A stretch of 64,000 nt of DNA from Flavobacterium sp. N2270 (GTDB lineage Bacteria; Bacteroidota; Bacteroidia; Flavobacteriales; Flavobacteriaceae), in the NCBI RefSeq assembly GCF_025947225.1, contig NZ_CP110005.1, forward strand, positions 930,001 to 994,000, given 5' to 3'. How positions within the stretch are numbered: the first letter of the stretch is position 1; each line of letters opens with the position of its first letter. A program made the position numbers and the translations under genes. Positions 1 through 64,000 of the stretch are shown piece by piece. The notes beneath the pieces were generated by a model. That model searched no databases and was not told the origin of the DNA. It saw only the letters and a program-made list of their open reading frames with translations.

Positions 1-1
1 A

Positions 2-1447
2 AAATATGGTCATAACGAAGGTGACGAACCTCGTTTTACTCAACCTAAATTATATAAGTTAATTTCAAAACATAAAAATCCTCGTGATATTTATGCAGAA
101 AAATTAAAACAAAGTGGTGTTATTGACGCTGGCTATGTAAAGGAGTTAGAGGCTAAATATAAAGCAAAACTAGATGAAAATCTTGAAGAATCTCGTAAAA
201 AAGATTTAACGGTTATTACGCCTTTTATGCAAAATGTTTGGAAAGGTTTCGAACAAGTATCAGACGACACAATGTTGCAAAAATTCGATACTACTTTTGA
301 TAAAAATGAATTAACAGAAATTGCAAAAACAATTTGCGAATTACCTTCCGGCAAAAAATTCATCAGTAAAATCACAAAAATTATCAAGGATAGAAATAAC
401 ATGTATTTCGAATCTGATAATTTAGACTGGGCAATGGGTGAATTACTAGCTTATGGTACACTTCTAAAAGAAGGATACGATGTTCGTATTTCAGGACAAG
501 ACGTAGAAAGAGGAACATTCTCTCATCGTCACGCTGTTGTTAAAGTGGAAGATTCGGAAGAAGAAGTTGTTTTGCTTAACGATATTAAAGATAAAAAAGG
601 AAATTTTTATATCTACAATTCACACTTGTCAGAATACGGAGTTGTTGGTTTTGAATACGGTTATGCATTAGCGTCTCCAAATACATTAACAATCTGGGAA
701 GCACAATTTGGGGATTTTTCAAATGGAGCTCAAATTATGATTGACCAATACATTTCTGCAGGAGAAGATAAGTGGAACAATCAAAACGGATTAGTTTTCT
801 TATTACCTCATGGTTATGAAAATCAAGGAGCGGAGCATTCATCAGCACGTATGGAACGTTATTTGCAGATGTGTGCAAAACACAATATGTTCGTTGCTGA
901 TTGTACTACACCAGCAAACTTCTTCCACTTGCTAAGAAGACAAATGAAAACAACTTTCCGTAAACCGTTAATTGTGTTTACGCCAAAGAGTTTATTGCGT
1001 CATCCACAAGCGGTTTCTAAAATTGAAGATTTAACAAATGGTCAATTCCAAGAAATACTAGACGATCCAAATGTTACAGATAAAAAAGCAATAAAATCAT
1101 TGGTTTTCTGTACAGGTAAAGTATATTATGATATTATTGCAAAAAGAGAAGAATTAGAAAGAAATGATGTTGCAGTAGTTCGTTTAGAGCAAATATTTCC
1201 ATTGGCAACAGAACAGATTAAAGAAATTATTGCAAGTTATCCAAATGTTGATGATTACGTATGGGCACAAGAAGAACCAAAAAATATGGGTGCTTATGGT
1301 TTCATGTTAATGAATTTTGATTTGGTTAAATTGCGTTTAGCATCGCCAAAAGCGTACAGTGCACCTGCAGCAGGAAGTTATGAACGTTCTAAAAAACGTC
1401 AAAAAAATGCTATTGCGATGGTTTTTGATAAAACATTATTTCAATAA
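2..1447 (+). CDS. sucA: 2-oxoglutarate dehydrogenase E1 component, 3' part
   Basis: This is the C-terminal 481 residues of the thiamine-diphosphate E1 subunit of the 2-oxoglutarate dehydrogenase complex (TCA cycle). The frame is open from base 2, so the gene begins before the window; full-length E1o is about 900-930 residues. Visible motifs are GHNEGDEP near the left edge, SDNLDWAMGE and GQDVERGTFSHRHAVV in the pyrimidine-binding domain, and WAQEEPKNMGAY in the C-terminal domain. A Met at base 227 is internal and should not be taken as the start. The gene lies 63 bases before odhB, the usual E1-E2 operon order. Confidence 0.96.
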   Translation, partial: KYGHNEGDEPRFTQPKLYKLISKHKNPRDIYAEKLKQSGVIDAGYVKELEAKYKAKLDENLEESRKKDLTVITPFMQNVWKGFEQVSDDTMLQKFDTTFDKNELTEIAKTICELPSGKKFISKITKIIKDRNNMYFESDNLDWAMGELLAYGTLLKEGYDVRISGQDVERGTFSHRHAVVKVEDSEEEVVLLNDIKDKKGNFYIYNSHLSEYGVVGFEYGYALASPNTLTIWEAQFGDFSNGAQIMIDQYISAGEDKWNNQNGLVFLLPHGYENQGAEHSSARMERYLQMCAKHNMFVADCTTPANFFHLLRRQMKTTFRKPLIVFTPKSLLRHPQAVSKIEDLTNGQFQEILDDPNVTDKKAIKSLVFCTGKVYYDIIAKREELERNDVAVVRLEQIFPLATEQIKEIIASYPNVDDYVWAQEEPKNMGAYGFMLMNFDLVKLRLASPKAYSAPAAGSYERSKKRQKNAIAMVFDKTLFQ

Positions 1448-1451
1448 AACA

Positions 1452-1467
1452 ACTACTTTAAAGTAGT
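1452..1467. repeat. 16-bp perfect palindrome between sucA and odhB
   Basis: ACTACTTTAAAGTAGT reads the same on both strands and sits 4 bases after the sucA stop. There is no T-run after it, so it is more likely an mRNA-stabilising or processing hairpin inside the operon than a terminator. Confidence 0.5.
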
Positions 1468-1510
1468 AACACAAATAGATAAGTCCTTAAAAGATTAAAA
1501 TTATTAAGAT

Positions 1511-2725
1511 ATGATTTTAGAAATGAAAGTCCCTTCACCGGGTGAATCAATTACAGAAGTAGAAATCGCAACTTGGTTAGTTCAAGATGGAGATTATGTA
1601 GAAAAAGATCAAGCTATTGCTGAGGTAGATTCAGACAAAGCTACATTAGAATTACCTGCGGAAGAAAGTGGAATTATTACACTTAAAGCTGAAGAAGGTG
1701 ATGCAGTAGCAGTTGGAGCAGTTGTTTGTTTAATTGATACAAGCGCAGCAAAACCAGCTGGTGATGCACCTACAAAAACGGAAGCTAAAGTTGAAGAAAA
1801 GAAAGTAGAAGCTCCTAAAGCTGCGCCAGTAGCAGAAAAAACATATGCTTCTCAAACTCCTTCTCCTGCAGCTAGAAAGATTTTAGACGAAAAAAACATT
1901 CAACCTTCTGATATTGTTGGAACAGGAAAAGATGGAAGAATCACTAAAGATGATGCAGTAAATGCTGTGCCTTCAATGGGAACTCCTACAGGTGGTTCTC
2001 GTAGTTCTGAAAGAACTAAATTATCAATGTTACGTAGAAAAGTGGCTGAACGTTTAGTGGCTGCTAAAAACGAAACAGCTATGTTAACAACTTTTAACGA
2101 AGTTAACATGACACCAATTAATAACATTCGTAACCAATATAAAGACGAATTCAAAGCAAAACACAATGGTGTTGGTTTAGGATATATGTCATTTTTTACA
2201 AAAGCAGTTACAAGAGCTTTACAATTATATCCAGATGTGAACTCAATGATGGATGGTGATTATAAAGTAGCTTATGATTTTGCTGATATTTCAATTGCTG
2301 TTTCTGGACCAAAAGGTTTAATGGTTCCTGTTGTTAGAAATGCAGAAAACTTAACCTTTAGAGGTGTTGAGGCTGAAATTAAGCGTTTAGCTTTAAGAGC
2401 TCGTGACGGACAAATTACTGTTGATGATATGACTGGTGGAACATTTACTATTACAAATGGTGGTGTTTTTGGAAGTATGTTGTCTACACCAATTATCAAT
2501 CCTCCACAATCTGGAATTTTAGGCATGCATAATATTATTGAACGTCCAATTGCAGTGGATGGTAAAGTTGAAATTCATCCAATGATGTATGTAGCTTTAT
2601 CTTATGACCACAGAATTATTGATGGTCGTGAGTCTGTTGGTTTCTTAGTGGCTGTTAAAGAAGCTTTAGAAAATCCAATGGAATTATTAATGGATAACAA
2701 TCCTAAGAAAGCATTAGAACTATAA
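1511..2725 (+). CDS. odhB: Dihydrolipoyllysine-residue succinyltransferase (E2 of 2-OGDH)
   Basis: This 404-residue protein is the E2 core of the 2-oxoglutarate dehydrogenase complex; it transfers the succinyl group to CoA. An N-terminal lipoyl domain (about 1-80) carries the lipoylation site K43 in [10 protein letters not shown]. An Ala/Pro/Lys-rich linker follows, then the E3-binding domain (about 112-150; [10 protein letters not shown]) and the catalytic domain with the active-site motif H367-x3-D371-G (SYDHRIIDG). Its length is normal for SucB. It lies directly downstream of sucA and is followed by a strong hairpin terminator. Confidence 0.97.
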
Positions 2726-2726
2726 T

Positions 2727-2797
2727 ATACTGAATTTGTTATACTGAACTAGTTTCAGCATCTCAAATTATGATTAGTATCTGAAGTAAATTCAGAT
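2727..2797. repeat. Degenerate copies of a flavobacterial intergenic repeat
   Basis: ATACTGAATTTGTT (2727-2740) is followed at once by ATACTGAACTAGTTTCAGCA (2741-2760). A further copy with the same design, CTGAA-N5-TTCAG, lies at 2781-2795 inside a 7-bp-arm hairpin (2779-2797). I recognise the pattern from dispersed repeats of the form CTGAACTTGTTTCAGCATCTC in Flavobacteriaceae. This is recalled knowledge, not a search. Confidence 0.55.
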
Positions 2798-2807
2798 TGA
2801 TAAACCA

Positions 2808-2841
2808 AAAACCCCAAATTCAAATAAGATTTTGGGGTTTT
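2808..2841 (+). terminator. Intrinsic terminator of the sucA-odhB operon
   Basis: An 11-bp perfect stem AAAACCCCAAA / TTTGGGGTTTT surrounds a 12-base loop, TTCAAATAAGAT, and is followed by TTCTGTTTTATT. The loop is nearly the same as in the leuS terminator at 27851-27882. Confidence 0.85.
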
Positions 2842-2937
2842 CTGTTTTATTCGCTTTGCAATAACGGTTGAAGTGATATCCTTTTTTTATAAAAAAGATA
2901 CAACGGAAAACGTGGTGCTTTAGTAATTGCCCAAAAA

Positions 2938-3375
2938 TTATTTCAAATATAAATAATGATTGTAATAATCAATAATTGCTTTTCCGTTAAGTAAAATATC
3001 TGCGCCAATAATACCGTCTACGGGTTTGGTTTTATAACTTTTCAACGCTTCGTTAACGTGACTCATATCAAAAACAACTAAATTTAGATTTTCGTATTTC
3101 CATCTGCCTAACTGAAGTTTGTTACTTTTAGAAATTTGAGTTTCCATTCCGGTTGCTCCAGCACCAGCTGCTTTTGTTTCTGAAAATTCAGCAAATAATT
3201 CAAATTTTTCAATTCCTTCAATCCCAACACAGCTATTGCTTGCTCCAGTATCTAAAATGAAATTTCCGCTAAATGAATTTAATTTAGCTTTAATCATTAA
3301 ATGTTGGGTTTTTAAAACCGTAAATTTTATTTTTTTATATTTTTTTCCTTTTAAAAAGTCTTGTAAGTCTTCCAT
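2938..3375 (-). CDS. Retropepsin-like aspartic protease family protein
   Basis: A 145-residue protein with the clan AA (retropepsin-like) active-site motif F-I-L-D42-T43-G44-A-S and the second conserved block DGIIGADIL near residues 119-127. Such proteins act as dimers and the single-domain size fits. No signal peptide or membrane segment is seen, so it is probably cytoplasmic. The substrate is unknown. It diverges from tatD. A -7 box at 3380-3387 ends only 4 bases before the ATG, so the mRNA may be leaderless. The next Met (residue 27) would still leave the active site, but the first Met is preferred because the beta strand before it is complete. Confidence 0.8.
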   Translation of the reverse strand: MEDLQDFLKGKKYKKIKFTVLKTQHLMIKAKLNSFSGNFILDTGASNSCVGIEGIEKFELFAEFSETKAAGAGATGMETQISKSNKLQLGRWKYENLNLVVFDMSHVNEALKSYKTKPVDGIIGADILLNGKAIIDYYNHYLYLK

Positions 3376-3379
3376 AAAT

Positions 3380-3387
3380 CAAAAGTA
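3380..3387 (-). promoter_or_regulatory. -7 promoter element (TACTTTTG)
   Basis: On the minus strand this is TACTTTTG, a match to the Bacteroidetes -7 consensus TAnnTTTG. It ends 4 bases before the start codon of the retropepsin-like gene. No clear -33 TTG is seen. Confidence 0.4.
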
Positions 3388-3412
3388 AAGCAAAAATCTT
3401 AATCAATCTTCT

Positions 3413-3420
3413 TACTTTTG
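3413..3420 (+). promoter_or_regulatory. -7 promoter element upstream of tatD
   Basis: TACTTTTG matches TAnnTTTG and lies 27 bases before the TTG start of tatD. Its twin on the other strand lies at 3380-3387. Confidence 0.45.
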
Positions 3421-3430
3421 CATAATACAA

Positions 3431-3464
3431 ACTTTAAACTTTAAACTTTGGACTTTAAACTTGG
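3431..3464 (+). repeat. Heptanucleotide tandem repeat at the tatD start
   Basis: Four 7-base units ACTTTAA, ACTTTAA, ACTTTGG, ACTTTAA are followed by a partial ACTTGG. The third unit supplies the TTG start codon of tatD and the fourth is already coding. Confidence 0.75.
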
Positions 3465-4227
3465 TTTAACCGATACACATACGCATTTATATTCGGAAGA
3501 ATTTGATGCAGATAGAAATGAAATGATAGAACGGGCAATTCAAAAAGGAGTTTCTCGCTTTTTCGTTCCTTCGATAGATTCTTCATATACCCAAAAAATG
3601 TATGATTTAGAAAATCAATTTCCTGAAAACGTTTTTCTTATGATGGGCTTGCATCCAACCTATGTTAAAGAAAACTATTTAGAAGAATTGGCTCATGTTG
3701 AAAGAGAATTAGAAAAGCGAAAATTTCAAGCCATTGGAGAAATTGGGATTGATTTGTATTGGGATAAAACTTTTTTAAAGCAACAGCAACATGCTTTTCA
3801 ACATCAAATTCAATTGGCTAAAAAATATAATTTAGGAATTAATATTCATTGTCGAGATGCTTTTGATGAAGTTTTTGAAGTTTTAGAAAGTGAAAAAGCA
3901 GAAGATTTGTTCGGTATTTTTCATTGTTTTACAGGTGATTTGGATCAAGCTCAAAGAGCAATTTCTTTAGGAATGAAATTAGGAATTGGTGGTGTTTCAA
4001 CTTTTAAGAATGGGAAAATAGATCAGTTTTTAAATGAAATTGATTTGCAAAATATTGTTTTAGAAACCGATTCTCCTTATTTGGCGCCAGTTCCATATAG
4101 AGGAAAACGTAATGAAAGTTCATATACATTTTTAGTTGCAGAAAAATTGGCAACAATATATAATGTTGCTATTGAGGAAATTGCTAGCGTTACAACAGAG
4201 AATTCAAAGAAAATTTTCGGAATTTAA
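3448..4227 (+). CDS. TatD family metal-dependent hydrolase
   Basis: A 259-residue TIM-barrel metallohydrolase of the TatD family (3'-5' DNA/RNA exonuclease or other hydrolase). The metal site is seen in D9-T-H11-T-H13, GEIGIDLYW (Glu ligand), NIHCRDA, FHCFTGD and ETDSPYLAPVP. The first in-frame ATG is well past the HxH motif and a stop lies two codons upstream, so translation must begin at the TTG at 3448, inside a heptad repeat. Length is normal. The next gene, an acyltransferase, follows 65 bases later on the same strand. Confidence 0.92.
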   Translation: MDFKLGLTDTHTHLYSEEFDADRNEMIERAIQKGVSRFFVPSIDSSYTQKMYDLENQFPENVFLMMGLHPTYVKENYLEELAHVERELEKRKFQAIGEIGIDLYWDKTFLKQQQHAFQHQIQLAKKYNLGINIHCRDAFDEVFEVLESEKAEDLFGIFHCFTGDLDQAQRAISLGMKLGIGGVSTFKNGKIDQFLNEIDLQNIVLETDSPYLAPVPYRGKRNESSYTFLVAEKLATIYNVAIEEIASVTTENSKKIFGI

Positions 4228-4292
4228 CGATTTAAAAGCATTCGTTTCCTAAAATTTTTGTTCATTTGTAGATTGACTTTTTAAAATTAAAT

Positions 4293-5432
4293 ATGTTAAA
4301 ATTCGATACTATTCGTCCCTATTATGATTCTGAAGTAAATGAAGCGCTTTGTACTTCGTTGAATCATCCTATGATGAAAGCAATGATGCAGTTTACTTTT
4401 CCTAATGTCGATGATGAAGTTTGGAAGGAACAATTAAAAAGAACACATTCAATTAGAGATTTTCAGATTAACTTCGTTTATAAATCAATAAAGAAAGTTT
4501 TAGAAACAACTTCAGAAGGATTAACTACATCTGGATTCGAAAAATTAGAACCTAATACTTCTTATTTATTTATTTCAAACCATAGAGACATAATTTTAGA
4601 CACTTCATTGTTGAATGTTTCATTATATGATCATGGTTTAGTTATGACTGCTTCAGCCATTGGAGATAACTTGGTAAAAAAAGAGTTTGTTTTAAAACTT
4701 TCTAAGTTAAATCGAAATTTTTTAGTGCAAAGAGGTTTGTCTCCCAGAGAGTTGTTACAGAGTTCTAAATTAATGTCAGAATATATGTATCATTTACTTT
4801 CAAAAGAAAATCGTTCGGTTTGGATTGCACAACGAGAAGGAAGAACAAAAGACGGTAATGATGCAACTCATCCTGGCGTTTTGAAAATGTTAGCAATGGC
4901 TTCTGATGAGAAAAATTGTATCGATTATTTTAAGAAAATTAAAATTGTACCCGTTTCTATTTCTTATGAATATGACCCTACTGATGCTTTAAAAATGCCT
5001 CAATTATTAGCTCAAGCTAAAGATGAAGTATATATAAAAGATAAAAATGAGGATTTTATTACTTTGTTAAGTGGAATAATAGGGCAAAAGAAAAGAATTC
5101 ATATTCATGTAGGTGATGTTTTGGATAACGAACTAGATGAAATAGCATTTGGAAATGATAATACTAATAAACAAATTCAAGCAGTTGCGCAGTTAATTGA
5201 TGATTCTATTTTGCAATCGTATAAATTGTGGCCAACAAATTATATTGCATATGATATTTTAAATAACTCATCTACATTTTCTAATTTATATACTGAAAAA
5301 GAAAAACAACTTTTTGAAAGACGTTTGGAGTTGAGAATAAATTCAGATAATGATACTTTAAAAGAGGGTTTTTTAGCAATGTATGCTAATCCGGTGGTTA
5401 ATAAGTTAAAGTACATAAATGCAATTAGTTAA
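4293..5432 (+). CDS. 1-acyl-sn-glycerol-3-phosphate acyltransferase family protein
   Basis: A 379-residue protein of the PlsC/PlsB-like glycerolipid acyltransferase superfamily. The catalytic block is FISN-H97-RDIIL-D103: the His-Asp spacing is five residues rather than the canonical four, with D99 also close. A second block QREGRTKDG corresponds to the phosphate-binding EGTR motif. No convincing membrane helix is seen, so it is probably peripheral at the inner membrane. Its natural acyl acceptor is not evident. The stop overlaps the asparaginase start by 14 bases, which suggests translational coupling. Confidence 0.75.
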   Translation: MLKFDTIRPYYDSEVNEALCTSLNHPMMKAMMQFTFPNVDDEVWKEQLKRTHSIRDFQINFVYKSIKKVLETTSEGLTTSGFEKLEPNTSYLFISNHRDIILDTSLLNVSLYDHGLVMTASAIGDNLVKKEFVLKLSKLNRNFLVQRGLSPRELLQSSKLMSEYMYHLLSKENRSVWIAQREGRTKDGNDATHPGVLKMLAMASDEKNCIDYFKKIKIVPVSISYEYDPTDALKMPQLLAQAKDEVYIKDKNEDFITLLSGIIGQKKRIHIHVGDVLDNELDEIAFGNDNTNKQIQAVAQLIDDSILQSYKLWPTNYIAYDILNNSSTFSNLYTEKEKQLFERRLELRINSDNDTLKEGFLAMYANPVVNKLKYINAIS

Positions 5433-6450
5433 ACCAACAATTTTATTGATTTATACCGGCGGAACAATTGGTATGATTAAAGATTCATTAACTGGAGCTT
5501 TAAAAGCTTTTGATTTTAAAGAGTTGTTGGATAATATACCAGAAATTAACCTTTTAGATTGTAATGTTGCTACTGTTTCTTTTAATGAACCTATTGATTC
5601 ATCAAACATGAATATTGAGCACTGGCAAAGTATTGCTTCTATAATTGAAGAAAATTACAGTTCTTATGATGGATTTGTTGTGCTTCATGGTTCAGATACT
5701 ATGTCATATAGTGCTTCTGCGTTAAGTTTTATGCTAGAAAACCTTGGAAAGCCTGTTGTTTTTACAGGTTCTCAATTACCCATAGGAGATTTGAGAACTG
5801 ATGCAAAAGAAAATTTAATTACAGCAATTCAAATAGCTTCATTGCAAAAAAAAGGAAAGCCTATAATTCAAGAAGTTTGTTTGTATTTTGAGTACAAATT
5901 ATATCGTGGAAATAGAACAACTAAAATATCTGCTGAACATTTTAATGCTTTTATGTCTCCAAACTTTCCTGAATTAGCTGAATCTGGCGTTCACTTAAGA
6001 GTAAATGATACTGTTATTATAAAGCAGCAGCACAACAAGAAATTAATTGTAAATAAAGGGCTAGACGACAATGTTTTTATTTTAAAATTATTTCCAGGAA
6101 TTAATAAGAATGCACTAGAAGCAATAATTAATATTAAAAATATAAAAGGAATTGTCCTCGAAACGTATGGTTCTGGAAATGCATTAAGTGAAAAATGGTT
6201 TGTAGATATATTACAAAAAGCAATAAATAATAATATTCACGTTATTAATGTAACACAATGTAGTGGGGGTACCGTTTCAATGGGGCAATATGAGACCAGT
6301 ACAAAGCTAAAAAACATAGGTGTTATATCGGGCTTTAACATAACGACTGAGGCTGCAATTACAAAATTAATGTATTTATTAGGTAAAAATGTTTCTAGTT
6401 CAGTCTTTAAAACTATTTTTGAGACATCATTAAGAGGAGAAATGCATTAA
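5419..6450 (+). CDS. ansA: Type I L-asparaginase
   Basis: A 343-residue cytoplasmic-type asparaginase hydrolysing asparagine to aspartate and ammonia. The nucleophile Thr is T16 in IYTGGTIGM, and the second catalytic Thr-Asp pair is in VLHGSDTMSYSA. GSGNALS and QCSGGTVSMGQY are further family blocks. No signal peptide is present, which favours the low-affinity type I enzyme. The ATG lies inside the last codons of the upstream acyltransferase gene (14-base overlap). Confidence 0.93.
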   Translation: MQLVKPTILLIYTGGTIGMIKDSLTGALKAFDFKELLDNIPEINLLDCNVATVSFNEPIDSSNMNIEHWQSIASIIEENYSSYDGFVVLHGSDTMSYSASALSFMLENLGKPVVFTGSQLPIGDLRTDAKENLITAIQIASLQKKGKPIIQEVCLYFEYKLYRGNRTTKISAEHFNAFMSPNFPELAESGVHLRVNDTVIIKQQHNKKLIVNKGLDDNVFILKLFPGINKNALEAIINIKNIKGIVLETYGSGNALSEKWFVDILQKAINNNIHVINVTQCSGGTVSMGQYETSTKLKNIGVISGFNITTEAAITKLMYLLGKNVSSSVFKTIFETSLRGEMH

Positions 6451-6571
6451 AAAGAGAGTTTTAACTTTTGTACATCATTTTTTTTATGTTATTTAGCACC
6501 TTGAAAAATTAGATATTTTTTTACAGTTAATAAATGATTGTTTGTTTGTTTAAATCAGGCAAGAAAAGGTT

Positions 6572-6595
6572 TAACGCTATTTATAAAAAGCGTTA
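6572..6595 (+). terminator. Probable terminator after ansA
   Basis: A 7-bp stem TAACGCT / AGCGTTA with a 10-base loop is followed by TTTTATTTTATTTTTTT. It lies 122 bases after ansA and 100 bases before exbB. Confidence 0.5.
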
Positions 6596-6651
6596 TTTTA
6601 TTTTATTTTTTTAGTTGTAAATATTATTTTTAAGTTTCATAAATATTTTTA

Positions 6652-6659
6652 TACCTTTA
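6652..6659 (+). promoter_or_regulatory. Possible -7 element for the exb operon
   Basis: TACCTTTA differs at one position from TAnnTTTG and lies 36 bases before the exbB ATG. The rest of 6451-6695 is very AT-rich with nothing else recognisable. Confidence 0.35.
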
Positions 6660-6695
6660 ACCCAATTAACTAATTAAAATTTAAGAACAAAAGCA

Positions 6696-7487
6696 ATGAA
6701 AAGATTATTTTCTATTTTAGCAATCACTGGGCTTATGACTTTCGGAAATGTTCAGGCACAAGATTCTACTCAAACTGAGGAAGTAGCAACAGAACAAGTA
6801 CAAGAAACTGCTGCTGATGAAACAGCTGCTGTAGCTACAGAAGAAGCTGCTGCAGAACCAACTTTTACACAAAAAATGAAAACACGTTTCATTGAAGGTG
6901 GACCAGCATTTATGGGAATTGTATTAATCTGTTTAATTTTAGGATTAGCAATTGCTATTGAAAGAATTATTTATTTAAATCTTTCTACTACAAATACAAA
7001 AAAATTAATCTCTGACGTAGAAGATGCGTTAAAATCTGGAGGTGTTGATGCAGCTAAAGAAGTTTGTAGAAATACAGCTGGACCTGTAGCTTCTATCTTT
7101 TACCAAGGTTTAGATAGACATTCACATGGTATTGAATCTGCTGAAAAAGCGGTTGTTGCTTACGGTGGTGTTCAAATGGGACAATTAGAGAAAAACGTTT
7201 CTTGGATTTCTTTATTTATCGCATTAGCTCCGATGTTAGGATTCATGGGAACAGTAATTGGTATGATTGAAGCATTTGACCAAATTCAATCTGCAGGTTC
7301 TATGGAGCCATCATTAGTTGCTGGAGGTATTAAAGTTGCCTTATTAACTACTGTATTTGGACTTATTGTTGCTATTATTTTACAAATTTTCTATAATTAT
7401 ATTATCGCTAAAATCGATTCTATCGTTAATGATATGGAAGACGCTTCAATTAGCTTAATTGATGTATTGTCTGATTACAAAAAATAA
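6696..7487 (+). CDS. exbB: MotA/TolQ/ExbB proton channel family protein
   Basis: A 263-residue inner-membrane subunit of the TonB-energising proton channel. A signal peptide (1-21, ending VQAQ) is followed by an Ala/Glu-rich acidic stretch (about 22-56) and three transmembrane helices near 72-92, 168-190 and 210-235. The conserved TolQ/ExbB block LAPMLGFMGTVIGMIEAF is present. The signal peptide and acidic extension are usual for Bacteroidetes homologues. It heads a four-gene operon with a small membrane protein and two ExbD proteins. Confidence 0.92.
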   Translation: MKRLFSILAITGLMTFGNVQAQDSTQTEEVATEQVQETAADETAAVATEEAAAEPTFTQKMKTRFIEGGPAFMGIVLICLILGLAIAIERIIYLNLSTTNTKKLISDVEDALKSGGVDAAKEVCRNTAGPVASIFYQGLDRHSHGIESAEKAVVAYGGVQMGQLEKNVSWISLFIALAPMLGFMGTVIGMIEAFDQIQSAGSMEPSLVAGGIKVALLTTVFGLIVAIILQIFYNYIIAKIDSIVNDMEDASISLIDVLSDYKK

Positions 7488-7512
7488 TAACTCATAAATA
7501 ATAGTAACTATT

Positions 7513-7932
7513 ATGAACTTACATAAGTTAACAAAAATAGCAGCTATTGTCATTTCAGTTTTAAGTATTGTTTTCTTAGCAGGACTTATGGCAGGTGACG
7601 ATGATGCAAATAACAGTTGGATTTCTCCACTAATATATATGTCATATTTTGTGCTAGCAGCTTGTGTTGCAATAGTATTAGTATATGTACTTAAAAACTT
7701 GTTCTCTAACAAAGAAAATCTAAAGAAAACTATGGTTTCTGTAGGATTGTTTTTAGCAGTAGTTCTTGTTTCTTTTATATTAGCTGATGGATCTGATGTA
7801 AAAGTTGGAGATGAAGTTGTTACAGGAATGACTTCTAAATTAGTAAGTACTGGTCTATGGATGTTTTATATTTTAGCTTTTGTTTCTATTGGAACAATGG
7901 TTTGGACAGGACTTAATAAATTTAAAAAATAA
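7513..7932 (+). CDS. Small membrane protein between exbB and exbD
   Basis: A 139-residue protein with four predicted membrane helices (about 9-28, 41-60, 75-92 and 112-132). I do not recognise a named family. A gene of this size and topology sits between exbB and exbD in many Bacteroidetes, so a role in the channel complex is likely by position, but nothing in the sequence shows a mechanism. It starts 25 bases after exbB and ends 2 bases before exbD. Confidence 0.75.
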   Translation: MNLHKLTKIAAIVISVLSIVFLAGLMAGDDDANNSWISPLIYMSYFVLAACVAIVLVYVLKNLFSNKENLKKTMVSVGLFLAVVLVSFILADGSDVKVGDEVVTGMTSKLVSTGLWMFYILAFVSIGTMVWTGLNKFKK

Positions 7933-7934
7933 TT

Positions 7935-8549
7935 ATGGCAAAAAGAGAAGCACCAGAGGTAAATGCCGGTTCTATGGCAGATATTGCTTTCCTGCTTTTG
8001 ATCTTCTTTTTGGTTACTACTACCATTGGAGTAGATCAGGGAATCAATCGACTTTTGCCTAGGTATGAAGAGAACCCTCCAGTACCTCCAATAAATGAAA
8101 GAAATATTTTACCTGTATTAGTTAACAAAGACAATCAATTGTTAGTTAATGAAAAGGTAATTGATATTAAAGAATTGAGACAAACTGCCATTGATTTCTT
8201 AGAAAACAATGGTGAAGGTAATTGTAATTACTGTTTCACAGGGAAAAAGAATCCAAATTCTTCTGACCATCCAGACAAAGCTGTTATATCTTTATCAAAT
8301 GATGGTTTAACATCTTATGGAACTTATATCGCTGTTCAAAACGAATTAGTTGCAGCTTATACTTTCTTAAGAGATAGAGAATGTAAAAGAAGATACAACA
8401 TGTCTTTTTCTGAAATGGAATATATTTACAATGATCCTGCTTCAAAAGCAACCGAAGGTTTAATCGAAGATTTAGAGCCTAAAGTAAAGTTGATTCAAGA
8501 TATGTTTCCTATGAGACTTTCTGAAGCAGAACCAAAAAAGAACTTTTAA
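7935..8549 (+). CDS. exbD: ExbD/TolR family biopolymer transport protein (first copy)
   Basis: A 204-residue ExbD/TolR protein. A cytoplasmic N-terminus leads into one helix with the key Asp (GSMADIAFLLLIFFLVTTTI), and a periplasmic domain follows. It is longer than typical ExbD (about 140 residues): an insert around 94-115 contains NCNYC and a Lys/Asn-rich loop. It pairs with exbB for proton flow to TonB, or with gliding and secretion motors in Bacteroidetes. Followed after 18 bases by a second exbD. Confidence 0.9.
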   Translation: MAKREAPEVNAGSMADIAFLLLIFFLVTTTIGVDQGINRLLPRYEENPPVPPINERNILPVLVNKDNQLLVNEKVIDIKELRQTAIDFLENNGEGNCNYCFTGKKNPNSSDHPDKAVISLSNDGLTSYGTYIAVQNELVAAYTFLRDRECKRRYNMSFSEMEYIYNDPASKATEGLIEDLEPKVKLIQDMFPMRLSEAEPKKNF

Positions 8550-8567
8550 CCTTTAAATTTTAGAAAC

Positions 8568-9041
8568 ATGTCTAAGTTTAAAAAGAAAAAATCAGGAGGA
8601 ATTCCTGCAATTTCTACAGCATCTTTACCGGATATTGTATTTATGCTATTGTTCTTCTTTATGACTGCTACAACAATGAAAGATAGCGACTTAAAGATTG
8701 AAAACAAGTTGCCAAAGGCTAACCAAACTGCAAAGTTGCATAAAAAACAATATGTAATGTATATTTATGCTGGTAAACCAAGTGAACGATATAGAAACAC
8801 TTTAGGTGCTTCTGATCGTGTTCAAATGGCAGATAAAATAGCACCGGTTTCAGAAGTTAGAAATTTTGTTATTAATGAAAGAGCATCTCGTAATTCAGAA
8901 GATGAAAAATATTTAACTGCATCTCTAAAAATTGACAAGAATGTTAAGATGGGATTGGTTCAAGACATCAAGCAAGAATTAAGAAAAGTAGATCAATTAA
9001 AAGTGAATTATACTACTGCTCAAGGAAACCCTGTAGAGTAG
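8568..9041 (+). CDS. exbD: ExbD/TolR family biopolymer transport protein (second copy)
   Basis: A 157-residue paralogue of the preceding protein. A basic N-terminus (KFKKKKSGG) leads into the single helix with the conserved Asp (STASLPDIVFMLLFFFMTAT), then a periplasmic domain of about 115 residues. Two consecutive exbD genes after exbB are common in Bacteroidetes. A strong terminator follows within 26 bases, ending the operon. Confidence 0.9.
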   Translation: MSKFKKKKSGGIPAISTASLPDIVFMLLFFFMTATTMKDSDLKIENKLPKANQTAKLHKKQYVMYIYAGKPSERYRNTLGASDRVQMADKIAPVSEVRNFVINERASRNSEDEKYLTASLKIDKNVKMGLVQDIKQELRKVDQLKVNYTTAQGNPVE

Positions 9042-9066
9042 TCACTTATTAAGTATATTTTAAAAA

Positions 9067-9090
9067 GGTACGCATTTGCGTACCTTTTTT
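9067..9090 (+). terminator. Terminator of the exbB-exbD operon
   Basis: A 7-bp GC-rich stem GGTACGC / GCGTACC with loop ATTT is followed by seven or more T. Flanking A and T runs extend the stem. Confidence 0.88.
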
Positions 9091-9114
9091 TATTATTTTT
9101 ATAAAAAAATATTA

Positions 9115-9795
9115 ATGAAACCTTTTTTTACTTTATCGACATTTTTAATTTGTAGTTTCATTTTTGCACAAGATGTTGCTGTAAATAAAGTTCCTGATTC
9201 TCTATATAGGGAAGATCAGTTTTATGCTTCTTTAAATTATAATTTAGTACAAAATAAACCTTCAGGTTATAATCAATATTCTTTTTCTACCGGTTTGTCT
9301 ATTGGTTTTATTAGAGATTTCCCAATTTCTAAAAATAGACACTGGGCTTTTGGGACTGGTTTTGGCTACTCTTATAATAATATAAAGCATAATTTAATTA
9401 TTGAAGAAAATAGTACAGATATACAGTATAATGTTAACAGTAATTACAGTAAAAACAAATTAGTTTTACATTATTTAGAAGTTCCATTAGAAATAAGATG
9501 GCGAAATTCTACTGTCAATTCGCATAAATTTTGGCGTATATATACAGGTTTTAAGGTAAGTTATTTATTTGCTAGCAAATCTGTTTATACGATTAACGGA
9601 AGTGATGATTTAATCAGAAATAATAAGGATTTAAATAAAATTCAATATGGACCTTACCTAAGCTGGGGTTATAATACCATTAACTTCTATGCTTATTACG
9701 GATTGAATTCTCTTTTTAAAGACACTAAATTATCAAACGGTGAAGATTTAAAATTAAATAATTTTAATATTGGTTTTATCTTTTATATACTATAA
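9115..9795 (+). CDS. Predicted outer-membrane beta-barrel protein
   Basis: A 226-residue secreted protein: signal peptide MKPFFTLSTFLICSFIFAQ, then alternating aromatic strands (FYASLNYNLV, YSFSTGLSIGF, HWAFGTGFGYSY, LNNFNIGFIFYIL) ending in a hydrophobic C-terminal residue, as in 8-10-strand barrels of the PorT/OmpW-like type. The frame is open from 9076, but that part overlaps the terminator and would spoil the signal peptide, so ATG 9115 is preferred. Function is unknown. Its 3' end overlaps the convergent neighbour by 6 bases. Confidence 0.75.
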   Translation: MKPFFTLSTFLICSFIFAQDVAVNKVPDSLYREDQFYASLNYNLVQNKPSGYNQYSFSTGLSIGFIRDFPISKNRHWAFGTGFGYSYNNIKHNLIIEENSTDIQYNVNSNYSKNKLVLHYLEVPLEIRWRNSTVNSHKFWRIYTGFKVSYLFASKSVYTINGSDDLIRNNKDLNKIQYGPYLSWGYNTINFYAYYGLNSLFKDTKLSNGEDLKLNNFNIGFIFYIL

Positions 9796-10413
9796 TAACC
9801 AAAAATACCACAAACCTACCTGAGAAATTATTCCTATTATCAAGCCTACTAATAATTCCAAATTAGTATGTGATTTCATGTATAATCTTGAGGAAGCAAC
9901 TAATCCAATGCATATAATAGATAAAGCAACGCTATTGACTAATGGTAATTCGTATAATGTTGCTAAACTGTAAATAAAAGTCGCTAATGAACTAATTCCA
10001 ATCATATGAAGACTTGCTTTAAATTTCAATAATACAGAAATTAATGCCAATACACTACTTAAAAACCCACCAAGGAAAAAGTAATATAACTCAGGTAATT
10101 CATCTAATGAAACACTAAAATTTAATAAAAAAAACAGCAGTAACGCCTGAATAGTTATAGGTATTCGTCTTTCTTTTAAATTAGCTTCAGTAAATGATGA
10201 AATTACACCTATAGAAACAAATAAAAAATAAAGTGATAGCGGAAGTAATAATGTTAGTATTGCAACTTGTATTAATATTAAATAAACCTTGTTTAGTGGA
10301 ATATATTCATAACTAGGAGAAACTAAAAAATAAAATAGTGTTCCATAAATTGAAATAAATATTGGATGATATATGTATGAAAATAACGGAAGTACTTTCT
10401 TTAAAGCTGACAT
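9790..10413 (-). CDS. Multi-pass membrane protein, PAP2-like C-terminus
   Basis: A 207-residue integral membrane protein with about six helices. The blocks KASLHMIGISS and KSHTNLELLVGLIIG resemble the SGH and SRxxxGxH blocks of PAP2 phosphatases, but the catalytic pattern is not complete, so phosphatase activity is doubtful. It lies 1 base after rpoN on the same strand, and co-transcription is likely. It could also be described simply as a conserved membrane protein. Confidence 0.65.
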   Translation of the reverse strand: MSALKKVLPLFSYIYHPIFISIYGTLFYFLVSPSYEYIPLNKVYLILIQVAILTLLLPLSLYFLFVSIGVISSFTEANLKERRIPITIQALLLFFLLNFSVSLDELPELYYFFLGGFLSSVLALISVLLKFKASLHMIGISSLATFIYSLATLYELPLVNSVALSIICIGLVASSRLYMKSHTNLELLVGLIIGIISQVGLWYFWLL

Positions 10414-10414
10414 A

Positions 10415-11878
10415 CTATATTTTTTTTCGTAAACGAGCCACCGGAATATCTAATTGCTCTCTATATTTTGCAATAGTTCTTCTGGCAATAGGATATCCTT
10501 TTTCTTTTAATTCTTCAGCAAGTTTATCGTCTGGGAAAGGTTTTCTTTTGTCCTCTGTTTCAATTATTTTTTGAAGGATATTTTTTATTTCGATTGTAGA
10601 AACATCTTCACCTTGATCGTTTTTCATTGCTTCGCTAAAAAACTCTTTAATCAGTTTTGTTCCGTAAGGAGTATCTACATATTTACTATTCGCAACTCTA
10701 GAAACTGTAGAAATATCTAAACCTACTAAATCAGCAATGTCTTTTAAAATCATTGGTTTTAACTTAGTTTCATCTCCTTCTAAAAAATATTCCATTTGAT
10801 AATGCATAATTGCATTCATGGTAACATATAAGGTTTCTTGACGTTGTTTAATAGCGTCTATAAACCATTTTGCAGCATCTAATTTTTGTTTGATAAACTG
10901 AACTGCATCTTTTTGAGAATTACTTTTTTCGCTAGTGTCTTTATAACTTCTTAGCATTTCTTGATAATCTTTTGAAATGTGAAGTTCTGGCGCGTTTCTT
11001 CCGTTTAAAAGTAGTTCAAGTTCATCCTCAACTATTCTTATTGTAAAATCTGGAATAACGTGCTCAATTGGTTTTAAATTGCTGTCAAAAGCACCTCCTG
11101 GTTTTGGGTTTAGTTTTTCAATTTCTTCAATTCCCTTTCTTAACTGTTCTTTAGAAATATCATATTTCTGAATCAATTTTTCATAATGCTTTTTGGTAAA
11201 TGCGTCAAATTGATTCTCAATAATGTCAATAGCTAATTCAACTGCTTCTGAAGGAGTTTTGTGTTTTAATTGTAATAATAAACATTCTTGTAAATCTCTT
11301 GCGCCCACACCGGCAGGTTCAAGTTCTTGTACAATTAGTAAAATACGCTCTACTGTTTCATTGTCTGAATAAACGCCTTGAGTGAAAGCTAAATCATCTA
11401 CAATATCTTGAATGGTTCTTCTAATGTAGCCCATGTCATCAATGCTTCCTACTAAAAATTCAGCTATAACTCGTTCTTCATCATTTAAAATAAAAGTATT
11501 TAATTGATTAAGCAGGTCTTGATGAAAACTGATAACCGCAGCATGAGGCATTGATTTTTCTTCGTCATCATCACTGTAATTATTAGATTGATATTTATAA
11601 TCGGGAGTTTCGTCGTTACTTAAATATTCGTCAATGTTAATGTCTTCAGTGTCAATTCTTTCGTTGTCATAATCATCATTATTATAATCATCAGTATCAT
11701 TATAATCGTCTAGTTCAGAAGTTTCCTCTTTACCGTTTTCTAATGCAGGGTTTTCAACTAATTCTTCTTGAAGACGTTGTTCAAAAGCTTGTGTAGGCAA
11801 TTGAATTAACTTCATCAACTGAATTTGCTGAGGAGATAGTTTTTGTGATAATTTGAATTGTAAACTATGCTTTAACAT
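10415..11878 (-). CDS. rpoN: RNA polymerase sigma-54 factor
   Basis: A 487-residue sigma-54. Region I (MLKHSLQFKLSQKLSPQQIQ) binds activator and core. A very acidic Asp/Asn/Tyr-rich region II (about 60-115) follows, then the core-binding domain, the HTH (LVGLDISTVSRVANSKY) and the RpoN box (ARRTIAKYREQL) near the C-terminus. An upstream in-frame Met (11929) lies inside a hairpin repeat and adds residues that do not belong to the family, so the start at 11878 is chosen. Sigma-54 recognises GG-N10-GC promoters and needs an AAA+ activator; none is in the window. Confidence 0.95.
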   Translation of the reverse strand: MLKHSLQFKLSQKLSPQQIQLMKLIQLPTQAFEQRLQEELVENPALENGKEETSELDDYNDTDDYNNDDYDNERIDTEDINIDEYLSNDETPDYKYQSNNYSDDDEEKSMPHAAVISFHQDLLNQLNTFILNDEERVIAEFLVGSIDDMGYIRRTIQDIVDDLAFTQGVYSDNETVERILLIVQELEPAGVGARDLQECLLLQLKHKTPSEAVELAIDIIENQFDAFTKKHYEKLIQKYDISKEQLRKGIEEIEKLNPKPGGAFDSNLKPIEHVIPDFTIRIVEDELELLLNGRNAPELHISKDYQEMLRSYKDTSEKSNSQKDAVQFIKQKLDAAKWFIDAIKQRQETLYVTMNAIMHYQMEYFLEGDETKLKPMILKDIADLVGLDISTVSRVANSKYVDTPYGTKLIKEFFSEAMKNDQGEDVSTIEIKNILQKIIETEDKRKPFPDDKLAEELKEKGYPIARRTIAKYREQLDIPVARLRKKI

Positions 11879-11897
11879 TAATTTTATTTGTGTATTT

Positions 11898-11943
11898 GTT
11901 AATTTGGTTATTTGTAAAGTTAAGAACAAATAACCAAATTAAC
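11898..11943. repeat. 18-bp perfect inverted repeat between asnS and rpoN
   Basis: GTTAATTTGGTTATTTGT (11898-11915) and its exact reverse complement (11926-11943) flank a 10-base loop, AAAGTTAAGA. The arms extend to about 22 bp with one G-T pair. There is no proper T-run on the minus strand, so it could be a weak terminator, an RNA-stabilising hairpin or a repeat remnant. Confidence 0.7.
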
Positions 11944-11959
11944 GAATTAACAATTTATT

Positions 11960-13405
11960 TTAAAATTCGGCGTTTTGTGGTGTTCTTGGGAAAGGTATTA
12001 CATCGCGAATGTTAGACATTCCTGTTACGAATAAAACCAATCTTTCAAATCCTAATCCAAATCCTGAATGAACCGCAGAACCAAATTTTCTAGTGTCTAA
12101 GTACCACCAAAGTTCTTCTTCTTCAATTCCTAAAGCTTTCATTTTTTCTATTAAGATATCTAAACGCTCTTCACGTTGAGAACCACCAACAATTTCACCA
12201 ATTCCAGGGAATAATATATCCATTGCTCTTACGGTTTCTTTTCCTGGTTCAGTATTGTCGTTCAAACGCATGTAAAATGCTTTGATTTTTGCAGGATAAT
12301 CAAATAAAATTACCGGACATTTAAAGTGTTTTTCAACTAAGAAACGTTCGTGCTCACTTTGTAAATCAGCCCCCCATTCTTCAATAATATAATTGAATTT
12401 TTTCTTTTTGTTTGGAGTTGAATTTTTTAAAATATCAATAGCCTCAGTATAAGAAACGCGTTTGAAATTATTTTCGGTAATGAAGTTTAATTTTTCAAGT
12501 AAACTCATTTCGCTTCTTTCAGCCTGAGGTTTTGTTTTTTCTTCTTGAAGTAAACGGTCATTTAAGAAGTTCAAGTCGTCCTCACATTTATTAAGTGTGT
12601 ATTTGATAACATTTTTGATAAAATCTTCCGCTAAATCCATGTTAGCGTCTAAATCATTAAAAGCAACCTCTGGTTCAATCATCCAAAACTCTGCCAAGTG
12701 GCGAGATGTGTTTGAGTTTTCAGCTCTAAATGTTGGTCCGAAAGTATATACTTGACCTAAGGCCATTGCATAGGTTTCAGCTTCTAATTGTCCAGAAACG
12801 GTTAAGTTAGTTTCTTTACCAAAGAAATCTTCTTTGTAATTTACTTTTCCTTCTTCAGTTCTTGGAGTTTTGTCAAATGGTAAAGCAGTTACTTTAAACA
12901 TTTCACCAGCTCCTTCCGCATCACTTCCTGTAATAATAGGTGTGTTTACATAGAAAAAACCATTTTCTTGAAAATATTGATGTACTGCAAATGAAAGTGT
13001 AGAACGAACTCTCATAATTGCGCTAAATGTATTAGTTCTTACCCTTAAATGAGCATTTTCTCTCAAAAACTCTAAAGAGTGTTTTTTAGGTTGCATTGGA
13101 AATTTTTCAGCATCGCTATCTCCTAAAATTTCTATTTGTGAAACCTGAATTTCTACAGATTGTCCTTTTCCTTGACTCTCCTGTAATGTTCCTTTTACAC
13201 AAACTGCAGCACCAGTAGTTATTCTTTTTAAAGTTTCATCAGGTGTGTTTTCGAAATCAACAACACACTGAATATTATGAATGGTAGAACCGTCATTTAA
13301 TGCAATAAATTGATTGTTTCTAAATGTTCTTACCCAACCTTTAGCAGTTACTTCTTGTAATGTTTTTGTACTATTTAAAAGGTCTTTAACTTTAATATGT
13401 TTCAT
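11960..13405 (-). CDS. asnS: Asparaginyl-tRNA synthetase
   Basis: A 481-residue class IIb aminoacyl-tRNA synthetase that charges tRNA-Asn. An N-terminal OB-fold anticodon domain (about 15-105; VTAKGWVRTFRNNQ) precedes the catalytic core with motif 2 (TFRAENSNTSRHLAEFWM) and motif 3 (GFGLGFERLVLFV). C-terminal FPRTPQNAEF is the standard AsnRS ending. Direct asparaginylation is therefore available. The promoter box lies at 13460-13467. It is followed on the same strand by rpoN. Confidence 0.97.
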   Translation of the reverse strand: MKHIKVKDLLNSTKTLQEVTAKGWVRTFRNNQFIALNDGSTIHNIQCVVDFENTPDETLKRITTGAAVCVKGTLQESQGKGQSVEIQVSQIEILGDSDAEKFPMQPKKHSLEFLRENAHLRVRTNTFSAIMRVRSTLSFAVHQYFQENGFFYVNTPIITGSDAEGAGEMFKVTALPFDKTPRTEEGKVNYKEDFFGKETNLTVSGQLEAETYAMALGQVYTFGPTFRAENSNTSRHLAEFWMIEPEVAFNDLDANMDLAEDFIKNVIKYTLNKCEDDLNFLNDRLLQEEKTKPQAERSEMSLLEKLNFITENNFKRVSYTEAIDILKNSTPNKKKKFNYIIEEWGADLQSEHERFLVEKHFKCPVILFDYPAKIKAFYMRLNDNTEPGKETVRAMDILFPGIGEIVGGSQREERLDILIEKMKALGIEEEELWWYLDTRKFGSAVHSGFGLGFERLVLFVTGMSNIRDVIPFPRTPQNAEF

Positions 13406-13459
13406 CTTTCTATTTATTTTTTTGATTTGATATGCTCAAATCGTACTGTATAATGAATG

Positions 13460-13467
13460 CAAATATA
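13460..13467 (-). promoter_or_regulatory. -7 promoter element for asnS
   Basis: Minus-strand TATATTTG matches TAnnTTTG and lies 54 bases upstream of the asnS ATG. Confidence 0.5.
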
Positions 13468-13471
13468 ATTA

Positions 13472-15877
13472 TTAATTTGTTGAGATTTCATCATCTGAAT
13501 CATCTGCTAGAATATCTATAGTAGGCTCTAAAAATTCTTCTTTATTGGCTATTGTTTTTTCTAATGAAAGTAACAATGCGGGTAATAATATTAAATTAGA
13601 AAGCATAGCAAAAAGTAATGTTGCGGCTACTAATCCTCCTAAAGCTACGGTTCCACCAAAACTAGAAAGTGTAAATACCGAAAACCCAAAAAACAATACT
13701 ACCGAAGTGTAAAACATACTTACACCAGCTTCTTTCATAGTGCTGAAAACTGAACGTTTAATTCTCCAATTATTAGCAATTAATTCTTGACGGTATTTTG
13801 CCAAAAAGTGAATGGTGTCATCAACTGATATACCAAATGCAATACTAAAAACTAATATTGTTGATGGTTTAATTGGTACTCCTAAAAAGCCCATTAATCC
13901 AGCTGTGATGATTAATGGTAGTAAGTTTGGAACTAATGAAACAACAATCATTTTAAACGATCTGAATAAATATGCCATTAATAATGATATCAATACAATA
14001 GCAAATAACAATGATAGAACTAGATTTTTAACAAGATAATGGGTTCCTTTTTCAAAAACGTAGGCTTTACCTGTCATTGTAACTATATACCGTTCACTTG
14101 GGAAAAGTTTGTTAATTTTTTCTTGTAAACGTTCTTCAATTTTTTCCATTTTATCAGTACCTATGTCTCTCATAAAAGTGGTTACTCTTGCATATTGCCC
14201 TGTGCTATCTACATAGCTTTTCATCATATTTTGATTGCCGTTTGTAGACTTTTTAATGTATGATAAAATAAAGGCTTCTTCTTGTTTTGTAGGTAATTCA
14301 TAATATTCAGGATTGCCATTATAATATGCTTGCTTTGAGTATTTTACTAAATTAACAATAGAAACAGGTTTAGATAATTCAGGAATTTCTTCAATTGTTT
14401 CTTGAAGTTCGTTTATTCTTTTTAATGTGACAGATTTTAATGCACCTTTTTTTCTTTTTGTGTCAATCATTATTTCAAGTGGCATTACACCATCGAATTC
14501 ATTTTCATAAAATAAAATATCATCAAAAAAACCTGTTTTCTTAGGCATATCTTCAATGATACTTCCCGAAATTTTTATTTGATACATACCAATAATACCA
14601 AGTACTAACAATACAATTGCAGTGCTATACACTTTAACAGTATGATTTTTTACTATATTTTCTGTCCAATCAACGAAAGACTTAATATAGTTTTTTCCTA
14701 AGTGAGCTAAATGCTTTTCTTTTGGAAGTGGCATGTAACTGTATATGATAGGAATAATAATTAAACACAAGAAAAATAAAAAGATGATGTTTAATGAAGC
14801 AACAATACCAAATTCGGTAAGTAATTCGCTATCAGTAGCTATGAAAGTAGCAAAGCCAGCTGCAGTAGTTAAATTAGTCATTAAAGTTGCGTTTCCAACT
14901 TTAGAAATTACACGTTGTAATGATTTTGCTTTATTACCGTGTTTTTTTATTTCTTGTTGGTACTTATTGATTAAGAAAATACAATTTGGAATACCAATTA
15001 CAATGATTAGCGGCGGAATTATTGCTGTAAGCACTGTTATTTCGTAATTTAATAAACCCAGTGTTCCAAATGACCACATTACGCCAATAATTACAATACA
15101 CATTGATATTAAAGTGGCTCTAAAACTTCTAAAGAAAAAGAAAAATAACAATGAAGTAATAAATAACGCAGCAAATACAAACAGTCCAATTTCACTAATT
15201 ATGCTTTGAGAGTTTAAAGTACGGATGTAAGGCATTCCTGAAATTCGTAAATCTATTCCGCTTTCTTTTTCAAATTTAGCAACTTTTTCTTTGCTTAGAT
15301 ATTTTAATATAAAATCTTTACGTGCAGCAGTGTTTACAATTTTTTTGTTCATGTAAATTGCAAATCGAACAGAACCTGTTTCTTTATTGAACAACATTCC
15401 TTCGTAGAACGGAAGATTGTTGTAGAATTCATGTTCTTTTTCTTTCAAATATTCAGGACTAAAATCCTCTTTATTGATAAAAGGAACAAGTTTAAATTTT
15501 TGATTTAAGGTGTCTTTTTTTAATACTTTTAAATCTTCAATTGATAAGGTAAAATCAACGGCTTTGTCTTTTTTTATTTCCCCAATAAAGTCTTCCCAAA
15601 GTAAAATATTTTTTTCGGTAAAAAAAGTAGAATCTTTAAAGCCTATCACTACTAGATTTCCTTCTTCTCCAAATTTATCTAGAAATGAATTGTATTCTTG
15701 ATTAATGATATGATCGTCTGGCAATAGATTCGCTTCGGTATAAGTAAATCGCATGTTTTTCCATTGGAAAGCCATAAAAACAGTAAATAGTACTAATGTT
15801 ATTAATAATATTATTCTGTTTCTTAAAATAAATCGTGCAATAAAATCCCAGAAGCTAGTGCTTAACCACTTTAACAT
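13472..15877 (-). CDS. RND superfamily (MMPL-type) exporter
   Basis: An 801-residue inner-membrane protein with 12 predicted helices in two halves, each half one helix, a large periplasmic loop and five helices. Motif GISVDDTIHFLAKYR in helix 10 and PLIIVIGIPNCIFLI in helix 4 are typical of the MMPL/RND-3 family (hopanoid, lipid or drug transport). The frame could begin at a TTG at 15898, but that codon is part of the -7 box at 15896-15903, so ATG 15877 (MLKWLSTSF) is the start. The cargo is unknown. Confidence 0.88.
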   Translation of the reverse strand: MLKWLSTSFWDFIARFILRNRIILLITLVLFTVFMAFQWKNMRFTYTEANLLPDDHIINQEYNSFLDKFGEEGNLVVIGFKDSTFFTEKNILLWEDFIGEIKKDKAVDFTLSIEDLKVLKKDTLNQKFKLVPFINKEDFSPEYLKEKEHEFYNNLPFYEGMLFNKETGSVRFAIYMNKKIVNTAARKDFILKYLSKEKVAKFEKESGIDLRISGMPYIRTLNSQSIISEIGLFVFAALFITSLLFFFFFRSFRATLISMCIVIIGVMWSFGTLGLLNYEITVLTAIIPPLIIVIGIPNCIFLINKYQQEIKKHGNKAKSLQRVISKVGNATLMTNLTTAAGFATFIATDSELLTEFGIVASLNIIFLFFLCLIIIPIIYSYMPLPKEKHLAHLGKNYIKSFVDWTENIVKNHTVKVYSTAIVLLVLGIIGMYQIKISGSIIEDMPKKTGFFDDILFYENEFDGVMPLEIMIDTKRKKGALKSVTLKRINELQETIEEIPELSKPVSIVNLVKYSKQAYYNGNPEYYELPTKQEEAFILSYIKKSTNGNQNMMKSYVDSTGQYARVTTFMRDIGTDKMEKIEERLQEKINKLFPSERYIVTMTGKAYVFEKGTHYLVKNLVLSLLFAIVLISLLMAYLFRSFKMIVVSLVPNLLPLIITAGLMGFLGVPIKPSTILVFSIAFGISVDDTIHFLAKYRQELIANNWRIKRSVFSTMKEAGVSMFYTSVVLFFGFSVFTLSSFGGTVALGGLVAATLLFAMLSNLILLPALLLSLEKTIANKEEFLEPTIDILADDSDDEISTN

Positions 15878-15895
15878 GTTAAAAATTTTAGAGCG

Positions 15896-15903
15896 CAAAG
15901 GTA
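15896..15903 (-). promoter_or_regulatory. -7 promoter element of the RND exporter
   Basis: Minus-strand TACCTTTG fits TAnnTTTG exactly and lies 18 bases upstream of ATG 15877. It rules out the upstream TTG as a start. Confidence 0.5.
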
Positions 15904-15950
15904 AGGAATATTGCTTAATTAGCTAAATTTCAAGCTAAAGAAAGAGAGGT

Positions 15951-18434
15951 TTATAGTCCTAAATCTATGAAATAAGAAATTTTAATAGATAAATTGTCGT
16001 CAAAACGAGCTAATTGATTAGGACCATATCTGTAAAATGCAGTTAGTCCTAAACCTTTATATATTTTATTCGCTTCAATTCCACTTTCGAAGAATCCTTT
16101 TTCTAATGATTTAAAAGCTAAACCAAGGTGTTTGTTTATATCGTCAATTTCTCCCCAAGCCATTCTAGTTACAATAGAAAACTCGGGTGTTATTTTGTAA
16201 CCTAAATCTATTTTATTAAAAGTATGTTTAAGCTGTAGTGATGTATATTTATTTGAAAAGAACTCGTTGTAATACATGGTTTCAAAGCTGTTTTTGCCAG
16301 CAAATGTTAGTCTTTCCAAAATGGCATCTTTGTTAATGTTGTTTGGGGCAACACTATATAAATGAGTCAATGGAACATCGCCAAAAGCTATTCCTCCTTG
16401 AAATACAATTGAACTTTTTTGCCCAGATAAATATGGTAATTCATAGAATGTTTTGAAGTCAATTTTCGAAAAAGTAAAATCATTTCCTAGAACATCAGGA
16501 ATAGTTTGCGTGTATTGTAATGAAAATTTTGGGTGACGTTTTTCAATTTCAATTACTCCTAGAGGAGTACTCATGTAATTGCTAAACGGATTCCATTGTA
16601 AGCCAAGTAATACAGACGAAATGGAATATTGAGTATAATTCATCCCGTTATTAACAAAAGTATAATCAAATAAGGGTTGAATTTCATTTTGTGAAATAGA
16701 GAAATAGCTGCTTAATTTTGGTAAAACTTTACTTTCTAAAATTACTGCAGCAGTTTTAATGTTGTAAAAAGTTGAAATATTAATTGGTCGAGGATCATAT
16801 AGCCTAAATTTTCTAGAATCGGTAACAAAACTAGTTTGTGCGAGTTCACTTACATCATCAGAATATGAGGCACTTAGCCAGGTTTCACTTTTATTATTTA
16901 ATAAGTATGAAGGTGTTATTCCGTATTTAAATTGATTGTCTTTTAATCCGTAAGCTCCATAAAAACCAACCTTATATTTTTCTGATAATTTTGAATTTGT
17001 TACTCCGCCGAGTCCAAGTCTAAACCCTTCATAGTTGTTGTATTTAACTATTGTTCTTAAGTCTAAATCAATTATATTTATTGGTACGTAACCGTTAATT
17101 ATTTTTTTACCTAAAAATAACCTGTGTTCAATTTTGTTTGCAGTAGATAAACTGTCTAATGACACATAAGTTTTTAATTTTCTTTTATCAATAGAATCTT
17201 TAGCAAATCCTGCCCAATATTTTTCATCTTTATTAAAACTACTTTTTGGTAATTCAATTTTAATTTTTGGTTCATTTATTACAATTTCTTTACCAATTTC
17301 TAAATCGAAAGGTGTTGATTCGATAGTTAAATAGGCTCTGTCGCTCGCATTTTTACTAATTTTTTCTTCAGAACTTGAGTTAAATTTAATGGTGCTTCCT
17401 AAAATTTTTAAATCTTGATTATTCGTTCCTTTTTTTACATAAAACATTCTCTTTTTAGGAAACCAAATTTTATGTTCTTTTAAATAATCAAAAGTATAAG
17501 TTGCTTCTATATTTACAATTCCGTAAATTCTAAATTGTGCTTTAGAGATAGCATAACTTTCTGCATCAATATATAAAAGACCTCTTAATCTATTTGAACG
17601 AATTTTTTTAGGTTGAAAATAAACACGATATGTTTTTCTTCCTTGATGTTGAATACTGTCTATTAAGTTATAGACATATAACCTTCTTCCTATATTAGAA
17701 ATAGGGTTTTGTAAAGGTGTTTCTAAAATTTCAAAAGGGTTTTCATAAACCGAATAGGATAATAATTTTAATCCTAAATATTCATAAATAGGTTCTTTGA
17801 AACCAGCCATTCTTGTAGCGAGAATAGTTTCTTTTTGTGTGCCTTTATTTTGTTGAATTAAATTTACTTTTTCAGTTTGATAAATGTGATTTTTCTCTAC
17901 TAACTTTTTAAATCTGTAGTTCGATGAATCTAATTTTATTTTGTGTTTTCCAAAAATTGATTTTTTGTGGATGGTATCAATTTTTCCTGAAATGCTATCA
18001 GGATTTGCACTAATTTGAAGGTATTCGTAATTTTTATATTCAAAGTTTAAAAATACTTTTTCAGGATCATTTTTACTTTGATTGTCGTAAACTTTTTTAA
18101 CAATAAGATTTACTTTTTGATCAGAATAAATTTCATTGTTTTTAATATTGATGTTAGTTATCATTTTAACAACAAATAATTTTTCGTTGTTTACAGGATA
18201 GCATGATTTTTCATAATATCCTTTGTAGGTAACATAAACAGGTTTTTTAAAATCAGATACAACTAATGAAAACTTTCCTTCCCAATCTGTCATAAAAGTT
18301 TTGCTTTCATAAGTTATTTTAGCAAATGCAACAGGTATAGTTGTGTCAAAATCAACTACTTGGCCATTTATTTTAGTTTGTGCCACTAAAAAATTACTAA
18401 GAAAGAAAATTACTAAAATTAGAATCTGTTTCAT
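15951..18434 (-). CDS. DUF5686 / carboxypeptidase-regulatory-like outer-membrane protein
   Basis: An 827-residue secreted protein. A signal peptide (1-18, ending FLVAQ) is followed by a carboxypeptidase-regulatory-like beta-sandwich (about 20-95; KINGQVVDFDTTIPVAFAKI). The rest (DUF5686) is rich in Tyr/Phe beta strands (YKITPEFSIVTRMAW, LSIKISYFIDLGL) and probably forms an outer-membrane barrel, as the terminal hydrophobic strand suggests. The architecture resembles TonB receptors without a plug. Transport role and substrate are unknown. It sits between the RND gene and frr, all on the minus strand. Confidence 0.82.
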   Translation of the reverse strand: MKQILILVIFFLSNFLVAQTKINGQVVDFDTTIPVAFAKITYESKTFMTDWEGKFSLVVSDFKKPVYVTYKGYYEKSCYPVNNEKLFVVKMITNINIKNNEIYSDQKVNLIVKKVYDNQSKNDPEKVFLNFEYKNYEYLQISANPDSISGKIDTIHKKSIFGKHKIKLDSSNYRFKKLVEKNHIYQTEKVNLIQQNKGTQKETILATRMAGFKEPIYEYLGLKLLSYSVYENPFEILETPLQNPISNIGRRLYVYNLIDSIQHQGRKTYRVYFQPKKIRSNRLRGLLYIDAESYAISKAQFRIYGIVNIEATYTFDYLKEHKIWFPKKRMFYVKKGTNNQDLKILGSTIKFNSSSEEKISKNASDRAYLTIESTPFDLEIGKEIVINEPKIKIELPKSSFNKDEKYWAGFAKDSIDKRKLKTYVSLDSLSTANKIEHRLFLGKKIINGYVPINIIDLDLRTIVKYNNYEGFRLGLGGVTNSKLSEKYKVGFYGAYGLKDNQFKYGITPSYLLNNKSETWLSASYSDDVSELAQTSFVTDSRKFRLYDPRPINISTFYNIKTAAVILESKVLPKLSSYFSISQNEIQPLFDYTFVNNGMNYTQYSISSVLLGLQWNPFSNYMSTPLGVIEIEKRHPKFSLQYTQTIPDVLGNDFTFSKIDFKTFYELPYLSGQKSSIVFQGGIAFGDVPLTHLYSVAPNNINKDAILERLTFAGKNSFETMYYNEFFSNKYTSLQLKHTFNKIDLGYKITPEFSIVTRMAWGEIDDINKHLGLAFKSLEKGFFESGIEANKIYKGLGLTAFYRYGPNQLARFDDNLSIKISYFIDLGL

Positions 18435-18474
18435 TCAATGAATTTGAAATGCTAAAGTACTATTTTTTAAATAA

Positions 18475-18499
18475 AAAATCCCGAGTAAATCGGGATTTT
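18475..18499 (-). terminator. Terminator of the pyrH-frr operon
   Basis: A 10-bp perfect stem AAAATCCCGA / TCGGGATTTT has loop GTAAA. On the minus strand it is followed by TTTTTTAT and lies 8 bases after the frr stop. Confidence 0.88.
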
Positions 18500-18506
18500 A
18501 ATGTAA

Positions 18507-19070
18507 TTAAACTTTCATTATTTCCGCTTCTTTTACAGAAAGAACTTCGTCTATTTTTTTGATATAAGCGTCTGTTAGCTTTTGGATTTCTTCTTCAGCA
18601 GATTTACAAATGTCTTCAGAAGTTCCGTTTTTCTCTTCTTTTTTAATATCGTTATTGGCATCTTTACGAGCATTTCTAATGCCTATTTTTGCATCTTCAG
18701 CTTCAGCTTTAGCTTGTTTAGCTAAATCTTTCCTTCTTTCCTCAGTTAATGGTGGAATATTAATAATAATATTATCTCCATTATTCATTGGGTTTAAGCC
18801 TAAATTAGCAATCATAATTGCTTTTTCAATAGCTTGTAACATAGGTTTTTCCCAAGGCGTAACTGTTAATGTTCTTGCGTCTGCAGCATTAATATTTGCA
18901 ACTTGAGACAATGGAGTTTGAGAGCCATAATAGTCTACAAATACTCCACCTAACATTTGAGGAGAAGCTTTTCCTGCTCTAATGTTTAAAAATTCTTTTT
19001 CTAAATGAGCAATAGATCCATTCATTGATTCTTTTGCTTCGTCTATTATAAAATTAATTTCTTCAGTCAT
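18507..19070 (-). CDS. frr: Ribosome recycling factor
   Basis: A 187-residue RRF, which splits post-termination ribosomes together with EF-G. Recognisable blocks are LEKEFLNIRAGKASPQML, TVTPWEKPMLQAIEKAI, NIPPLTEERRKDL and the three-helix bundle to the C-terminus. Full length. It lies 80 bases downstream of pyrH, the common pyrH-frr order. The spacer (19071-19105) contains a near-duplication of TTTTTTAGATTTTT. Confidence 0.97.
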   Translation of the reverse strand: MTEEINFIIDEAKESMNGSIAHLEKEFLNIRAGKASPQMLGGVFVDYYGSQTPLSQVANINAADARTLTVTPWEKPMLQAIEKAIMIANLGLNPMNNGDNIIINIPPLTEERRKDLAKQAKAEAEDAKIGIRNARKDANNDIKKEEKNGTSEDICKSAEEEIQKLTDAYIKKIDEVLSVKEAEIMKV

Positions 19071-19150
19071 TTTTTTAGATTTTTGGATTTTTTAGATTTT
19101 TAGACAAGCCTATCCTGACATTCTAAAATTCTTTATATCTATTTTTCTAC

Positions 19151-19858
19151 TTATATTGTTACTGTTGTTCCTATTGTTTCTCCTTCACAAACTTTTAATA
19201 AGTTACCGTCTTTATTCATGTCAAAGACAATAATAGGTAATTTATTTTCTTGACTTAAAGTAAAAGCTGTTGTGTCCATTACATTTAATCCTTTGGCTAA
19301 AACGTCTTCAAATGAAATGAAGTCAAATTTTATAGCTGATTTATCTTTTTCAGGATCTGCATTATAAACACCATCTACTCTAGTTCCTTTTAAGATAACA
19401 TCTGCGCCAACTTCAACTCCTCTTAAAACAGCTGCAGTATCTGTTGTGAAATAAGGATTTCCTGTTCCTGCTCCAAAAATGACAATTCGTCCTTTTTCTA
19501 AATGACGAGTTGCTTTTCTTTTAATATAAGGTTCGGCAATTGCTTCAATTTTTAGTGCAGTTTGTAATCTTGTTTGCATTCCTGCTTCTTCAAGAGCACC
19601 TTGTAGTGCCATTCCGTTAATTACAGTTGCAAGCATTCCCATATAATCTCCTTGAACTCTGTCCATTCCATTACTTGCTCCAGCAACACCTCTAAAAATA
19701 TTCCCTCCTCCTATAACAATAGCAATTTCTATACCTTTGTCGTGAATTTGCTTTATTTCTTGCGCGTACTCAGCAAGTCTCATAGGATCAATTCCATATT
19801 GTCTATCGCCCATTAAAGCTTCACCACTCAGTTTAAGAAGAATTCTTTTGTATTTCAT
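19151..19858 (-). CDS. pyrH: UMP kinase
   Basis: A 235-residue bacterial UMP kinase (amino-acid-kinase fold) phosphorylating UMP to UDP. Motifs: KLSGEALMG at the N-terminus, GGGNIFRG (nucleotide binding), [13 protein letters not shown] and [13 protein letters not shown]. Full length. The first gene of the pyrH-frr unit, with a -7 box at 19881-19888. Confidence 0.97.
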
Positions 19859-19880
19859 TTGTTTTGTTATTTTTACAGTG

Positions 19881-19888
19881 CAAATATA
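19881..19888 (-). promoter_or_regulatory. -7 promoter element of pyrH-frr
   Basis: Minus-strand TATATTTG matches TAnnTTTG, 22 bases upstream of the pyrH ATG. Confidence 0.5.
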
Positions 19889-19923
19889 AATATATATCTA
19901 TTGCAAAAAAAATGTAGTTTAAA

Positions 19924-20703
19924 TTATACTTCTAAATCACTAAATGCATTTTTTGCTTCATCGTAACCAATTTTAAAAATAGCATCCATTTTTACTTTAT
20001 TTGTTTCAAAAGTACTAAATTTAGAAAGTTCTTTTGGTTCAATAACTAAATCGCATAAACTAAATTTTTGATAGTTTCCATGTGCAGAAAGTAAATCGAA
20101 AGCTCTAGTTGTTACTGCTTTAATTGAATTTAAATCTTTTTCTACAATATCTTGAATAGGACTTACATAAACTCCAATTACACTATCGCATCTTCCTTGA
20201 ATTAAATCGGTAGGAAAATGGTTTAAAATTCCACCATCACTATATAAATTTTTATTTATTTTATACGGCGATATTATTCCTGGAAATGCTGAAGATGCTA
20301 ATACAGCTTCTGATAATTTTGTGTCGGGTTTAAAAATTTTTAATTTTCCTTTTACCATATCAGTTGCGGTAATTATAATTGGAATTTCTAAATCGCCAAT
20401 TTTTGTTTCCCCAAAAATTTTATCAAAATAATCTTTAAATGATTCTGAGTCAACTATACCGGCTTTTTTTAAAGTAAAATGACTCCAATGAAAGAAGTAA
20501 ATGGATTTAAAAAAGGAAAGAATTTCATTTGGTGTTTTGCCAAATGCATATAAAGCTGCAATTATTGCACCTGCACTCGTGCCGCTAATTATTGAAGGTT
20601 TAATTTTTTCTTCTTCTAAAAATTTAATAACTCCAGCATGAGCAATTCCTTTTGAACCTCCTCCTGATAATACTAATCCAACATTTTTAGAATTTAAATC
20701 CAT
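19924..20703 (-). CDS. Patatin-like phospholipase family protein
   Basis: A 259-residue patatin-domain hydrolase. The oxyanion loop is GGGSKGIAHAG (14-24), the nucleophile Ser lies in GTSAGAI, and the catalytic Asp in SDGGILNHFP. The Ser-Asp dyad is complete. No signal peptide is seen, so it is probably an intracellular lipase or phospholipase (RssA/YchK-like size). It is transcribed away from the thioredoxin-like gene from overlapping divergent promoters. Confidence 0.9.
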   Translation of the reverse strand: MDLNSKNVGLVLSGGGSKGIAHAGVIKFLEEEKIKPSIISGTSAGAIIAALYAFGKTPNEILSFFKSIYFFHWSHFTLKKAGIVDSESFKDYFDKIFGETKIGDLEIPIIITATDMVKGKLKIFKPDTKLSEAVLASSAFPGIISPYKINKNLYSDGGILNHFPTDLIQGRCDSVIGVYVSPIQDIVEKDLNSIKAVTTRAFDLLSAHGNYQKFSLCDLVIEPKELSKFSTFETNKVKMDAIFKIGYDEAKNAFSDLEV

Positions 20704-20744
20704 GATAAATTTTGAGTTATGTAATAAAACTTACATTCTGTTTT

Positions 20745-20764
20745 CAAAATTAGAATTAATTTTG
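20745..20764. promoter_or_regulatory. Back-to-back divergent -7 elements
   Basis: Minus-strand TAATTTTG (20752 to 20745) serves the patatin gene, and plus-strand TAATTTTG (20757-20764) serves the thioredoxin-like gene. They are separated by only GAAT, so together they make a 20-bp interrupted palindrome. Both match TAnnTTTG. Confidence 0.5.
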
Positions 20765-20780
20765 TCAAGTAAATATAATT

Positions 20781-21389
20781 ATGATGAAAAATTTAATTGA
20801 AAAGGCTTTAGAAAACAGTTTTTCTTACATATCGTACAGAGAACATGTTTCAAAATTAATACAAGAAGGAAAATCTACAGGACACACACAATCAGAAGAT
20901 TTGTTGCATTATTCTGAATTAAATGAATCAAGATTAAAACGTCTTGATAAAACAATAAAAGTAGTTCCGGAAATTGAAAATCAATTAAGCAATTTATCTA
21001 AAAAGCACATTTGGTTGGTTATTGCAGAAGGTTGGTGTGGAGATGCTGCTCAAATTTTACCTATAATTAATAAAATGGCAGAAATTTCAAGTTTTATTGA
21101 TTTAAAAATTGTGCTAAGAGATGATAATGATGAGTTAATGAGTCAGTTTTTAACTAATGGAGGCAAAGCTATTCCTAAGTTAATAATTTTGGATGAAAAT
21201 AATAATGTGATTGCCGATTGGGGGCCGAGACCAGAACCTGCAAGAAGACTTATTGCCGATTATAAAGCTGCAAATGGAGTAGTAGATGAGCCAGTTAAAA
21301 TTGAATTGCAAAAATGGTATTTACACGATAAAGGCATTACAACTCAAAATGAAATAATGGCATTAATGACTAAAGAGGTTTTAGTCTAG
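20781..21389 (+). CDS. Thioredoxin-fold family protein
   Basis: A 202-residue cytoplasmic protein of the thioredoxin superfamily. The active-site region reads AEGWCGDAAQILP, so only the first Cys of CxxC is kept, and the cis-Pro is in GGKAIPKLIILDE. With a single Cys it may act in peroxide reduction, or as a monothiol disulfide handler, rather than as a classical reductase. N-terminal 60 residues are helical. It overlaps the 3' end of the convergent YiiX-like gene by 9 bases. Confidence 0.8.
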   Translation: MMKNLIEKALENSFSYISYREHVSKLIQEGKSTGHTQSEDLLHYSELNESRLKRLDKTIKVVPEIENQLSNLSKKHIWLVIAEGWCGDAAQILPIINKMAEISSFIDLKIVLRDDNDELMSQFLTNGGKAIPKLIILDENNNVIADWGPRPEPARRLIADYKAANGVVDEPVKIELQKWYLHDKGITTQNEIMALMTKEVLV

Positions 21390-21998
21390 AGTTCCAATAA
21401 TTTTTAATTTGTTTGAAGTAGAAATTCCTCCAGGGTTACAACCTAGTTTTCCTTCTGGAATTTCTATTTCTAATTTATCGTAATATTCTTGCCATACTTC
21501 AAAATACGTATCAGAATTTGGCGCTTTAAAAGTCATGGCTTGTAATTCGAAAAAAGGTTTTTTGTATGCGTCTAAGAAAGCATCATAAATTAATTCTGAA
21601 CAGTAATAACTCCCATTATTGTATAAATAAGCTTCATCATAAGGAACGCCCATTTGATTTAATGAAAACGTAATTGCTTCTGGAATATATTTTCTAAACT
21701 TTCTTTTCAATCTTCCTACAAACATGGTTTCCTTTGTGTAAGATTTGAATTTTTCCAATGGAGTTAGTTGAACAGCATTTCCGGCTGCTTCAATAATATA
21801 AATGGAATCGTTTTGAATGTAAACCAATCCAAGATGACTAAAGTCTTTTCCTTTATAGCCTTCCGTAACTTGATTAATCGCATCACATAATGGACCACAG
21901 TTCATAGACTGAAAAATAAGATCACCTGTTTTAAGTTTTACATTTTGAGCAAAACTAAGTTGTGATATTAGAATTAAAATAAAAGCACTAAATTTCAT
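21381..21998 (-). CDS. YiiX/YebB-like NlpC/P60-superfamily cysteine hydrolase
   Basis: A 205-residue exported protein (signal peptide 1-18, MKFSAFILILISQLSFAQ) of the permuted NlpC/P60 YiiX group. LKTGDLIFQ begins the domain, H55 is in DFSHLGLVY and C133 in SYYCSELIYDAF, giving a Cys-His pair. These enzymes cleave amide or ester bonds in envelope components; the substrate here is unknown. The start lies inside the end of truB (11-base overlap), so it is the last gene of the ftsX-uppP-truB operon. Confidence 0.85.
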   Translation of the reverse strand: MKFSAFILILISQLSFAQNVKLKTGDLIFQSMNCGPLCDAINQVTEGYKGKDFSHLGLVYIQNDSIYIIEAAGNAVQLTPLEKFKSYTKETMFVGRLKRKFRKYIPEAITFSLNQMGVPYDEAYLYNNGSYYCSELIYDAFLDAYKKPFFELQAMTFKAPNSDTYFEVWQEYYDKLEIEIPEGKLGCNPGGISTSNKLKIIGTLD

Positions 21999-22686
21999 TT
22001 AGCATATTCTTTTCAAAAACCTCGGGTGTAACTGAATTTTCAACAGAATAATCTCCAATTTTTGTTCTTCGTAAAGCGGTTAAATGTCCACCAGATTGAA
22101 GTGCTAAACCAAAATCATAAGCAATAGAACGAATGTAGGTTCCTTTACTGCATTTTATTCTGAAATCAATTTCAGGCAATGCAATTCGAGTAATTTCAAA
22201 TTCGTGAATAGTTGTTTTTCGAGCTTTAATTTCAACTTCTTCTCCAGCACGAGCATGTTCATATAAGCGTTTTCCGTCTTTTTTAATAGCTGAAAAAACA
22301 GGTGGTTTTTGATCAATTTCTCCTAAAAATTGCTTGATTGTTTCTTGAATTAAATCTTCGGTAATATGTTCTGTTGGAAAAGTTGCATCAACTTCTGTTT
22401 CTAAATCGTAAGATGGAGTTGTAGCTCCAACAGTAATGGTTCCTGTATATTCTTTGGCTTGCGCCTGAATTTCGGTAATTCTTTTGGTAAACTTTCCTGT
22501 ACAAATAATTAGTAAACCTGTTGCTAAAGGGTCTAAAGTTCCAGCATGACCAATTTTAAATTTTTTTGGCAAATCATAATGCCTTTTTAAAGCATACTTT
22601 AATTTATTAACAGCCTGAAATGATGACCATGTCAACGGTTTGTCAATTAATAAAACTTGTCCTTCTAAAAGAGATTCTTTAGTCAT
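21988..22686 (-). CDS. truB: tRNA pseudouridine(55) synthase
   Basis: A 232-residue TruB that makes pseudouridine 55 in the T-loop of tRNAs. Motif KIGHAGTLDPLATGLLI contains the catalytic D52; FSAIKKDGKRLYEHAR and KCSKGTYIRSIAYDFG are further conserved blocks. It lacks a C-terminal PUA domain, which is common for the shorter Bacteroidetes form. The start overlaps the uppP stop by 1 base. Confidence 0.96.
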   Translation of the reverse strand: MTKESLLEGQVLLIDKPLTWSSFQAVNKLKYALKRHYDLPKKFKIGHAGTLDPLATGLLIICTGKFTKRITEIQAQAKEYTGTITVGATTPSYDLETEVDATFPTEHITEDLIQETIKQFLGEIDQKPPVFSAIKKDGKRLYEHARAGEEVEIKARKTTIHEFEITRIALPEIDFRIKCSKGTYIRSIAYDFGLALQSGGHLTALRRTKIGDYSVENSVTPEVFEKNMLNEI

Positions 22687-23471
22687 TAAATGATAGTTAA
22701 TTTCTGCACAAAAAAGTGAATGAATAAAATTGCAATTCCGGCTATAATTCTATAATAACCAAACATTTTAAATCCGTGCTTTGTAAGGTAACCAATGAAT
22801 GATTTTATAGCAATTAAAGCAACAATAAATCCAACAACGTTTCCAATTATTAATAAATTGAATTGGTGGTCTGTTATTTCAAAACCTGCTTTATAATAAT
22901 CATATAATTTTTTTACAGTTGCGCCTAACATGGTAGGAATAGCTAAGAAAAAAGAAAATTCTGCTGCTGAAGTTCGAGATAATTTCTGGCTCATTCCTCC
23001 AACAATACTTGCACCACTTCTAGAAACGCCGGGAATCATTGCTAAACATTGGAAAAAACCAATTTTTAGAGCAGTTAAATATGATATTTCTGTATTTTCA
23101 GAATTTCCAAACCATTCGTCTACTTTTAAAAGTAAAACTCCACCAATAATAAGTGAAATAGCCACAACTATTGGACTTTCTAGTAAACTGTCAATAAAAT
23201 CATTTAATAAAAGACCAAAAACTACTGCAGGAATAAACGCTACAAATAATTTAAAGTAAAAATCCATACTTTGAAAAAAGCGCTTAAAATACAAAACCAC
23301 TACAGAAAGTATTGTTCCAAGTTGAATTACAATGGTAAAAAGTTTGGTAAAATCATCGCCTGCAATTCCAAAAAAAGAAGAGGCAATAATCATGTGTCCA
23401 GTTGAAGAGACTGGTAAAAACTCTGTAATCCCTTCAATAATGGCAAGAATAATGGCTTGAAATATATTCAT
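22686..23471 (-). CDS. uppP: Undecaprenyl-diphosphatase
   Basis: A 261-residue integral membrane BacA/UppP that dephosphorylates undecaprenyl diphosphate to recycle the peptidoglycan lipid carrier. The two catalytic blocks are complete: [16 protein letters not shown] (residues 13-28) and [13 protein letters not shown]. Seven or eight helices are predicted. It overlaps truB downstream and DUF3098 upstream by one base each, a tightly packed operon with ftsX. Confidence 0.96.
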
Positions 23472-23710
23472 TATTTGTTTTTCTCTTTCTTAAAAATCGA
23501 ATAAATCACAACTCCAAACCCTGCAAGAACAACAGTTGGAGCCAAACGAATACGTCTAAAATTAAAAATATCTTCATTAAAAACATTTGGATCATCACTT
23601 CCGCCGCCACTCATTAATATAAAGCCTAGAGCAATTATGCCAAGTCCAATTAAAAGAAATTTATAATTAACCTTATCAAATAAAAATTGAGGTTTGTTTT
23701 CGTTTTTCAT
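23471..23710 (-). CDS. DUF3098 small membrane protein
   Basis: A 79-residue protein with two membrane helices (about 18-33 and 55-72) joined by a polar loop ([19 protein letters not shown]). It matches the Bacteroidetes DUF3098 family as I know it, which regularly sits between ftsX and uppP. Function unknown; its position suggests a role in envelope biogenesis or division. Confidence 0.85.
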
Positions 23711-23767
23711 GTGTTTTATATTTTTTTTAGATTCAGTTTAACAAATAAATGAACCAACAAATAAACC

Positions 23768-24643
23768 TTAGTAAAGGTCGTCTGTTTTTAAATTTAAAAA
23801 GCGTTGTGTGGCAAAGAAAGTACTTATCCAAGTTATTACAATTCCTACAACTAATACACCAGTAATTACAATTCCAATAGAAACATAATCTTTAGCGATG
23901 CCAATATTGGGAAAAAGGCCATCAACATAATAAACCACACCTAAAATGGCAACAATAGCTAATCCAGAGCCTAAAAGACCAAGTTTAATACTTCTCCAAA
24001 TAAAAGGTTTTCTGATAAACGATTTAGTAGCGCCAACCATTTGCATCGTTTTAATAGTGAAACGGTGTGAATAAATAGAAAGTCTTAACGAGCTATTAAT
24101 TAATAACATTGCAATTACTGCAAAAAATCCACTGATTACTAAAATCCAAAAACTTATTTTTTTAATGTTATCGTTTACTAAATCTACTAATTGTTTGTCG
24201 TAAATGATTTCCGAAACCATTTCATTTTTCTTAATATCAGTTTCAATAATTTTTATACTATCAGCAACTACATAGTCACCTTTTAAATTAATGTCAAAAG
24301 AATTTTGTAACGGATTAAATCCTAAAAATTCCATAAAATCTTTACCTACAATATCAACATTTTTCTTTGCAGCACTGTCTTTATGTACAAAAGTATATTC
24401 TTTAATGAAACGAGAATTTTTTAATTCAGTATCAAAAGCAGCTAAAGCGCTATCTTTTGCTTCGTTTTTAAAGAAAACTGTCATAGGAATATTTTCCTTA
24501 AAATCATTCGTTATTTTTTTAGAATTAATTACAAATAACCCTAAAGTTCCTAAAAGAAACAAGACTAAGAAAATACTTAAAACTACAGAAAAATAAGAAG
24601 AAACAAGTCTTCTCTTGTTGTAATTTTCAAACGATGATGCCAT
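23768..24643 (-). CDS. ftsX: Cell-division ABC transporter permease FtsX
   Basis: A 291-residue FtsX: one N-terminal helix (about 18-40), a periplasmic domain (about 45-160), then three helices near 165-190, 215-240 and 255-285. GATKSFIRKPFIWRS is the typical cytoplasmic loop contacting FtsE. With FtsE (not in the window) it activates septal peptidoglycan hydrolases. The frame extends three codons upstream to a TTG; the ATG (MASSFENYNKRRL) is preferred. First gene of the operon through the YiiX-like protein. Confidence 0.92.
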   Translation of the reverse strand: MASSFENYNKRRLVSSYFSVVLSIFLVLFLLGTLGLFVINSKKITNDFKENIPMTVFFKNEAKDSALAAFDTELKNSRFIKEYTFVHKDSAAKKNVDIVGKDFMEFLGFNPLQNSFDINLKGDYVVADSIKIIETDIKKNEMVSEIIYDKQLVDLVNDNIKKISFWILVISGFFAVIAMLLINSSLRLSIYSHRFTIKTMQMVGATKSFIRKPFIWRSIKLGLLGSGLAIVAILGVVYYVDGLFPNIGIAKDYVSIGIVITGVLVVGIVITWISTFFATQRFLNLKTDDLY

Positions 24644-24734
24644 AGTGTACAATTAATTAAGCTGTAAAAATACTAAAGATATTTTGTTTACACAGAATAT
24701 AACAACAAAGTTTTAACTTTAGTATTATAAAATG

Positions 24735-24742
24735 TAAATTTG
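24735..24742 (+). promoter_or_regulatory. -7 promoter element of leuS
   Basis: TAAATTTG matches TAnnTTTG and leaves a leader of about 90 bases before the leuS ATG. Confidence 0.45.
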
Positions 24743-24786
24743 CAACTGATTTTTTTAACAAACGCACTTTGTAACTTAATTGATGA

Positions 24787-24808
24787 CTTGAGCTTGCGAA
24801 AGCATGAG
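24787..24808 (+). other. Tetraloop hairpin in the leuS leader
   Basis: CTTGAGCTT and AAGCATGAG pair around a GCGA (GNRA-type) tetraloop, with one A-A mismatch and two G-T pairs. It lies 26 bases upstream of the leuS start. There is no T-run, so it is not a terminator. Confidence 0.35.
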
Positions 24809-24833
24809 ACCTTAGGCAAAATAATATAGACGA

Positions 24834-27823
24834 ATGAAATACAATCCAAACGAAATCGAAGCCAATTGGCAACAATATTGGTCAAAAAACCAAACATTTG
24901 CTGCTGCTAATAAATCAGAAAAACCTAAATACTATGTACTTGATATGTTCCCTTATCCTTCTGGAGCAGGTTTGCATGTGGGTCACCCACTAGGTTATAT
25001 TGCTTCTGACATTGTAGCTCGATACAAACGTCACAAAGGATTTAATGTATTGCATCCACAAGGGTATGATTCATTTGGCTTGCCTGCTGAACAATATGCC
25101 ATTCAAACAGGGCAACATCCAGATAAAACTACCAAAGAAAATATTGCTCGCTATAGAGAACAATTAGATAAAATCGGATTTTCATTTGATTGGAGCAGAG
25201 AAGTTCGAACTTCAAATGCTGATTATTACAAGCATACACAATGGATTTTCATTCAATTATTCGAATCTTGGTACAATAACAATTCAGATAAAGCAGAAAG
25301 CATTTGCACTTTAATTCAAGAATTTGAAAAGAATGGGAATGCCAATGTAAATGCAGTTTGTGATGATAATATCGTTACTTTTTCAGCTGATGAATGGAAG
25401 ACTTTTTCAACTGAAGAACAACAAAAAATATTATTACAATATAGATTAACCTATTTAGCAGAAACTGAAGTAAACTGGTGTCCAGGATTAGGAACCGTTT
25501 TAGCCAATGATGAAATCGTAAACGGAGTTTCAGAACGTGGTGGTCATCCTGTGATTCGTAAAAAAATGACACAATGGTCGATGCGAATTTCAGCTTACGC
25601 AGAACGTTTGTTACAAGGTTTAAATGAAATCGATTGGACAGAATCGCTAAAAGAATCGCAACGTAATTGGATTGGAAAATCAGTTGGAGCAATGGTTTCT
25701 TTTAATGTCATCCCGAGCGCAGTCGAGGGAAGTTCTCATCAAATCGATGTTTTCACAACTCGACCTGATACCATTTTCGGAGTAACATTTATGACTTTAG
25801 CACCAGAGCACGATTTGGTAGCTAAAATCACAACACCAGAACAAAAAGAAGCCGTTGAAGCTTATGTTCATGCAACTGCAAAACGTTCGGAAAGAGAAAG
25901 AATGGCCGATGTTAAAACCATTTCTGGAGTTTTTACTGGTGCTTATGCCGAACATCCTTTTACCAAAGAACCAGTTCCAGTTTGGATTGGCGATTACGTT
26001 TTAGCAGGTTACGGAACAGGTGCTGTTATGGCAGTTCCTTGTGGTGATGAACGTGATTATGCTTTCGCGAATTTCTTCAAAGGAACGAACGGAATGCCTG
26101 AAATTAAAAACATTTTCGACCAAGATATTTCGGAAGAGGCATTTGGAGCAAAAGAAGGTTTTAAATTAGTAGAATCTGATTTCTTAAACGGTTTAGGTTA
26201 TAAAGAAGGAACAAAAAAAGCGATTGAAGCTTTAGAAAACATAAAACAAGGTAACGGAAAAACAAATTACCGTTTGCGTGATGCTGTTTTTTCAAGACAA
26301 AGATATTGGGGTGAACCTTTTCCTGTGTATTATGTGAACGGTTTACCACAAATGATTGACAAAAAATATTTACCAATTGCTTTGCCAGAAGTTGAAAAGT
26401 ATTTGCCAACAGAAGATGGATTGCCACCTTTAGGGAACGCAACAGTTTGGGCTTGGAATACAGAAACCAATGAAGTTGTTAGCAATGATTTGATTGATAA
26501 CAAAACTATTCATCCTCTAGAATTAAATACGATGCCTGGTTGGGCTGGTTCTTCTTGGTATTGGATGCGTTATATGGATGCGCACAATGAAGAAGATTTT
26601 GCATCGGCAGCAGCATTAGACTATTGGCAAAATGTAGATTTATATATTGGTGGAAGCGAACACGCAACCGGACATTTATTGTATGCTCGTTTTTGGAACA
26701 AATTCTTAAAAGATAGAGGTTTTGCACCCACAGAAGAACCTTTTAAAAAGTTGATTAACCAAGGAATGATTTTGGGGATGAGTGCTTTTGTTTATAGATA
26801 CGAGTATGGATTTGGGATGGGAGATGAGAATCAAAAAGAAAAGTCGTTTTTGTTTCTAAAAACTTAATTGAAAAGGGTATTAAGGAAGGTTTAATGTTTG
26901 ACGAACTAAATGATCAAGCTAATGAAACTCATTCAAAACTTCTTTCTTTTCATAAAGATTTAGGAAGTTCACCTTTAAAATGGAAATATTTTACCCCAAT
27001 TCATGTAGACTTAGCTGTAATTAATGATGTGACTAATGAGTTAGATGTAGAAAAATTCAAAAAACATCCTTTATATGTTGATTATAAAGATGCGGAATTC
27101 ATTTTAGAAGATGGAAAATACATCGTTGGTCGTGAAGTAGAAAAAATGTCTAAATCAAAATACAACGTAGTCAATCCAGATGAAATTTGTAATGAATATG
27201 GAGCTGATACTTTACGTTTGTATGAAATGTTTTTAGGACCATTAGAACAAGCAAAACCATGGAATACTGCTGGTATTACAGGGGTTTTCGGTTTCTTAAA
27301 AAAATTATGGAGATTGTATTTTGATGATAATGGTTCAATTGTTACGAATGACGAACCAACGGCTGAAATGTACAAATCGTTACACAAAACCATCAAGAAA
27401 GTTACAGAAGATATCGAGAATTTTTCATTCAACACTTCGGTTTCTCAATTCATGATTTGTGTAAATGAGTTATCGCAATTAAAATGTCGTCATAGAGCTA
27501 TTTTAGAACCATTAGCTATTGTAATGTCGCCTTATGCACCACATATTGCTGAAGAATTATGGAAACAATTAGGTCACGAAGGCTCAATTGCAACGGTTGA
27601 TTTTCCAATTTTTGAAGAAAAATATTTAGTTGAAAGTGAAAAAGAATATCCAGTTTCTTTTAACGGAAAAATGCGTTTTACAATGAAATTGCCTTTAGAT
27701 TTAACCAAAGAACAAATCGAAGAAATTGTAATGGCTGACGAAAGAACACAAGCACAATTACAGGGCAGAACACCAAATAAAGTAATTATTGTGCCAGGTA
27801 AGATTATTAACTTGGTAGGATAA
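24834..27823 (+). CDS. leuS: Leucyl-tRNA synthetase, interrupted by a frameshift
   Basis: Class I synthetase charging tRNA-Leu. The first frame (24834-26867) holds the HIGH motif (LHVGHPLGY), a Bacteroidetes-type insert, the CP1 editing domain (VFTTRPDTIFGVTF) and the catalytic core down to NQGMILGMSAFVYR, then runs into a stop. The rest of the protein continues in the -1 frame, open from 26828 to 27823, with VSKNLIEKG, the KMSKS signature (VEKMSKSKYN) and the anticodon domain. Restoring one base near 26833-26851 gives one 996-residue protein. Both halves look fully conserved, so this is either a sequencing error or a very recent lesion. Residues 292-302 come from a dispersed repeat (separate entry). 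Confidence 0.93.
25707..25738 (+). repeat. Dispersed flavobacterial repeat inserted in frame in leuS
   Basis: GTCATCCCGAGCGCAGTCGA and the following GGGAAGTTCTCA are far more GC-rich than their surroundings. I recognise the core as a dispersed intergenic repeat of Flavobacteriaceae. It begins on a codon boundary and is translated VIPSAVEGSSH, directly before the conserved strand IDVFTTRPDT. Confidence 0.7.
26828..26851 (+). other. Frameshift zone in leuS
   Basis: The -1 frame is closed by TGA at 26825-26827 and opens at 26828, and similarity to LeuRS resumes by about 26850 (FVSKN). The shift must lie here. The likeliest places are the A5 tract 26833-26837 and the T5 tract 26847-26851, each short by one base. 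No canonical slippery heptamer is in the needed frame. Confidence 0.75.
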
Positions 27824-27850
27824 AGCCTTTTTATCGAAATAACATCACTA

Positions 27851-27882
27851 AAAACCCAAATTCAAATAAGAGTTTGGGTTTT
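27851..27882 (+). terminator. Terminator of leuS
   Basis: A 10-bp stem AAAACCCAAA / TTTGGGTTTT with loop TTCAAATAAGAG is followed by TTTT. It is nearly the same sequence as the odhB terminator at 2808-2841. Confidence 0.85.
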
Positions 27883-27936
27883 TTTGTAACTTTTTTAAAA
27901 TTTTACGTATAATAAGTATAATTTAAATAATTTGTA

Positions 27937-28350
27937 ATGAGAAGAAACTATACAGGTTTAATATTTGGAATTGTAATTTTTGTTTTTATTTTAATTGCTT
28001 CAATGATGTTTGGTTTACCAAGATATAATGTTTGGCAGCAAGAAATGGCAGGAAAAGCTGAAATGGCAAAAGCAGAACAAAATAGAAGAATTTTAGTAGA
28101 AGAAGCTAAAGCGAAGTTAGAAGCAGAAAAACTAAACGCTCAAGCAGAAATTGAGAGAGCCAAAGGAATGGCTGAAGCTATGAAGTTAGAAAACGGTACA
28201 TTAAGTGAAACTTACAATCAGTATTTGTTTATCAGAACCCTTGAAAAAATTGCAGATAAAGGAGATTTACCACAAATTATTTATGTTCCTTCAAATGGTT
28301 TGCTACCAGTTATGGATGTAAATAAAGGTATGAAACCAAATTCAAATTAG
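27937..28350 (+). CDS. Membrane-anchored coiled-coil protein resembling an SPFH/prohibitin tail
   Basis: A 137-residue protein: one N-terminal membrane helix (about 8-28), then a long Ala/Glu/Lys coiled coil (about 35-90; AEKLNAQAEIERAKGMAEAM), then a short segment IADKGDLPQIIYVPSNGLLPVMD. The coiled coil and tail resemble the C-terminal part of stomatin/prohibitin (band 7) proteins, but the band 7 domain itself is missing. It may assemble with a full-length SPFH protein encoded elsewhere. No partner is nearby. Confidence 0.7.
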   Translation: MRRNYTGLIFGIVIFVFILIASMMFGLPRYNVWQQEMAGKAEMAKAEQNRRILVEEAKAKLEAEKLNAQAEIERAKGMAEAMKLENGTLSETYNQYLFIRTLEKIADKGDLPQIIYVPSNGLLPVMDVNKGMKPNSN

Positions 28351-28431
28351 TAAGCGTCAAAATGTCATTTTAAAAAAATGGAATGTAATTTGATGTTTAT
28401 TTATTAAATTTAAATTCAAAATTTAGAAAAT

Positions 28432-29112
28432 ATGGGAATGAGTTATATGATTTTGGCTGGTGCTATTATGTTGGCCAGTTGGTTGGTTAGCAGTAGGCTA
28501 AAAAGCAAGTTTGAACATTATTCAAAATTGCATTTGCAAAACGGAATGAGTGGTGCGGAAATTGCCGAAAAAATGCTTGCCGATAATGGAATAAGAGATG
28601 TTAGGGTAATATCTACACCAGGACGTTTAACAGATCATTATAATCCTGCAGATAAAACGGTAAATTTAAGTGAGGCGGTTTATAATCAAAGAAATGCTGC
28701 TGCAGCTGCTGTTGCTGCTCATGAGGTGGGACACGCAGTGCAACATGCTCAGGCATATAGTTGGTTAACAATGCGTTCAAAATTAGTGCCTGTTGTACAA
28801 GTAGCTTCTAGTTTTGTGCAATGGATTTTATTAGCAGGAATTTTATTAATCAATACTTTTCCTCAATTATTATTAGTTGGAATTGTTATTTTTGCTGCTA
28901 CAACTCTTTTTTCGGTAATTACTTTACCTGTAGAATATGATGCAAGTAATAGGGCGTTAGCTTGGTTAGAAAACAAAAGAATGTTAACTCAACAAGAACA
29001 CGATGGTGCAAAAGATGCTTTAAAATGGGCTGCAAGGACTTATGTTGTTGCTGCTTTAGGTTCTATTGGGACGTTGTTGTATTATGTAATGATTTACATG
29101 AATAGAAGATAA
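28432..29112 (+). CDS. Zinc metallopeptidase, YugP family
   Basis: A 226-residue membrane metallopeptidase. The zinc motif HEVGHAVQHA (HExxH) lies between residues 97 and 106, with the third-ligand helix EYDASNRALAWLE further on. Helices are predicted near 2-20, 120-165 and 200-222. The family (M48-like, YugP) is widespread; its substrates are not established. It ends at a strong terminator shared with the convergent Lrp gene. Confidence 0.9.
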   Translation: MGMSYMILAGAIMLASWLVSSRLKSKFEHYSKLHLQNGMSGAEIAEKMLADNGIRDVRVISTPGRLTDHYNPADKTVNLSEAVYNQRNAAAAAVAAHEVGHAVQHAQAYSWLTMRSKLVPVVQVASSFVQWILLAGILLINTFPQLLLVGIVIFAATTLFSVITLPVEYDASNRALAWLENKRMLTQQEHDGAKDALKWAARTYVVAALGSIGTLLYYVMIYMNRR

Positions 29113-29130
29113 TTTATTATAAATAGATGC

Positions 29131-29163
29131 AAAAAGCCGTTTGATGTTGTCAAACGGCTTTTT
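29131..29163. terminator. Bidirectional terminator, metallopeptidase / Lrp
   Basis: A 14-bp perfect stem AAAAAGCCGTTTGA / TCAAACGGCTTTTT has loop TGTTG. T-runs on both strands serve both convergent genes. Confidence 0.9.
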
Positions 29164-29634
29164 TTATAGTTGAATTTGTCTATCAATTTGTTGGTCTAGT
29201 GAAATAAAAGTTTCCGTACGAGAAACACCTTTTATGGCTTGAATTTTTTTGTTAAGCAACTGCATTAAGTGCTCGTTATCTTTACAGATAATTTTTATAA
29301 AGATGCTCCAGTTTCCTGTGGTGTAATGACATTCTAAAACTTCTGGAATTTTTTTTAGTTCTCTTACGGCTTCTGGGTTGCTCATGGCTTTGTCTAAATA
29401 AACACCTACAAATGCCATAGTAGAGTAGCCCAATACTTTGATGTCAACAACAAATTTTGAACCAGAAATAACGCCAGCTTGCTCTAGTTTTTTTAAACGC
29501 TGATGAATGGCAGCCCCTGAAATTCCAATTTTATTCGCAATTTGAAGTATTGGTTTTCGAGCATCTTCCATTAAGTCGCGCAAAATTTCTTTGTCAATCC
29601 CATCTATTTCAATTTGTAACTGATTTATCTTCAT
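29164..29634 (-). CDS. Lrp/AsnC family transcriptional regulator
   Basis: A 156-residue feast/famine regulator. The N-terminal HTH (about 5-60; ILQIANKIGISGAAIHQRLKKLEQAGVI) precedes an effector-binding RAM domain (about 70-150; VLECHYTTGNWSIFIKI). Such proteins sense amino acids. The neighbouring saccharopine dehydrogenase-like gene on the same strand, 97 bases upstream with a terminator between them, suggests but does not prove control of lysine metabolism. Confidence 0.93.
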   Translation of the reverse strand: MKINQLQIEIDGIDKEILRDLMEDARKPILQIANKIGISGAAIHQRLKKLEQAGVISGSKFVVDIKVLGYSTMAFVGVYLDKAMSNPEAVRELKKIPEVLECHYTTGNWSIFIKIICKDNEHLMQLLNKKIQAIKGVSRTETFISLDQQIDRQIQL

Positions 29635-29686
29635 AAGGTTTTATTTTGAAGTAAATATACTTATTTTGGTTTTAAAAATAAACAAA

Positions 29687-29711
29687 AAAGCCTTGCGTAT
29701 TGCAAGGCTTT
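29687..29711 (-). terminator. Terminator of the saccharopine dehydrogenase gene
   Basis: A 10-bp stem AAAGCCTTGC / GCAAGGCTTT with loop GTATT runs into TTTTTTG on the minus strand. Confidence 0.82.
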
Positions 29712-29731
29712 AAACTTTTGTTCTTCTATTT

Positions 29732-31102
29732 TTAACCGCTTACATTATCAGGATTGTAACCTAGATAAGGTGTTTCATATTCATTGAAAATTACACCATA
29801 ATCTTCTAATTCTTTTAAAATAGGACTGTAAACTTCTTTAGTAATTGGCAATTGAACACCAGGAGTTTTAATTTCTCCATTTAATATTTTTAATGTTGCA
29901 ATAGCAACAGGTAAACCTACTGTTTTCGCCATTGAAGTATAGGTTTGGTCATCTCCTTTGCAAACCATAGTAGCGTCAATTTGTCTATTTTCACCATTTA
30001 AAGTATATCCAAATTTATGATACATAACAATCATATCTTTATCGTCTTCTTTTAAAACCCATTTTTCTGCTAATATTTTTTCTAAAATTTGAGCAGGAGT
30101 AGCTTTTTTAAGTTCTACTTTTTTGTTAGGATTAAATAAATCTAACTCTACTAATTTGTCCCAAATAACATCATCTTGATCAATTTTTTGAGCATGACGT
30201 AGTTTAATTTCTACGATATCTGTTGGGTGATAAGGTAAAAAAGAGTTTGTAAAATCACGGTAAGACATGTTCTCTGAATCATCAATTGTGTAAGAATCAT
30301 CAGTCATTCCTAATTGAACTAAGATGTCCCAGGCTCTAGAAAACCCCACTTTTCTAATGGTTCCTCTGTAAACTGTTAACGCATTATCAAGTCCGTAAAC
30401 ACTTCTGTATTTTAAGGAATCTCTATTAGCATAAGCTTCAAATCTACCGTAACCTTCAACGTCTAAAAATTCAGTACGCCTAAATAATTTATTATAAGGA
30501 ATATATTTGTAAGTTCCTTCTTGAATAAATTTTGCGGCACCGCCTTGGCCTGCCAAAACTACATTTCTTGGGTTCCAGGTAAATTTGTAATTCCAAAGAT
30601 TGGTGTCACTTTCTGGTGCGACTAATCCACCACAAAAAGATTCAAATAAAATCATTTTGCCCCCTTTTTCACGAATTTCATCAATCACTTTCATTGCACT
30701 CATATGGTCAATTCCGGGGTCAAGACCAATTTCGTTCATAAAAACAAGGTTGTTCTCTTTTGCGGCTTCATTAAGTTCTTGCATTGCACTACTAATGTAA
30801 GATGCTGTTACCATGTGTTTTTTATAAACAATACAGTCTTTTGCTACTTCAATATGCATGTGTGCTGGCAACATTGAAACAACGATGTCTGCTTTTTGAA
30901 TTTCTGCTTTTCTTTGCTCAGGATTAAAAATATCAAATGCAATTGCGTTAGCATTAGGGTGGTTGTTTGTTTTCTTTTGGGCTAATTCAATAGATAAGTC
31001 GGCAATAACGATTTTTAAATCTTCAACAGTAGATTTATCAAGTAAATATTTTATTAAAGAAGAGGCTGATCTACCTGCTCCTATTACTAATATGTTTCTC
31101 AT
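29732..31102 (-). CDS. Saccharopine dehydrogenase family protein
   Basis: A 456-residue NAD(P)-dependent dehydrogenase. The Rossmann motif is ILVIGAGRSASSLIKYL at the N-terminus, followed by MLPAHMH, NEIGLDPGIDHMSAM and a C-terminal saccharopine-binding domain. It resembles the glutamate-forming enzyme of lysine breakdown through saccharopine (LYS9-like). A longer frame begins at a GTG at 31126, but the Rossmann fold begins exactly at ATG 31102. The Lrp gene follows. Confidence 0.9.
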   Translation of the reverse strand: MRNILVIGAGRSASSLIKYLLDKSTVEDLKIVIADLSIELAQKKTNNHPNANAIAFDIFNPEQRKAEIQKADIVVSMLPAHMHIEVAKDCIVYKKHMVTASYISSAMQELNEAAKENNLVFMNEIGLDPGIDHMSAMKVIDEIREKGGKMILFESFCGGLVAPESDTNLWNYKFTWNPRNVVLAGQGGAAKFIQEGTYKYIPYNKLFRRTEFLDVEGYGRFEAYANRDSLKYRSVYGLDNALTVYRGTIRKVGFSRAWDILVQLGMTDDSYTIDDSENMSYRDFTNSFLPYHPTDIVEIKLRHAQKIDQDDVIWDKLVELDLFNPNKKVELKKATPAQILEKILAEKWVLKEDDKDMIVMYHKFGYTLNGENRQIDATMVCKGDDQTYTSMAKTVGLPVAIATLKILNGEIKTPGVQLPITKEVYSPILKELEDYGVIFNEYETPYLGYNPDNVSG

Positions 31103-31200
31103 TATGGTTAGTTGTAAATATAACACGAAGGTAATGAATTGTTATATTTATTAAAAGTAATTTTAAATCTATTCTAGTTTTTAACATAAAAAGAAAATAG

Positions 31201-31208
31201 TATATTTG
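31201..31208 (+). promoter_or_regulatory. -7 promoter element of the DUF423 gene
   Basis: TATATTTG matches TAnnTTTG, 17 bases before the ATG. Confidence 0.45.
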
Positions 31209-31225
31209 TTTTATAATCATGAAAA

Positions 31226-31615
31226 ATGGAAAAAAAATTGATTTTAACTGCGGCTATAATGGGTGCAGTAGCAATTGTTTTAGGAGCATTTGGTGCTCAT
31301 GCCTTAAAAAAAGTTTTAACTGATCCGCAACTTAATACGTTTGAGGTTGGTGTTAGATATCAAATGTATCATGCACTCTTTTTATTATTAATTGCAAACT
31401 TAAATTTTCTTACACTTAAGGAAAAAACAACTATTTTGTATTTGGTAATTGTTGGGGTTGTTTTATTTTCAGGATCAATTTATATGCTTTCTACAAGTAC
31501 AGTTACAAAAATAAAAACATCTATTTTAGGTCCCTTGACACCTTTAGGTGGGATGTTTTTAATTATTTCTTGGGTATATTTATTTTATATTGCATTAGTA
31601 AAAAACACTAATTAA
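31226..31615 (+). CDS. DUF423 family membrane protein
   Basis: A 129-residue protein with four membrane helices (about 5-25, 47-62, 70-88 and 100-122). The N-terminal motif AAIMGAVAIVLGAFGAHALK is diagnostic of DUF423 (YgdD family). Function is not established. It stands alone with its own promoter and precedes pckA by 69 bases. Confidence 0.92.
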   Translation: MEKKLILTAAIMGAVAIVLGAFGAHALKKVLTDPQLNTFEVGVRYQMYHALFLLLIANLNFLTLKEKTTILYLVIVGVVLFSGSIYMLSTSTVTKIKTSILGPLTPLGGMFLIISWVYLFYIALVKNTN

Positions 31616-31639
31616 CAATGCTTTCTAAAATTTAATTTA

Positions 31640-31647
31640 TAATTTTG
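31640..31647 (+). promoter_or_regulatory. -7 promoter element of pckA
   Basis: TAATTTTG matches TAnnTTTG, 37 bases before the pckA ATG. Confidence 0.45.
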
Positions 31648-31684
31648 CGTTTAATAATACACAAACAACATAACTAAAAATAGT

Positions 31685-33310
31685 ATGAATAATCACACTC
31701 AAAAAACGAATACAATATCGTTAGAGAAATATGGAATTAAAGATGTTATTGAAGTGGTTTATAATCCATCATATGACTTTCTTTATAATGAAGAGTTGAG
31801 CTCAGATTTACAGGGATTTGAAAGAGGTCAATTAACTGAACTAGGTGCTGTAAATGTAAAGACAGGAATTTATACAGGTCGTTCTCCTAAAGATAAATAT
31901 ATTGTTGAAGATGATGTTACTAAAGATACAATTTGGTGGACTTCAGATAAAGCGGTAAATGACAATAAGCCAATTTCAACTGAAACTTGGAATGATTTAA
32001 AAGAAACAACAGTGTCTCAGTTGTCTGGAAAAAGATTATTTGTTGTTGATGCATTTTGTGGAGCTAATGAAAACACAAGATTAAAAGTTCGTTTTATAAT
32101 GGAGGTGGCTTGGCAAGCTCATTTTGTAAAAAACATGTTTATTCAGCCATCAGCAGAAGAATTAGAAAATTTTGGAGAACCTGATTTTGTTGTAATGAAT
32201 GGTTCAAAAACGTCTTTTAAAGATTTTAAAAAGCATAATTTGAATTCTGAAGTATACATAGCATTTAATTTAACTGAAAAAGTTCAATTAATTGGTGGTA
32301 CTTGGTATGGTGGTGAAATGAAGAAAGGATTGTTTTCAATGATGAACTATTATTTACCATTACAAGGAATAGCATCAATGCATTGTTCTGCAAACAAAGG
32401 TAAAGATGGTGATGTTGCTGTTTTCTTTGGTTTATCTGGAACAGGAAAAACTACTTTATCTACTGATCCGAAGCGTGAATTAATTGGAGATGATGAACAC
32501 GGTTGGGATAATGATGGAGTCTTTAACTTTGAAGGGGGTTGCTATGCTAAAACAATTGACTTAAGTAAAGAAAATGAACCAGACATTTATGGAGCAATCA
32601 AAAAAGATGCGTTATTAGAAAACGTATCGGTTGATGCAAATGGTAAAATTGATTTTTCAGATGGTTCCGCAACTCAAAATACAAGGGTTTCATATCCAAT
32701 TAACCATATTCATAATATTGTTAAGCCAGTTTCAAAAGCAGGCCATGCAACTAAGGTAATTTTCTTAACTGCTGATGCATTTGGAGTTATGCCTCCAGTT
32801 TCTAAGTTAACGCCTGAGCAAACAAAATATTATTTCTTGTCTGGATTTACTGCTAAATTAGCGGGTACAGAAAGGGGAGTAACTGAACCACAACCAACAT
32901 TCTCAGCATGTTTTGGAAAGGCATTTTTATCTCTTCATCCTACAAAATATGGTGAAGAATTAGTGAAGAAAATGGAACAAAATAATGCTACAGCTTATAT
33001 GGTAAATACGGGTTGGAATGGAACGGGCAAGCGTATTTCTATCAAAGACACTAGAGCTATTATTGATAGAATTTTAGATGGTTCTATTGAAAAAGCTGAA
33101 ACTAAAGTTATTCCAGTATTTAATTTTGAAGTCCCTACTTCTTTAAATGAAGTAAATTCAGAAATTTTAGATCCTAGAGACACCTATACAGATGCAACTG
33201 AATGGGAGGCAAAAGCAAAAGATTTAGCAAAGCTTTTTGTTGCTAATTTTGAACAGTATACAGACAATGAAGAAGGTAAAGGCTTGGTAAAAGCGGGTCC
33301 GAATTCATAA
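31685..33310 (+). CDS. pckA: Phosphoenolpyruvate carboxykinase (ATP)
   Basis: A 541-residue ATP-dependent PEPCK converting oxaloacetate to PEP, the first step of gluconeogenesis. The kinase P-loop is [13 protein letters not shown]; the metal and oxaloacetate site is in [32 protein letters not shown] and RVSYPINHI are further blocks. Full length. It is monocistronic, with a promoter box upstream and a bidirectional terminator after it. Confidence 0.97.
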
Positions 33311-33330
33311 AAATATAAAATTACAAAATA

Positions 33331-33358
33331 AAAAAGCTCTGCAATTGCAGAGCTTTTT
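33331..33358. terminator. Bidirectional terminator, pckA / hemD
   Basis: A 12-bp perfect stem AAAAAGCTCTGC / GCAGAGCTTTTT surrounds the loop AATT, with T-runs in both directions. Confidence 0.9.
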
Positions 33359-33383
33359 TATTTTGTAATTTTTTTAAAAAGAA

Positions 33384-34142
33384 TTACTTCCCTTTATTAG
33401 CTTCTAATATATATTTTTCTAATGCACCGGTCATTGACGGTGTTCCAGGAGATGGAGCCATAATATCAACTCTTAGTCCAGCATCAATAGCTTCTTTTTG
33501 AGTTGTTGTTCCAAAAACAGCAATTCTAGTGTTGTTTTGAACAAAATCTGGAAAGTTTTGAAATAATGATTTTATTCCAGAAGGGCTAAAGAAAGCTAAT
33601 ATATCGTAATAAACATCTTTTAAATCAGATAAATCACTAACCACAGTTTTGTAAAAAACACCTTCTGTCCAATTCACTTTTAAATCGTTTAAAGTTGAAG
33701 GAACATCAGCGTTTAATTGGTCTGAAGCAACTAATAAAAAAGCTTCGTCTTTATATTTTTTAATTAGTGGTGCTAAATCAATAAAATCTTTTTGACCAAC
33801 ATAAATTTTCCTTTTTCTATAAACTACATAACGTTGAAGATAAAAAGCAACTGCTTCAGATTGGCAAAAATATTTTAAATCCTCAGGTATTTTATATCTC
33901 ATTTCTTCAGCAACTCTAAAAAAATGGTCTACTGAATTTCTGCTTGTTAGAATTATTGCAGAAAACTTACTTAAATCTATTTTTTGAGCTCTTACTTCTT
34001 TTGCAGAAATTCCTTCTACGTGAATAAACGTTCTAAAGTCAACTTTAACCTTCAATTTGTTTTGAAGTTCAAAATAAGGAGAATTTTCTACTTTAGGCTC
34101 TGGTTGTGAAACTAATATTGTTTTCACTTTCAAATTTGACAT
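33384..34142 (-). CDS. hemD: Uroporphyrinogen-III synthase
   Basis: A 252-residue HemD that closes hydroxymethylbilane to uroporphyrinogen III in haem synthesis. The family is weakly conserved; the two-domain layout and blocks AIILTSRNSVDHFFR, FFSPSGIKSLF and RIAVFGTTTQKEAIDAG support the call. It lies 9 bases downstream of a DUF4271 gene, a pairing usual in Flavobacteriaceae. The other haem synthesis genes are not here. Confidence 0.87.
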   Translation of the reverse strand: MSNLKVKTILVSQPEPKVENSPYFELQNKLKVKVDFRTFIHVEGISAKEVRAQKIDLSKFSAIILTSRNSVDHFFRVAEEMRYKIPEDLKYFCQSEAVAFYLQRYVVYRKRKIYVGQKDFIDLAPLIKKYKDEAFLLVASDQLNADVPSTLNDLKVNWTEGVFYKTVVSDLSDLKDVYYDILAFFSPSGIKSLFQNFPDFVQNNTRIAVFGTTTQKEAIDAGLRVDIMAPSPGTPSMTGALEKYILEANKGK

Positions 34143-34151
34143 ATTCTTCCT

Positions 34152-34814
34152 TTAGTTTTTTATAATCCATTTATATATAAAATAGTACGGTGCTATTTCA
34201 AGAGTGCAAAGATACAAAATAAAATAAAATATTTTACCTAGAATTATATTTTGATAAACTTTTAATGTAATGAAGTAAGTAATCACATTAATCACTACTA
34301 AAATAAGTAATAATGATAAGTAAATCCAGTTTTCATTAAAAGAATTGTAATATAAAATAATGTTTATTGGTAATAATAAAACACCAAAATATGTTCTATA
34401 ACTTACTTTTAGTAAATTAAATTGCTCTACAAACTCCTCAATCTTAAAAGTTGTTGCAATAATTTTTTCTATTAAGTATTTTGAGAGTATAAAAACACCT
34501 AAAAAAGTTATTACTTGAATAAAAACAATAATATTTTCCTTTGTTGTAAGCTTGTAATGGCTTAAACTAAGTAAAACAAAAAAAGAAAAGGAAATTAATT
34601 GTACAAGAAATAACGACATTGTAAAGCCGCTGTTCATGTTAGTACTATCTTTATATATTTTAGTGTATTTGTCAGAAACTCCTAAGCGCATAAATTCTAT
34701 GAATCTAACTTGAAATACTGATCTATTTAGCGCAATAATAAACACACTTAGAACAAACATTAAAGTCGCCCAGTCTGTATAATTTATAATTCTTTCGTGA
34801 TAATTTATTTCCAT
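34152..34814 (-). CDS. DUF4271 membrane protein
   Basis: A 220-residue integral membrane protein with six predicted helices, starting after a short N-terminus (MEINYHERIINYTDWATLMF) and ending TLEIAPYYFIYKWIIKN. This agrees with DUF4271, a Bacteroidetes family. The tight linkage to hemD suggests a link to haem or porphyrin handling at the membrane, but no ligand residue or motif proves it. Confidence 0.85.
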   Translation of the reverse strand: MEINYHERIINYTDWATLMFVLSVFIIALNRSVFQVRFIEFMRLGVSDKYTKIYKDSTNMNSGFTMSLFLVQLISFSFFVLLSLSHYKLTTKENIIVFIQVITFLGVFILSKYLIEKIIATTFKIEEFVEQFNLLKVSYRTYFGVLLLPINIILYYNSFNENWIYLSLLLILVVINVITYFITLKVYQNIILGKIFYFILYLCTLEIAPYYFIYKWIIKN

Positions 34815-34893
34815 AATTATGCAACAAAATTACAAAAAATCTATACATAACTATTATTATAATTTTATTAAGATATAAACCGTCTAAAAAGAT

Positions 34894-34901
34894 TATTTTT
34901 G
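34894..34901 (+). promoter_or_regulatory. -7 promoter element of the glycosyltransferase operon
   Basis: TATTTTTG matches TAnnTTTG, 20 bases before the ATG at 34922. Confidence 0.45.
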
Positions 34902-34921
34902 TAGCTATTAAAAGTAAAAAA

Positions 34922-35644
34922 ATGTCAAAAGGAGTAGTTGTAATTCCAACGTATAATGAAATTGAAAATATCGAAGAGATAATCAATGCTGTTTTTTCGT
35001 TAAAGACAGAATTTCACATTCTTATTGTTGATGATAATTCTCCTGACGGAACATCTCAAAGAGTTAATGAGTTGCAAAAGCTATTTGAAAACAAACTTTT
35101 TATAGAGGTTCGTCAAAAAAAAGCTGGATTAGGAACTGCTTATGTTCATGGTTTTAAATGGGCTCTAGAAAGAGAATATGAATACATTTTTGAAATGGAT
35201 GCCGATTTTTCTCATAACCCTAAAGATTTAGTAAAGTTATACAAAGCCTGTAAAAATGGCGCAGATGTTGCAATAGGTTCTAGATATTCTACTGGTGTAA
35301 ATGTTGTGAACTGGCCTTTAAGCAGGGTTTTATTGTCTTATTTTGCTTCGGTTTATGTAAAGTTAATAACTGGTATGAAAATTCATGATGCGACTGCTGG
35401 TTTTATTTGTTATAAAAGATCGGTTTTAGAAACCATTCAGTTAGATAAAATAAAATTTATTGGATATGCATTTCAAATAGAAATGAAATACAGAGCATTT
35501 GTAAAAGAATTTAATATAGTTGAAGTGCCTATTATTTTTACTGATAGAACAAAGGGACAGTCAAAAATGAGTGGTTCTATAATTAAAGAAGCCATTTTTG
35601 GAGTAATATTATTAAGAATAAAAAAAATATTTAATACATTATAA
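34922..35644 (+). CDS. Polyprenol monophosphomannose synthase (GT2)
   Basis: A 240-residue GT2 glycosyltransferase close to dolichol-phosphate mannose synthases. Motifs: VVIPTYNEIENIEEI, the nucleotide site IVDDNSPDGT and the metal-binding EMDADFSHNP. It ends without a membrane anchor, like bacterial Ppm1/DPM1. It would make a polyprenyl-phosphate sugar for protein or envelope glycosylation. Flavobacteria O-glycosylate exported proteins, a possible use. The stop overlaps the dihydroorotase start by 1 base. Confidence 0.9.
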   Translation: MSKGVVVIPTYNEIENIEEIINAVFSLKTEFHILIVDDNSPDGTSQRVNELQKLFENKLFIEVRQKKAGLGTAYVHGFKWALEREYEYIFEMDADFSHNPKDLVKLYKACKNGADVAIGSRYSTGVNVVNWPLSRVLLSYFASVYVKLITGMKIHDATAGFICYKRSVLETIQLDKIKFIGYAFQIEMKYRAFVKEFNIVEVPIIFTDRTKGQSKMSGSIIKEAIFGVILLRIKKIFNTL

Positions 35645-36987
35645 TGGGTAAGTTTTTAATAAAGAATGCAAAAATTGTAAATGAAGGAGTAATTTTTGAA
35701 GGCGACGTATTAATTGAAAATGATTTTATTAAAGAAATTGCCGAATCAATTAGCTTGAAGTCTTCCGATTGTACTGTTATTGATGCAGAAGGAAATTATC
35801 TTATTCCAGGTGTTATTGATGATCAAGTTCATTTTAGAGAGCCAGGTTTAACACATAAAGGGAATATAGAATCTGAAAGTAGAGCAGCTGTTGCTGGAGG
35901 AATTACCAGTTTTATTGAACAACCAAATACGGTTCCAAATGCTGTAACACAAGAACTTTTAGAAGATAAATACGTTATTGCTAGCAAAACTTCTTATGCC
36001 AATTATTCTTTCATGATGGGAGGAACAAATGACAATTTAGAAGAGGTTTTAAAAACAAATCCTCGAAATGTTGCTGGGATAAAATTATTTTTAGGTTCAT
36101 CAACAGGAAATATGTTGGTAGATAATCAAGAGGTTTTAGAAAAAATATTTTCTTCTACAAAAATGCTAATTGCTGTTCATTGTGAAGATGAGGCAACGAT
36201 TAAAGCAAATTTAGAAAAATATAAACAAGAATTTGGTGATGATATTCCTATGAATAAACATCATTTGATAAGAAGTGTTGAAGCATGTTATATTTCGTCG
36301 TCTAAAGCGATTGAGTTGGCAAAGAAAACGGGAGCAAGGTTGCATGTATTTCATTTGTCAACAGCAAAAGAAATGGAACTGTTTACCAATAAAATTCCAT
36401 TAGAAGAAAAACAAATCACAGCAGAGGTGTGTGTGCATCATCTTTGGTTTACCGATAAAGATTACGATACAAAAGGAGCTTTTATAAAATGGAATCCCGC
36501 TGTAAAAACTGAGGCTGATAAAAATGCATTATGGGAAGCTTTATTGAACGACAAAATTGATGTTATTGCAACTGATCATGCACCACATACTTTAGAAGAA
36601 AAGAAAAACAGCTATGTAAATTGCCCTTCAGGTGGCCCATTAGTTCAACATGCTTTAGTGGCAATGTTTGAAGCACATTTAAATGGTAAAATTTCAGTTG
36701 AAAAATTAGTAGAAAAAATGTGTCATAATCCTGCTAAAATATTCAAAATTGAAAAAAGAGGTTTTTTAAAAGAAGGTTATTTTGCAGATTTAGCTATTGT
36801 AAACACTCATCAACCTTGGAATGTAAATAAAGATAATATTTTGTATAAATGTGGTTGGTCTCCTTTTGAAGGAACTAACTTTAAGTCGCGAGTTATGCAT
36901 ACATTTGTAAATGGAAATCTAGTTTACACAAATGGAAAAGTAAAAAGCGTAAAAGCAGGAAAAAGATTACTTTTCGAAAGAGAATAA
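35644..36987 (+). CDS. pyrC: Dihydroorotase (amidohydrolase family)
   Basis: A 447-residue amidohydrolase of the dihydroorotase/allantoinase type. Metal-site residues: the HxH motif reads Q61-V-H63 (DDQVHFREPG) with Gln in place of the first His; K147 (GIKLFLGSS) as the carboxylated Lys; H179 (AVHCEDE); H237 (VFHLST); D311 (ATDHAPH). All others are present. The missing His makes ordinary two-metal catalysis uncertain, though the rest of the site argues for an active enzyme. Alternatives are another cyclic-amide hydrolase or a non-catalytic partner. Confidence 0.85.
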   Translation: MGKFLIKNAKIVNEGVIFEGDVLIENDFIKEIAESISLKSSDCTVIDAEGNYLIPGVIDDQVHFREPGLTHKGNIESESRAAVAGGITSFIEQPNTVPNAVTQELLEDKYVIASKTSYANYSFMMGGTNDNLEEVLKTNPRNVAGIKLFLGSSTGNMLVDNQEVLEKIFSSTKMLIAVHCEDEATIKANLEKYKQEFGDDIPMNKHHLIRSVEACYISSSKAIELAKKTGARLHVFHLSTAKEMELFTNKIPLEEKQITAEVCVHHLWFTDKDYDTKGAFIKWNPAVKTEADKNALWEALLNDKIDVIATDHAPHTLEEKKNSYVNCPSGGPLVQHALVAMFEAHLNGKISVEKLVEKMCHNPAKIFKIEKRGFLKEGYFADLAIVNTHQPWNVNKDNILYKCGWSPFEGTNFKSRVMHTFVNGNLVYTNGKVKSVKAGKRLLFERE

Positions 36988-37010
36988 CTTATATTCAAAA
37001 AATTAGTTTT

Positions 37011-37409
37011 ATGAAAAATATCCTTTTTATTTTTATTTTATTTTTATTCTCTGCTTGTAATGAAAATCCAGTAGAAAATCCAGACAAATTATTGGGTGAA
37101 GAAGTAATGATAGATATTTTATATGATATTGCTATTTTACAGGCGGCTGAAGGTTATGTTCCTGAATTGCTTAATTCAAACAACATAAATTCAAATAGTT
37201 TTATTTATGATAAGTATGAAATAGATAGTGTTACCTATTATCAAAATCATAAATACTATGCTGCAGATGTAAAAAAGTATAAAAAAATGTACACAGAAGT
37301 CATTGATAGAATAAATTCTAAAAAAAAGAAATTAGAAGTTAAAAACCTAACAATTGAGGGTGTTGAAAGTTCGTCTAAAGCTATTGATGATATTCTTGTA
37401 GAAGATTAA
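37011..37409 (+). CDS. DUF4296 lipoprotein
   Basis: A 132-residue lipoprotein: signal MKNILFIFILFLFSAC with the lipobox Cys at 16, then a mostly helical domain (EEVMIDILYDIAILQAAEGY) of the DUF4296 type, a Bacteroidetes family often found after dihydroorotase. Function unknown. It is the third gene of the GT2-pyrC unit. Its 3' end overlaps the convergent epimerase gene by 29 bases. Confidence 0.85.
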   Translation: MKNILFIFILFLFSACNENPVENPDKLLGEEVMIDILYDIAILQAAEGYVPELLNSNNINSNSFIYDKYEIDSVTYYQNHKYYAADVKKYKKMYTEVIDRINSKKKKLEVKNLTIEGVESSSKAIDDILVED

Positions 37410-38379
37410 CTATATATTCATCCATTCTAATAAAATTATATTTTAATTTAGTTACAATTTTTGTGTTTTTGTATATGTCAAGGCTATGCGATGAAATTGC
37501 TGTTGCTCTAGTAAATTTTCTTTCTTTAAATAAGATTTTTGAAAACAACCAATCTAATCTCCATCCTATATTAGTAATCCACTTATTTGCATATAGTTTA
37601 GGTGATTTTACATTTAAACCTTTTGAAATTATTGATAATAGGATGTTGAAATGTATATTTTCTGCAACTACAGTAAATCGTTCCCCATTTGTATAGTTAT
37701 TCATTAATAAAATCATACAATTTGTCACATCTTCAACAGCAACAATTCCGGTTTTCCCTTTGGTGTAAAAAAGTAAACCATTTTTAACTCTATTTATGAT
37801 TAAACCACTACCTTGATTTGGAAACCCATAACCAAAAATTACACCAGGGTTTACAATGACGACTTCAATTCCTTCTTGTTGTGCTCTCCAAACTTCGGTT
37901 TCTGCACCAAATTTAGAAATAGCATAATCACCATGTAGTTTTTCAGGATTCCATTCTGTTTCTTCAGTAATTAAATATTCGTTTTCTTTCGTGTCTCCAA
38001 GTGCAGCAATTGAACTTACGTGGCAAATTTTCTTTACTCCAAAGTCAATACAGCAATTGACAACATTAGCAGTTCCTTCTATATTAGTTTTTCTAAGTAG
38101 TTCTTCGTCATTTGGGTCAAATGAAATTAAGGCAGCACAATGATAAACATTTGTAATATTTTCAAATGCACTATTTAAAGAAGGAATATCTGTAATATCT
38201 CCTTTTACCCAAATAATTTTTTCAAATAAATCAATTGCATTTTTATACTTGAATACATTTTTTACAGCTTCGATACCTTTCTCATTTCTATATAACGCCT
38301 TTACTTCATTTTCTTCTTGAAGTAATTTTACAAGTAAATGTGAACCTACTAAACCTGTTGCTCCTGTAACTAATATCAT
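37381..38379 (-). CDS. NAD-dependent epimerase/dehydratase family protein
   Basis: A 332-residue extended short-chain dehydrogenase. The Rossmann motif is LVTGATGLVGSHLLVKLL (G7-x2-G10-x2-G13), the active-site Tyr-Lys pair lies in HGDYAISKFGAE (YxxxK), and VNPGVIFGYG is typical of the dihydroflavonol-4-reductase-like subgroup. The substrate cannot be read from the sequence. It is monocistronic and convergent with the DUF4296 gene. Confidence 0.9.
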   Translation of the reverse strand: MILVTGATGLVGSHLLVKLLQEENEVKALYRNEKGIEAVKNVFKYKNAIDLFEKIIWVKGDITDIPSLNSAFENITNVYHCAALISFDPNDEELLRKTNIEGTANVVNCCIDFGVKKICHVSSIAALGDTKENEYLITEETEWNPEKLHGDYAISKFGAETEVWRAQQEGIEVVIVNPGVIFGYGFPNQGSGLIINRVKNGLLFYTKGKTGIVAVEDVTNCMILLMNNYTNGERFTVVAENIHFNILLSIISKGLNVKSPKLYANKWITNIGWRLDWLFSKILFKERKFTRATAISSHSLDIYKNTKIVTKLKYNFIRMDEYIVNLLQEYHQ

Positions 38380-38436
38380 TTCGTAAAGATAAATAGATTT
38401 TTAATTAAAATTTAAAATTGACATTGAATTTGCTTA

Positions 38437-38466
38437 TTGCCATTGCTATTGTATTTCTTATCTTTG
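38437..38466 (+). promoter_or_regulatory. Promoter of tyrS
   Basis: A -7 element TATCTTTG (38459-38466) has a TTG at 38437-38439, 19 bases upstream. This fits the Bacteroidetes layout TTG-N19-23-TAnnTTTG and is the best complete promoter in the window. It lies 19 bases before the tyrS ATG. Confidence 0.6.
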
Positions 38467-38485
38467 TCGAAATTTAATAATAGAG

Positions 38486-39793
38486 ATGAAAAATTTAATT
38501 GAAGAATTACAATGGAGAGGACTTGTGCATGATATTATGCCAGGAACAGAAGAACAACTATTAAAAGAGCCAACAGCTGTTTATATAGGTTTTGATCCAA
38601 CTTCAGACTCATTGCATATTGGTAGTTTAGTGCCAATTATATTATTAAAACACATTCGTAATTATGGACACAGACCAATTGCTTTAGTTGGTGGTGCAAC
38701 GGGTATGATAGGTGATCCTTCTGGAAAATCAAACGAAAGAAATCTTTTAGATGAAGAAACATTAAATCATAATGTAGATGGAATTAAAAGTGTCCTTTCT
38801 AAATTCTTAGATTTCGATGCTACTGATGCTGCTGCTCCTATTTTAGTTAATAACTACGATTGGATGAAACAGTTTTCATTCATTGATTTTGCTCGTGAAG
38901 TTGGTAAGAGAATTACCGTTAATTACATGATGGCAAAAGATTCTGTAAAGAAGCGTTTGAGTGGAGAAGATGGTTCGGAAGGAATGAGTTTTACTGAATT
39001 TACATACCAATTAATTCAGGGCTATGATTTTTATCATTTAAATAAAGAATACAATTGTTTGCTTCAAATGGGAGGAAGTGATCAATGGGGAAACATTACT
39101 ACCGGAACTGAATTGGTTCGTAGGATGAATGTTGACAATGAAGAGCGTTCTAAAGCTTACGCTATGACATGCCCTTTAATTACAAAGGCAGATGGTTCTA
39201 AATTTGGAAAATCAGAAGGGGGAAATGTATGGTTAAGTGCTGATAAGACATCGCCATATAAATTTTACCAATTTTGGATTAATACTACTGATGAAGATGC
39301 TGAGAAATACATTAAAATATTTACATTTTTAGACAAACCAACTATTGATGCTTTAATTGCAGAACATAATGAGGATAGAGGTGCTAAAACTTTACAAAAA
39401 CGTTTGGCTGAAGAATTAATGTTATTAGTTCACTCTCAAGAAGATTTAGATAGAGCTATCTTTTCATCAGCAGCTTTTTTTAGTAAAGACATGACTAATT
39501 TAAAAACATTATCAGTTAAAGAATTAGAAGCTGTTTTTGAAGGAATTCCTTTTGCTGAGGTTTCTAGGTTAGATATAGAAGAAGGTTTAGACATGATTGG
39601 AGCTATGGCTGCAAAAACAAATTTCTTAGGATCTAATGGCGAAGCACGTCGCGAATTGAAACAAAATTCTATTTCCTTAAATAAGGAAAAAGTTTCAGAA
39701 GATAGAGTAATTACAAATGAAGATTTGATTAATAATGAATTTTTACTTTTACAAAAAGGAAAGAAAAACTATTATGTAATTAGGGTAAAATAA
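38486..39793 (+). CDS. tyrS: Tyrosyl-tRNA synthetase
   Basis: A 435-residue class I synthetase charging tRNA-Tyr. Signatures: DSLHIGSLVPI (HIGH-like), GGATGMIGDPSGKSNER, GGSDQWGNITTGTELVRR and KFGKSEGG (KMSKS-like). The C-terminal S4-like domain ends at KGKKNYYVIRVK. Full length. It ends exactly where the convergent LuxE-like gene ends, with no spacer. Confidence 0.97.
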   Translation: MKNLIEELQWRGLVHDIMPGTEEQLLKEPTAVYIGFDPTSDSLHIGSLVPIILLKHIRNYGHRPIALVGGATGMIGDPSGKSNERNLLDEETLNHNVDGIKSVLSKFLDFDATDAAAPILVNNYDWMKQFSFIDFAREVGKRITVNYMMAKDSVKKRLSGEDGSEGMSFTEFTYQLIQGYDFYHLNKEYNCLLQMGGSDQWGNITTGTELVRRMNVDNEERSKAYAMTCPLITKADGSKFGKSEGGNVWLSADKTSPYKFYQFWINTTDEDAEKYIKIFTFLDKPTIDALIAEHNEDRGAKTLQKRLAEELMLLVHSQEDLDRAIFSSAAFFSKDMTNLKTLSVKELEAVFEGIPFAEVSRLDIEEGLDMIGAMAAKTNFLGSNGEARRELKQNSISLNKEKVSEDRVITNEDLINNEFLLLQKGKKNYYVIRVK

Positions 39794-40774
39794 TTATAAG
39801 ACCATAAGATTGCAACCACGTATATCAGAATTATCAAAACGTCCCAGCACTTCGAAAGAATAGTTGGGATTTTTTTTACCTAAATCTTGCGTTGCAATAA
39901 ACGAACACGAATTAATATTGGCTAAGTCAATTACATTAATTCCACCCGTTTTTCCTTCTTTTACATAAGACAAAGCATCTTCTGTGTCTCTAATTAAGAT
40001 TTGCATCCAATTAGGGCATTCAAATACCCCATTTCCTAAAGAATAAGCTTGAGATAATAATTCGGTCATTCCGTATTCAGAATTAATTACGGGAACGCCA
40101 AAACCTTCGCATAGAATTTTGTGTAATTCTTCACGGATCATTTCTTTTCTTTTGCCTTTCATTCCTCCAGTTTCCATAATAATGGTGTTTTTTAATTGAA
40201 ATTGATGTAGTTCAATTAAGTCTAATAAAGCGTAAGTCACACCAATTAAAATTACATTTTGCCCAGAATTATCAAGTTCAATTAACTTTGAGATAAGCTC
40301 ATTATAATTGTTTAAATAAAAGCCAGAATCTGGATGATTGCTGCTTTCAATTAAATCATCAACCATATGAATTAAGGAAGAACCTTCGCGTTCTAAATAC
40401 GATGGAAGCAAAGCTAAAACACAATAATCTTCGATATTTCCATAAAATTGAGAAAATGCATTTCGATAACTTTTTTCGTATAAGGAAATATCAGTAACTA
40501 AATGTTTACTAGTAATCATTCCTGTTGTTCCGCTGCTTGTAAAGGTCGCTTGAATAGTTTCTGAAGAACTTAATACTTTGTGGCTTTTGAAAAACTGAAT
40601 GGGTAAAAATGGAATTTCTATTAATGATTTTACATTTTCTTTATTCTTATTTAGAAGAGTACAAAATTTATGATATACCAAATTGTTGTCAAATTGAAAT
40701 CGGAAAACCTTTAAAGCGATTTTCTCAAATTCTTTTTTTGATGCAATGGTAAATATATCGTTAGAATGAATCAT
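39794..40774 (-). CDS. LuxE/PaaK-like acyl-protein synthetase family protein
   Basis: A 326-residue adenylate-forming-like protein. The P-loop-type motif TFTSSGTTGM and NSEYGMTELLSQAY (the A5-like YGxTE block) mark the LuxE/PaaK branch. It activates an acyl group as a protein-bound thioester in known LuxE; here the substrate is unknown. In Flavobacteriaceae the family is widespread and not tied to bioluminescence, and no lux genes are nearby. Confidence 0.85.
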   Translation of the reverse strand: MIHSNDIFTIASKKEFEKIALKVFRFQFDNNLVYHKFCTLLNKNKENVKSLIEIPFLPIQFFKSHKVLSSSETIQATFTSSGTTGMITSKHLVTDISLYEKSYRNAFSQFYGNIEDYCVLALLPSYLEREGSSLIHMVDDLIESSNHPDSGFYLNNYNELISKLIELDNSGQNVILIGVTYALLDLIELHQFQLKNTIIMETGGMKGKRKEMIREELHKILCEGFGVPVINSEYGMTELLSQAYSLGNGVFECPNWMQILIRDTEDALSYVKEGKTGGINVIDLANINSCSFIATQDLGKKNPNYSFEVLGRFDNSDIRGCNLMVL

Positions 40775-40827
40775 AATATTAATGTTCTAAAAACAAGGCT
40801 AGAATATGTGCAAAAATATAAAATAAA

Positions 40828-40854
40828 AAAGCACCAACGTTATGTTGATGCTTT
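40828..40854 (-). terminator. Terminator of the large T9SS cargo gene
   Basis: An imperfect 11-bp stem AAAGCACCAAC / GTTGATGCTTT, with one C-A mismatch and loop GTTAT, is followed on the minus strand by TTTTTTAT. Confidence 0.75.
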
Positions 40855-40876
40855 CTTTATATAAATTGAAGAGTGA

Positions 40877-42766
40877 TTATCTAACTACTAATTTTCTAGT
40901 AGCTGTTTTTCCTTCTTCAGTAACTTTAACAATGTAAATCCCTTGGTTTAAACCTGAGATATTTAAAGCATTATTAGATACTTTAGAATTGATTACTTGC
41001 TTTCCTAACATATCGTATACTTGAACATCTAATTCAGCATTTGCAACAGTTGAGAAGTATAATGTATTTCCATTAGATGGATTTGGATACATTGTAAACC
41101 CTTCAATTGCATTAAAAGAAGTAGAGCCTAAGTATGTAGTAGCTGTTGAAATTTTTAATTCATCTATTTCAATAGTTGGCGTGTTTGAATTTCCTCCTTG
41201 TCTTATCATAAAGCCACCTATTTCTGTAATTGGCGAAGCAGTAACGTCTACAGTTAAAGTAGCAGCTGTAGCAGCGCTAAAAGTATTTAAATTTGGATTT
41301 AACCAAGCTTTAAGCATATTTGTTGTAAAGTCATAACCTAATATTACATAAACGACATCTCCTGTGTTTCTTAAAGTAGCGTCATAATTAGTTGTTGTTG
41401 TACCAGATGAATCAAAACCTAATTGGTATTGAGTACCAGTTTTTTTAACAAAAAATCTTGCTCTAAAACTTTTGTTTGCGTCTGTTAATATTGCAAAATA
41501 ATCTTCGTTTCCATCAGTAACATTAGTCAAGTCTGAAACTTTCATCATAAAACCTGCATAAATTGTTCCGCTAGTTGTGGCTGTGAAAGGAGAGAATGGG
41601 TCAATTCCAGAACCGCTAAATTCTACAGAATTTCCTGTCCCAGTTGTAGAACCATAAGTTAAGTTACCTGATTTTACTGAAACATCGTCACCAGAATTAA
41701 CATTTGTCCACATTTGTTGACTTCCTAAACCTTGACCTACAGTATAGTTAAATGGCTCATGGTAAGGTAAAGCGTTTACCGGTTTACATTCAGGTGCACT
41801 TATAACGCTATTTAGACTACAAGAACCACTAATTGTTAATGTTACATTTGTTCCTTCTGTTACGCCTGAAATTGTGATATTACCAGATGCAGTAGATGTT
41901 GGATTATCTCCACCAATAGTTCCAGAAGTAGTTGATAAATTATACGTACCAGTTGCTCCTCCTGTGAAAGGGATAGTAACATTATAAGTATCTAAAGCAA
42001 GAGTTGTAGCATCACAAGTTGCAACTTGTGATCCTAAAGTAAGTGGACATGGTGTAGATCCCATCCATGATGATGCAATTAATAGTCCATCAACTATTTG
42101 GTGTTGAGAAGCACTATATTGTCTAATAAATGCTGATGATATTGCTGTAAGACCTCCTCCTGTTGATGTTACTTCTGCTGTTCCAGCAGCAACTTCATCT
42201 GCAGGAACCCCAGTTGATTTACACCAAAGAGTAGCAGTTTGTGAAGAGATATTGTATTTTACAATAACCAAGTATGTTTGACCTAAGTTAAAATCTGTTG
42301 GAGTTGAAGAATAAGTTGCAGTACTAGAGTTGGATACCCCTAGGTTGAATGTTGTTCCTGTACTACCTGGTTGTACAAAAACTCTAGCGGTATAGGTTGT
42401 TCCTCCATTTCCAAGGCCTATATAATATCCAGAAGTTGCATTTACTATATTAAGCATAAATGACATATAGACAGAACCAGTAGTAGTTGCAGTAAATGTT
42501 TTTGCTACATCTTGACCTGTATTGTTTATTATTGCAGCGTTACCAACATTTGAAGCTAATATTCCAGTCAGACCAGAATACCCAGTGTAAGATAGTCCAT
42601 TCGATGTTCCAACGGCTATTGGATTTGTTGTTCCTCCACTAACTGATGTCCATGAATTATCTGTTAATAATCCGCCGTCTGTGTAGTTAAAATCGTCTTG
42701 CAGAATAACTTGTCCAAAAGACAAAGTACCTACTAACAACATAAATAAAAAGTAATTTTTTTTCAT
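40877..42766 (-). CDS. T9SS-secreted protein with duplicated LamG-like domains
   Basis: A 629-residue type IX secretion cargo. Signal peptide 1-18 (ending LSFGQ). Two related beta-sandwich units lie near 20-235 and 330-545 (DDFNYTDGG and EPFNYTVGQ starts; VYMSFMLNI and IYAGFMMKV cores; FIRQY and FMIRQG near the ends), with a Gly/Thr-rich Cys-containing linker between them. The type A sorting domain (about 553-629) has FTMYPNPSNG, QGIYIVKV and terminal TRKLVVR. It is probably surface-bound or released; ligand unknown. Its promoter carries a half Pho-box-like repeat. Confidence 0.88.
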   Translation of the reverse strand: MKKNYFLFMLLVGTLSFGQVILQDDFNYTDGGLLTDNSWTSVSGGTTNPIAVGTSNGLSYTGYSGLTGILASNVGNAAIINNTGQDVAKTFTATTTGSVYMSFMLNIVNATSGYYIGLGNGGTTYTARVFVQPGSTGTTFNLGVSNSSTATYSSTPTDFNLGQTYLVIVKYNISSQTATLWCKSTGVPADEVAAGTAEVTSTGGGLTAISSAFIRQYSASQHQIVDGLLIASSWMGSTPCPLTLGSQVATCDATTLALDTYNVTIPFTGGATGTYNLSTTSGTIGGDNPTSTASGNITISGVTEGTNVTLTISGSCSLNSVISAPECKPVNALPYHEPFNYTVGQGLGSQQMWTNVNSGDDVSVKSGNLTYGSTTGTGNSVEFSGSGIDPFSPFTATTSGTIYAGFMMKVSDLTNVTDGNEDYFAILTDANKSFRARFFVKKTGTQYQLGFDSSGTTTTNYDATLRNTGDVVYVILGYDFTTNMLKAWLNPNLNTFSAATAATLTVDVTASPITEIGGFMIRQGGNSNTPTIEIDELKISTATTYLGSTSFNAIEGFTMYPNPSNGNTLYFSTVANAELDVQVYDMLGKQVINSKVSNNALNISGLNQGIYIVKVTEEGKTATRKLVVR

Positions 42767-42789
42767 TTTTTCGTGTTTTAAATATTGTA

Positions 42790-42797
42790 CAAAGATA
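42790..42797 (-). promoter_or_regulatory. -7 promoter element of the T9SS cargo gene
   Basis: Minus-strand TATCTTTG matches TAnnTTTG and lies 23 bases before the ATG. Confidence 0.5.
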
Positions 42798-42828
42798 ATA
42801 ATTATTCATTATGCTAGCATAGTGAAAA

Positions 42829-42844
42829 TGTTATTTAAAGGTTA
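42829..42844. promoter_or_regulatory. Pho-box-like direct repeat upstream of the T9SS cargo gene
   Basis: TGTTA (42829-42833) and GGTTA (42840-42844) stand 11 bases apart, 32 bases beyond the -7 box on the upstream side. It is the same spacing as in the array at 47305-47353 but has only two half-sites, one imperfect. A 10-bp palindrome ATGCTAGCAT lies at 42811-42820. Confidence 0.35.
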
Positions 42845-42869
42845 ATTTTAATTTGGGGATTAAGTGTAA

Positions 42870-43199
42870 CTAGTTAACAATCAGCTTTCGTGTTGCTGAA
42901 TTGTCTCCTTCTTTAATTTTAATAATGTAGATTCCGGCAGTAAGGTTAGAAATGTTTACTTCTTTATTAGAAGTAGTAGTTTCTAAAACTTTCTTACCTA
43001 ATACATCAAAAATTTCTACCTTCTTGTCTAATGAAGATTTAGAGGTAATATAAATTTTCCCAGAATTTACAGGATTTGGGTAAATTGTTAATCCTTCAAT
43101 AGTAGGTTCCTGCGATTTATTTACTTGTGAATATCCTTCAAAAGCAAATAAAACTGAAAAAATTAAAATAGTATAAAAGTATTTTTTTATCATTCGCAT
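42870..43199 (-). CDS. Minimal T9SS protein: signal peptide plus sorting domain only
   Basis: A 109-residue protein: signal peptide (MRMIKKYFYTILIFSVLFAF to YSQ) followed by about 10 residues, then a complete type A sorting domain (LTIYPNPVNSGKIYI, VEIFDVLGKKVLE, LTAGIYIIKIKEG, TRKLIVN). There is no cargo domain. The start could also be Met two codons later. A frame open further upstream (43256) lacks a sensible signal peptide. It lies downstream of the TonB receptor and lipoprotein but beyond a terminator. Confidence 0.8.
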   Translation of the reverse strand: MRMIKKYFYTILIFSVLFAFEGYSQVNKSQEPTIEGLTIYPNPVNSGKIYITSKSSLDKKVEIFDVLGKKVLETTTSNKEVNISNLTAGIYIIKIKEGDNSATRKLIVN

Positions 43200-43257
43200 A
43201 GTTATATGTTGTAAAGGTAATATTTTTTTTAAATATAATTGCAAAAATGATACCAAT

Positions 43258-43287
43258 AAAAAAACCCTAACGAATTAGGGCTTTTTT
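43258..43287 (-). terminator. Terminator of the TonB receptor-lipoprotein operon
   Basis: A stem CCCTAA / TTAGGG with loop CGAA is flanked by A and T runs (one bulged C). On the minus strand it runs into seven T. Confidence 0.82.
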
Positions 43288-43305
43288 GTTGAAAATTATA
43301 TGTTT

Positions 43306-44466
43306 TTATAAACCTGTTGTCCAGCCTTGTGCCCATGTAGGCACTCCTGTTCCGTTTCCAGCTCCAGTTGCAGTTGTAGTTTCTGTATAAGCATTTGTAA
43401 CATCTACAGTTGCTCCAGCAGTATTTTTACCTTTTGAAAGATTTGTAATATTGCTAAAAGTTACATTAGTTACTTTTAAATCTGTTGGGATAAACGCGAT
43501 TGTTTGGTCATGCTCAATATTTAGTCCTGTAAGAAAGTTGTCTAATACAACGTTTGACATGATTGATTTAGTTCCTCTTCTTAATTTAATTGCATCTGGT
43601 TCGCTTCCTTGATTTCCAAGACCAATTAATGTCATGTTGTTTATTGTAGGATTAGCAATTGGAGTAGCATCAAAATTTGCTTCTAAGTTGTCGGCTTCAA
43701 TTCCTCTGTTTCCAATGTTGTTTCCTAATTTGCCATACCAGTAATTGTTAGTTCCAGACCATCCTTCAGTCCAGTCAAACTGGTCATCTTCGTTATAAGT
43801 TGATACAATATAAGATGTGTTTACTGTTCCGCCAAAAAACTCAACACCATCATCTGAACTTCTGTAAAACTGAACATATTCTATAATAGTTCCAGAACCT
43901 ACACCAAATAATGAAAGCGCATTAAATTCTTTATTAGCATTGTATATTGCTCCAGAATATTCAATTCTTAAATATCTGATAGTTCCTGAATTGTCGTTTG
44001 GATTTGTTCCTCCATAAGTTAAGCCTGAAACCTCAGCAGAAGCAGAAGTAGCACTGTTTATAGGTGCTTTACCACAAATTACTAATCCTCCCCAGTCACC
44101 TGGTGCTGGGCTTCCGTTTGCACTTGTCATAACTACAGGATCAGTAGAAGTTCCGTTTACATATATTTTTCCGCCTTGAGCAACAACGATATAAGCTGAT
44201 GTTCCGCCTGTAGCTTCAATTCTTGTTCCTGCAGGAATAGTTAAACTTGCATCTTCTTGAATAGTTAAAGGACCTGTTAATTTGTAAATTGTGTTTGCTT
44301 GTAAAGAAACATTGGTAAAAATATTTCCTTGAAAATCATTTGGATCAATTGTGCTTGTATTGCTGTTGTTTCCAGAAACGTTGTCTCCTTCTTCTACTGT
44401 AATACAACTTGTAGCAAGTAATGCTGTCATTACTATAAAGCTAAATAATTTTACAATTTTTTTCAT
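43306..44466 (-). CDS. Beta-helix surface lipoprotein partner of a TonB receptor
   Basis: A 386-residue lipoprotein: signal peptide with lipobox LLATSC (Cys 21), then a low-complexity Asn/Ser/Thr linker and a right-handed parallel beta-helix with recurring strands (ANTIYKLTGPLTIQ, ASLTIPAGTRIEA, GTIRYLRIEYSGAI, GTIIEYVQFYRSSDDGVEF, NPTINNMTLIGLG). The family is found beside TonB receptors in Flavobacteriaceae. It starts 27 bases after the receptor, so they are an operon. It probably captures the receptor's substrate at the cell surface; identity unknown. Confidence 0.75.
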   Translation of the reverse strand: MKKIVKLFSFIVMTALLATSCITVEEGDNVSGNNSNTSTIDPNDFQGNIFTNVSLQANTIYKLTGPLTIQEDASLTIPAGTRIEATGGTSAYIVVAQGGKIYVNGTSTDPVVMTSANGSPAPGDWGGLVICGKAPINSATSASAEVSGLTYGGTNPNDNSGTIRYLRIEYSGAIYNANKEFNALSLFGVGSGTIIEYVQFYRSSDDGVEFFGGTVNTSYIVSTYNEDDQFDWTEGWSGTNNYWYGKLGNNIGNRGIEADNLEANFDATPIANPTINNMTLIGLGNQGSEPDAIKLRRGTKSIMSNVVLDNFLTGLNIEHDQTIAFIPTDLKVTNVTFSNITNLSKGKNTAGATVDVTNAYTETTTATGAGNGTGVPTWAQGWTTGL

Positions 44467-44493
44467 TTTAGTTGTTTTTTAGTTGTGGTAATG

Positions 44494-47253
44494 TTAAAAT
44501 TTATAATTAAGTGATAAGCTTGTGTTTATACCTTTTTTAAAGGATTGAATTGTAATATCGCTGTTTGGGTTTTCCTGAACCATTTTAAAATCAGGATTTA
44601 ATAAGTTTTTAGCAGATAACCCAATACCTAGGTTTTTAGTCAATTTAGATTTTAAGATAAAGTCAAGAGAACCAATAGATTTTTCAACAATATTTCCTCT
44701 TCCTTGAGTTCCAATTGCGTAAATTTTATCTGAATAAGTAGAGTAAGCAATTGTAGCCATTAAGTTAGTTTCTGTTTTTTTCCATTCTTTAAGAAAAGTA
44801 ACATCCGCATTTATTAATAAATCTGAAGCTCCAGAAAACGATGTGTTTTTTTCAGTAAAAGTGGTATTAAATGCAGTTTCGTTTGCTACTTTTTCATTAT
44901 CTAATTCCTGATTAGTGTACATGTATGAAATGTTTAATCCTCCAGAAATGTTATTGTTGATAGTTTCATTACTTCTGTTATAAAGTATTTTTTTACCTTC
45001 AAATTCAATTCCTGCTGCGTAACCCCAATCTCCAGTGTTTACATAAGAAATATCATTACTTGATGATGCAATAGTAACTTCGTTCATAGGGTTTTGAATA
45101 TATTTACCAAAACCAGTTATTGCAATTACTTCTTCATTTTTAGGAAAATATTCCCATTTTAAGTCAAAGTTGTAATCATCTGAAGGATATAAATCTTTAT
45201 TACCAATTTTTTGTTGGTTTATTTCTTCGTAGATAAATGGAGCTGTTTCTTTAAATTGAGGTAAAGTATAAGTTTTACTTGCGCCAAATCTTAAGTTTTG
45301 TTTGTCGTTAAGTTCATATTTTGCAGTAACATTTGGTAACACTCCTACTTTTGTAAAGTAGTTTTTATCGCCAATAGGATCTACTTGAGTTTGCCATTCT
45401 ACGCTTTGGTAAATTTGATCAGAACGAAGTCCAACTACAGCGAAGAATTTTTTTGAAAATTGATATTCTACAGATCCAAAAGCACTACTTATAAATTGTA
45501 GCCCTGAATAAGTTTGTGGATTTAAAGCGTTTGGACTATTAACACCTCCATTATAAGTATTAATTGTAAAGTATCCGTTATTAAAGTTTGTTTCGTTGAA
45601 ATAGGCATCAATATTATTTGGGTCTATGATTGTTGTAGTTGCGCCAGGAGTTAAAGCATTAATTTTAAAGTTAAACTGAGTAGCTTCAAAATCTCTAGAT
45701 TTATATTTTCCATTATAACCAATAGTTATTTTTCCTTTAAATTCATCTTCTTTTTTCGCAAATTTATAATCTCCAGAAAGGCTTACGGCATATTCGTCTT
45801 CAGTTAGCTTCTGGTAATATCTTTGATTATCTGAAGCAGAGTTATTAGCAATTACAAAGTCATTTGTGCTATTTCTTTTAAGAGTGTTTGTAGTTCTATC
45901 TGGCATATCTCCTTTTACTTGGTTGTATGAGATTCCCCAGTTTGCAGAATATCTATCTTTATATTTGTGCTCACCAAGCAATTGGTTTATAAAAATAGAG
46001 TTTTTAATGTATTCATTTCTTCTTATAAAACCATCTTCTTGAGTAACATCGGCAACAAAACCATTGTATTCTTTTAGTGATTGAGATGATGAATTGATAA
46101 ATACACTATTGTATTTTATTTTATGATTGTTGTTAATTTTAAATCCTAAATTAAATAAACCTGTAGTATTAGTATTGTAACCAAAAGATTCATATTTGTT
46201 AAAATCTTTAGTAGCAACTCCTTCAGCGTTTACAGATCTTGCTATTCCGTTTTTAATTGCAGTATATTCATTGTCAAATGAAACAGAAGCAAATAAACTT
46301 AATCTACTAACTTCCCCTAAATTAAACCGTTTTCCTCCAGCTAAGCTTAAACCAGAAGCCCATGGAGATTCTTTATGTGGATTTAAACTATTCTCAAAAT
46401 TATAACTTGATAATACATTTGAAGGTACACTTGAATTGTGAAAGCCTAAAAATGAAGGGCCGTCTTGTAATCTGAAATTTTTATTTGATACTGCATTTGT
46501 GTTAATGGCAGATTTTAATCCAAATGCTAAAAATCCTGAGCCATTATAATCTTTAGACATTATGTCTATGTTTCCACCTGCAAAATCACCATACATTCTA
46601 CTGTTATATACTTTGTCAATAGAAACGTATTCAACAATATCTGTAGAGAAAATACCTAAATCTATATTCTTTTTTTCAGGGTCGTTTGAAGGAATAGGAA
46701 GTCCATTCATAGAAGTAGAATTGTATCTATCTCCAAGACCTCTAACATAAATACTTCCAGAACCTTCTTGTTTTGAGATTCCTGTTGTTTTTGTTACTGC
46801 TGCTGCAACGTCACTAACTCCTTTTTTAGAAAGTTCCTGTGCTCCAATACTTTGTTTAATTTCAACAGATTTTTGTTGTTCATTTAATAAAGCAGATTCA
46901 CTTTCTTTAGAAACGGTATGTACCACCACCACATCATTTAATTGAACACCACTTGCTTCAAGAGTATGGTTAATGGTTACAGTTTGATTTGCTTTTAACG
47001 TAAAAGGGAACTCTTTAGTTTCATAACCAAGATAGTTTACAATTAAAGTATAGCTTCCTGGTTTAAGTGATATTGAGTATTTTCCAAAATCATCTGTAGA
47101 AGTCCCTATAGTTGTTCCTTTAATAAGAACGTTTGCAAAAACTAAAGGTTCATTGTCATATTCTTTGTCTAAAATAGTTCCGGTTACTCTACCATTTTGA
47201 GAAAACCCTATTAGACTAAATAATAAAAATAATAGTAACGAATTGAATTTCAT
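44494..47253 (-). CDS. TonB-dependent receptor with carboxypeptidase-regulatory domain
   Basis: A 919-residue outer-membrane transporter. Signal peptide 1-18 (FSQ), N-terminal regulatory-like beta sandwich (about 20-105; GRVTGTILDKEYDNEPLVFANV), plug (about 125-250; SIYVRGLGDRYNSTSMNGLP, DFAGGNIDIMSK) and a 22-strand-type barrel ending LSLNYKF. No SusD-type partner is present, so it is not a standard polysaccharide utilisation pair. It is divergent from a PhoB-like regulator with a repeat array between them, which suggests phosphate or another limiting nutrient as substrate. Confidence 0.92.
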   Translation of the reverse strand: MKFNSLLLFLLFSLIGFSQNGRVTGTILDKEYDNEPLVFANVLIKGTTIGTSTDDFGKYSISLKPGSYTLIVNYLGYETKEFPFTLKANQTVTINHTLEASGVQLNDVVVVHTVSKESESALLNEQQKSVEIKQSIGAQELSKKGVSDVAAAVTKTTGISKQEGSGSIYVRGLGDRYNSTSMNGLPIPSNDPEKKNIDLGIFSTDIVEYVSIDKVYNSRMYGDFAGGNIDIMSKDYNGSGFLAFGLKSAINTNAVSNKNFRLQDGPSFLGFHNSSVPSNVLSSYNFENSLNPHKESPWASGLSLAGGKRFNLGEVSRLSLFASVSFDNEYTAIKNGIARSVNAEGVATKDFNKYESFGYNTNTTGLFNLGFKINNNHKIKYNSVFINSSSQSLKEYNGFVADVTQEDGFIRRNEYIKNSIFINQLLGEHKYKDRYSANWGISYNQVKGDMPDRTTNTLKRNSTNDFVIANNSASDNQRYYQKLTEDEYAVSLSGDYKFAKKEDEFKGKITIGYNGKYKSRDFEATQFNFKINALTPGATTTIIDPNNIDAYFNETNFNNGYFTINTYNGGVNSPNALNPQTYSGLQFISSAFGSVEYQFSKKFFAVVGLRSDQIYQSVEWQTQVDPIGDKNYFTKVGVLPNVTAKYELNDKQNLRFGASKTYTLPQFKETAPFIYEEINQQKIGNKDLYPSDDYNFDLKWEYFPKNEEVIAITGFGKYIQNPMNEVTIASSSNDISYVNTGDWGYAAGIEFEGKKILYNRSNETINNNISGGLNISYMYTNQELDNEKVANETAFNTTFTEKNTSFSGASDLLINADVTFLKEWKKTETNLMATIAYSTYSDKIYAIGTQGRGNIVEKSIGSLDFILKSKLTKNLGIGLSAKNLLNPDFKMVQENPNSDITIQSFKKGINTSLSLNYKF

Positions 47254-47276
47254 GTTGTGTTGTTCTAATTTTGATG

Positions 47277-47284
47277 CAAAGAAA
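47277..47284 (-). promoter_or_regulatory. Possible -7 element of the TonB receptor
   Basis: Minus-strand TTTCTTTG differs at one position from TAnnTTTG, 23 bases before the ATG. The -33 region falls on the TGTTA array. Confidence 0.35.
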
Positions 47285-47295
47285 CCGCGAGAAAA

Positions 47296-47353
47296 TTAAC
47301 AGACTGTTAACGTCGTGTTATGCTTGTATGTAAAAAGTGTTATTAAAATGTTA
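47296..47353. promoter_or_regulatory. Pho-box-like array in the TonB receptor / phoB intergenic region
   Basis: Four exact TGTTA half-sites start at 47305, 47316, 47338 and 47349: pairs with 11-base spacing, and the two pairs are 22 bases apart, so all are in the same helical register. A fifth TGTTA (47368) is out of phase. A 15-bp palindrome TTAACAGACTGTTAA (47296-47310) overlaps the first. 11-bp direct repeats are the known target type of PhoB/PhoP regulators, and B. subtilis PhoP boxes read TTAACA, the complement of TGTTAA. Confidence 0.6.
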
Positions 47354-47399
47354 TGACATTAAATAATTGTTAAGTGAATTATTTACTTATATTTTGTTT

Positions 47400-47407
47400 T
47401 ATCTTTA
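47400..47407 (+). promoter_or_regulatory. Possible -7 element of the two-component operon
   Basis: TATCTTTA differs at one position from TAnnTTTG and lies 24 bases before the response-regulator ATG. Confidence 0.35.
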
Positions 47408-47431
47408 CTAACTGAAACTTAATTTAAAGAA

Positions 47432-48115
47432 ATGAATAATCAAGAAATTACGATTTTATTAGTAGATGATGAACCAGATATATTAGAAATTGTAGGTTAT
47501 AATTTATCTCAAGAAGGTTATAAGATTATTACAGCTTCAAATGGTAAAGAGGCTGTTTCAACTGCAAAAAAAGAAACTCCACAATTAATAATTATGGATG
47601 TAATGATGCCAGAAATGGACGGTATAGAAGCTTGTGAAAAAATTAGACAAGTTCCCGAGTTACAAAATACAATCATTACTTTTTTAACAGCTCGTTCAGA
47701 AGATTATTCTCAAATGGCAGGGTTTGATGCAGGAGCTGATGATTATATCTCAAAACCTATCAAGCCAAGAATTTTAGTTAGTAAAGTAAAAGCGTTATTG
47801 AGAAGAGTCAAGGATAATGCTGAAGTTTCGGATATTTTAAATGTTGGCGGAATAGAAATAAATAGAGAAGAATATAAAATTGTAAAGGAAGGTGAAGAAA
47901 TTTCTTTGCCAAGAAAAGAGTTTGAATTATTCTACTTACTAGCAACAAAACCAGGAAAGGTTTTTACAAGAGAAGAAATTTTAGATAAAGTTTGGGGCAA
48001 TGAAGTTATTGTGGGAGGAAGAACTATTGATGTTCATATTAGAAAGCTTAGAGAGAAAATTGGAGATGAGTTTTTTAAAACCATAAAAGGAGTAGGTTAT
48101 AAAATTGAATTTTAA
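47432..48115 (+). CDS. PhoB-like OmpR-family response regulator
   Basis: A 227-residue two-component regulator. Receiver domain (about 6-120) with the acidic pocket D12-D13, phosphoacceptor D56 (IIMDVMMPEMDG), Thr in FLTAR and Lys in ISKPIKPR. A winged-helix DNA-binding domain (about 130-227) ends with the recognition region GGRTIDVHIRKLREKIG and TIKGVGYKIEF. The PhoB subgroup fits best and agrees with the 11-bp repeat array upstream. Overlaps the kinase gene by 1 base. Confidence 0.88.
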   Translation: MNNQEITILLVDDEPDILEIVGYNLSQEGYKIITASNGKEAVSTAKKETPQLIIMDVMMPEMDGIEACEKIRQVPELQNTIITFLTARSEDYSQMAGFDAGADDYISKPIKPRILVSKVKALLRRVKDNAEVSDILNVGGIEINREEYKIVKEGEEISLPRKEFELFYLLATKPGKVFTREEILDKVWGNEVIVGGRTIDVHIRKLREKIGDEFFKTIKGVGYKIEF

Positions 48116-49158
48116 TGAGTTTTAATTTTAAAAAATCATATAAATTCGCTACTTTTTCAGCTATTTTCATTAGCTTGTTTTTATTAATCTTATTTTTGTT
48201 TTTTCATTTTTTTATTGCAGAAATAAGCTTTCATCTTATCTTTTTTATTGTTTTTTCATCGTTTATTTTTTCTTTTTTTGCTCTTCAGTATAGAGTTGAA
48301 AAATTTATATATCAAAGAGTAAAAAAAATATACGATGATGTTTCTTTATTAGAAACAAGCTCTTTTAGAAATCAATCTATAACCACGGATATGGCAACTT
48401 TAACTAAAGAGGTTCAAAAGTTTGCAAAAGATAAAAAACTCGAAATAGAAACGTTGAAAATTCGAGAAGAGTATAGAAGAGAGTTTTTAGGAAATGTTTC
48501 TCATGAATTAAAAACTCCTTTATTTACAGTTCAGGGCTATTTATTAACATTGTTAGATGGAGCAATGGACGATAAAAACATTCGAAAAAAATATTTACAA
48601 AGAGCAGAAAAAGGTGTAGAAAGGCTTATTTATATTGTAAAAGACTTAGATATGATAACAAAGTTAGAAACAGGCGATTTAAACCTTGATCTTTCTGAAT
48701 TTGATATTATTGAAGTCATTCAAAATGTTTTTGATTTACTCGAAATGAGAGCTGCTAAAAAAAATATCACACTTACTTTTGATACTAAATATAAAGAAAA
48801 AATAGTGGTTTTTGCAGATCAAGAAAAAATTCAACAAGTGGTTACTAATTTGGTTATGAACTCTATTAAATATGGTAAAGAAAAAGGTACTACAGAAGTT
48901 AGTGTTGAAAATTTAGTAAATAATAAGGTTATCGTTAGGATTACTGATAATGGGGAAGGAATTGAAAAGAAACATATTTCAAGACTTTTTGAACGCTTTT
49001 ATAGAGTAGATAAAAGTGGAGCAAGAAGCGAAGGTGGTTCAGGACTTGGATTAGCTATTGTAAAACATATTGTAGAAGGACATAATGAGAAAATTTACAT
49101 AGAAAGTGAATTTGGAGTAGGTTCTGAGTTTTCATTTACTTTAGAAAAGGTCAAATAA
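48115..49158 (+). CDS. PhoR-like sensor histidine kinase
   Basis: A 347-residue membrane kinase. Two helices (about 11-33 and 37-60) are joined by only a few residues, so there is no periplasmic sensing domain. The dimerisation/phosphoacceptor helix has FLGNVSHELKTPL, and the ATPase domain has N box NLVMNSIKYG, G1 DNGEGI, F box RLFERFYRVD and G2 GGSGLGLAIV. Like PhoR it may sense through a transporter (for example PstSCAB-PhoU) rather than a ligand. The 3' end overlaps the convergent transferase gene by 18 bases. Confidence 0.88.
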   Translation: MSFNFKKSYKFATFSAIFISLFLLILFLFFHFFIAEISFHLIFFIVFSSFIFSFFALQYRVEKFIYQRVKKIYDDVSLLETSSFRNQSITTDMATLTKEVQKFAKDKKLEIETLKIREEYRREFLGNVSHELKTPLFTVQGYLLTLLDGAMDDKNIRKKYLQRAEKGVERLIYIVKDLDMITKLETGDLNLDLSEFDIIEVIQNVFDLLEMRAAKKNITLTFDTKYKEKIVVFADQEKIQQVVTNLVMNSIKYGKEKGTTEVSVENLVNNKVIVRITDNGEGIEKKHISRLFERFYRVDKSGARSEGGSGLGLAIVKHIVEGHNEKIYIESEFGVGSEFSFTLEKVK

Positions 49159-50184
49159 TTCTTTCCAAGTTATTTTTTTACTATAATTTGTAAAACCTTT
49201 GTATAATTCAATTTCATCTAATTTTTTAATTGTAAAATCTTCTTGTTTGCAAGAAGGTATAATTCCTTCTTTTTTGAATTTTTTAGCTAAATATTCTTGT
49301 TCATATTGCCCAGGGGTTGCAATGAAAAATGCTTTCTTATTTAGTTTTGCTAAGTCCATAACAGTAGTGTAACCAGAACGACATAATATATGATTACTTT
49401 CATTAAAAGTGGTTTGTAATTCTCTGCTGTTCATGAAGTTGTAGTAAGTAATGTTGTTTTTAACTTCTTTAATTTGTTTTTTTTCAACTACCCCTTTAAT
49501 GAAAATTACTTTTTTAGGGTATTTTTCTAATTCTAAAATTATTTTTTCTTCTAAAATGGTTCGTTGAGGTTCTGGACCAGATAATAAAACCATTAAATCA
49601 TAAACAGTTGGCATTGGTTTTTTGCATAATCTACTTAAAGGGCCAATGTATTTTACATTTTTAATCAATTCTGTAGGATGGCCAAGTTTTCCTGATAAAT
49701 TGGGGCTGGTTTCTACATCAGGAACCCAGCATTCATCGAATTTTTGAATGTATTTCTTGTGCAATATTGTAGTTAGCCATGAAGTACTTCCTGTTAAAAC
49801 ATTTAACTGATGCGTAATAAACACAGAAGGAACTTCTTTTGAAAAAACACCTAATCTATTATCAGAAATAATTCCGTCAAAATGATAAGCGCTTATTATT
49901 TTAGCTACTGTTTTTTGCTCGTTCTGAATTGCTGAAATAATTTTAGGAATTTGAGCAATCATTTTCCATTTAAAATTTCTTCCTTTTTGAGCATATTGAA
50001 TGTTATAGGAAGGAAGTTCAAATGAAATTAGTTTTGGGAATTCTTTTTTTAATAATTCTAAAGCAACTCCATCAGATGCAATTACAGGTTCAAAACCATT
50101 ATCAATTAACCCATTAATTATAGGAATGCATCTTGTGGCATGACCAAGTCCCCAGTTTAAAGGAGCAACTAATATTTTTTTCAT
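49141..50184 (-). CDS. MurG-like glycosyltransferase family protein
   Basis: A 347-residue GT-B-fold protein. The N-terminal block APLNWGLGHATRCIPIINGL and the C-terminal HILCRSGYTTVMDLAKLNKKAFFI resemble the MurG/GT28 group in layout (glycine loop early, donor-site helix late). Donor and acceptor are unknown. It follows the LpxH-like phosphoesterase gene by 21 bases on the same strand, so a lipid or envelope sugar role is plausible. Confidence 0.8.
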   Translation of the reverse strand: MKKILVAPLNWGLGHATRCIPIINGLIDNGFEPVIASDGVALELLKKEFPKLISFELPSYNIQYAQKGRNFKWKMIAQIPKIISAIQNEQKTVAKIISAYHFDGIISDNRLGVFSKEVPSVFITHQLNVLTGSTSWLTTILHKKYIQKFDECWVPDVETSPNLSGKLGHPTELIKNVKYIGPLSRLCKKPMPTVYDLMVLLSGPEPQRTILEEKIILELEKYPKKVIFIKGVVEKKQIKEVKNNITYYNFMNSRELQTTFNESNHILCRSGYTTVMDLAKLNKKAFFIATPGQYEQEYLAKKFKKEGIIPSCKQEDFTIKKLDEIELYKGFTNYSKKITWKELFDLF

Positions 50185-50205
50185 GTATTGGAGTTCTTTA
50201 CAAAA

Positions 50206-51024
50206 TTAATTCTTTAAAACAGAAATAAATTGTTCCGCTAATTTATTTTCATATTCAAAAGTTTCTTCTTCCGCTTCTACTTTATGTAATTCATGTTTAT
50301 ACAGCTTCCATTTTTTGTTATTGTATTCAAGGGCGGTTAAATTTTCAATCCAGTCACCAGAATTTAAATATAATGTTTTCCCTTTATCATTTTCTACAAC
50401 TTCCATTTTTGGTTCGTGAATATGTCCGCATATTACATAGTCATAGTTGTTTTCAATGGCTAATTCGGTACAAACATTTTCAAAGTTGGTAATGAATTTT
50501 ACCGCCGATTTTACATTGTTTTTTATCTTTTTGGATAATGAATAAGGTTCTTTTTTCATTTTAGCCAAAACCCAATTAATAAATCGATTTATCAAAATTA
50601 ACATGTCATAACCCCAACCGCCTAATTTTGCTAACCATTTTGCATGTGTAATTGAAGCATCGAAAACATCACCATGAAATATCCATGCTTTTTTTCCATC
50701 TAAATCTAAAACTAATTTGTTAAGTAAACTTAGGTTTCCAAGATGCAAATCGGAAAACTTTCTTAAAAACTCATCATGATTACCTGTTAAGTAATACACC
50801 TTTGTTCCTTTAGAGCTCATTGAAATTATTTTTTTTATAACTTTCAAATGATCTTTAGGAAAATAAGATTTTCTAAATTGCCAAATATCAATAATATCTC
50901 CGTTTAGAATAAGCGTTTTAGGTTTAATAGAAGACAAATATTCTAATAATTCCTTTGCATGACAACCATAAGTACCTAAATGCACATCGGAAATTACAGC
51001 AAGTTCTACTTTTCGTTTCTTCAC
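50206..51024 (-). CDS. UDP-2,3-diacylglucosamine diphosphatase-like metallophosphoesterase
   Basis: A 272-residue calcineurin-like phosphoesterase. The two-metal motifs are in order: ISDVHLG (D-x-H), LNGDIIDIW (G-D), TGNHDEFL (G-N-H-D), IFHGDVFD (H-G-D) and CGHIHEP (G-H-x-H). This is the LpxH-like subgroup (UDP-2,3-diacylglucosamine to lipid X in lipid A synthesis), which is common in Bacteroidetes. The true substrate is not proven. Confidence 0.85.
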   Translation of the reverse strand: MKKRKVELAVISDVHLGTYGCHAKELLEYLSSIKPKTLILNGDIIDIWQFRKSYFPKDHLKVIKKIISMSSKGTKVYYLTGNHDEFLRKFSDLHLGNLSLLNKLVLDLDGKKAWIFHGDVFDASITHAKWLAKLGGWGYDMLILINRFINWVLAKMKKEPYSLSKKIKNNVKSAVKFITNFENVCTELAIENNYDYVICGHIHEPKMEVVENDKGKTLYLNSGDWIENLTALEYNNKKWKLYKHELHKVEAEEETFEYENKLAEQFISVLKN

Positions 51025-51101
51025 TAGAATAAATTTTTACAAAAAAAGAGATTTTTATACTTTATAAGGTTACATAAATATTATCAAAACTTTATTTTTA
51101 G

Positions 51102-51109
51102 TAGTTTTG
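51102..51109 (+). promoter_or_regulatory. -7 promoter element of trmB
   Basis: TAGTTTTG matches TAnnTTTG, 16 bases before the GTG start. Confidence 0.45.
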
Positions 51110-51125
51110 CCAAAAATAAATTGAA

Positions 51126-51800
51126 GTGGGAAGCAAAAATAAATTAAAGCGATTTAAAGAAAACGAAACATTTGCAAACGTTTTTCAACCAACAAGAGAA
51201 GAAGTAGTGGGAGGAACATTTCCTTTAAAAGGAAAGTGGAGATCAGATTTTTTTAAAAATGACAATCCAGTTGTTTTAGAATTAGGCTGTGGAAAAGGAG
51301 AATATTCTGTTGGCCTGGCTAAATTAAATCCCAACAAAAATTTTATTGGTATCGATATAAAAGGGGCTCGTTTTTGGCGTGGAGCTAAAACGGCTATTGA
51401 AGACAGCATGAATAATGTTGCCTTTTTGCGAACTCAAATTGAACTTATTGAGCATTGTTTTGCTAAAGATGAGGTTGATGAAATTTGGATTACTTTCCCA
51501 GATCCACAAATAAAATACAAGCGTACTAAGCATAGAATGACAAATGCAGAATTTCTAGAAAACTATAAAAAAGTTTTAAAACCAAACGGATTAATGCATT
51601 TAAAAACAGATAGTGAATTTATGCACGGATATACTCTTGGTTTGTTACACGGAGCAGGTCATGAAGTTATTTATGCTAATCATAATGTGTATAAAAATGA
51701 AGGTGCACCAAAAGAAGTTACAAGTATTCAAACCTTTTATGAAGGTCAATATTTAGAAATTAACAAAGCAATTACGTATATTCAATTTCGTATTAAGTAA
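51126..51800 (+). CDS. trmB: tRNA (guanine(46)-N7)-methyltransferase
   Basis: A 224-residue SAM-dependent methyltransferase making m7G46 in tRNAs. SAM motif VVLELGCGKGEYSVGLA, then FIGIDIKGARFWRGAK, and the TrmB signature IWITFPDPQIKYKRTKHRMT. Full length. The start codon is GTG (MGSKNKLKRFKEN), with no in-frame ATG before the SAM motif. Followed after 55 bases by the LysE gene. Confidence 0.95.
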   Translation: MGSKNKLKRFKENETFANVFQPTREEVVGGTFPLKGKWRSDFFKNDNPVVLELGCGKGEYSVGLAKLNPNKNFIGIDIKGARFWRGAKTAIEDSMNNVAFLRTQIELIEHCFAKDEVDEIWITFPDPQIKYKRTKHRMTNAEFLENYKKVLKPNGLMHLKTDSEFMHGYTLGLLHGAGHEVIYANHNVYKNEGAPKEVTSIQTFYEGQYLEINKAITYIQFRIK

Positions 51801-51855
51801 TAAAAGTTACCTTATAGCAGAAAAGCATCATATAAATTTGTAATAAAACAATGAA

Positions 51856-52482
51856 ATGGGATTAATAGCAGATTTTATAGCAGGATATTTAGTGGCTTTT
51901 GCAGGTTTTTTTGCGCCTGGAATGCTAAATGTTTTAGCGGCTAAAATAAGTATTACCGAAAGTAAAAGAGCGGCATTATTATTTATTTTCGGGACTCTAA
52001 CAATTGTTTTGTTGCAAGCTTTTACGGGTGTTTATTTCGCTAAATTTTTAGATAGTCATCCTAGTGTTAGTGATACTTTAAAGAAATTTGGTACTGTAAT
52101 TTTTGTAATTCTTACAATTGCTTTTTTACTTAAAGGTTTTCAAACCAAAAAACCTAAGAAAGAGATTGAGATAAAATCAAAACAGAATCGTTATGTTTAC
52201 GGACTTATGATGGGGAGTTTTAATATGTTTGCAATTCCATTTTTTGCCATTTCAAGTTTAACTTTAGCGTCAAAAGATCTTTTTGATTTTTCATTAACTT
52301 CAATAATTGTATTTTCAATTGCCGCTGTTTTAGGAACATTTACTATTTTCTACAGCTATGCCGTTTTTTTTAAAAAGATAGAAAATAAAGTAGATGTTTT
52401 GATTAATAATATTTATTTTATTTTAGCTGGTTTTACGGGTTTTGTGGCAATTCTTTCTATTTACAAAATGATCAATGCTTAA
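51856..52482 (+). CDS. LysE/RhtB family translocator
   Basis: A 208-residue inner-membrane protein with six predicted helices. N-terminal FIAGYLVAFAGFFAPGMLNVLAAKIS contains the APGM block in the place of the LysE family's (A/S)PGP motif. The family exports amino acids and related solutes; the cargo is not known here. The alkyltransferase-like gene begins 3 bases after its stop. Confidence 0.82.
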   Translation: MGLIADFIAGYLVAFAGFFAPGMLNVLAAKISITESKRAALLFIFGTLTIVLLQAFTGVYFAKFLDSHPSVSDTLKKFGTVIFVILTIAFLLKGFQTKKPKKEIEIKSKQNRYVYGLMMGSFNMFAIPFFAISSLTLASKDLFDFSLTSIIVFSIAAVLGTFTIFYSYAVFFKKIENKVDVLINNIYFILAGFTGFVAILSIYKMINA

Positions 52483-52485
52483 CGA

Positions 52486-52827
52486 TTGATAAAAAAGAAT
52501 CCAAATAACGAAAATTTCTTCGAACGTGTTTACGAAATTGCACGTCAAATTCCTTACGGAAAAGTCACTTCTTATGGTGCAATTGCAAAAGCATTAGGTG
52601 CTGCTCGTTCTGCAAGAATGGTAGGTTGGGCAATGAATGCTTCGCATAATAGGGAAGATGTTCCTGCGCACAGAGTCGTAAATCGACTAGGTCTTTTGTC
52701 TGGAAAGCACCATTTTAATGGAACAAACTTAATGCAGCAATTATTAGAATCTGAAGGTGTAGAAGTGGTTGATAACCAAATTGTCGATTTCCAAAAATAT
52801 TTTTGGGAGCCAGATATTAATTCTTAG
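52486..52827 (+). CDS. Alkyltransferase-like protein (MGMT family, no active Cys)
   Basis: A 113-residue protein matching the DNA-binding domain of O6-alkylguanine-DNA alkyltransferase: ARQIPYGKVTSYGAIAKALG and ARMVGWAMNAS. The active-site PCHR is P60-A61-H62-R63, so it cannot accept alkyl groups. Proteins of this kind (ATL) flag O6-alkylguanine for nucleotide excision repair; most known ones carry Trp rather than Ala at this position. The start is TTG: a stop lies two codons upstream and no early in-frame ATG exists. Confidence 0.88.
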   Translation: MIKKNPNNENFFERVYEIARQIPYGKVTSYGAIAKALGAARSARMVGWAMNASHNREDVPAHRVVNRLGLLSGKHHFNGTNLMQQLLESEGVEVVDNQIVDFQKYFWEPDINS

Positions 52828-52902
52828 GAACTTGACTTATAAGGATGTAATTTTCACAAAACTTTACAACTTATAACTTTATTACATTACAACTATATTC
52901 TT

Positions 52903-52910
52903 TATCTTTG
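52903..52910 (+). promoter_or_regulatory. -7 promoter element of the Mrp-NifU operon
   Basis: TATCTTTG matches TAnnTTTG and leaves a leader of about 50 bases before the Mrp ATG. Confidence 0.5.
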
Positions 52911-52962
52911 CAATCTTAAATCAGTTTAAATAAAGTTAACACAACTTTTCAAGGTTATACAA

Positions 52963-54105
52963 ATGAAGTTAGATAGAAAAGAAATATTAAAAGCATTAGA
53001 AACTATTTCTGTTGCTGGAGAAGGTAAAAATATGGTTGAAAGTGGTGCGGTTCAAAACGTAATCACTTTTGGAGATGAAGTAGTAGTAGATCTTACATTG
53101 GCAACACCTGCTTTGCATATTAAAAAAAGAGCTGAAGTTGATATTATGAAAGTAATACATGAAAAAGTGTATGAAAAAGCGAAAGTAAAAGTAAATATAA
53201 AAATTGAAGCTCCAGAAAAACCAGAAATTCCAAATCAAATTAAAGGGAAAGCAATTCCTGGAATAAGTAATATTATTGCTGTTTCATCTGGTAAAGGTGG
53301 AGTTGGAAAGTCTACAGTTACTGCAAACTTGGCAGTTACTTTGGCAAATATGGGTTTCAAAGTTGGTGTTTTAGATGCTGATATTTACGGGCCATCAATG
53401 CCAATAATGTTTGATGTTGAGCAAGCAAAGCCAACATCGGTAGAAATTGATGGGAAATCAAAAATGCAACCGGTTCAAAGTTATGGTGTAGAAATTCTTT
53501 CTATTGGATTTTTCACAAAACCAGACCAAGCGGTAATTTGGCGTGGACCTATGGCTGCAAAAGCATTAAACCAAATGATTTTTGATGCCAACTGGGGAGA
53601 AATTGATTTTATGTTAATTGATTTGCCACCAGGTACTGGAGATATTCACCTTTCAATTATGCAATCGTTACCTATTACAGGGGCAGTTGTAGTAAGCACA
53701 CCTCAAGCTGTTGCCTTGGCAGATGCTAAAAAAGGTGTTGCCATGTTTGCTAATGAAAGTATCAACGTTCCTGTTTTAGGAATTATTGAAAACATGTCTT
53801 ATTTTACACCTGAAGAATTACCAAATAATAAATATTATATCTTTGGAAAAGAAGGTGCTCGTAATTTAGCACAAGATTTAGAAGTTCCGTTTTTAGGTGA
53901 AATTCCATTAGTTCAAAGTATTCGTGAAGCTGGAGATTATGGTCGTCCAGCAGCCCTGCAAACGGCTTCTCCAATTGAGAAAGCTTTTGAGGATTTAGCA
54001 AGAAATGTTGTTGCAGAAACAGTAAGTAGAAACGAAGCTTTGCCACCTTCTGAAGCAATAAAAATAACAACAATGGCAGGATGTTCTGCTGTTAAAGGAA
54101 AATAA
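52963..54105 (+). CDS. Mrp/NBP35 family iron-sulfur cluster carrier ATPase
   Basis: A 380-residue P-loop ATPase. N-terminal MIP18-like (DUF59) domain (about 1-85), then the deviant Walker A ISSGKGGVGKSTVTANLA-type loop (SSGKGGVGKST), GVLDADIYGPSMP and LIDLPPGTGD. The usual C-terminal CxxC pair is not evident, and the C-terminus ends MAGCSAVKGK. It loads Fe-S clusters onto target proteins. One base separates it from the NifU gene, supporting a Fe-S role. Confidence 0.93.
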   Translation: MKLDRKEILKALETISVAGEGKNMVESGAVQNVITFGDEVVVDLTLATPALHIKKRAEVDIMKVIHEKVYEKAKVKVNIKIEAPEKPEIPNQIKGKAIPGISNIIAVSSGKGGVGKSTVTANLAVTLANMGFKVGVLDADIYGPSMPIMFDVEQAKPTSVEIDGKSKMQPVQSYGVEILSIGFFTKPDQAVIWRGPMAAKALNQMIFDANWGEIDFMLIDLPPGTGDIHLSIMQSLPITGAVVVSTPQAVALADAKKGVAMFANESINVPVLGIIENMSYFTPEELPNNKYYIFGKEGARNLAQDLEVPFLGEIPLVQSIREAGDYGRPAALQTASPIEKAFEDLARNVVAETVSRNEALPPSEAIKITTMAGCSAVKGK

Positions 54106-54106
54106 G

Positions 54107-54346
54107 ATGAACAAAGAAGAAATTGTAATTGGTGTTGAAAAAGCGTTAGAAGAAATTCGTCCTTTTTTAAATTCTGATGGAGGTGATATTTCATTAGTTG
54201 AAATTATAGATAATAAACACGTTAAAGTTCGTTTAGAAGGTGCTTGTACAAGTTGTAGTTTAAGTATTAGTACTATGAAAGCGGGTGTTGAAACAACAAT
54301 TAAAAAATTTGTTCCTCAAATTGAGACCGTAGAAAATATTGCTTAA
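54107..54346 (+). CDS. NifU-family Fe-S scaffold protein
   Basis: A 79-residue NifU C-terminal-type domain. The cluster-binding C47-x2-C50 lies in EGACTSCSLSISTMKAG, after the LNSDGGDISLVEI strand. It assembles or carries Fe-S clusters, probably with Mrp just upstream. Full-length as a single-domain member. Confidence 0.94.
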   Translation: MNKEEIVIGVEKALEEIRPFLNSDGGDISLVEIIDNKHVKVRLEGACTSCSLSISTMKAGVETTIKKFVPQIETVENIA

Positions 54347-54427
54347 TTTTTTTAGTATGATAAAAGTCATATTAAAAAAGAGTAATATTTTACAACTTTG
54401 TAACATCAATATTTCAACTTATAAAAA

Positions 54428-55480
54428 ATGATTGAAACAGATATACTAATAATTGGTGCAGGTCCAACAGGACTTTTTACCGTTTTTGAAGCAGGATTAT
54501 TACAATTAAAATGTCATATTATTGACGCTTTGCCTCAGCCAGGAGGGCAATTAGCTGAATTATATCCAAAAAAACCAATATTTGATATTCCAGGTTATCC
54601 AGAAGTTTTAGCAGGTGATTTGGTAACTAATTTAATGGAACAAATTAAACAATTTGAACCAGGTTTTACGTTGTCACAAACTGCAGAAACTATTGATAAA
54701 TTAGAAGATGGTACTTTTATTGTTACTACAAATAAAGGGGTAAAACATCATGCCAAAGCCGTTGCAATAGCAGGGGGGTTAGGTACTTTTTCACCAAGAA
54801 AACCTCAATTAGAAAATATTGAATTCTATGAAGAAAAAGGAGTAGAGTATTTTGTAAAAGATCCTGAATTGTTTAGAGATAAAAAAATCGTAATCGCTGG
54901 TGGTGGAGATTCTGCTTTAGATTGGAGTGTTTTCTTAGCAGATGTTGCTTCTTCAGTTACTTTAGTCCACAGAAGAAACGAATTTAGAGGAGCTTTAGAT
55001 TCTGTAGAAAAAGTACAAGAATTAAAAAAATTAGGTAAAATTAACTTAATTACTCCAGCAGAAGTTGTTGCCGTTCATGGTGAAAATCATATTGAAGCCT
55101 TAACATTAGAAAACGAAGGTGTTCAACAAAAAATAGAAACGGATTTCTTTATTCCACTTTTTGGATTGACTCCAAAACTAGGAGCCATTGCTAATTGGGG
55201 ATTAGAAATTGAGAAAAACGCTATCAAAGTAAACAACGCTTTAGATTATCAAACCAACATCGACGGAATTTATGCCATTGGTGATGTAAATACGTATCCA
55301 GGAAAATTAAAATTGATTCTTTGTGGTTTTCACGAATCAACGTTAATGTGTCAAAGTGTTTATAATAGAATCAATCCAGGAAAACGTTATGTGTTAAAAT
55401 ACACAACAGTTTCAGGAGTTGATGGTTTTGATGGAACAAGAAAAGAAGCTGAAAAAGCAGTGGTTAAATCAATCGACTAA
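54428..55480 (+). CDS. Thioredoxin reductase-like ferredoxin-NADP+ reductase
   Basis: A 350-residue two-dinucleotide flavoprotein. FAD motif ILIIGAGPTGLFTVFEA (N-terminus), NAD(P) motif VIAGGGDSALDWSVFLA, and GIYAIGDVNTYPGK near the C-terminus. No redox CxxC is present, so it is the TrxR-like FNR type rather than thioredoxin reductase. Its stop overlaps the ferredoxin ATG by 1 base, supporting electron transfer between NADPH and that ferredoxin. Confidence 0.92.
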   Translation: MIETDILIIGAGPTGLFTVFEAGLLQLKCHIIDALPQPGGQLAELYPKKPIFDIPGYPEVLAGDLVTNLMEQIKQFEPGFTLSQTAETIDKLEDGTFIVTTNKGVKHHAKAVAIAGGLGTFSPRKPQLENIEFYEEKGVEYFVKDPELFRDKKIVIAGGGDSALDWSVFLADVASSVTLVHRRNEFRGALDSVEKVQELKKLGKINLITPAEVVAVHGENHIEALTLENEGVQQKIETDFFIPLFGLTPKLGAIANWGLEIEKNAIKVNNALDYQTNIDGIYAIGDVNTYPGKLKLILCGFHESTLMCQSVYNRINPGKRYVLKYTTVSGVDGFDGTRKEAEKAVVKSID

Positions 55481-55809
55481 TGACTGACGTTACAATATTT
55501 ATCACCGATAGAAATGGAGTTAAACATGAAGTTTTAGCACCAACAGACATGAACATGAATGTTATGGAACTAATTCGTTCGTATGAATTGGCAGAAGAAG
55601 GAACAGTAGGTGTTTGTGGTGGAATGGCTATGTGTGCCTCATGTCAATGTTATGTTTTGAATGATGTTTTAAAAACAGAACGCAATGATGATGAAGAAGC
55701 AATGCTGTCAGAAGCTTATCATGTAAAAGAGAATAGTAGGTTAGGTTGCCAAATTCATATTGATGAAAATCTTGACGGTCTCGAAATTGAAATTGCACCA
55801 GAACAATAA
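55480..55809 (+). CDS. 2Fe-2S ferredoxin
   Basis: A 109-residue plant/adrenodoxin-type ferredoxin. The cluster ligands are C46, C52, C55 (CGGMAMCASCQC) and C90 (RLGCQI), with an extra C57. The C-terminal HIDENLDGLEIEI is typical of the adrenodoxin-like group. It is translationally coupled to the reductase gene and terminated by a 32-bp palindromic hairpin. Confidence 0.93.
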   Translation: MTDVTIFITDRNGVKHEVLAPTDMNMNVMELIRSYELAEEGTVGVCGGMAMCASCQCYVLNDVLKTERNDDEEAMLSEAYHVKENSRLGCQIHIDENLDGLEIEIAPEQ

Positions 55810-55813
55810 AAAC

Positions 55814-55845
55814 AAAAAAGCGAGATGAATTCATCTCGCTTTTTT
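55814..55845. terminator. Bidirectional terminator, ferredoxin / DUF6686
   Basis: A 32-bp perfect palindrome: six A, GCGAGATG, AATT loop, CATCTCGC, six T, with further T after it. It resembles the HmuY terminator at 60452-60480 (both AAAAAGCGAGAT at the left arm). Confidence 0.9.
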
Positions 55846-56193
55846 TTAGTTTAAATGTATTGGGTAATCTATATCAGTCATAGAAAGATATTCCTTAGGC
55901 TTTGTAATATCTAGTAAAACCAAAAGTTCAAAGACTTCGTATCGTTCTAACAAGATCATAAAGTTAGTTTGCAAAGTGGGTATCGGAATCTTCTTTTGAT
56001 AAATAGAATTTTCATATTCTTTTTCCCAATAATCACAATCAATATTTTTTAAATACTTAAATAAACTATCTAATTCTTCAGGGGTTAGATTGAAGTTTAA
56101 ATTTTTATAAGAAAGTTGATAGGCTTTTAATTTGGCACAATATACCAAAAAACCATTTCTATTTTTCGTTAAGTATTTAAAATGATTGCACAT
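55846..56193 (-). CDS. DUF6686 family protein
   Basis: A 115-residue soluble protein with two Cys (C2, C19) and conserved-looking blocks MCNHFKYLTKNRNGFLVYCAKL and ITKPKEYLSMTDIDYPIHLN. I assign it to DUF6686 from memory of flavobacterial proteins of this size beside DUF6607 genes, with moderate confidence. No signal peptide. It begins 5 bases after the DUF6607 gene, so the two are an operon. The Cys/His-rich N-terminus (C2-x-H4) could bind a metal or haem, which is a guess. Confidence 0.65.
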   Translation of the reverse strand: MCNHFKYLTKNRNGFLVYCAKLKAYQLSYKNLNFNLTPEELDSLFKYLKNIDCDYWEKEYENSIYQKKIPIPTLQTNFMILLERYEVFELLVLLDITKPKEYLSMTDIDYPIHLN

Positions 56194-56198
56194 GATTT

Positions 56199-57089
56199 TT
56201 ATTTTACAAATGAATCGATAATTTTATCTGTTTCTGCTTTACTTGCTGTTGGTTTTAAGTCAAATAAGTGCATAAATAAAGGTTTTTTATCTACGCTACT
56301 TTCTAAGTTAATGTCTTTGTCAGCATCAAATACTGATTGCCATTTGGTCCTTACATTTTTCCAAAGTGCTCCATTTTCTTTCCACCAATTTTGCGCAGCT
56401 TTACATTTTGAATCTTCAACTTTTACATATAAATCTAATCCTTTTTCTTGAGCTAATTCAGTGTCATTTCCCTTGTCATCACGAACTAATTTTCGGTTGT
56501 CTTGTTCGTGTAACCAACCATAATCTGTTATTTCATGAATGTTTCTTCTTTCCATAACATTATAGTCATTTCTTATGGTGTGTTCTCTTCTTGGTAAAGG
56601 AGCATCGGTAACATTCATCCAATAATCTTTTCCATCTTTATGAATCCATGTTCCTGTTCCTTCATATCTTGGACTATCATCCACTTGATATACTTTTTGT
56701 GTCCATTGTCCTTTCACATCTTTAGGATTTAATTTTTCATACTTCCAAGTTTTGTCTTTAAAGAACTGATAAAATTCTTTGTTTTCAAACATCCAATCTT
56801 GTCTCCAATGTTTAATAATCATTTCATCATTTACAATTAATAAATGCTGTAAAACCAATTTATTTGGTGAATCCTCTACTAGTTCAACCCATTCTAAAGC
56901 ATGGTCTTTTTTTGTCGGTGAAGCTTTGTAAGTTGAGTCTTTGGTAGTTTGAAAAGTTTCCGTAAAATTAAATTCTACTTCATAACAACCACACATTTTT
57001 TTAATAGACGTAATGTCTTTTTGTTTGTCTTGTGCGTAACCAGCAGATAATGAAATTGTTGCTAATAAAAGAGCAAATGTTTTTTTCAT
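56199..57089 (-). CDS. DUF6607 family secreted protein
   Basis: A 296-residue exported protein: signal peptide 1-19 (LSAGYAQ), then a Trp/Asp/His-rich domain (KMCGCYEVEFNFTETF, YEGTGTWIHKDGKDYWMN, MERRNIHEITDYGWLHEQ). It matches DUF6607 as I remember it. Function unestablished. It is divergent from the haem-type TonB receptor and HmuY, which points to a role in haem or iron acquisition, perhaps in the periplasm. Confidence 0.8.
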   Translation of the reverse strand: MKKTFALLLATISLSAGYAQDKQKDITSIKKMCGCYEVEFNFTETFQTTKDSTYKASPTKKDHALEWVELVEDSPNKLVLQHLLIVNDEMIIKHWRQDWMFENKEFYQFFKDKTWKYEKLNPKDVKGQWTQKVYQVDDSPRYEGTGTWIHKDGKDYWMNVTDAPLPRREHTIRNDYNVMERRNIHEITDYGWLHEQDNRKLVRDDKGNDTELAQEKGLDLYVKVEDSKCKAAQNWWKENGALWKNVRTKWQSVFDADKDINLESSVDKKPLFMHLFDLKPTASKAETDKIIDSFVK

Positions 57090-57136
57090 GATATTGTTTT
57101 TAGTTTAAATATTTCTGGTACAAAAATATTAAATTA

Positions 57137-57201
57137 ATTTAGAATAAATAAAAATAACATATATATTTGCACAAATAAATTTATTAAGACCAATTCTAAA
57201 T
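57137..57201. promoter_or_regulatory. Promoter and flanking inverted repeat of the haem receptor
   Basis: The -7 element TATATTTG lies at 57162-57169. ATTTAGAAT (57137-57145) and its exact complement ATTCTAAAT (57193-57201) flank it, the second touching the ATG. ATTTAGAATAAAT (57137-57149) is also an interrupted palindrome on its own. A Fur-type or similar metalloregulator site is possible. Confidence 0.4.
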
Positions 57202-57202
57202 A

Positions 57203-59314
57203 ATGAAAAATTTACTGTTTCTTTTCTTTTTCATCACTTTTTCAAACTTAATTTTTTCTCAAGAAATAAATGTTGATTCCTTAAAAATTAACCAGTTAAA
57301 CGAAGTGGTTTTAACAGCTCAGATTGAACCTCAATCTTTAAAAAAATCAGTTCATAATGTAAAGGTTATTTCAGCAGAAGATATAGCAAACTTAGGAGCA
57401 AATAATTTAGGCGATATTTTAAATCAATACATAAACATAACCGTAAGACCAAGTAGTAGTTCTGGTAAATCAACCGTCTCTATGTTTGGTTTAGATGGTG
57501 GATATTTTAAAATTTTGGTGGATAACGTGCCTTTAGTAAACGAAAATGGATTAGGAAATAACACTGATTTATCCCAAATTAACTTAAATGACATTGAGCA
57601 AATTGAAATTATTGAAGGTTCAATGGGCGTTACACATGGAGCAAATGCTGTTTCTGGAGTTTTAAATATCATTACAAAAAAATCTACTAAAGAAAAATGG
57701 AACATAACTGCAACGGTTCAAGAAGAAACGGTTGGAAAAGAATTTGCTCTTTTTGAGGAAGGAAGACATATTCAAAACCTGAAAATTTCTCACAATATAA
57801 ACGACAATTGGTTTGTGAATTTGGGTTCTAATAGAAATGATTTCAAAGGTTTTTTAGGAGACAGAAACGGAAAAGACTACACTATTAACGATGGAACTCG
57901 TGGGTATAATTGGTTGCCAAAAGAACAATGGCAAAACAATGCGTTACTATCGTATAAAAAAAATCAATTTAGAGTATTTTACAAATTTGAATGGCTTGAT
58001 GAAGTAATAGATTTTTATGGTTCTGCCGCACAATCGGGTTTTAATACGCAATATGGTTCTTATAAGTATGGCGATGATGAAAGGTATTATTCCACAAGAT
58101 TTTACCATCATTTAAATGCTGTAGGAAAACTTTATAATCAACTAAATTATAACATTTCCTTTTCGCATCAGTATCAAAAAAGAGAAGTTGAAGCTTATCG
58201 ATATAATATTTCTGATGATGTTGAATTAAATAATTCCAAACAAAAAGACCAATCGATGGAAGTTTTCTATTCTATTGGAACGTTAAGTAACTTTTTTAAA
58301 ACCAAAAAAGTTGATTTTCAATTAGGTTATGAAGCTGTAAAAAATAATGGGTTTGCAATTGTTGACGAAGAAGATAATCAGAAAAAAAACGTTTATAAAA
58401 ACATTGATAATATAGATTTTTTTGCCATTTCTGAAATCAACGTATCAGAATCATTTTCTGTTAGACCTGGAGCAAGATATTCTTTTCAATCTTTATTCGA
58501 AAATCAATATGCGATTTCGTTAGGAAACCGATTATTACTTCCTAAAAGATATGAAGTTAGAGCTTCAATTGGAAAATCATATAGAACACCAACGTTTAAT
58601 GAACTTTATACTCAAATTATTTTTGACGGACATTATTTTGTGGGGAACGAAGATTTAATTCCAGAAACCAGTACTTCTTATGAAGCAAGCATAAAAAAAC
58701 GATTTGATTTAACTCAAAAAGTAGACTTAAAATCAAATTTTAATGTGAGTTATCTAAATGTTGATGATAGAATTACAAGTGCTTTAACAGGTTTTGAAGG
58801 AGCAACTCCTATTTATGAATACATCAACATCAGTAAGTTTAAAAGTATAAATTTTGCCTTATCCAATGCTATTCAATCTGAAAATTGGAAGTTTTCTTTA
58901 GGTGGTTCTTTAACAGGAATCTCAAGAACAATAGAAAATTTAGAATTCGTGTCAGATGATGAATTTTTATACAATTTTAATCTGAATTCAAGCATTTCAT
59001 ATACAGTTCCTAAATGGAAAACTACCTTTTCAACTTACTATAAATTCACAGGAAAAACGCAACAGTATTTATCGACTACTGATGGCTATGTTTTGTCAGA
59101 AATTGAACCTTATAGTTGGTTAGATGCATCGACAAGAAAACTATTTTATAACGATAGAATAGAACTTACTATTGGAGCTAGAAATCTTTTAGACATAAAT
59201 AACGTAAACCAATCCAACCTAAATCAAGGAGCTGGACATGCTGTTTCTTCTCAAGTTTTATTGGCCTACGGAAGAAGTTATTTTTTAAAATTAACCTATA
59301 ATTTAAATTTTTAA
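57203..59314 (+). CDS. TonB-dependent receptor, HmuR-like haem receptor
   Basis: A 703-residue outer-membrane transporter. Signal peptide 1-19 (IFSQ), no regulatory-like domain, plug near 50-155 (DILNQYINITVRPSSS, IEIIEGSMGVTHGANAVSGV) and a 22-strand barrel ending FLKLTYNLNF. Classical haem or siderophore receptor architecture. The haem call rests on the HmuY gene 20 bases downstream; no decisive haem-binding FRAP/NPNL motif is clear (the related NLDINN-type ending LLDINNVNQ is present). Confidence 0.85.
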   Translation: MKNLLFLFFFITFSNLIFSQEINVDSLKINQLNEVVLTAQIEPQSLKKSVHNVKVISAEDIANLGANNLGDILNQYINITVRPSSSSGKSTVSMFGLDGGYFKILVDNVPLVNENGLGNNTDLSQINLNDIEQIEIIEGSMGVTHGANAVSGVLNIITKKSTKEKWNITATVQEETVGKEFALFEEGRHIQNLKISHNINDNWFVNLGSNRNDFKGFLGDRNGKDYTINDGTRGYNWLPKEQWQNNALLSYKKNQFRVFYKFEWLDEVIDFYGSAAQSGFNTQYGSYKYGDDERYYSTRFYHHLNAVGKLYNQLNYNISFSHQYQKREVEAYRYNISDDVELNNSKQKDQSMEVFYSIGTLSNFFKTKKVDFQLGYEAVKNNGFAIVDEEDNQKKNVYKNIDNIDFFAISEINVSESFSVRPGARYSFQSLFENQYAISLGNRLLLPKRYEVRASIGKSYRTPTFNELYTQIIFDGHYFVGNEDLIPETSTSYEASIKKRFDLTQKVDLKSNFNVSYLNVDDRITSALTGFEGATPIYEYINISKFKSINFALSNAIQSENWKFSLGGSLTGISRTIENLEFVSDDEFLYNFNLNSSISYTVPKWKTTFSTYYKFTGKTQQYLSTTDGYVLSEIEPYSWLDASTRKLFYNDRIELTIGARNLLDINNVNQSNLNQGAGHAVSSQVLLAYGRSYFLKLTYNLNF

Positions 59315-59334
59315 TAACCATAAATATAATAATC

Positions 59335-60435
59335 ATGAAAAAACAATTTTACATTTTATCATTAATAACGCTCGTCTTTACATCATGTTCTAGTGATGAT
59401 TCTAATTCCTCAGCAACAACTAATATTGTTGAAGAAGCTGTAGTGTCACCATTATTAGGTGGGCCAAATCAACAAAATCAAGTATATATTGATTTAAGTT
59501 CTAATCAACAGACAGCAATTTCAAGAGATTCATGGGATTTAGGGTTTTCTACAGGAAGTGATTTTAGAGTTATCATAAACGGTTCTATAAAAATGGCTGT
59601 TAAACAAACAACTTCTACAGATATATCAGAAGTTCAAAATGAAGATGCATCAGTAGCGGTAGGTTATTCAACATACTCAACAATGGGTTATGTTGATAAT
59701 CCAACAGGTGTTTTACAAGGAGCTGGCTCTGGAGAAGGAACAGCAATTGCTGAAATTTCATCAAATAATGAAGATAACAAAGTTTATTTAGTAAATTTAG
59801 GATACGAAGTTGGAACAACAACACCAACAGTTGGTTCTGTTTCTACTGATGGAGCTGCTCGTGGTTGGAAAAAAATTAGAATCACTAAACAAGGCAACGA
59901 TTATGTTTTGCAATATGCTGATTTAAATGCTACAACGGCTCAATCTGTTACGATTTCAAAAACTACAGATTATAGTTTTGTATTTGTAAGTTTAGATAAC
60001 GGACAAATAGTAAATGTGCAACCAAAGAAAAATCAATGGGATTTAAATTTCACAGGATTTACTAATTATTTTCCATTTGGAGCTTCAAGTATTACTTATT
60101 ATTATTCGGATTTTGTAACTACAAATATGTTAGGAGGAACTCAAGTTTATGAAGTTTTAGCTACTGATGCTAATCAAACAGCAATAGAATTTGAAAACTT
60201 TTTAGCAACTGATATTAACGATACAAATTTCTCTACTTCATTGACCGATCAAAGAGTTATTGGTTCCAATTGGAGAAATGGTGGTGGACCAAGTTCTTTA
60301 CCAAGTATAAAAGACGATCGTTTTTATGTAGTGAAAGATGTTGAAGGCAATCTTTATAAACTTAGATTCTTAGCCTTAACAAACGATGCTGGAGAAAGAG
60401 GTTATCCAGTTTTTGAATATAAAATTTTGAACTAA
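59335..60435 (+). CDS. HmuY family haem-binding lipoprotein
   Basis: A 366-residue surface lipoprotein: signal peptide and lipobox FTSC (Cys 18) followed by SSDD, which resembles the lipoprotein export signal that sends Bacteroidetes lipoproteins to the cell surface. The body carries HmuY repeats (DSWDLGFSTGSDFRVIING, KKNQWDLNFTGFTNYF), a beta-rich fold that captures haem from host proteins in Porphyromonas. It forms an operon with the TonB receptor and ends at a bidirectional terminator. The haem ligands cannot be identified with certainty. Confidence 0.88.
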   Translation: MKKQFYILSLITLVFTSCSSDDSNSSATTNIVEEAVVSPLLGGPNQQNQVYIDLSSNQQTAISRDSWDLGFSTGSDFRVIINGSIKMAVKQTTSTDISEVQNEDASVAVGYSTYSTMGYVDNPTGVLQGAGSGEGTAIAEISSNNEDNKVYLVNLGYEVGTTTPTVGSVSTDGAARGWKKIRITKQGNDYVLQYADLNATTAQSVTISKTTDYSFVFVSLDNGQIVNVQPKKNQWDLNFTGFTNYFPFGASSITYYYSDFVTTNMLGGTQVYEVLATDANQTAIEFENFLATDINDTNFSTSLTDQRVIGSNWRNGGGPSSLPSIKDDRFYVVKDVEGNLYKLRFLALTNDAGERGYPVFEYKILN

Positions 60436-60451
60436 TATTATTTTTAAAACA

Positions 60452-60480
60452 AAAAAGCGAGATCTTAAATCTCGCTTTTT
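60452..60480. terminator. Bidirectional terminator, HmuY / DUF3050
   Basis: A 12-bp stem AAAAAGCGAGAT / ATCTCGCTTTTT has loop CTTAA and T-runs on both strands. It shares its arms with the terminator at 55814-55845. Confidence 0.9.
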
Positions 60481-60483
60481 GTT

Positions 60484-61266
60484 TTAATGAACTAATTCTT
60501 TTTTATGGATTTGCTCCTCAATAGCGTTCCATAATAATATTCTCTTTTCTAATGCTAAAATAGAAACTGTTTTTACTTCTTGCCATTTTTTATCATCATT
60601 ACCGCATAATTCATCTATCATTTTCATTGCCATTGGTCCGTGTTCGTCAGCGTCTAATTCAATATGTCTTTCAAAATAATAAATTAGCTTTGATAAATCA
60701 ACATCTGGAAAATTAGCTTGAAATTTTTTCAGTATAGCGGTAAACATTTCCGGTATTAAATCCTCTCTTCCAAAAGTAAATGCAGCCGCTATTTGATGTG
60801 TTTCGCCTTCTTCAATGACTCTAAAAGTAAAGTCTAAAAACTCTTTTACATTGGTATGTAGTTCACTTTGTTTAATGGAAACAAAAATATTTCTTGTTTC
60901 AACAACATCATGTAAGAAGTTTTCAATAGGAGTTGTGTTAGCGCCACAAGCTTTCATGGCGTCAATATACAATTCATAATGACTCTTTCTATTTCCATCT
61001 AAATCAATATCGGTTTCTTCTGCAACTACAATCTCGTTTATTAAATAGCGAGTTTCAGGATTCCCAACAGGAATCCATGGAGTTGTTGTGCAAGTAAGTT
61101 TACTTTGCAAAGCTTTTAAGAGCGACATAAAATCCCATACGGCAAATACATGATTTTCTAAGAAACAACGTAGGTCGTCAATTGTTTTTATTTCATTATA
61201 TAAAGAATGATTTAATAATTCATCTTTATATTTTTGAATGCTTTGGTTAATAGTTTGGGTTTTCAT
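60484..61266 (-). CDS. DUF3050 protein (haem-oxygenase-like fold)
   Basis: A 260-residue all-helical soluble protein of DUF3050, which I recall is in the haem oxygenase-like clan. Possible metal ligands on four helices are E37/H39 (FLENHVFAVWDF), E98, E155/H157 (EGETHQIA) and E199/E203/D205/H209 (FERHIELDADEHG), the last with the D-x3-H spacing of haem-oxygenase-like diiron oxidases. It may be a diiron oxidase or a haem-handling enzyme. It is convergent with HmuY, sharing its terminator; that adjacency is suggestive but weak. Confidence 0.85.
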   Translation of the reverse strand: MKTQTINQSIQKYKDELLNHSLYNEIKTIDDLRCFLENHVFAVWDFMSLLKALQSKLTCTTTPWIPVGNPETRYLINEIVVAEETDIDLDGNRKSHYELYIDAMKACGANTTPIENFLHDVVETRNIFVSIKQSELHTNVKEFLDFTFRVIEEGETHQIAAAFTFGREDLIPEMFTAILKKFQANFPDVDLSKLIYYFERHIELDADEHGPMAMKMIDELCGNDDKKWQEVKTVSILALEKRILLWNAIEEQIHKKELVH

Positions 61267-61334
61267 AACTGTATGTTTTAATATATTTACGAAATCTATT
61301 TAAGTTTAGATTTGCAAATAGTGTTCCAAAAATA

Positions 61335-61364
61335 AAAATGCTTCGTTAGATAACGAAGCATTTT
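61335..61364 (-). terminator. Terminator of the acyl-CoA dehydrogenase gene
   Basis: A 14-bp near-perfect stem AAAATGCTTCGTTA / TAACGAAGCATTTT with minimal loop is followed on the minus strand by TTTTTATTTTT. Confidence 0.85.
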
Positions 61365-61388
61365 GTATAAATTTTATCTATTGTTTAA

Positions 61389-62567
61389 TTATTTGAATGC
61401 AGGGAAACCTGTTACATCCATACCTGTAATTAATAAATGGATATCATGAGTTCCTTCATATGTAATTACAGATTCTAAATTCATCATATGACGCATAATA
61501 GAATATTCACCAGTAATTCCCATTCCGCCAAGTATTTGTCTTGCTTCACGAGCTATGTGAATTGCCATATCCACATTGTTTCTTTTGGCCATAGAAATTT
61601 GTGCAGAAGTAGCTCTACCTTCATTTCTTAAAACACCAAGTCTCCAAGTTAATAATTGTGCTTTAGTGATTTCAGTAATCATTTCGGCTAATTTCTTTTG
61701 TTGTAATTGAGTTGCTCCAATTGGTTTGTCAAATTGAATACGCTCTTTAGAATATCTTAAAGCTGTGTCGTAACAATCCATTGCGGCACCAATAGCTCCC
61801 CAAGCAATACCATAACGAGCAGAATCTAAACAACCAAGTGGTGCTCCTAATCCAGATTTGTTTGGCAATAAGTTTTCTTTAGGAACTTTTACATTATCAA
61901 AAATCAATTCACCTGTTGCAGAAGCACGAAGTGACCATTTATTATGTGTTTCAGGAGTAGAAAATCCTTCCATTCCTCTTTCTACAATAAGACCGTGAAT
62001 TCTTCCTTCTTCATTTTTAGCCCAAACTACAGCAATGTCAGCAAAAGGCGCATTCGAAATCCACATTTTTGCACCATTTAATAGATAATGGTCGCCCATA
62101 TCTTTAAAATTAGTAGTCATTCCACCAGGATTTGATCCATGGTCTGGTTCTGTTAAACCAAAACAACCAATAAATTCTCCAGTAGCTAATTTTGGTAAAT
62201 ATTTCATTCTTTGCTCTTCGTTTCCATATTTCCAAATTGGATACATTACTAATGAAGATTGAACAGACGAAGTAGAACGAACACCAGAATCACCTCTTTC
62301 AATTTCTTGCATAATTAAACCATAAGAAATTTGGTCTAATCCTGCGCCACCATATTCTTCAGGAATATAAGGTCCAAATCCGCCAATTTCACCCAAACCT
62401 TTTACAATTTGTTTTGGAAATTCAGCTTTTTGAGCATATTCTTCAATAATTGGAGATACTTCTTTTTTAACCCATGCGCGAGCAGCGTCACGAACTAACT
62501 TATGTTCATCAGACAATAAATCGTCTAAAAGGTAATAATCAGGTGATTGAAATAAATCTGGTTTCAT
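61389..62567 (-). CDS. Acyl-CoA dehydrogenase, glutaryl-CoA dehydrogenase type
   Basis: A 392-residue FAD enzyme. The catalytic base E371 is in ITYEGTHDIHLL, the glutaryl-CoA dehydrogenase signature; GVRSTSSVQSSLVMYPI matches the glutaryl-binding region, and FGLTEPDHGSNPGGM the FAD loop. It would oxidise and decarboxylate glutaryl-CoA to crotonyl-CoA in lysine/tryptophan breakdown. Full length and monocistronic, with a -7 box at 62624-62631. Another acyl-CoA dehydrogenase substrate cannot be excluded. Confidence 0.9.
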   Translation of the reverse strand: MKPDLFQSPDYYLLDDLLSDEHKLVRDAARAWVKKEVSPIIEEYAQKAEFPKQIVKGLGEIGGFGPYIPEEYGGAGLDQISYGLIMQEIERGDSGVRSTSSVQSSLVMYPIWKYGNEEQRMKYLPKLATGEFIGCFGLTEPDHGSNPGGMTTNFKDMGDHYLLNGAKMWISNAPFADIAVVWAKNEEGRIHGLIVERGMEGFSTPETHNKWSLRASATGELIFDNVKVPKENLLPNKSGLGAPLGCLDSARYGIAWGAIGAAMDCYDTALRYSKERIQFDKPIGATQLQQKKLAEMITEITKAQLLTWRLGVLRNEGRATSAQISMAKRNNVDMAIHIAREARQILGGMGITGEYSIMRHMMNLESVITYEGTHDIHLLITGMDVTGFPAFK

Positions 62568-62623
62568 TTTTTTATCATTATGATTGTAACGCAGTTATGA
62601 GTTGCAATCTGTTTTTCGAAAGA

Positions 62624-62631
62624 CAAAAGTA
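62624..62631 (-). promoter_or_regulatory. -7 promoter element of the acyl-CoA dehydrogenase gene
   Basis: Minus-strand TACTTTTG matches TAnnTTTG, 56 bases before the ATG. Confidence 0.45.
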
Positions 62632-62688
62632 AGTAAAGATTTTTAACAAATCAACGAACAGATGTTATATTTTAACAATAAAAAAATA

Positions 62689-63399
62689 TTACAATTTTAA
62701 GTAGAATTCTTTTGTTAATTGAATATATTCTTGAGTGTATTGATGTCTTGTAACTTCAATAATTAATTCGTCTTCAATTGTAATTTGTTCGTCCCATGTA
62801 AAGGCTAGTAAACTTCTTTTTAATTCTGAATTAGGTGTACCTTTAACTCTAGTTATTTTAAAAGGGTGTAAGTGAAATTGTTTTGCTATTTGAATGAATT
62901 TTTCTTCTTCTTTGCAAGGTATAATTACTGAAAAAACACCAAATTCATTTAATAAGTTTGCAGCACTATCTATTAATTCTTCAAAAGGTAATGCGTCTTG
63001 AAATCGTGCTACATTTCTTTTTTCTGTATCTGATTTGTATTCATCAGTATAAAATGGAGGGTTTGAAATAATTAAATCATATGATTCATCTTCCATTTCC
63101 TGAACAAACTCATCTAAACCTGCGTGGTAGCAAAATAGACGGTCGCCCCAGTTGCTGTTTTCAAAATTTTGTACACATTGTTCATATGCCTCTTCGTCGA
63201 TTTCAATAGCGTCAATTTGCTCAGCTAAAGTTCTTTGAGCAAGCATTAAAGAGAGTACTCCTGTACCAGAACCAATATCTAAAACACTAAAAATGTTTTT
63301 GGGAATTGGTGACCATGCTCCAAGTAAAACGGCATCGGTGCCAATTTTCATAGCGCAACGATCCTGATGTATGGTAAATTGTTTGAAATAAAACGACAT
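62689..63399 (-). CDS. trmN6: tRNA1(Val) (adenine(37)-N6)-methyltransferase
   Basis: A 236-residue SAM-dependent N6-adenine methyltransferase of the TrmN6/YfiC group. Motif I VLDIGSGTGVLSLMLAQR and catalytic motif IV IISNPPFYTDEYKSD (NPPF) are complete; KIGTDAVLLGAWSP is the typical N-terminal block. The enzyme methylates A37 of tRNA1-Val in E. coli. It lies 11 bases downstream of rimM on the same strand. Confidence 0.92.
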   Translation of the reverse strand: MSFYFKQFTIHQDRCAMKIGTDAVLLGAWSPIPKNIFSVLDIGSGTGVLSLMLAQRTLAEQIDAIEIDEEAYEQCVQNFENSNWGDRLFCYHAGLDEFVQEMEDESYDLIISNPPFYTDEYKSDTEKRNVARFQDALPFEELIDSAANLLNEFGVFSVIIPCKEEEKFIQIAKQFHLHPFKITRVKGTPNSELKRSLLAFTWDEQITIEDELIIEVTRHQYTQEYIQLTKEFYLKL

Positions 63400-63410
63400 G
63401 ATATTTAGAT

Positions 63411-63938
63411 TTAACCTAAGTATAAATCAACGAGTCCTTCAGGTGTGTTAAGGTAAATTGTTTTATTTTCTCGATCTATTTTAACAATAAAATGATCAAT
63501 TAAGGGTACTAATATCTCTGTTTTTCCTTTTAAAATTTCAAATAAAGGTTGAGCGTTACTGTCGTTAATACGTTGAATGACACCAATATCTCCTAGACGA
63601 GTATCTTGAACGGTAAAGCCTTCAACTTCATGATAATAAAACTTGTTACCTTCAAGTTTAGGTAAAAAAGAAAGAGGGAGATATAAGTGGCAATTCATAA
63701 TTGCATCTGCATCTTCTTCACATGTAAAGTCTTCAAATTTAATTCTTAAGAATTTGCTTTTGTGAATATGACTTTTTTCAATAAAAAATGGAACCAGTGT
63801 TTTGTTTAATTCAACAAAAACTGATTCCAAATTTTCATAAATTTCGGGTTCGTCAGTATCTAAAAAAGCTAGTACTTCGCCCTTAAAACTAAATTTTTTT
63901 GCAATTTTGCCTAAATAAAAGCATTCATCTATACGCAT
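63411..63938 (-). CDS. rimM: Ribosome maturation factor RimM
   Basis: A 175-residue RimM that assists 30S maturation by binding S19. N-terminal reductase/isomerase-like barrel (about 4-95; YLGKIAKKFSFKGEVLAFLD) and a C-terminal PRC barrel (about 100-175; YHEVEGFTVQDTRLGDIG, IDHFIVKIDRENKTIYLNTPEGLVDLYL). Full length. Fifteen bases downstream of rpsP, the common rpsP-rimM order. Confidence 0.96.
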   Translation of the reverse strand: MRIDECFYLGKIAKKFSFKGEVLAFLDTDEPEIYENLESVFVELNKTLVPFFIEKSHIHKSKFLRIKFEDFTCEEDADAIMNCHLYLPLSFLPKLEGNKFYYHEVEGFTVQDTRLGDIGVIQRINDSNAQPLFEILKGKTEILVPLIDHFIVKIDRENKTIYLNTPEGLVDLYLG

Positions 63939-63953
63939 TATTGCACTTTTAAA

Positions 63954-64000
63954 TTAAGCTTCTGTTTCTTCGTTGTTTTCTTCAACTGCTGGAGCTTCTT
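63954..64000 (-). CDS. rpsP: 30S ribosomal protein S16, C-terminal end (partial)
   Basis: The minus strand carries 14 codons EAPAVEENNEETEA plus stop, running out of the window. An acidic Ala/Glu tail like this ends S16 in Flavobacteriaceae, and rimM follows directly, as in most bacteria. The identity rests on the tail and position only. Confidence 0.75.
   Translation of the reverse strand, partial: EAPAVEENNEETEA

Follow-up and report, generated by a model that had tools for sequence, protein, structure and literature searches.

The window analysed here, a 64-kb stretch of a Flavobacterium genome, encodes a two-component system of the PhoBR type next to a divergent operon for a TonB-dependent receptor and an FII-type lipoprotein, and the intergenic region between them carries a tandem repeat array (Table 1). 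The locus was matched to its F. johnsoniae counterpart by gene kind, order and domains, and, judged by gene order and domain content, the receptor is the equivalent of Fjoh_0545. A Pfam search with the FII-type lipoprotein returned no match; the protein shares 34% identity over 285 aligned positions with an FI/FIII-like orphan homologue in genome G103, which is preceded by an array of its own. The phoB product comprises a receiver and a winged-helix DNA-binding domain and gave full-length matches to solved regulators of the PhoB response-regulator family, while staying below the NCBIfam equivalog cut-offs (217 of 296 bits for its best match, TIGR02154 PhoB, and 209 of 270 bits for NF053854). 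We therefore name this regulator PhoB on account of the locus and its F. johnsoniae counterpart rather than the NCBIfam models. The neighbouring kinase likewise scored below the NCBIfam cut-offs (PnpS, 242 of 400 bits; PhoR TIGR02966, 235 of 334 bits), and no Pfam sensor domain was found in it.

Table 1. Features of the phoBR locus and its surroundings (positions refer to the window).
Feature	Position	Strand	Basis or remark
Weaker candidate array upstream of type-9-secreted protein gene (40877-42766)	42806..42849	+	10.4 bits with four half-sites
Gene for the FII-type lipoprotein, matching Fjoh_0546 in position	43306..44466	-	Position
Gene for the TonB-dependent receptor, the first in the divergent operon	44494..47253	-	Pfam CarbopepD_reg_2, Plug, TonB_dep_Rec_b-barrel
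Candidate -7 promoter element of the receptor, TTTCTTTG	47277..47284	-	GCAAA 0.94-1.00 conserved
Predicted Pho-box array, six 11-bp registers of (A/G)TTA	47295..47353	+	Sequence; gapless alignment of 79 regions
Registers of this array	ATTA 47295, GTTA 47306, GTTA 47317, degenerate 47328, GTTA 47339, GTTA 47350	+	
Conserved core pair, ATTAAAT then GTTAA 11 bp on (47358/47369); phoB-proximal half-sites	47358..47375	+	Column conservation
Candidate -7 promoter element of phoB, TATCTTTA	47400..47407	+	TAnnTTTR downstream of the core
phoB response regulator	47432..48115	+	Response_reg + Trans_reg_C
phoR-type histidine kinase	48115..49158	+	HisKA + HATPase_c
Glycosyltransferase downstream of plcP	49141..50184	-	Pfam PF04101, like Fjoh_0541 of the 'PhoBR operon'
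plcP-type metallophosphoesterase (lipid remodelling)	50206..51024	-	Pfam PF12850 Metallophos_2
Second predicted Pho-box array, upstream of plcP; three half-sites at 11-bp intervals	51067..51099	+	Half-site matrix

A preliminary description of this region had pointed to exact TGTTA pentamers, the first four of them in one 11-bp phase, and these are found precisely at 47305, 47316, 47338, 47349 and 47368. Its view that such phasing is not expected by chance was borne out: when the 178-bp region was dinucleotide-shuffled 20,000 times, four TGTTA never fell in one 11-bp phase (three did in 41 of 20,000), and with all periods from 8 to 14 allowed, a phased set of four arose in 0.04% of 5,000 shuffles. 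Across both strands of the 64-kb window, the array is the sole spot with at least three exact TGTTA in 11-bp phase within 178 bp. What had been described nevertheless understated the structure, in that the register has six positions, one of them degenerate, and is followed by a slipped pair; tandem half-sites in 11-bp register, as a Pho box should have, are thus present. The GTTA of the array being on the plus strand, the coding strand of the receptor reads TAAC. The fifth pentamer does lie off the main phase, yet it belongs to a pair, ATTAAAT-N4-GTTAA, that follows the array after a fixed 8-bp slip, and since this pair is conserved, the seemingly out-of-phase site is one half of the best conserved pair. 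Inverted reading of the core pair was rejected, as it scored below the direct reading in 78 of 78 relatives. A 7-1-7 palindrome overlapping the repeats (TTAACAGACTGTTAA) is likewise present, but it occurs in one of 79 aligned intergenic regions, the window's own, and therefore looks incidental.

Close homologues of the regulator were found in all 121 genomes of the genus that were searched. Upstream regions were taken from 90 of the 121 (31 were left out), and tblastn placed a divergent TonB receptor next to 79 of these; the other 11 had no recognisable one, a clipped contig among them. The 79 regions (78 without the window) were aligned without gaps on a conserved TTAAAT. Counted from this anchor at 0, half-sites recur every 11 bp at -64, -53, -42, -31, -20 and -9, with GTTAA at +10. 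TTA occupies the four strong registers in 73, 74, 69 and 70 of the 78 relatives; it is found at the first register (-64) in 16 of 78 and at the degenerate one (-31) in none, these two mostly reading G-T-A-A and G-T-T-T instead. TTAAAT follows the sixth register after 8 bp rather than 11, a slip conserved across the alignment, and the columns of the core pair are conserved at 0.99-1.00 (TTAAAT) and 0.82-1.00 (GTTAA). Conservation in relatives, on which the preliminary description had staked its proposal, therefore extends to all 79 aligned Flavobacterium regions and beyond: when periods from 8 to 14 were compared with the same matrix, 11 was the best in 39 of 50 phoB upstream regions from other genera (L246 and L255 dropped), with about one in seven expected.

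Promoters of Bacteroidota are of the -7/-33 type, with TAnnTTTG as the -7 consensus. Among the 78 relatives, the -7-like element of the receptor could be measured against the first register in 73, and the distance was 18 bp in 69 and 19 bp in 4. On the phoB side, TAnnTTTR was present 27-54 bp downstream of the core in all 78, at variable spacing. The array does lie at the expected -33 region of the receptor promoter, as had been proposed; the spacing is tight with respect to this promoter and loose with respect to that of phoB.

A half-site matrix trained on the 78 relatives, the window excluded, was run across the window, and the 41 window genes preceded by 60 bp or more of intergenic DNA were ranked by their best three half-sites. 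The receptor came first (17.0 bits), followed by plcP (12.5), the type-9-secreted protein gene (6.9) and phoB (4.8, from the region it has in common with the receptor); the next value was 4.2. When the full 64 kb were scanned, two ORF-internal sites reached 11.4 bits, slightly under the plcP site. One further TTA, at 51037, stands three registers before the plcP array; with four half-sites that array is not significant (p 0.21). On the strength of this second Pho-type array before plcP and the glycosyltransferase gene, the window is a small phosphate-response island. Of the weaker array at 42806-42849, we observed that a perfect TAnnTTTG -7 element follows it.

Enrichment of such sites at phosphate genes, suggested earlier as a check, was apparent at those examined (plcP, PhoX-like, pstS, porin, FII and glycosyltransferase genes) but not when simple patterns were counted genome-wide. 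In the whole genome, bare TGTTA-N6-TGTTA was not enriched (22 matches versus 28 for a reversed-pattern control), nor was a triple GTTA with up to 2 mismatches (429 versus 942) or the core pattern with up to 3 (99 versus 163), for which the phoB site alone was exact. The single one-mismatch core site, in front of a gene that we take from its sequence to be of the thioredoxin-reductase type, and six inspected two-mismatch sites were considered as targets and rejected, the two-mismatch sites suggesting chance. A triple TGTTA at genome positions 2645543-2645569 was set aside as well, as no phosphate gene was recognised by eye in the neighbouring ORFs. The signal thus emerges with the half-site matrix and promoter context, not with the bare pattern. 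Besides, a sequence-only model (R1) built on 29 sites, the window's own excluded, was applied to three genomes, with 150 candidates scored in each. For the window's genome, among the 150 scored of 5,878 candidates, the plcP site ranked best (E 0.12) and the receptor array came ninth (E 1.28), and an E of 2.0 was obtained for the site before the type-9-secreted protein gene (42806..42849); several matches lie inside ORFs, including some above the receptor array, and are probably due to chance. In G103, the best-scoring sites that had not gone into training (again among the 150 scored) include those preceding an outer-membrane barrel gene of the TonB-receptor type with a carboxypeptidase-regulatory domain, an FI/FIII-like lipoprotein, and genes for DUF47, FecR, a response regulator and a MORN-type protein. 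Two more of them, array-like and 7 kb apart (L334, L340), fall in stretches with no or one ORF of at least 80 aa, possibly ribosomal RNA operons.

Recurrence before genes of phosphate metabolism was assessed in relatives, where arrays precede pstS, porin, FII-lipoprotein, glycosyltransferase, PhoX-like and DUF47 genes; together with plcP, these include the phosphate-starvation genes (pstS, plcP, PhoX-like, porin, FII) upstream of which a Pho box should be found. For 30 plcP loci, the window among them and drawn from 101 genomes with plcP, the three-half-site array reached p <= 0.01 in 21 and p <= 0.05 in 25 against first-order Markov samples; of the five with p > 0.05, one (L165) is a clipped contig and was dropped from the period test. 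PhoX-like lipoproteins, defined by a weak PF05787 match, had an array with p <= 0.025 in seven of eight loci. Long PF05787 proteins (L116-L122; L123, with too little upstream DNA, L124 and L133-L135 left out) were tried as PHO genes and, with arrays at p <= 0.025 in two of seven, were not counted. In the period comparison described above, 11 was best in 23 of 29 plcP and all eight PhoX-like upstream regions, as well as in 29 of 30 DUF47 (PF01865) promoters, which were sampled from 107 genomes and come in many cases from close relatives (L352-L381). In the two DUF47 loci measured, the array lies 46-48 bp before the start, and DUF47 is a possible new regulon member.

In eight 18-kb neighbourhoods, the top sites precede receptor/phoB, FII, porin, glycosyltransferase and pstS genes, and some lower-scoring ones are internal to ORFs. 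Here, porins were recognised by PF07396 in L193 and G103 (the G112 homologue is without a Pfam match) and FII genes, which gave no Pfam match either, by position alone. Two pstS genes (PF12849) beside the phoB locus have arrays 41 and 49 bp before them (L188 and L193). By contrast, neither of two further PF12849-type genes (one in L193, the other, in L198, similar and putatively assigned to PF12849) had a top-ranked array directly before it; both follow an upstream porin-type gene by ~30-40 bp. Across 14 loci (252 kb, 84% ORF), 41 sites of period 11 were found outside the phoB region, 32 of which lie upstream of a gene, at most 200 bp away and so oriented that its coding strand carries TAAC, two upstream in the other orientation and seven inside ORFs, as against 0-4 sites upstream in the TAAC-coding orientation for other periods; these counts are not independent, as there are close relatives among the loci.

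Certain sites fit less well. The best three-half-site array precedes the porin gene in three of four F. johnsoniae-like loci and in L189 (in L187, FII comes second), while the OprP porin of F. johnsoniae was not induced by Pi depletion (FC -1.3; PMC8115612). A scan of seven genomes for four RTTA registers gave 10 sites as against 2 for the control, the foremost being a sequence in front of a helicase-like gene. This conserved four-register sequence occurs in five of the seven genomes (L310-L314), precedes the helicase-like gene (named by eye) in the two inspected, and has no known phosphate link. Likewise, an array in the opposite orientation stands before a small MORN-type gene in all three genomes concerned, the window's own and two relatives (L329, L343, L333); Pfam MORN_2 was above the cut-off in one of two such genes tested. 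The helicase-like and MORN-type sites may mark PhoB targets not yet recognised as such, or a sister regulator may bind them.

As for the signal, the array is very probably a Pho box that responds to phosphate, as the preliminary description had supposed; this is backed by data on the equivalent locus of F. johnsoniae (PMC8115612) and by the phoU and pstS genes found nearby. The low-phosphate induction of the equivalent genes is taken, by analogy, from that published work, in which a gene set of matching kinds appears as the PhoBR operon, with N- and Fe-limitation as further conditions (PMC8115612). Its Table 1 gives fold changes upon Pi depletion (column FC) of 8.02 for the receptor, 9.91 for the lipoprotein, 3.06 for PhoB, 5.42 for the glycosyltransferase and 8.59 for the PlcP Fjoh_4577 (pf12850); the plcP and glycosyltransferase kinds are entered there under lipid remodelling, and low Pi induces genes of the FecR type as well (PMC8115612). 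Of the 121 genus genomes, 27 contain phoU (PF01895), in 22 cases on the same contig and within about 16 kb of phoB and in the other five on a different contig. Against phosphate as the signal stand the NCBIfam scores of PhoB and PhoR below the equivalog cut-offs; moreover, no PhoU (PF01895), as canonical signalling would call for, and no PhoU-like DUF47 (PF01865) matched in the window's genome, a single contig that is 99.97% complete. DUF47 is found in 107 of the 121 genomes, and both proteins are absent from 11 by the PF01895 and PF01865 searches. The genomes lacking both include G012, G021, G023, G032, G061, G067 and G115, whose regulator is close to that of the window. As the window's genome keeps PhoBR and Pho boxes but neither PhoU nor DUF47, phosphate would have to reach PhoR by another route. 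We tentatively consider that PhoR is informed in a non-textbook manner here, and that elsewhere in the genus a DUF47 protein with its own Pho box may replace PhoU, although the odds are somewhat against this proposal. Either way, a testable question arises as to how PhoR senses phosphate in the many PhoU-less species.

We regard the array as a Pho box, i.e. a predicted PhoB operator made of tandem 11-bp half-sites (consensus A-T-G/A-T-T-A-N5), and assign to this best explanation a probability of roughly 90%. What is observed here directly is the array, together with its conservation, its promoter geometry and its return in front of phosphate genes. Phosphorylated PhoB, produced from the adjacent gene, would bind the array head-to-tail. 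With its end 18 bp from the receptor -7 element, the array would cover the expected -33 place, and PhoB bound in this position would recruit RNA polymerase and probably switch the receptor-lipoprotein operon strongly on rather than repress it. The last pair, one phase slip nearer to phoB, could provide a milder autoactivation of phoBR, in keeping with the autoregulation that had been thought likely. Given the fold changes of 8.02 and 3.06 for the F. johnsoniae receptor and PhoB (PMC8115612), the rigid spacing on the receptor side would fit strong activation and the looser spacing on the phoB side mild autoregulation. The same kind of box would serve plcP and the glycosyltransferase in the window and, in relatives, a set of genes of the Pho type.

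Direct repeats spaced about 10-11 bp apart are common binding sites of OmpR-family regulators, which leaves room for the alternative that PhoB is just a neighbour and the array belongs to a different OmpR/PhoB-family regulator whose half-site is similar. An array-like site before another OmpR-family regulator gene in G103 and the helicase-like and MORN-type sites without a known phosphate link would agree with it; set against them, the array is tied to phoB, pstS, plcP and PhoX-like genes and is kept beside phoB in other genera with the 11-bp period, and we consider this alternative unlikely. Slightly less likely still is that PhoB binds the array to repress: its overlap with the expected -33 region would allow for this, yet the receptor, the lipoprotein and PhoB of F. 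johnsoniae all go up upon Pi depletion (PMC8115612). A regulator-independent promoter feature, such as an AT-rich upstream element or helix-phased curved DNA, would account for AT-rich repeats at about one helical turn and for the rigid spacing to the receptor -7, but is the least probable of all, as conservation picks out a specific (A/G)TTA, including the G of the strong half-sites, and as the same matrix found 34 sites upstream of genes in the 14 loci at period 11 versus none at 10 and one at 12.

How, then, does this predicted PhoB operator compare with known systems? The B. subtilis PhoP box consists of TTAACA repeats, to which the coding-strand TAAC of the window, at 11-bp spacing and in several repeats, comes close; the window differs in phylum and promoter type (-7/-33) and in that divergent genes share one array, which has a fixed 8-bp slip. 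The E. coli Pho box has its core on the coding strand, whereas in the relatives the GTTA strand is opposite the coding strand at 32 of 34 upstream sites. The general Pho box is described as two 11-nt direct repeat units, with CTGTCAT as the core in E. coli (PMC4415409), and 11-bp direct repeats with a conserved core are common to that box and the array, while the window's half-site is A-T-R-TTA, not CTGTCAT, and recurs over six registers, to which a slipped pair is added. The PhoBR locus and PHO regulon of F. johnsoniae bring together the same gene kinds, induced by low Pi (PMC8115612), and the main text of that paper contains none of the terms 'pho box', 'motif', 'promoter' and 'binding site'. 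An EMSA with a 512-bp fragment showed that PhoB of Bacteroides fragilis, a member of the same phylum, binds the pstC promoter; 'consensus' and 'motif' do not occur in the main text (PMC3547664). Putative Pho boxes have been predicted in the plcP clusters of marine bacteria, and plcP of the flavobacterium Dokdonia is P-regulated, with no flavobacterial consensus or 11-bp array in the portions of the text examined (PMC4796936). The literature searched, outside which much subscription literature falls, contained neither a published Pho-box consensus nor PhoB-binding data for Flavobacteriaceae. With the present array, the low-phosphate gene list turns into a testable direct regulon, comprising the receptor, FII/FI-type lipoproteins, pstS, porin, plcP, PhoX-like, DUF47 and FecR genes. 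Ordinary in kind when placed beside these systems, this very probable Pho box is, so far as searched, new as a defined site in Flavobacteriaceae, and probable PhoB sites of the family thereby gain a consensus and a promoter geometry that can be put to use.
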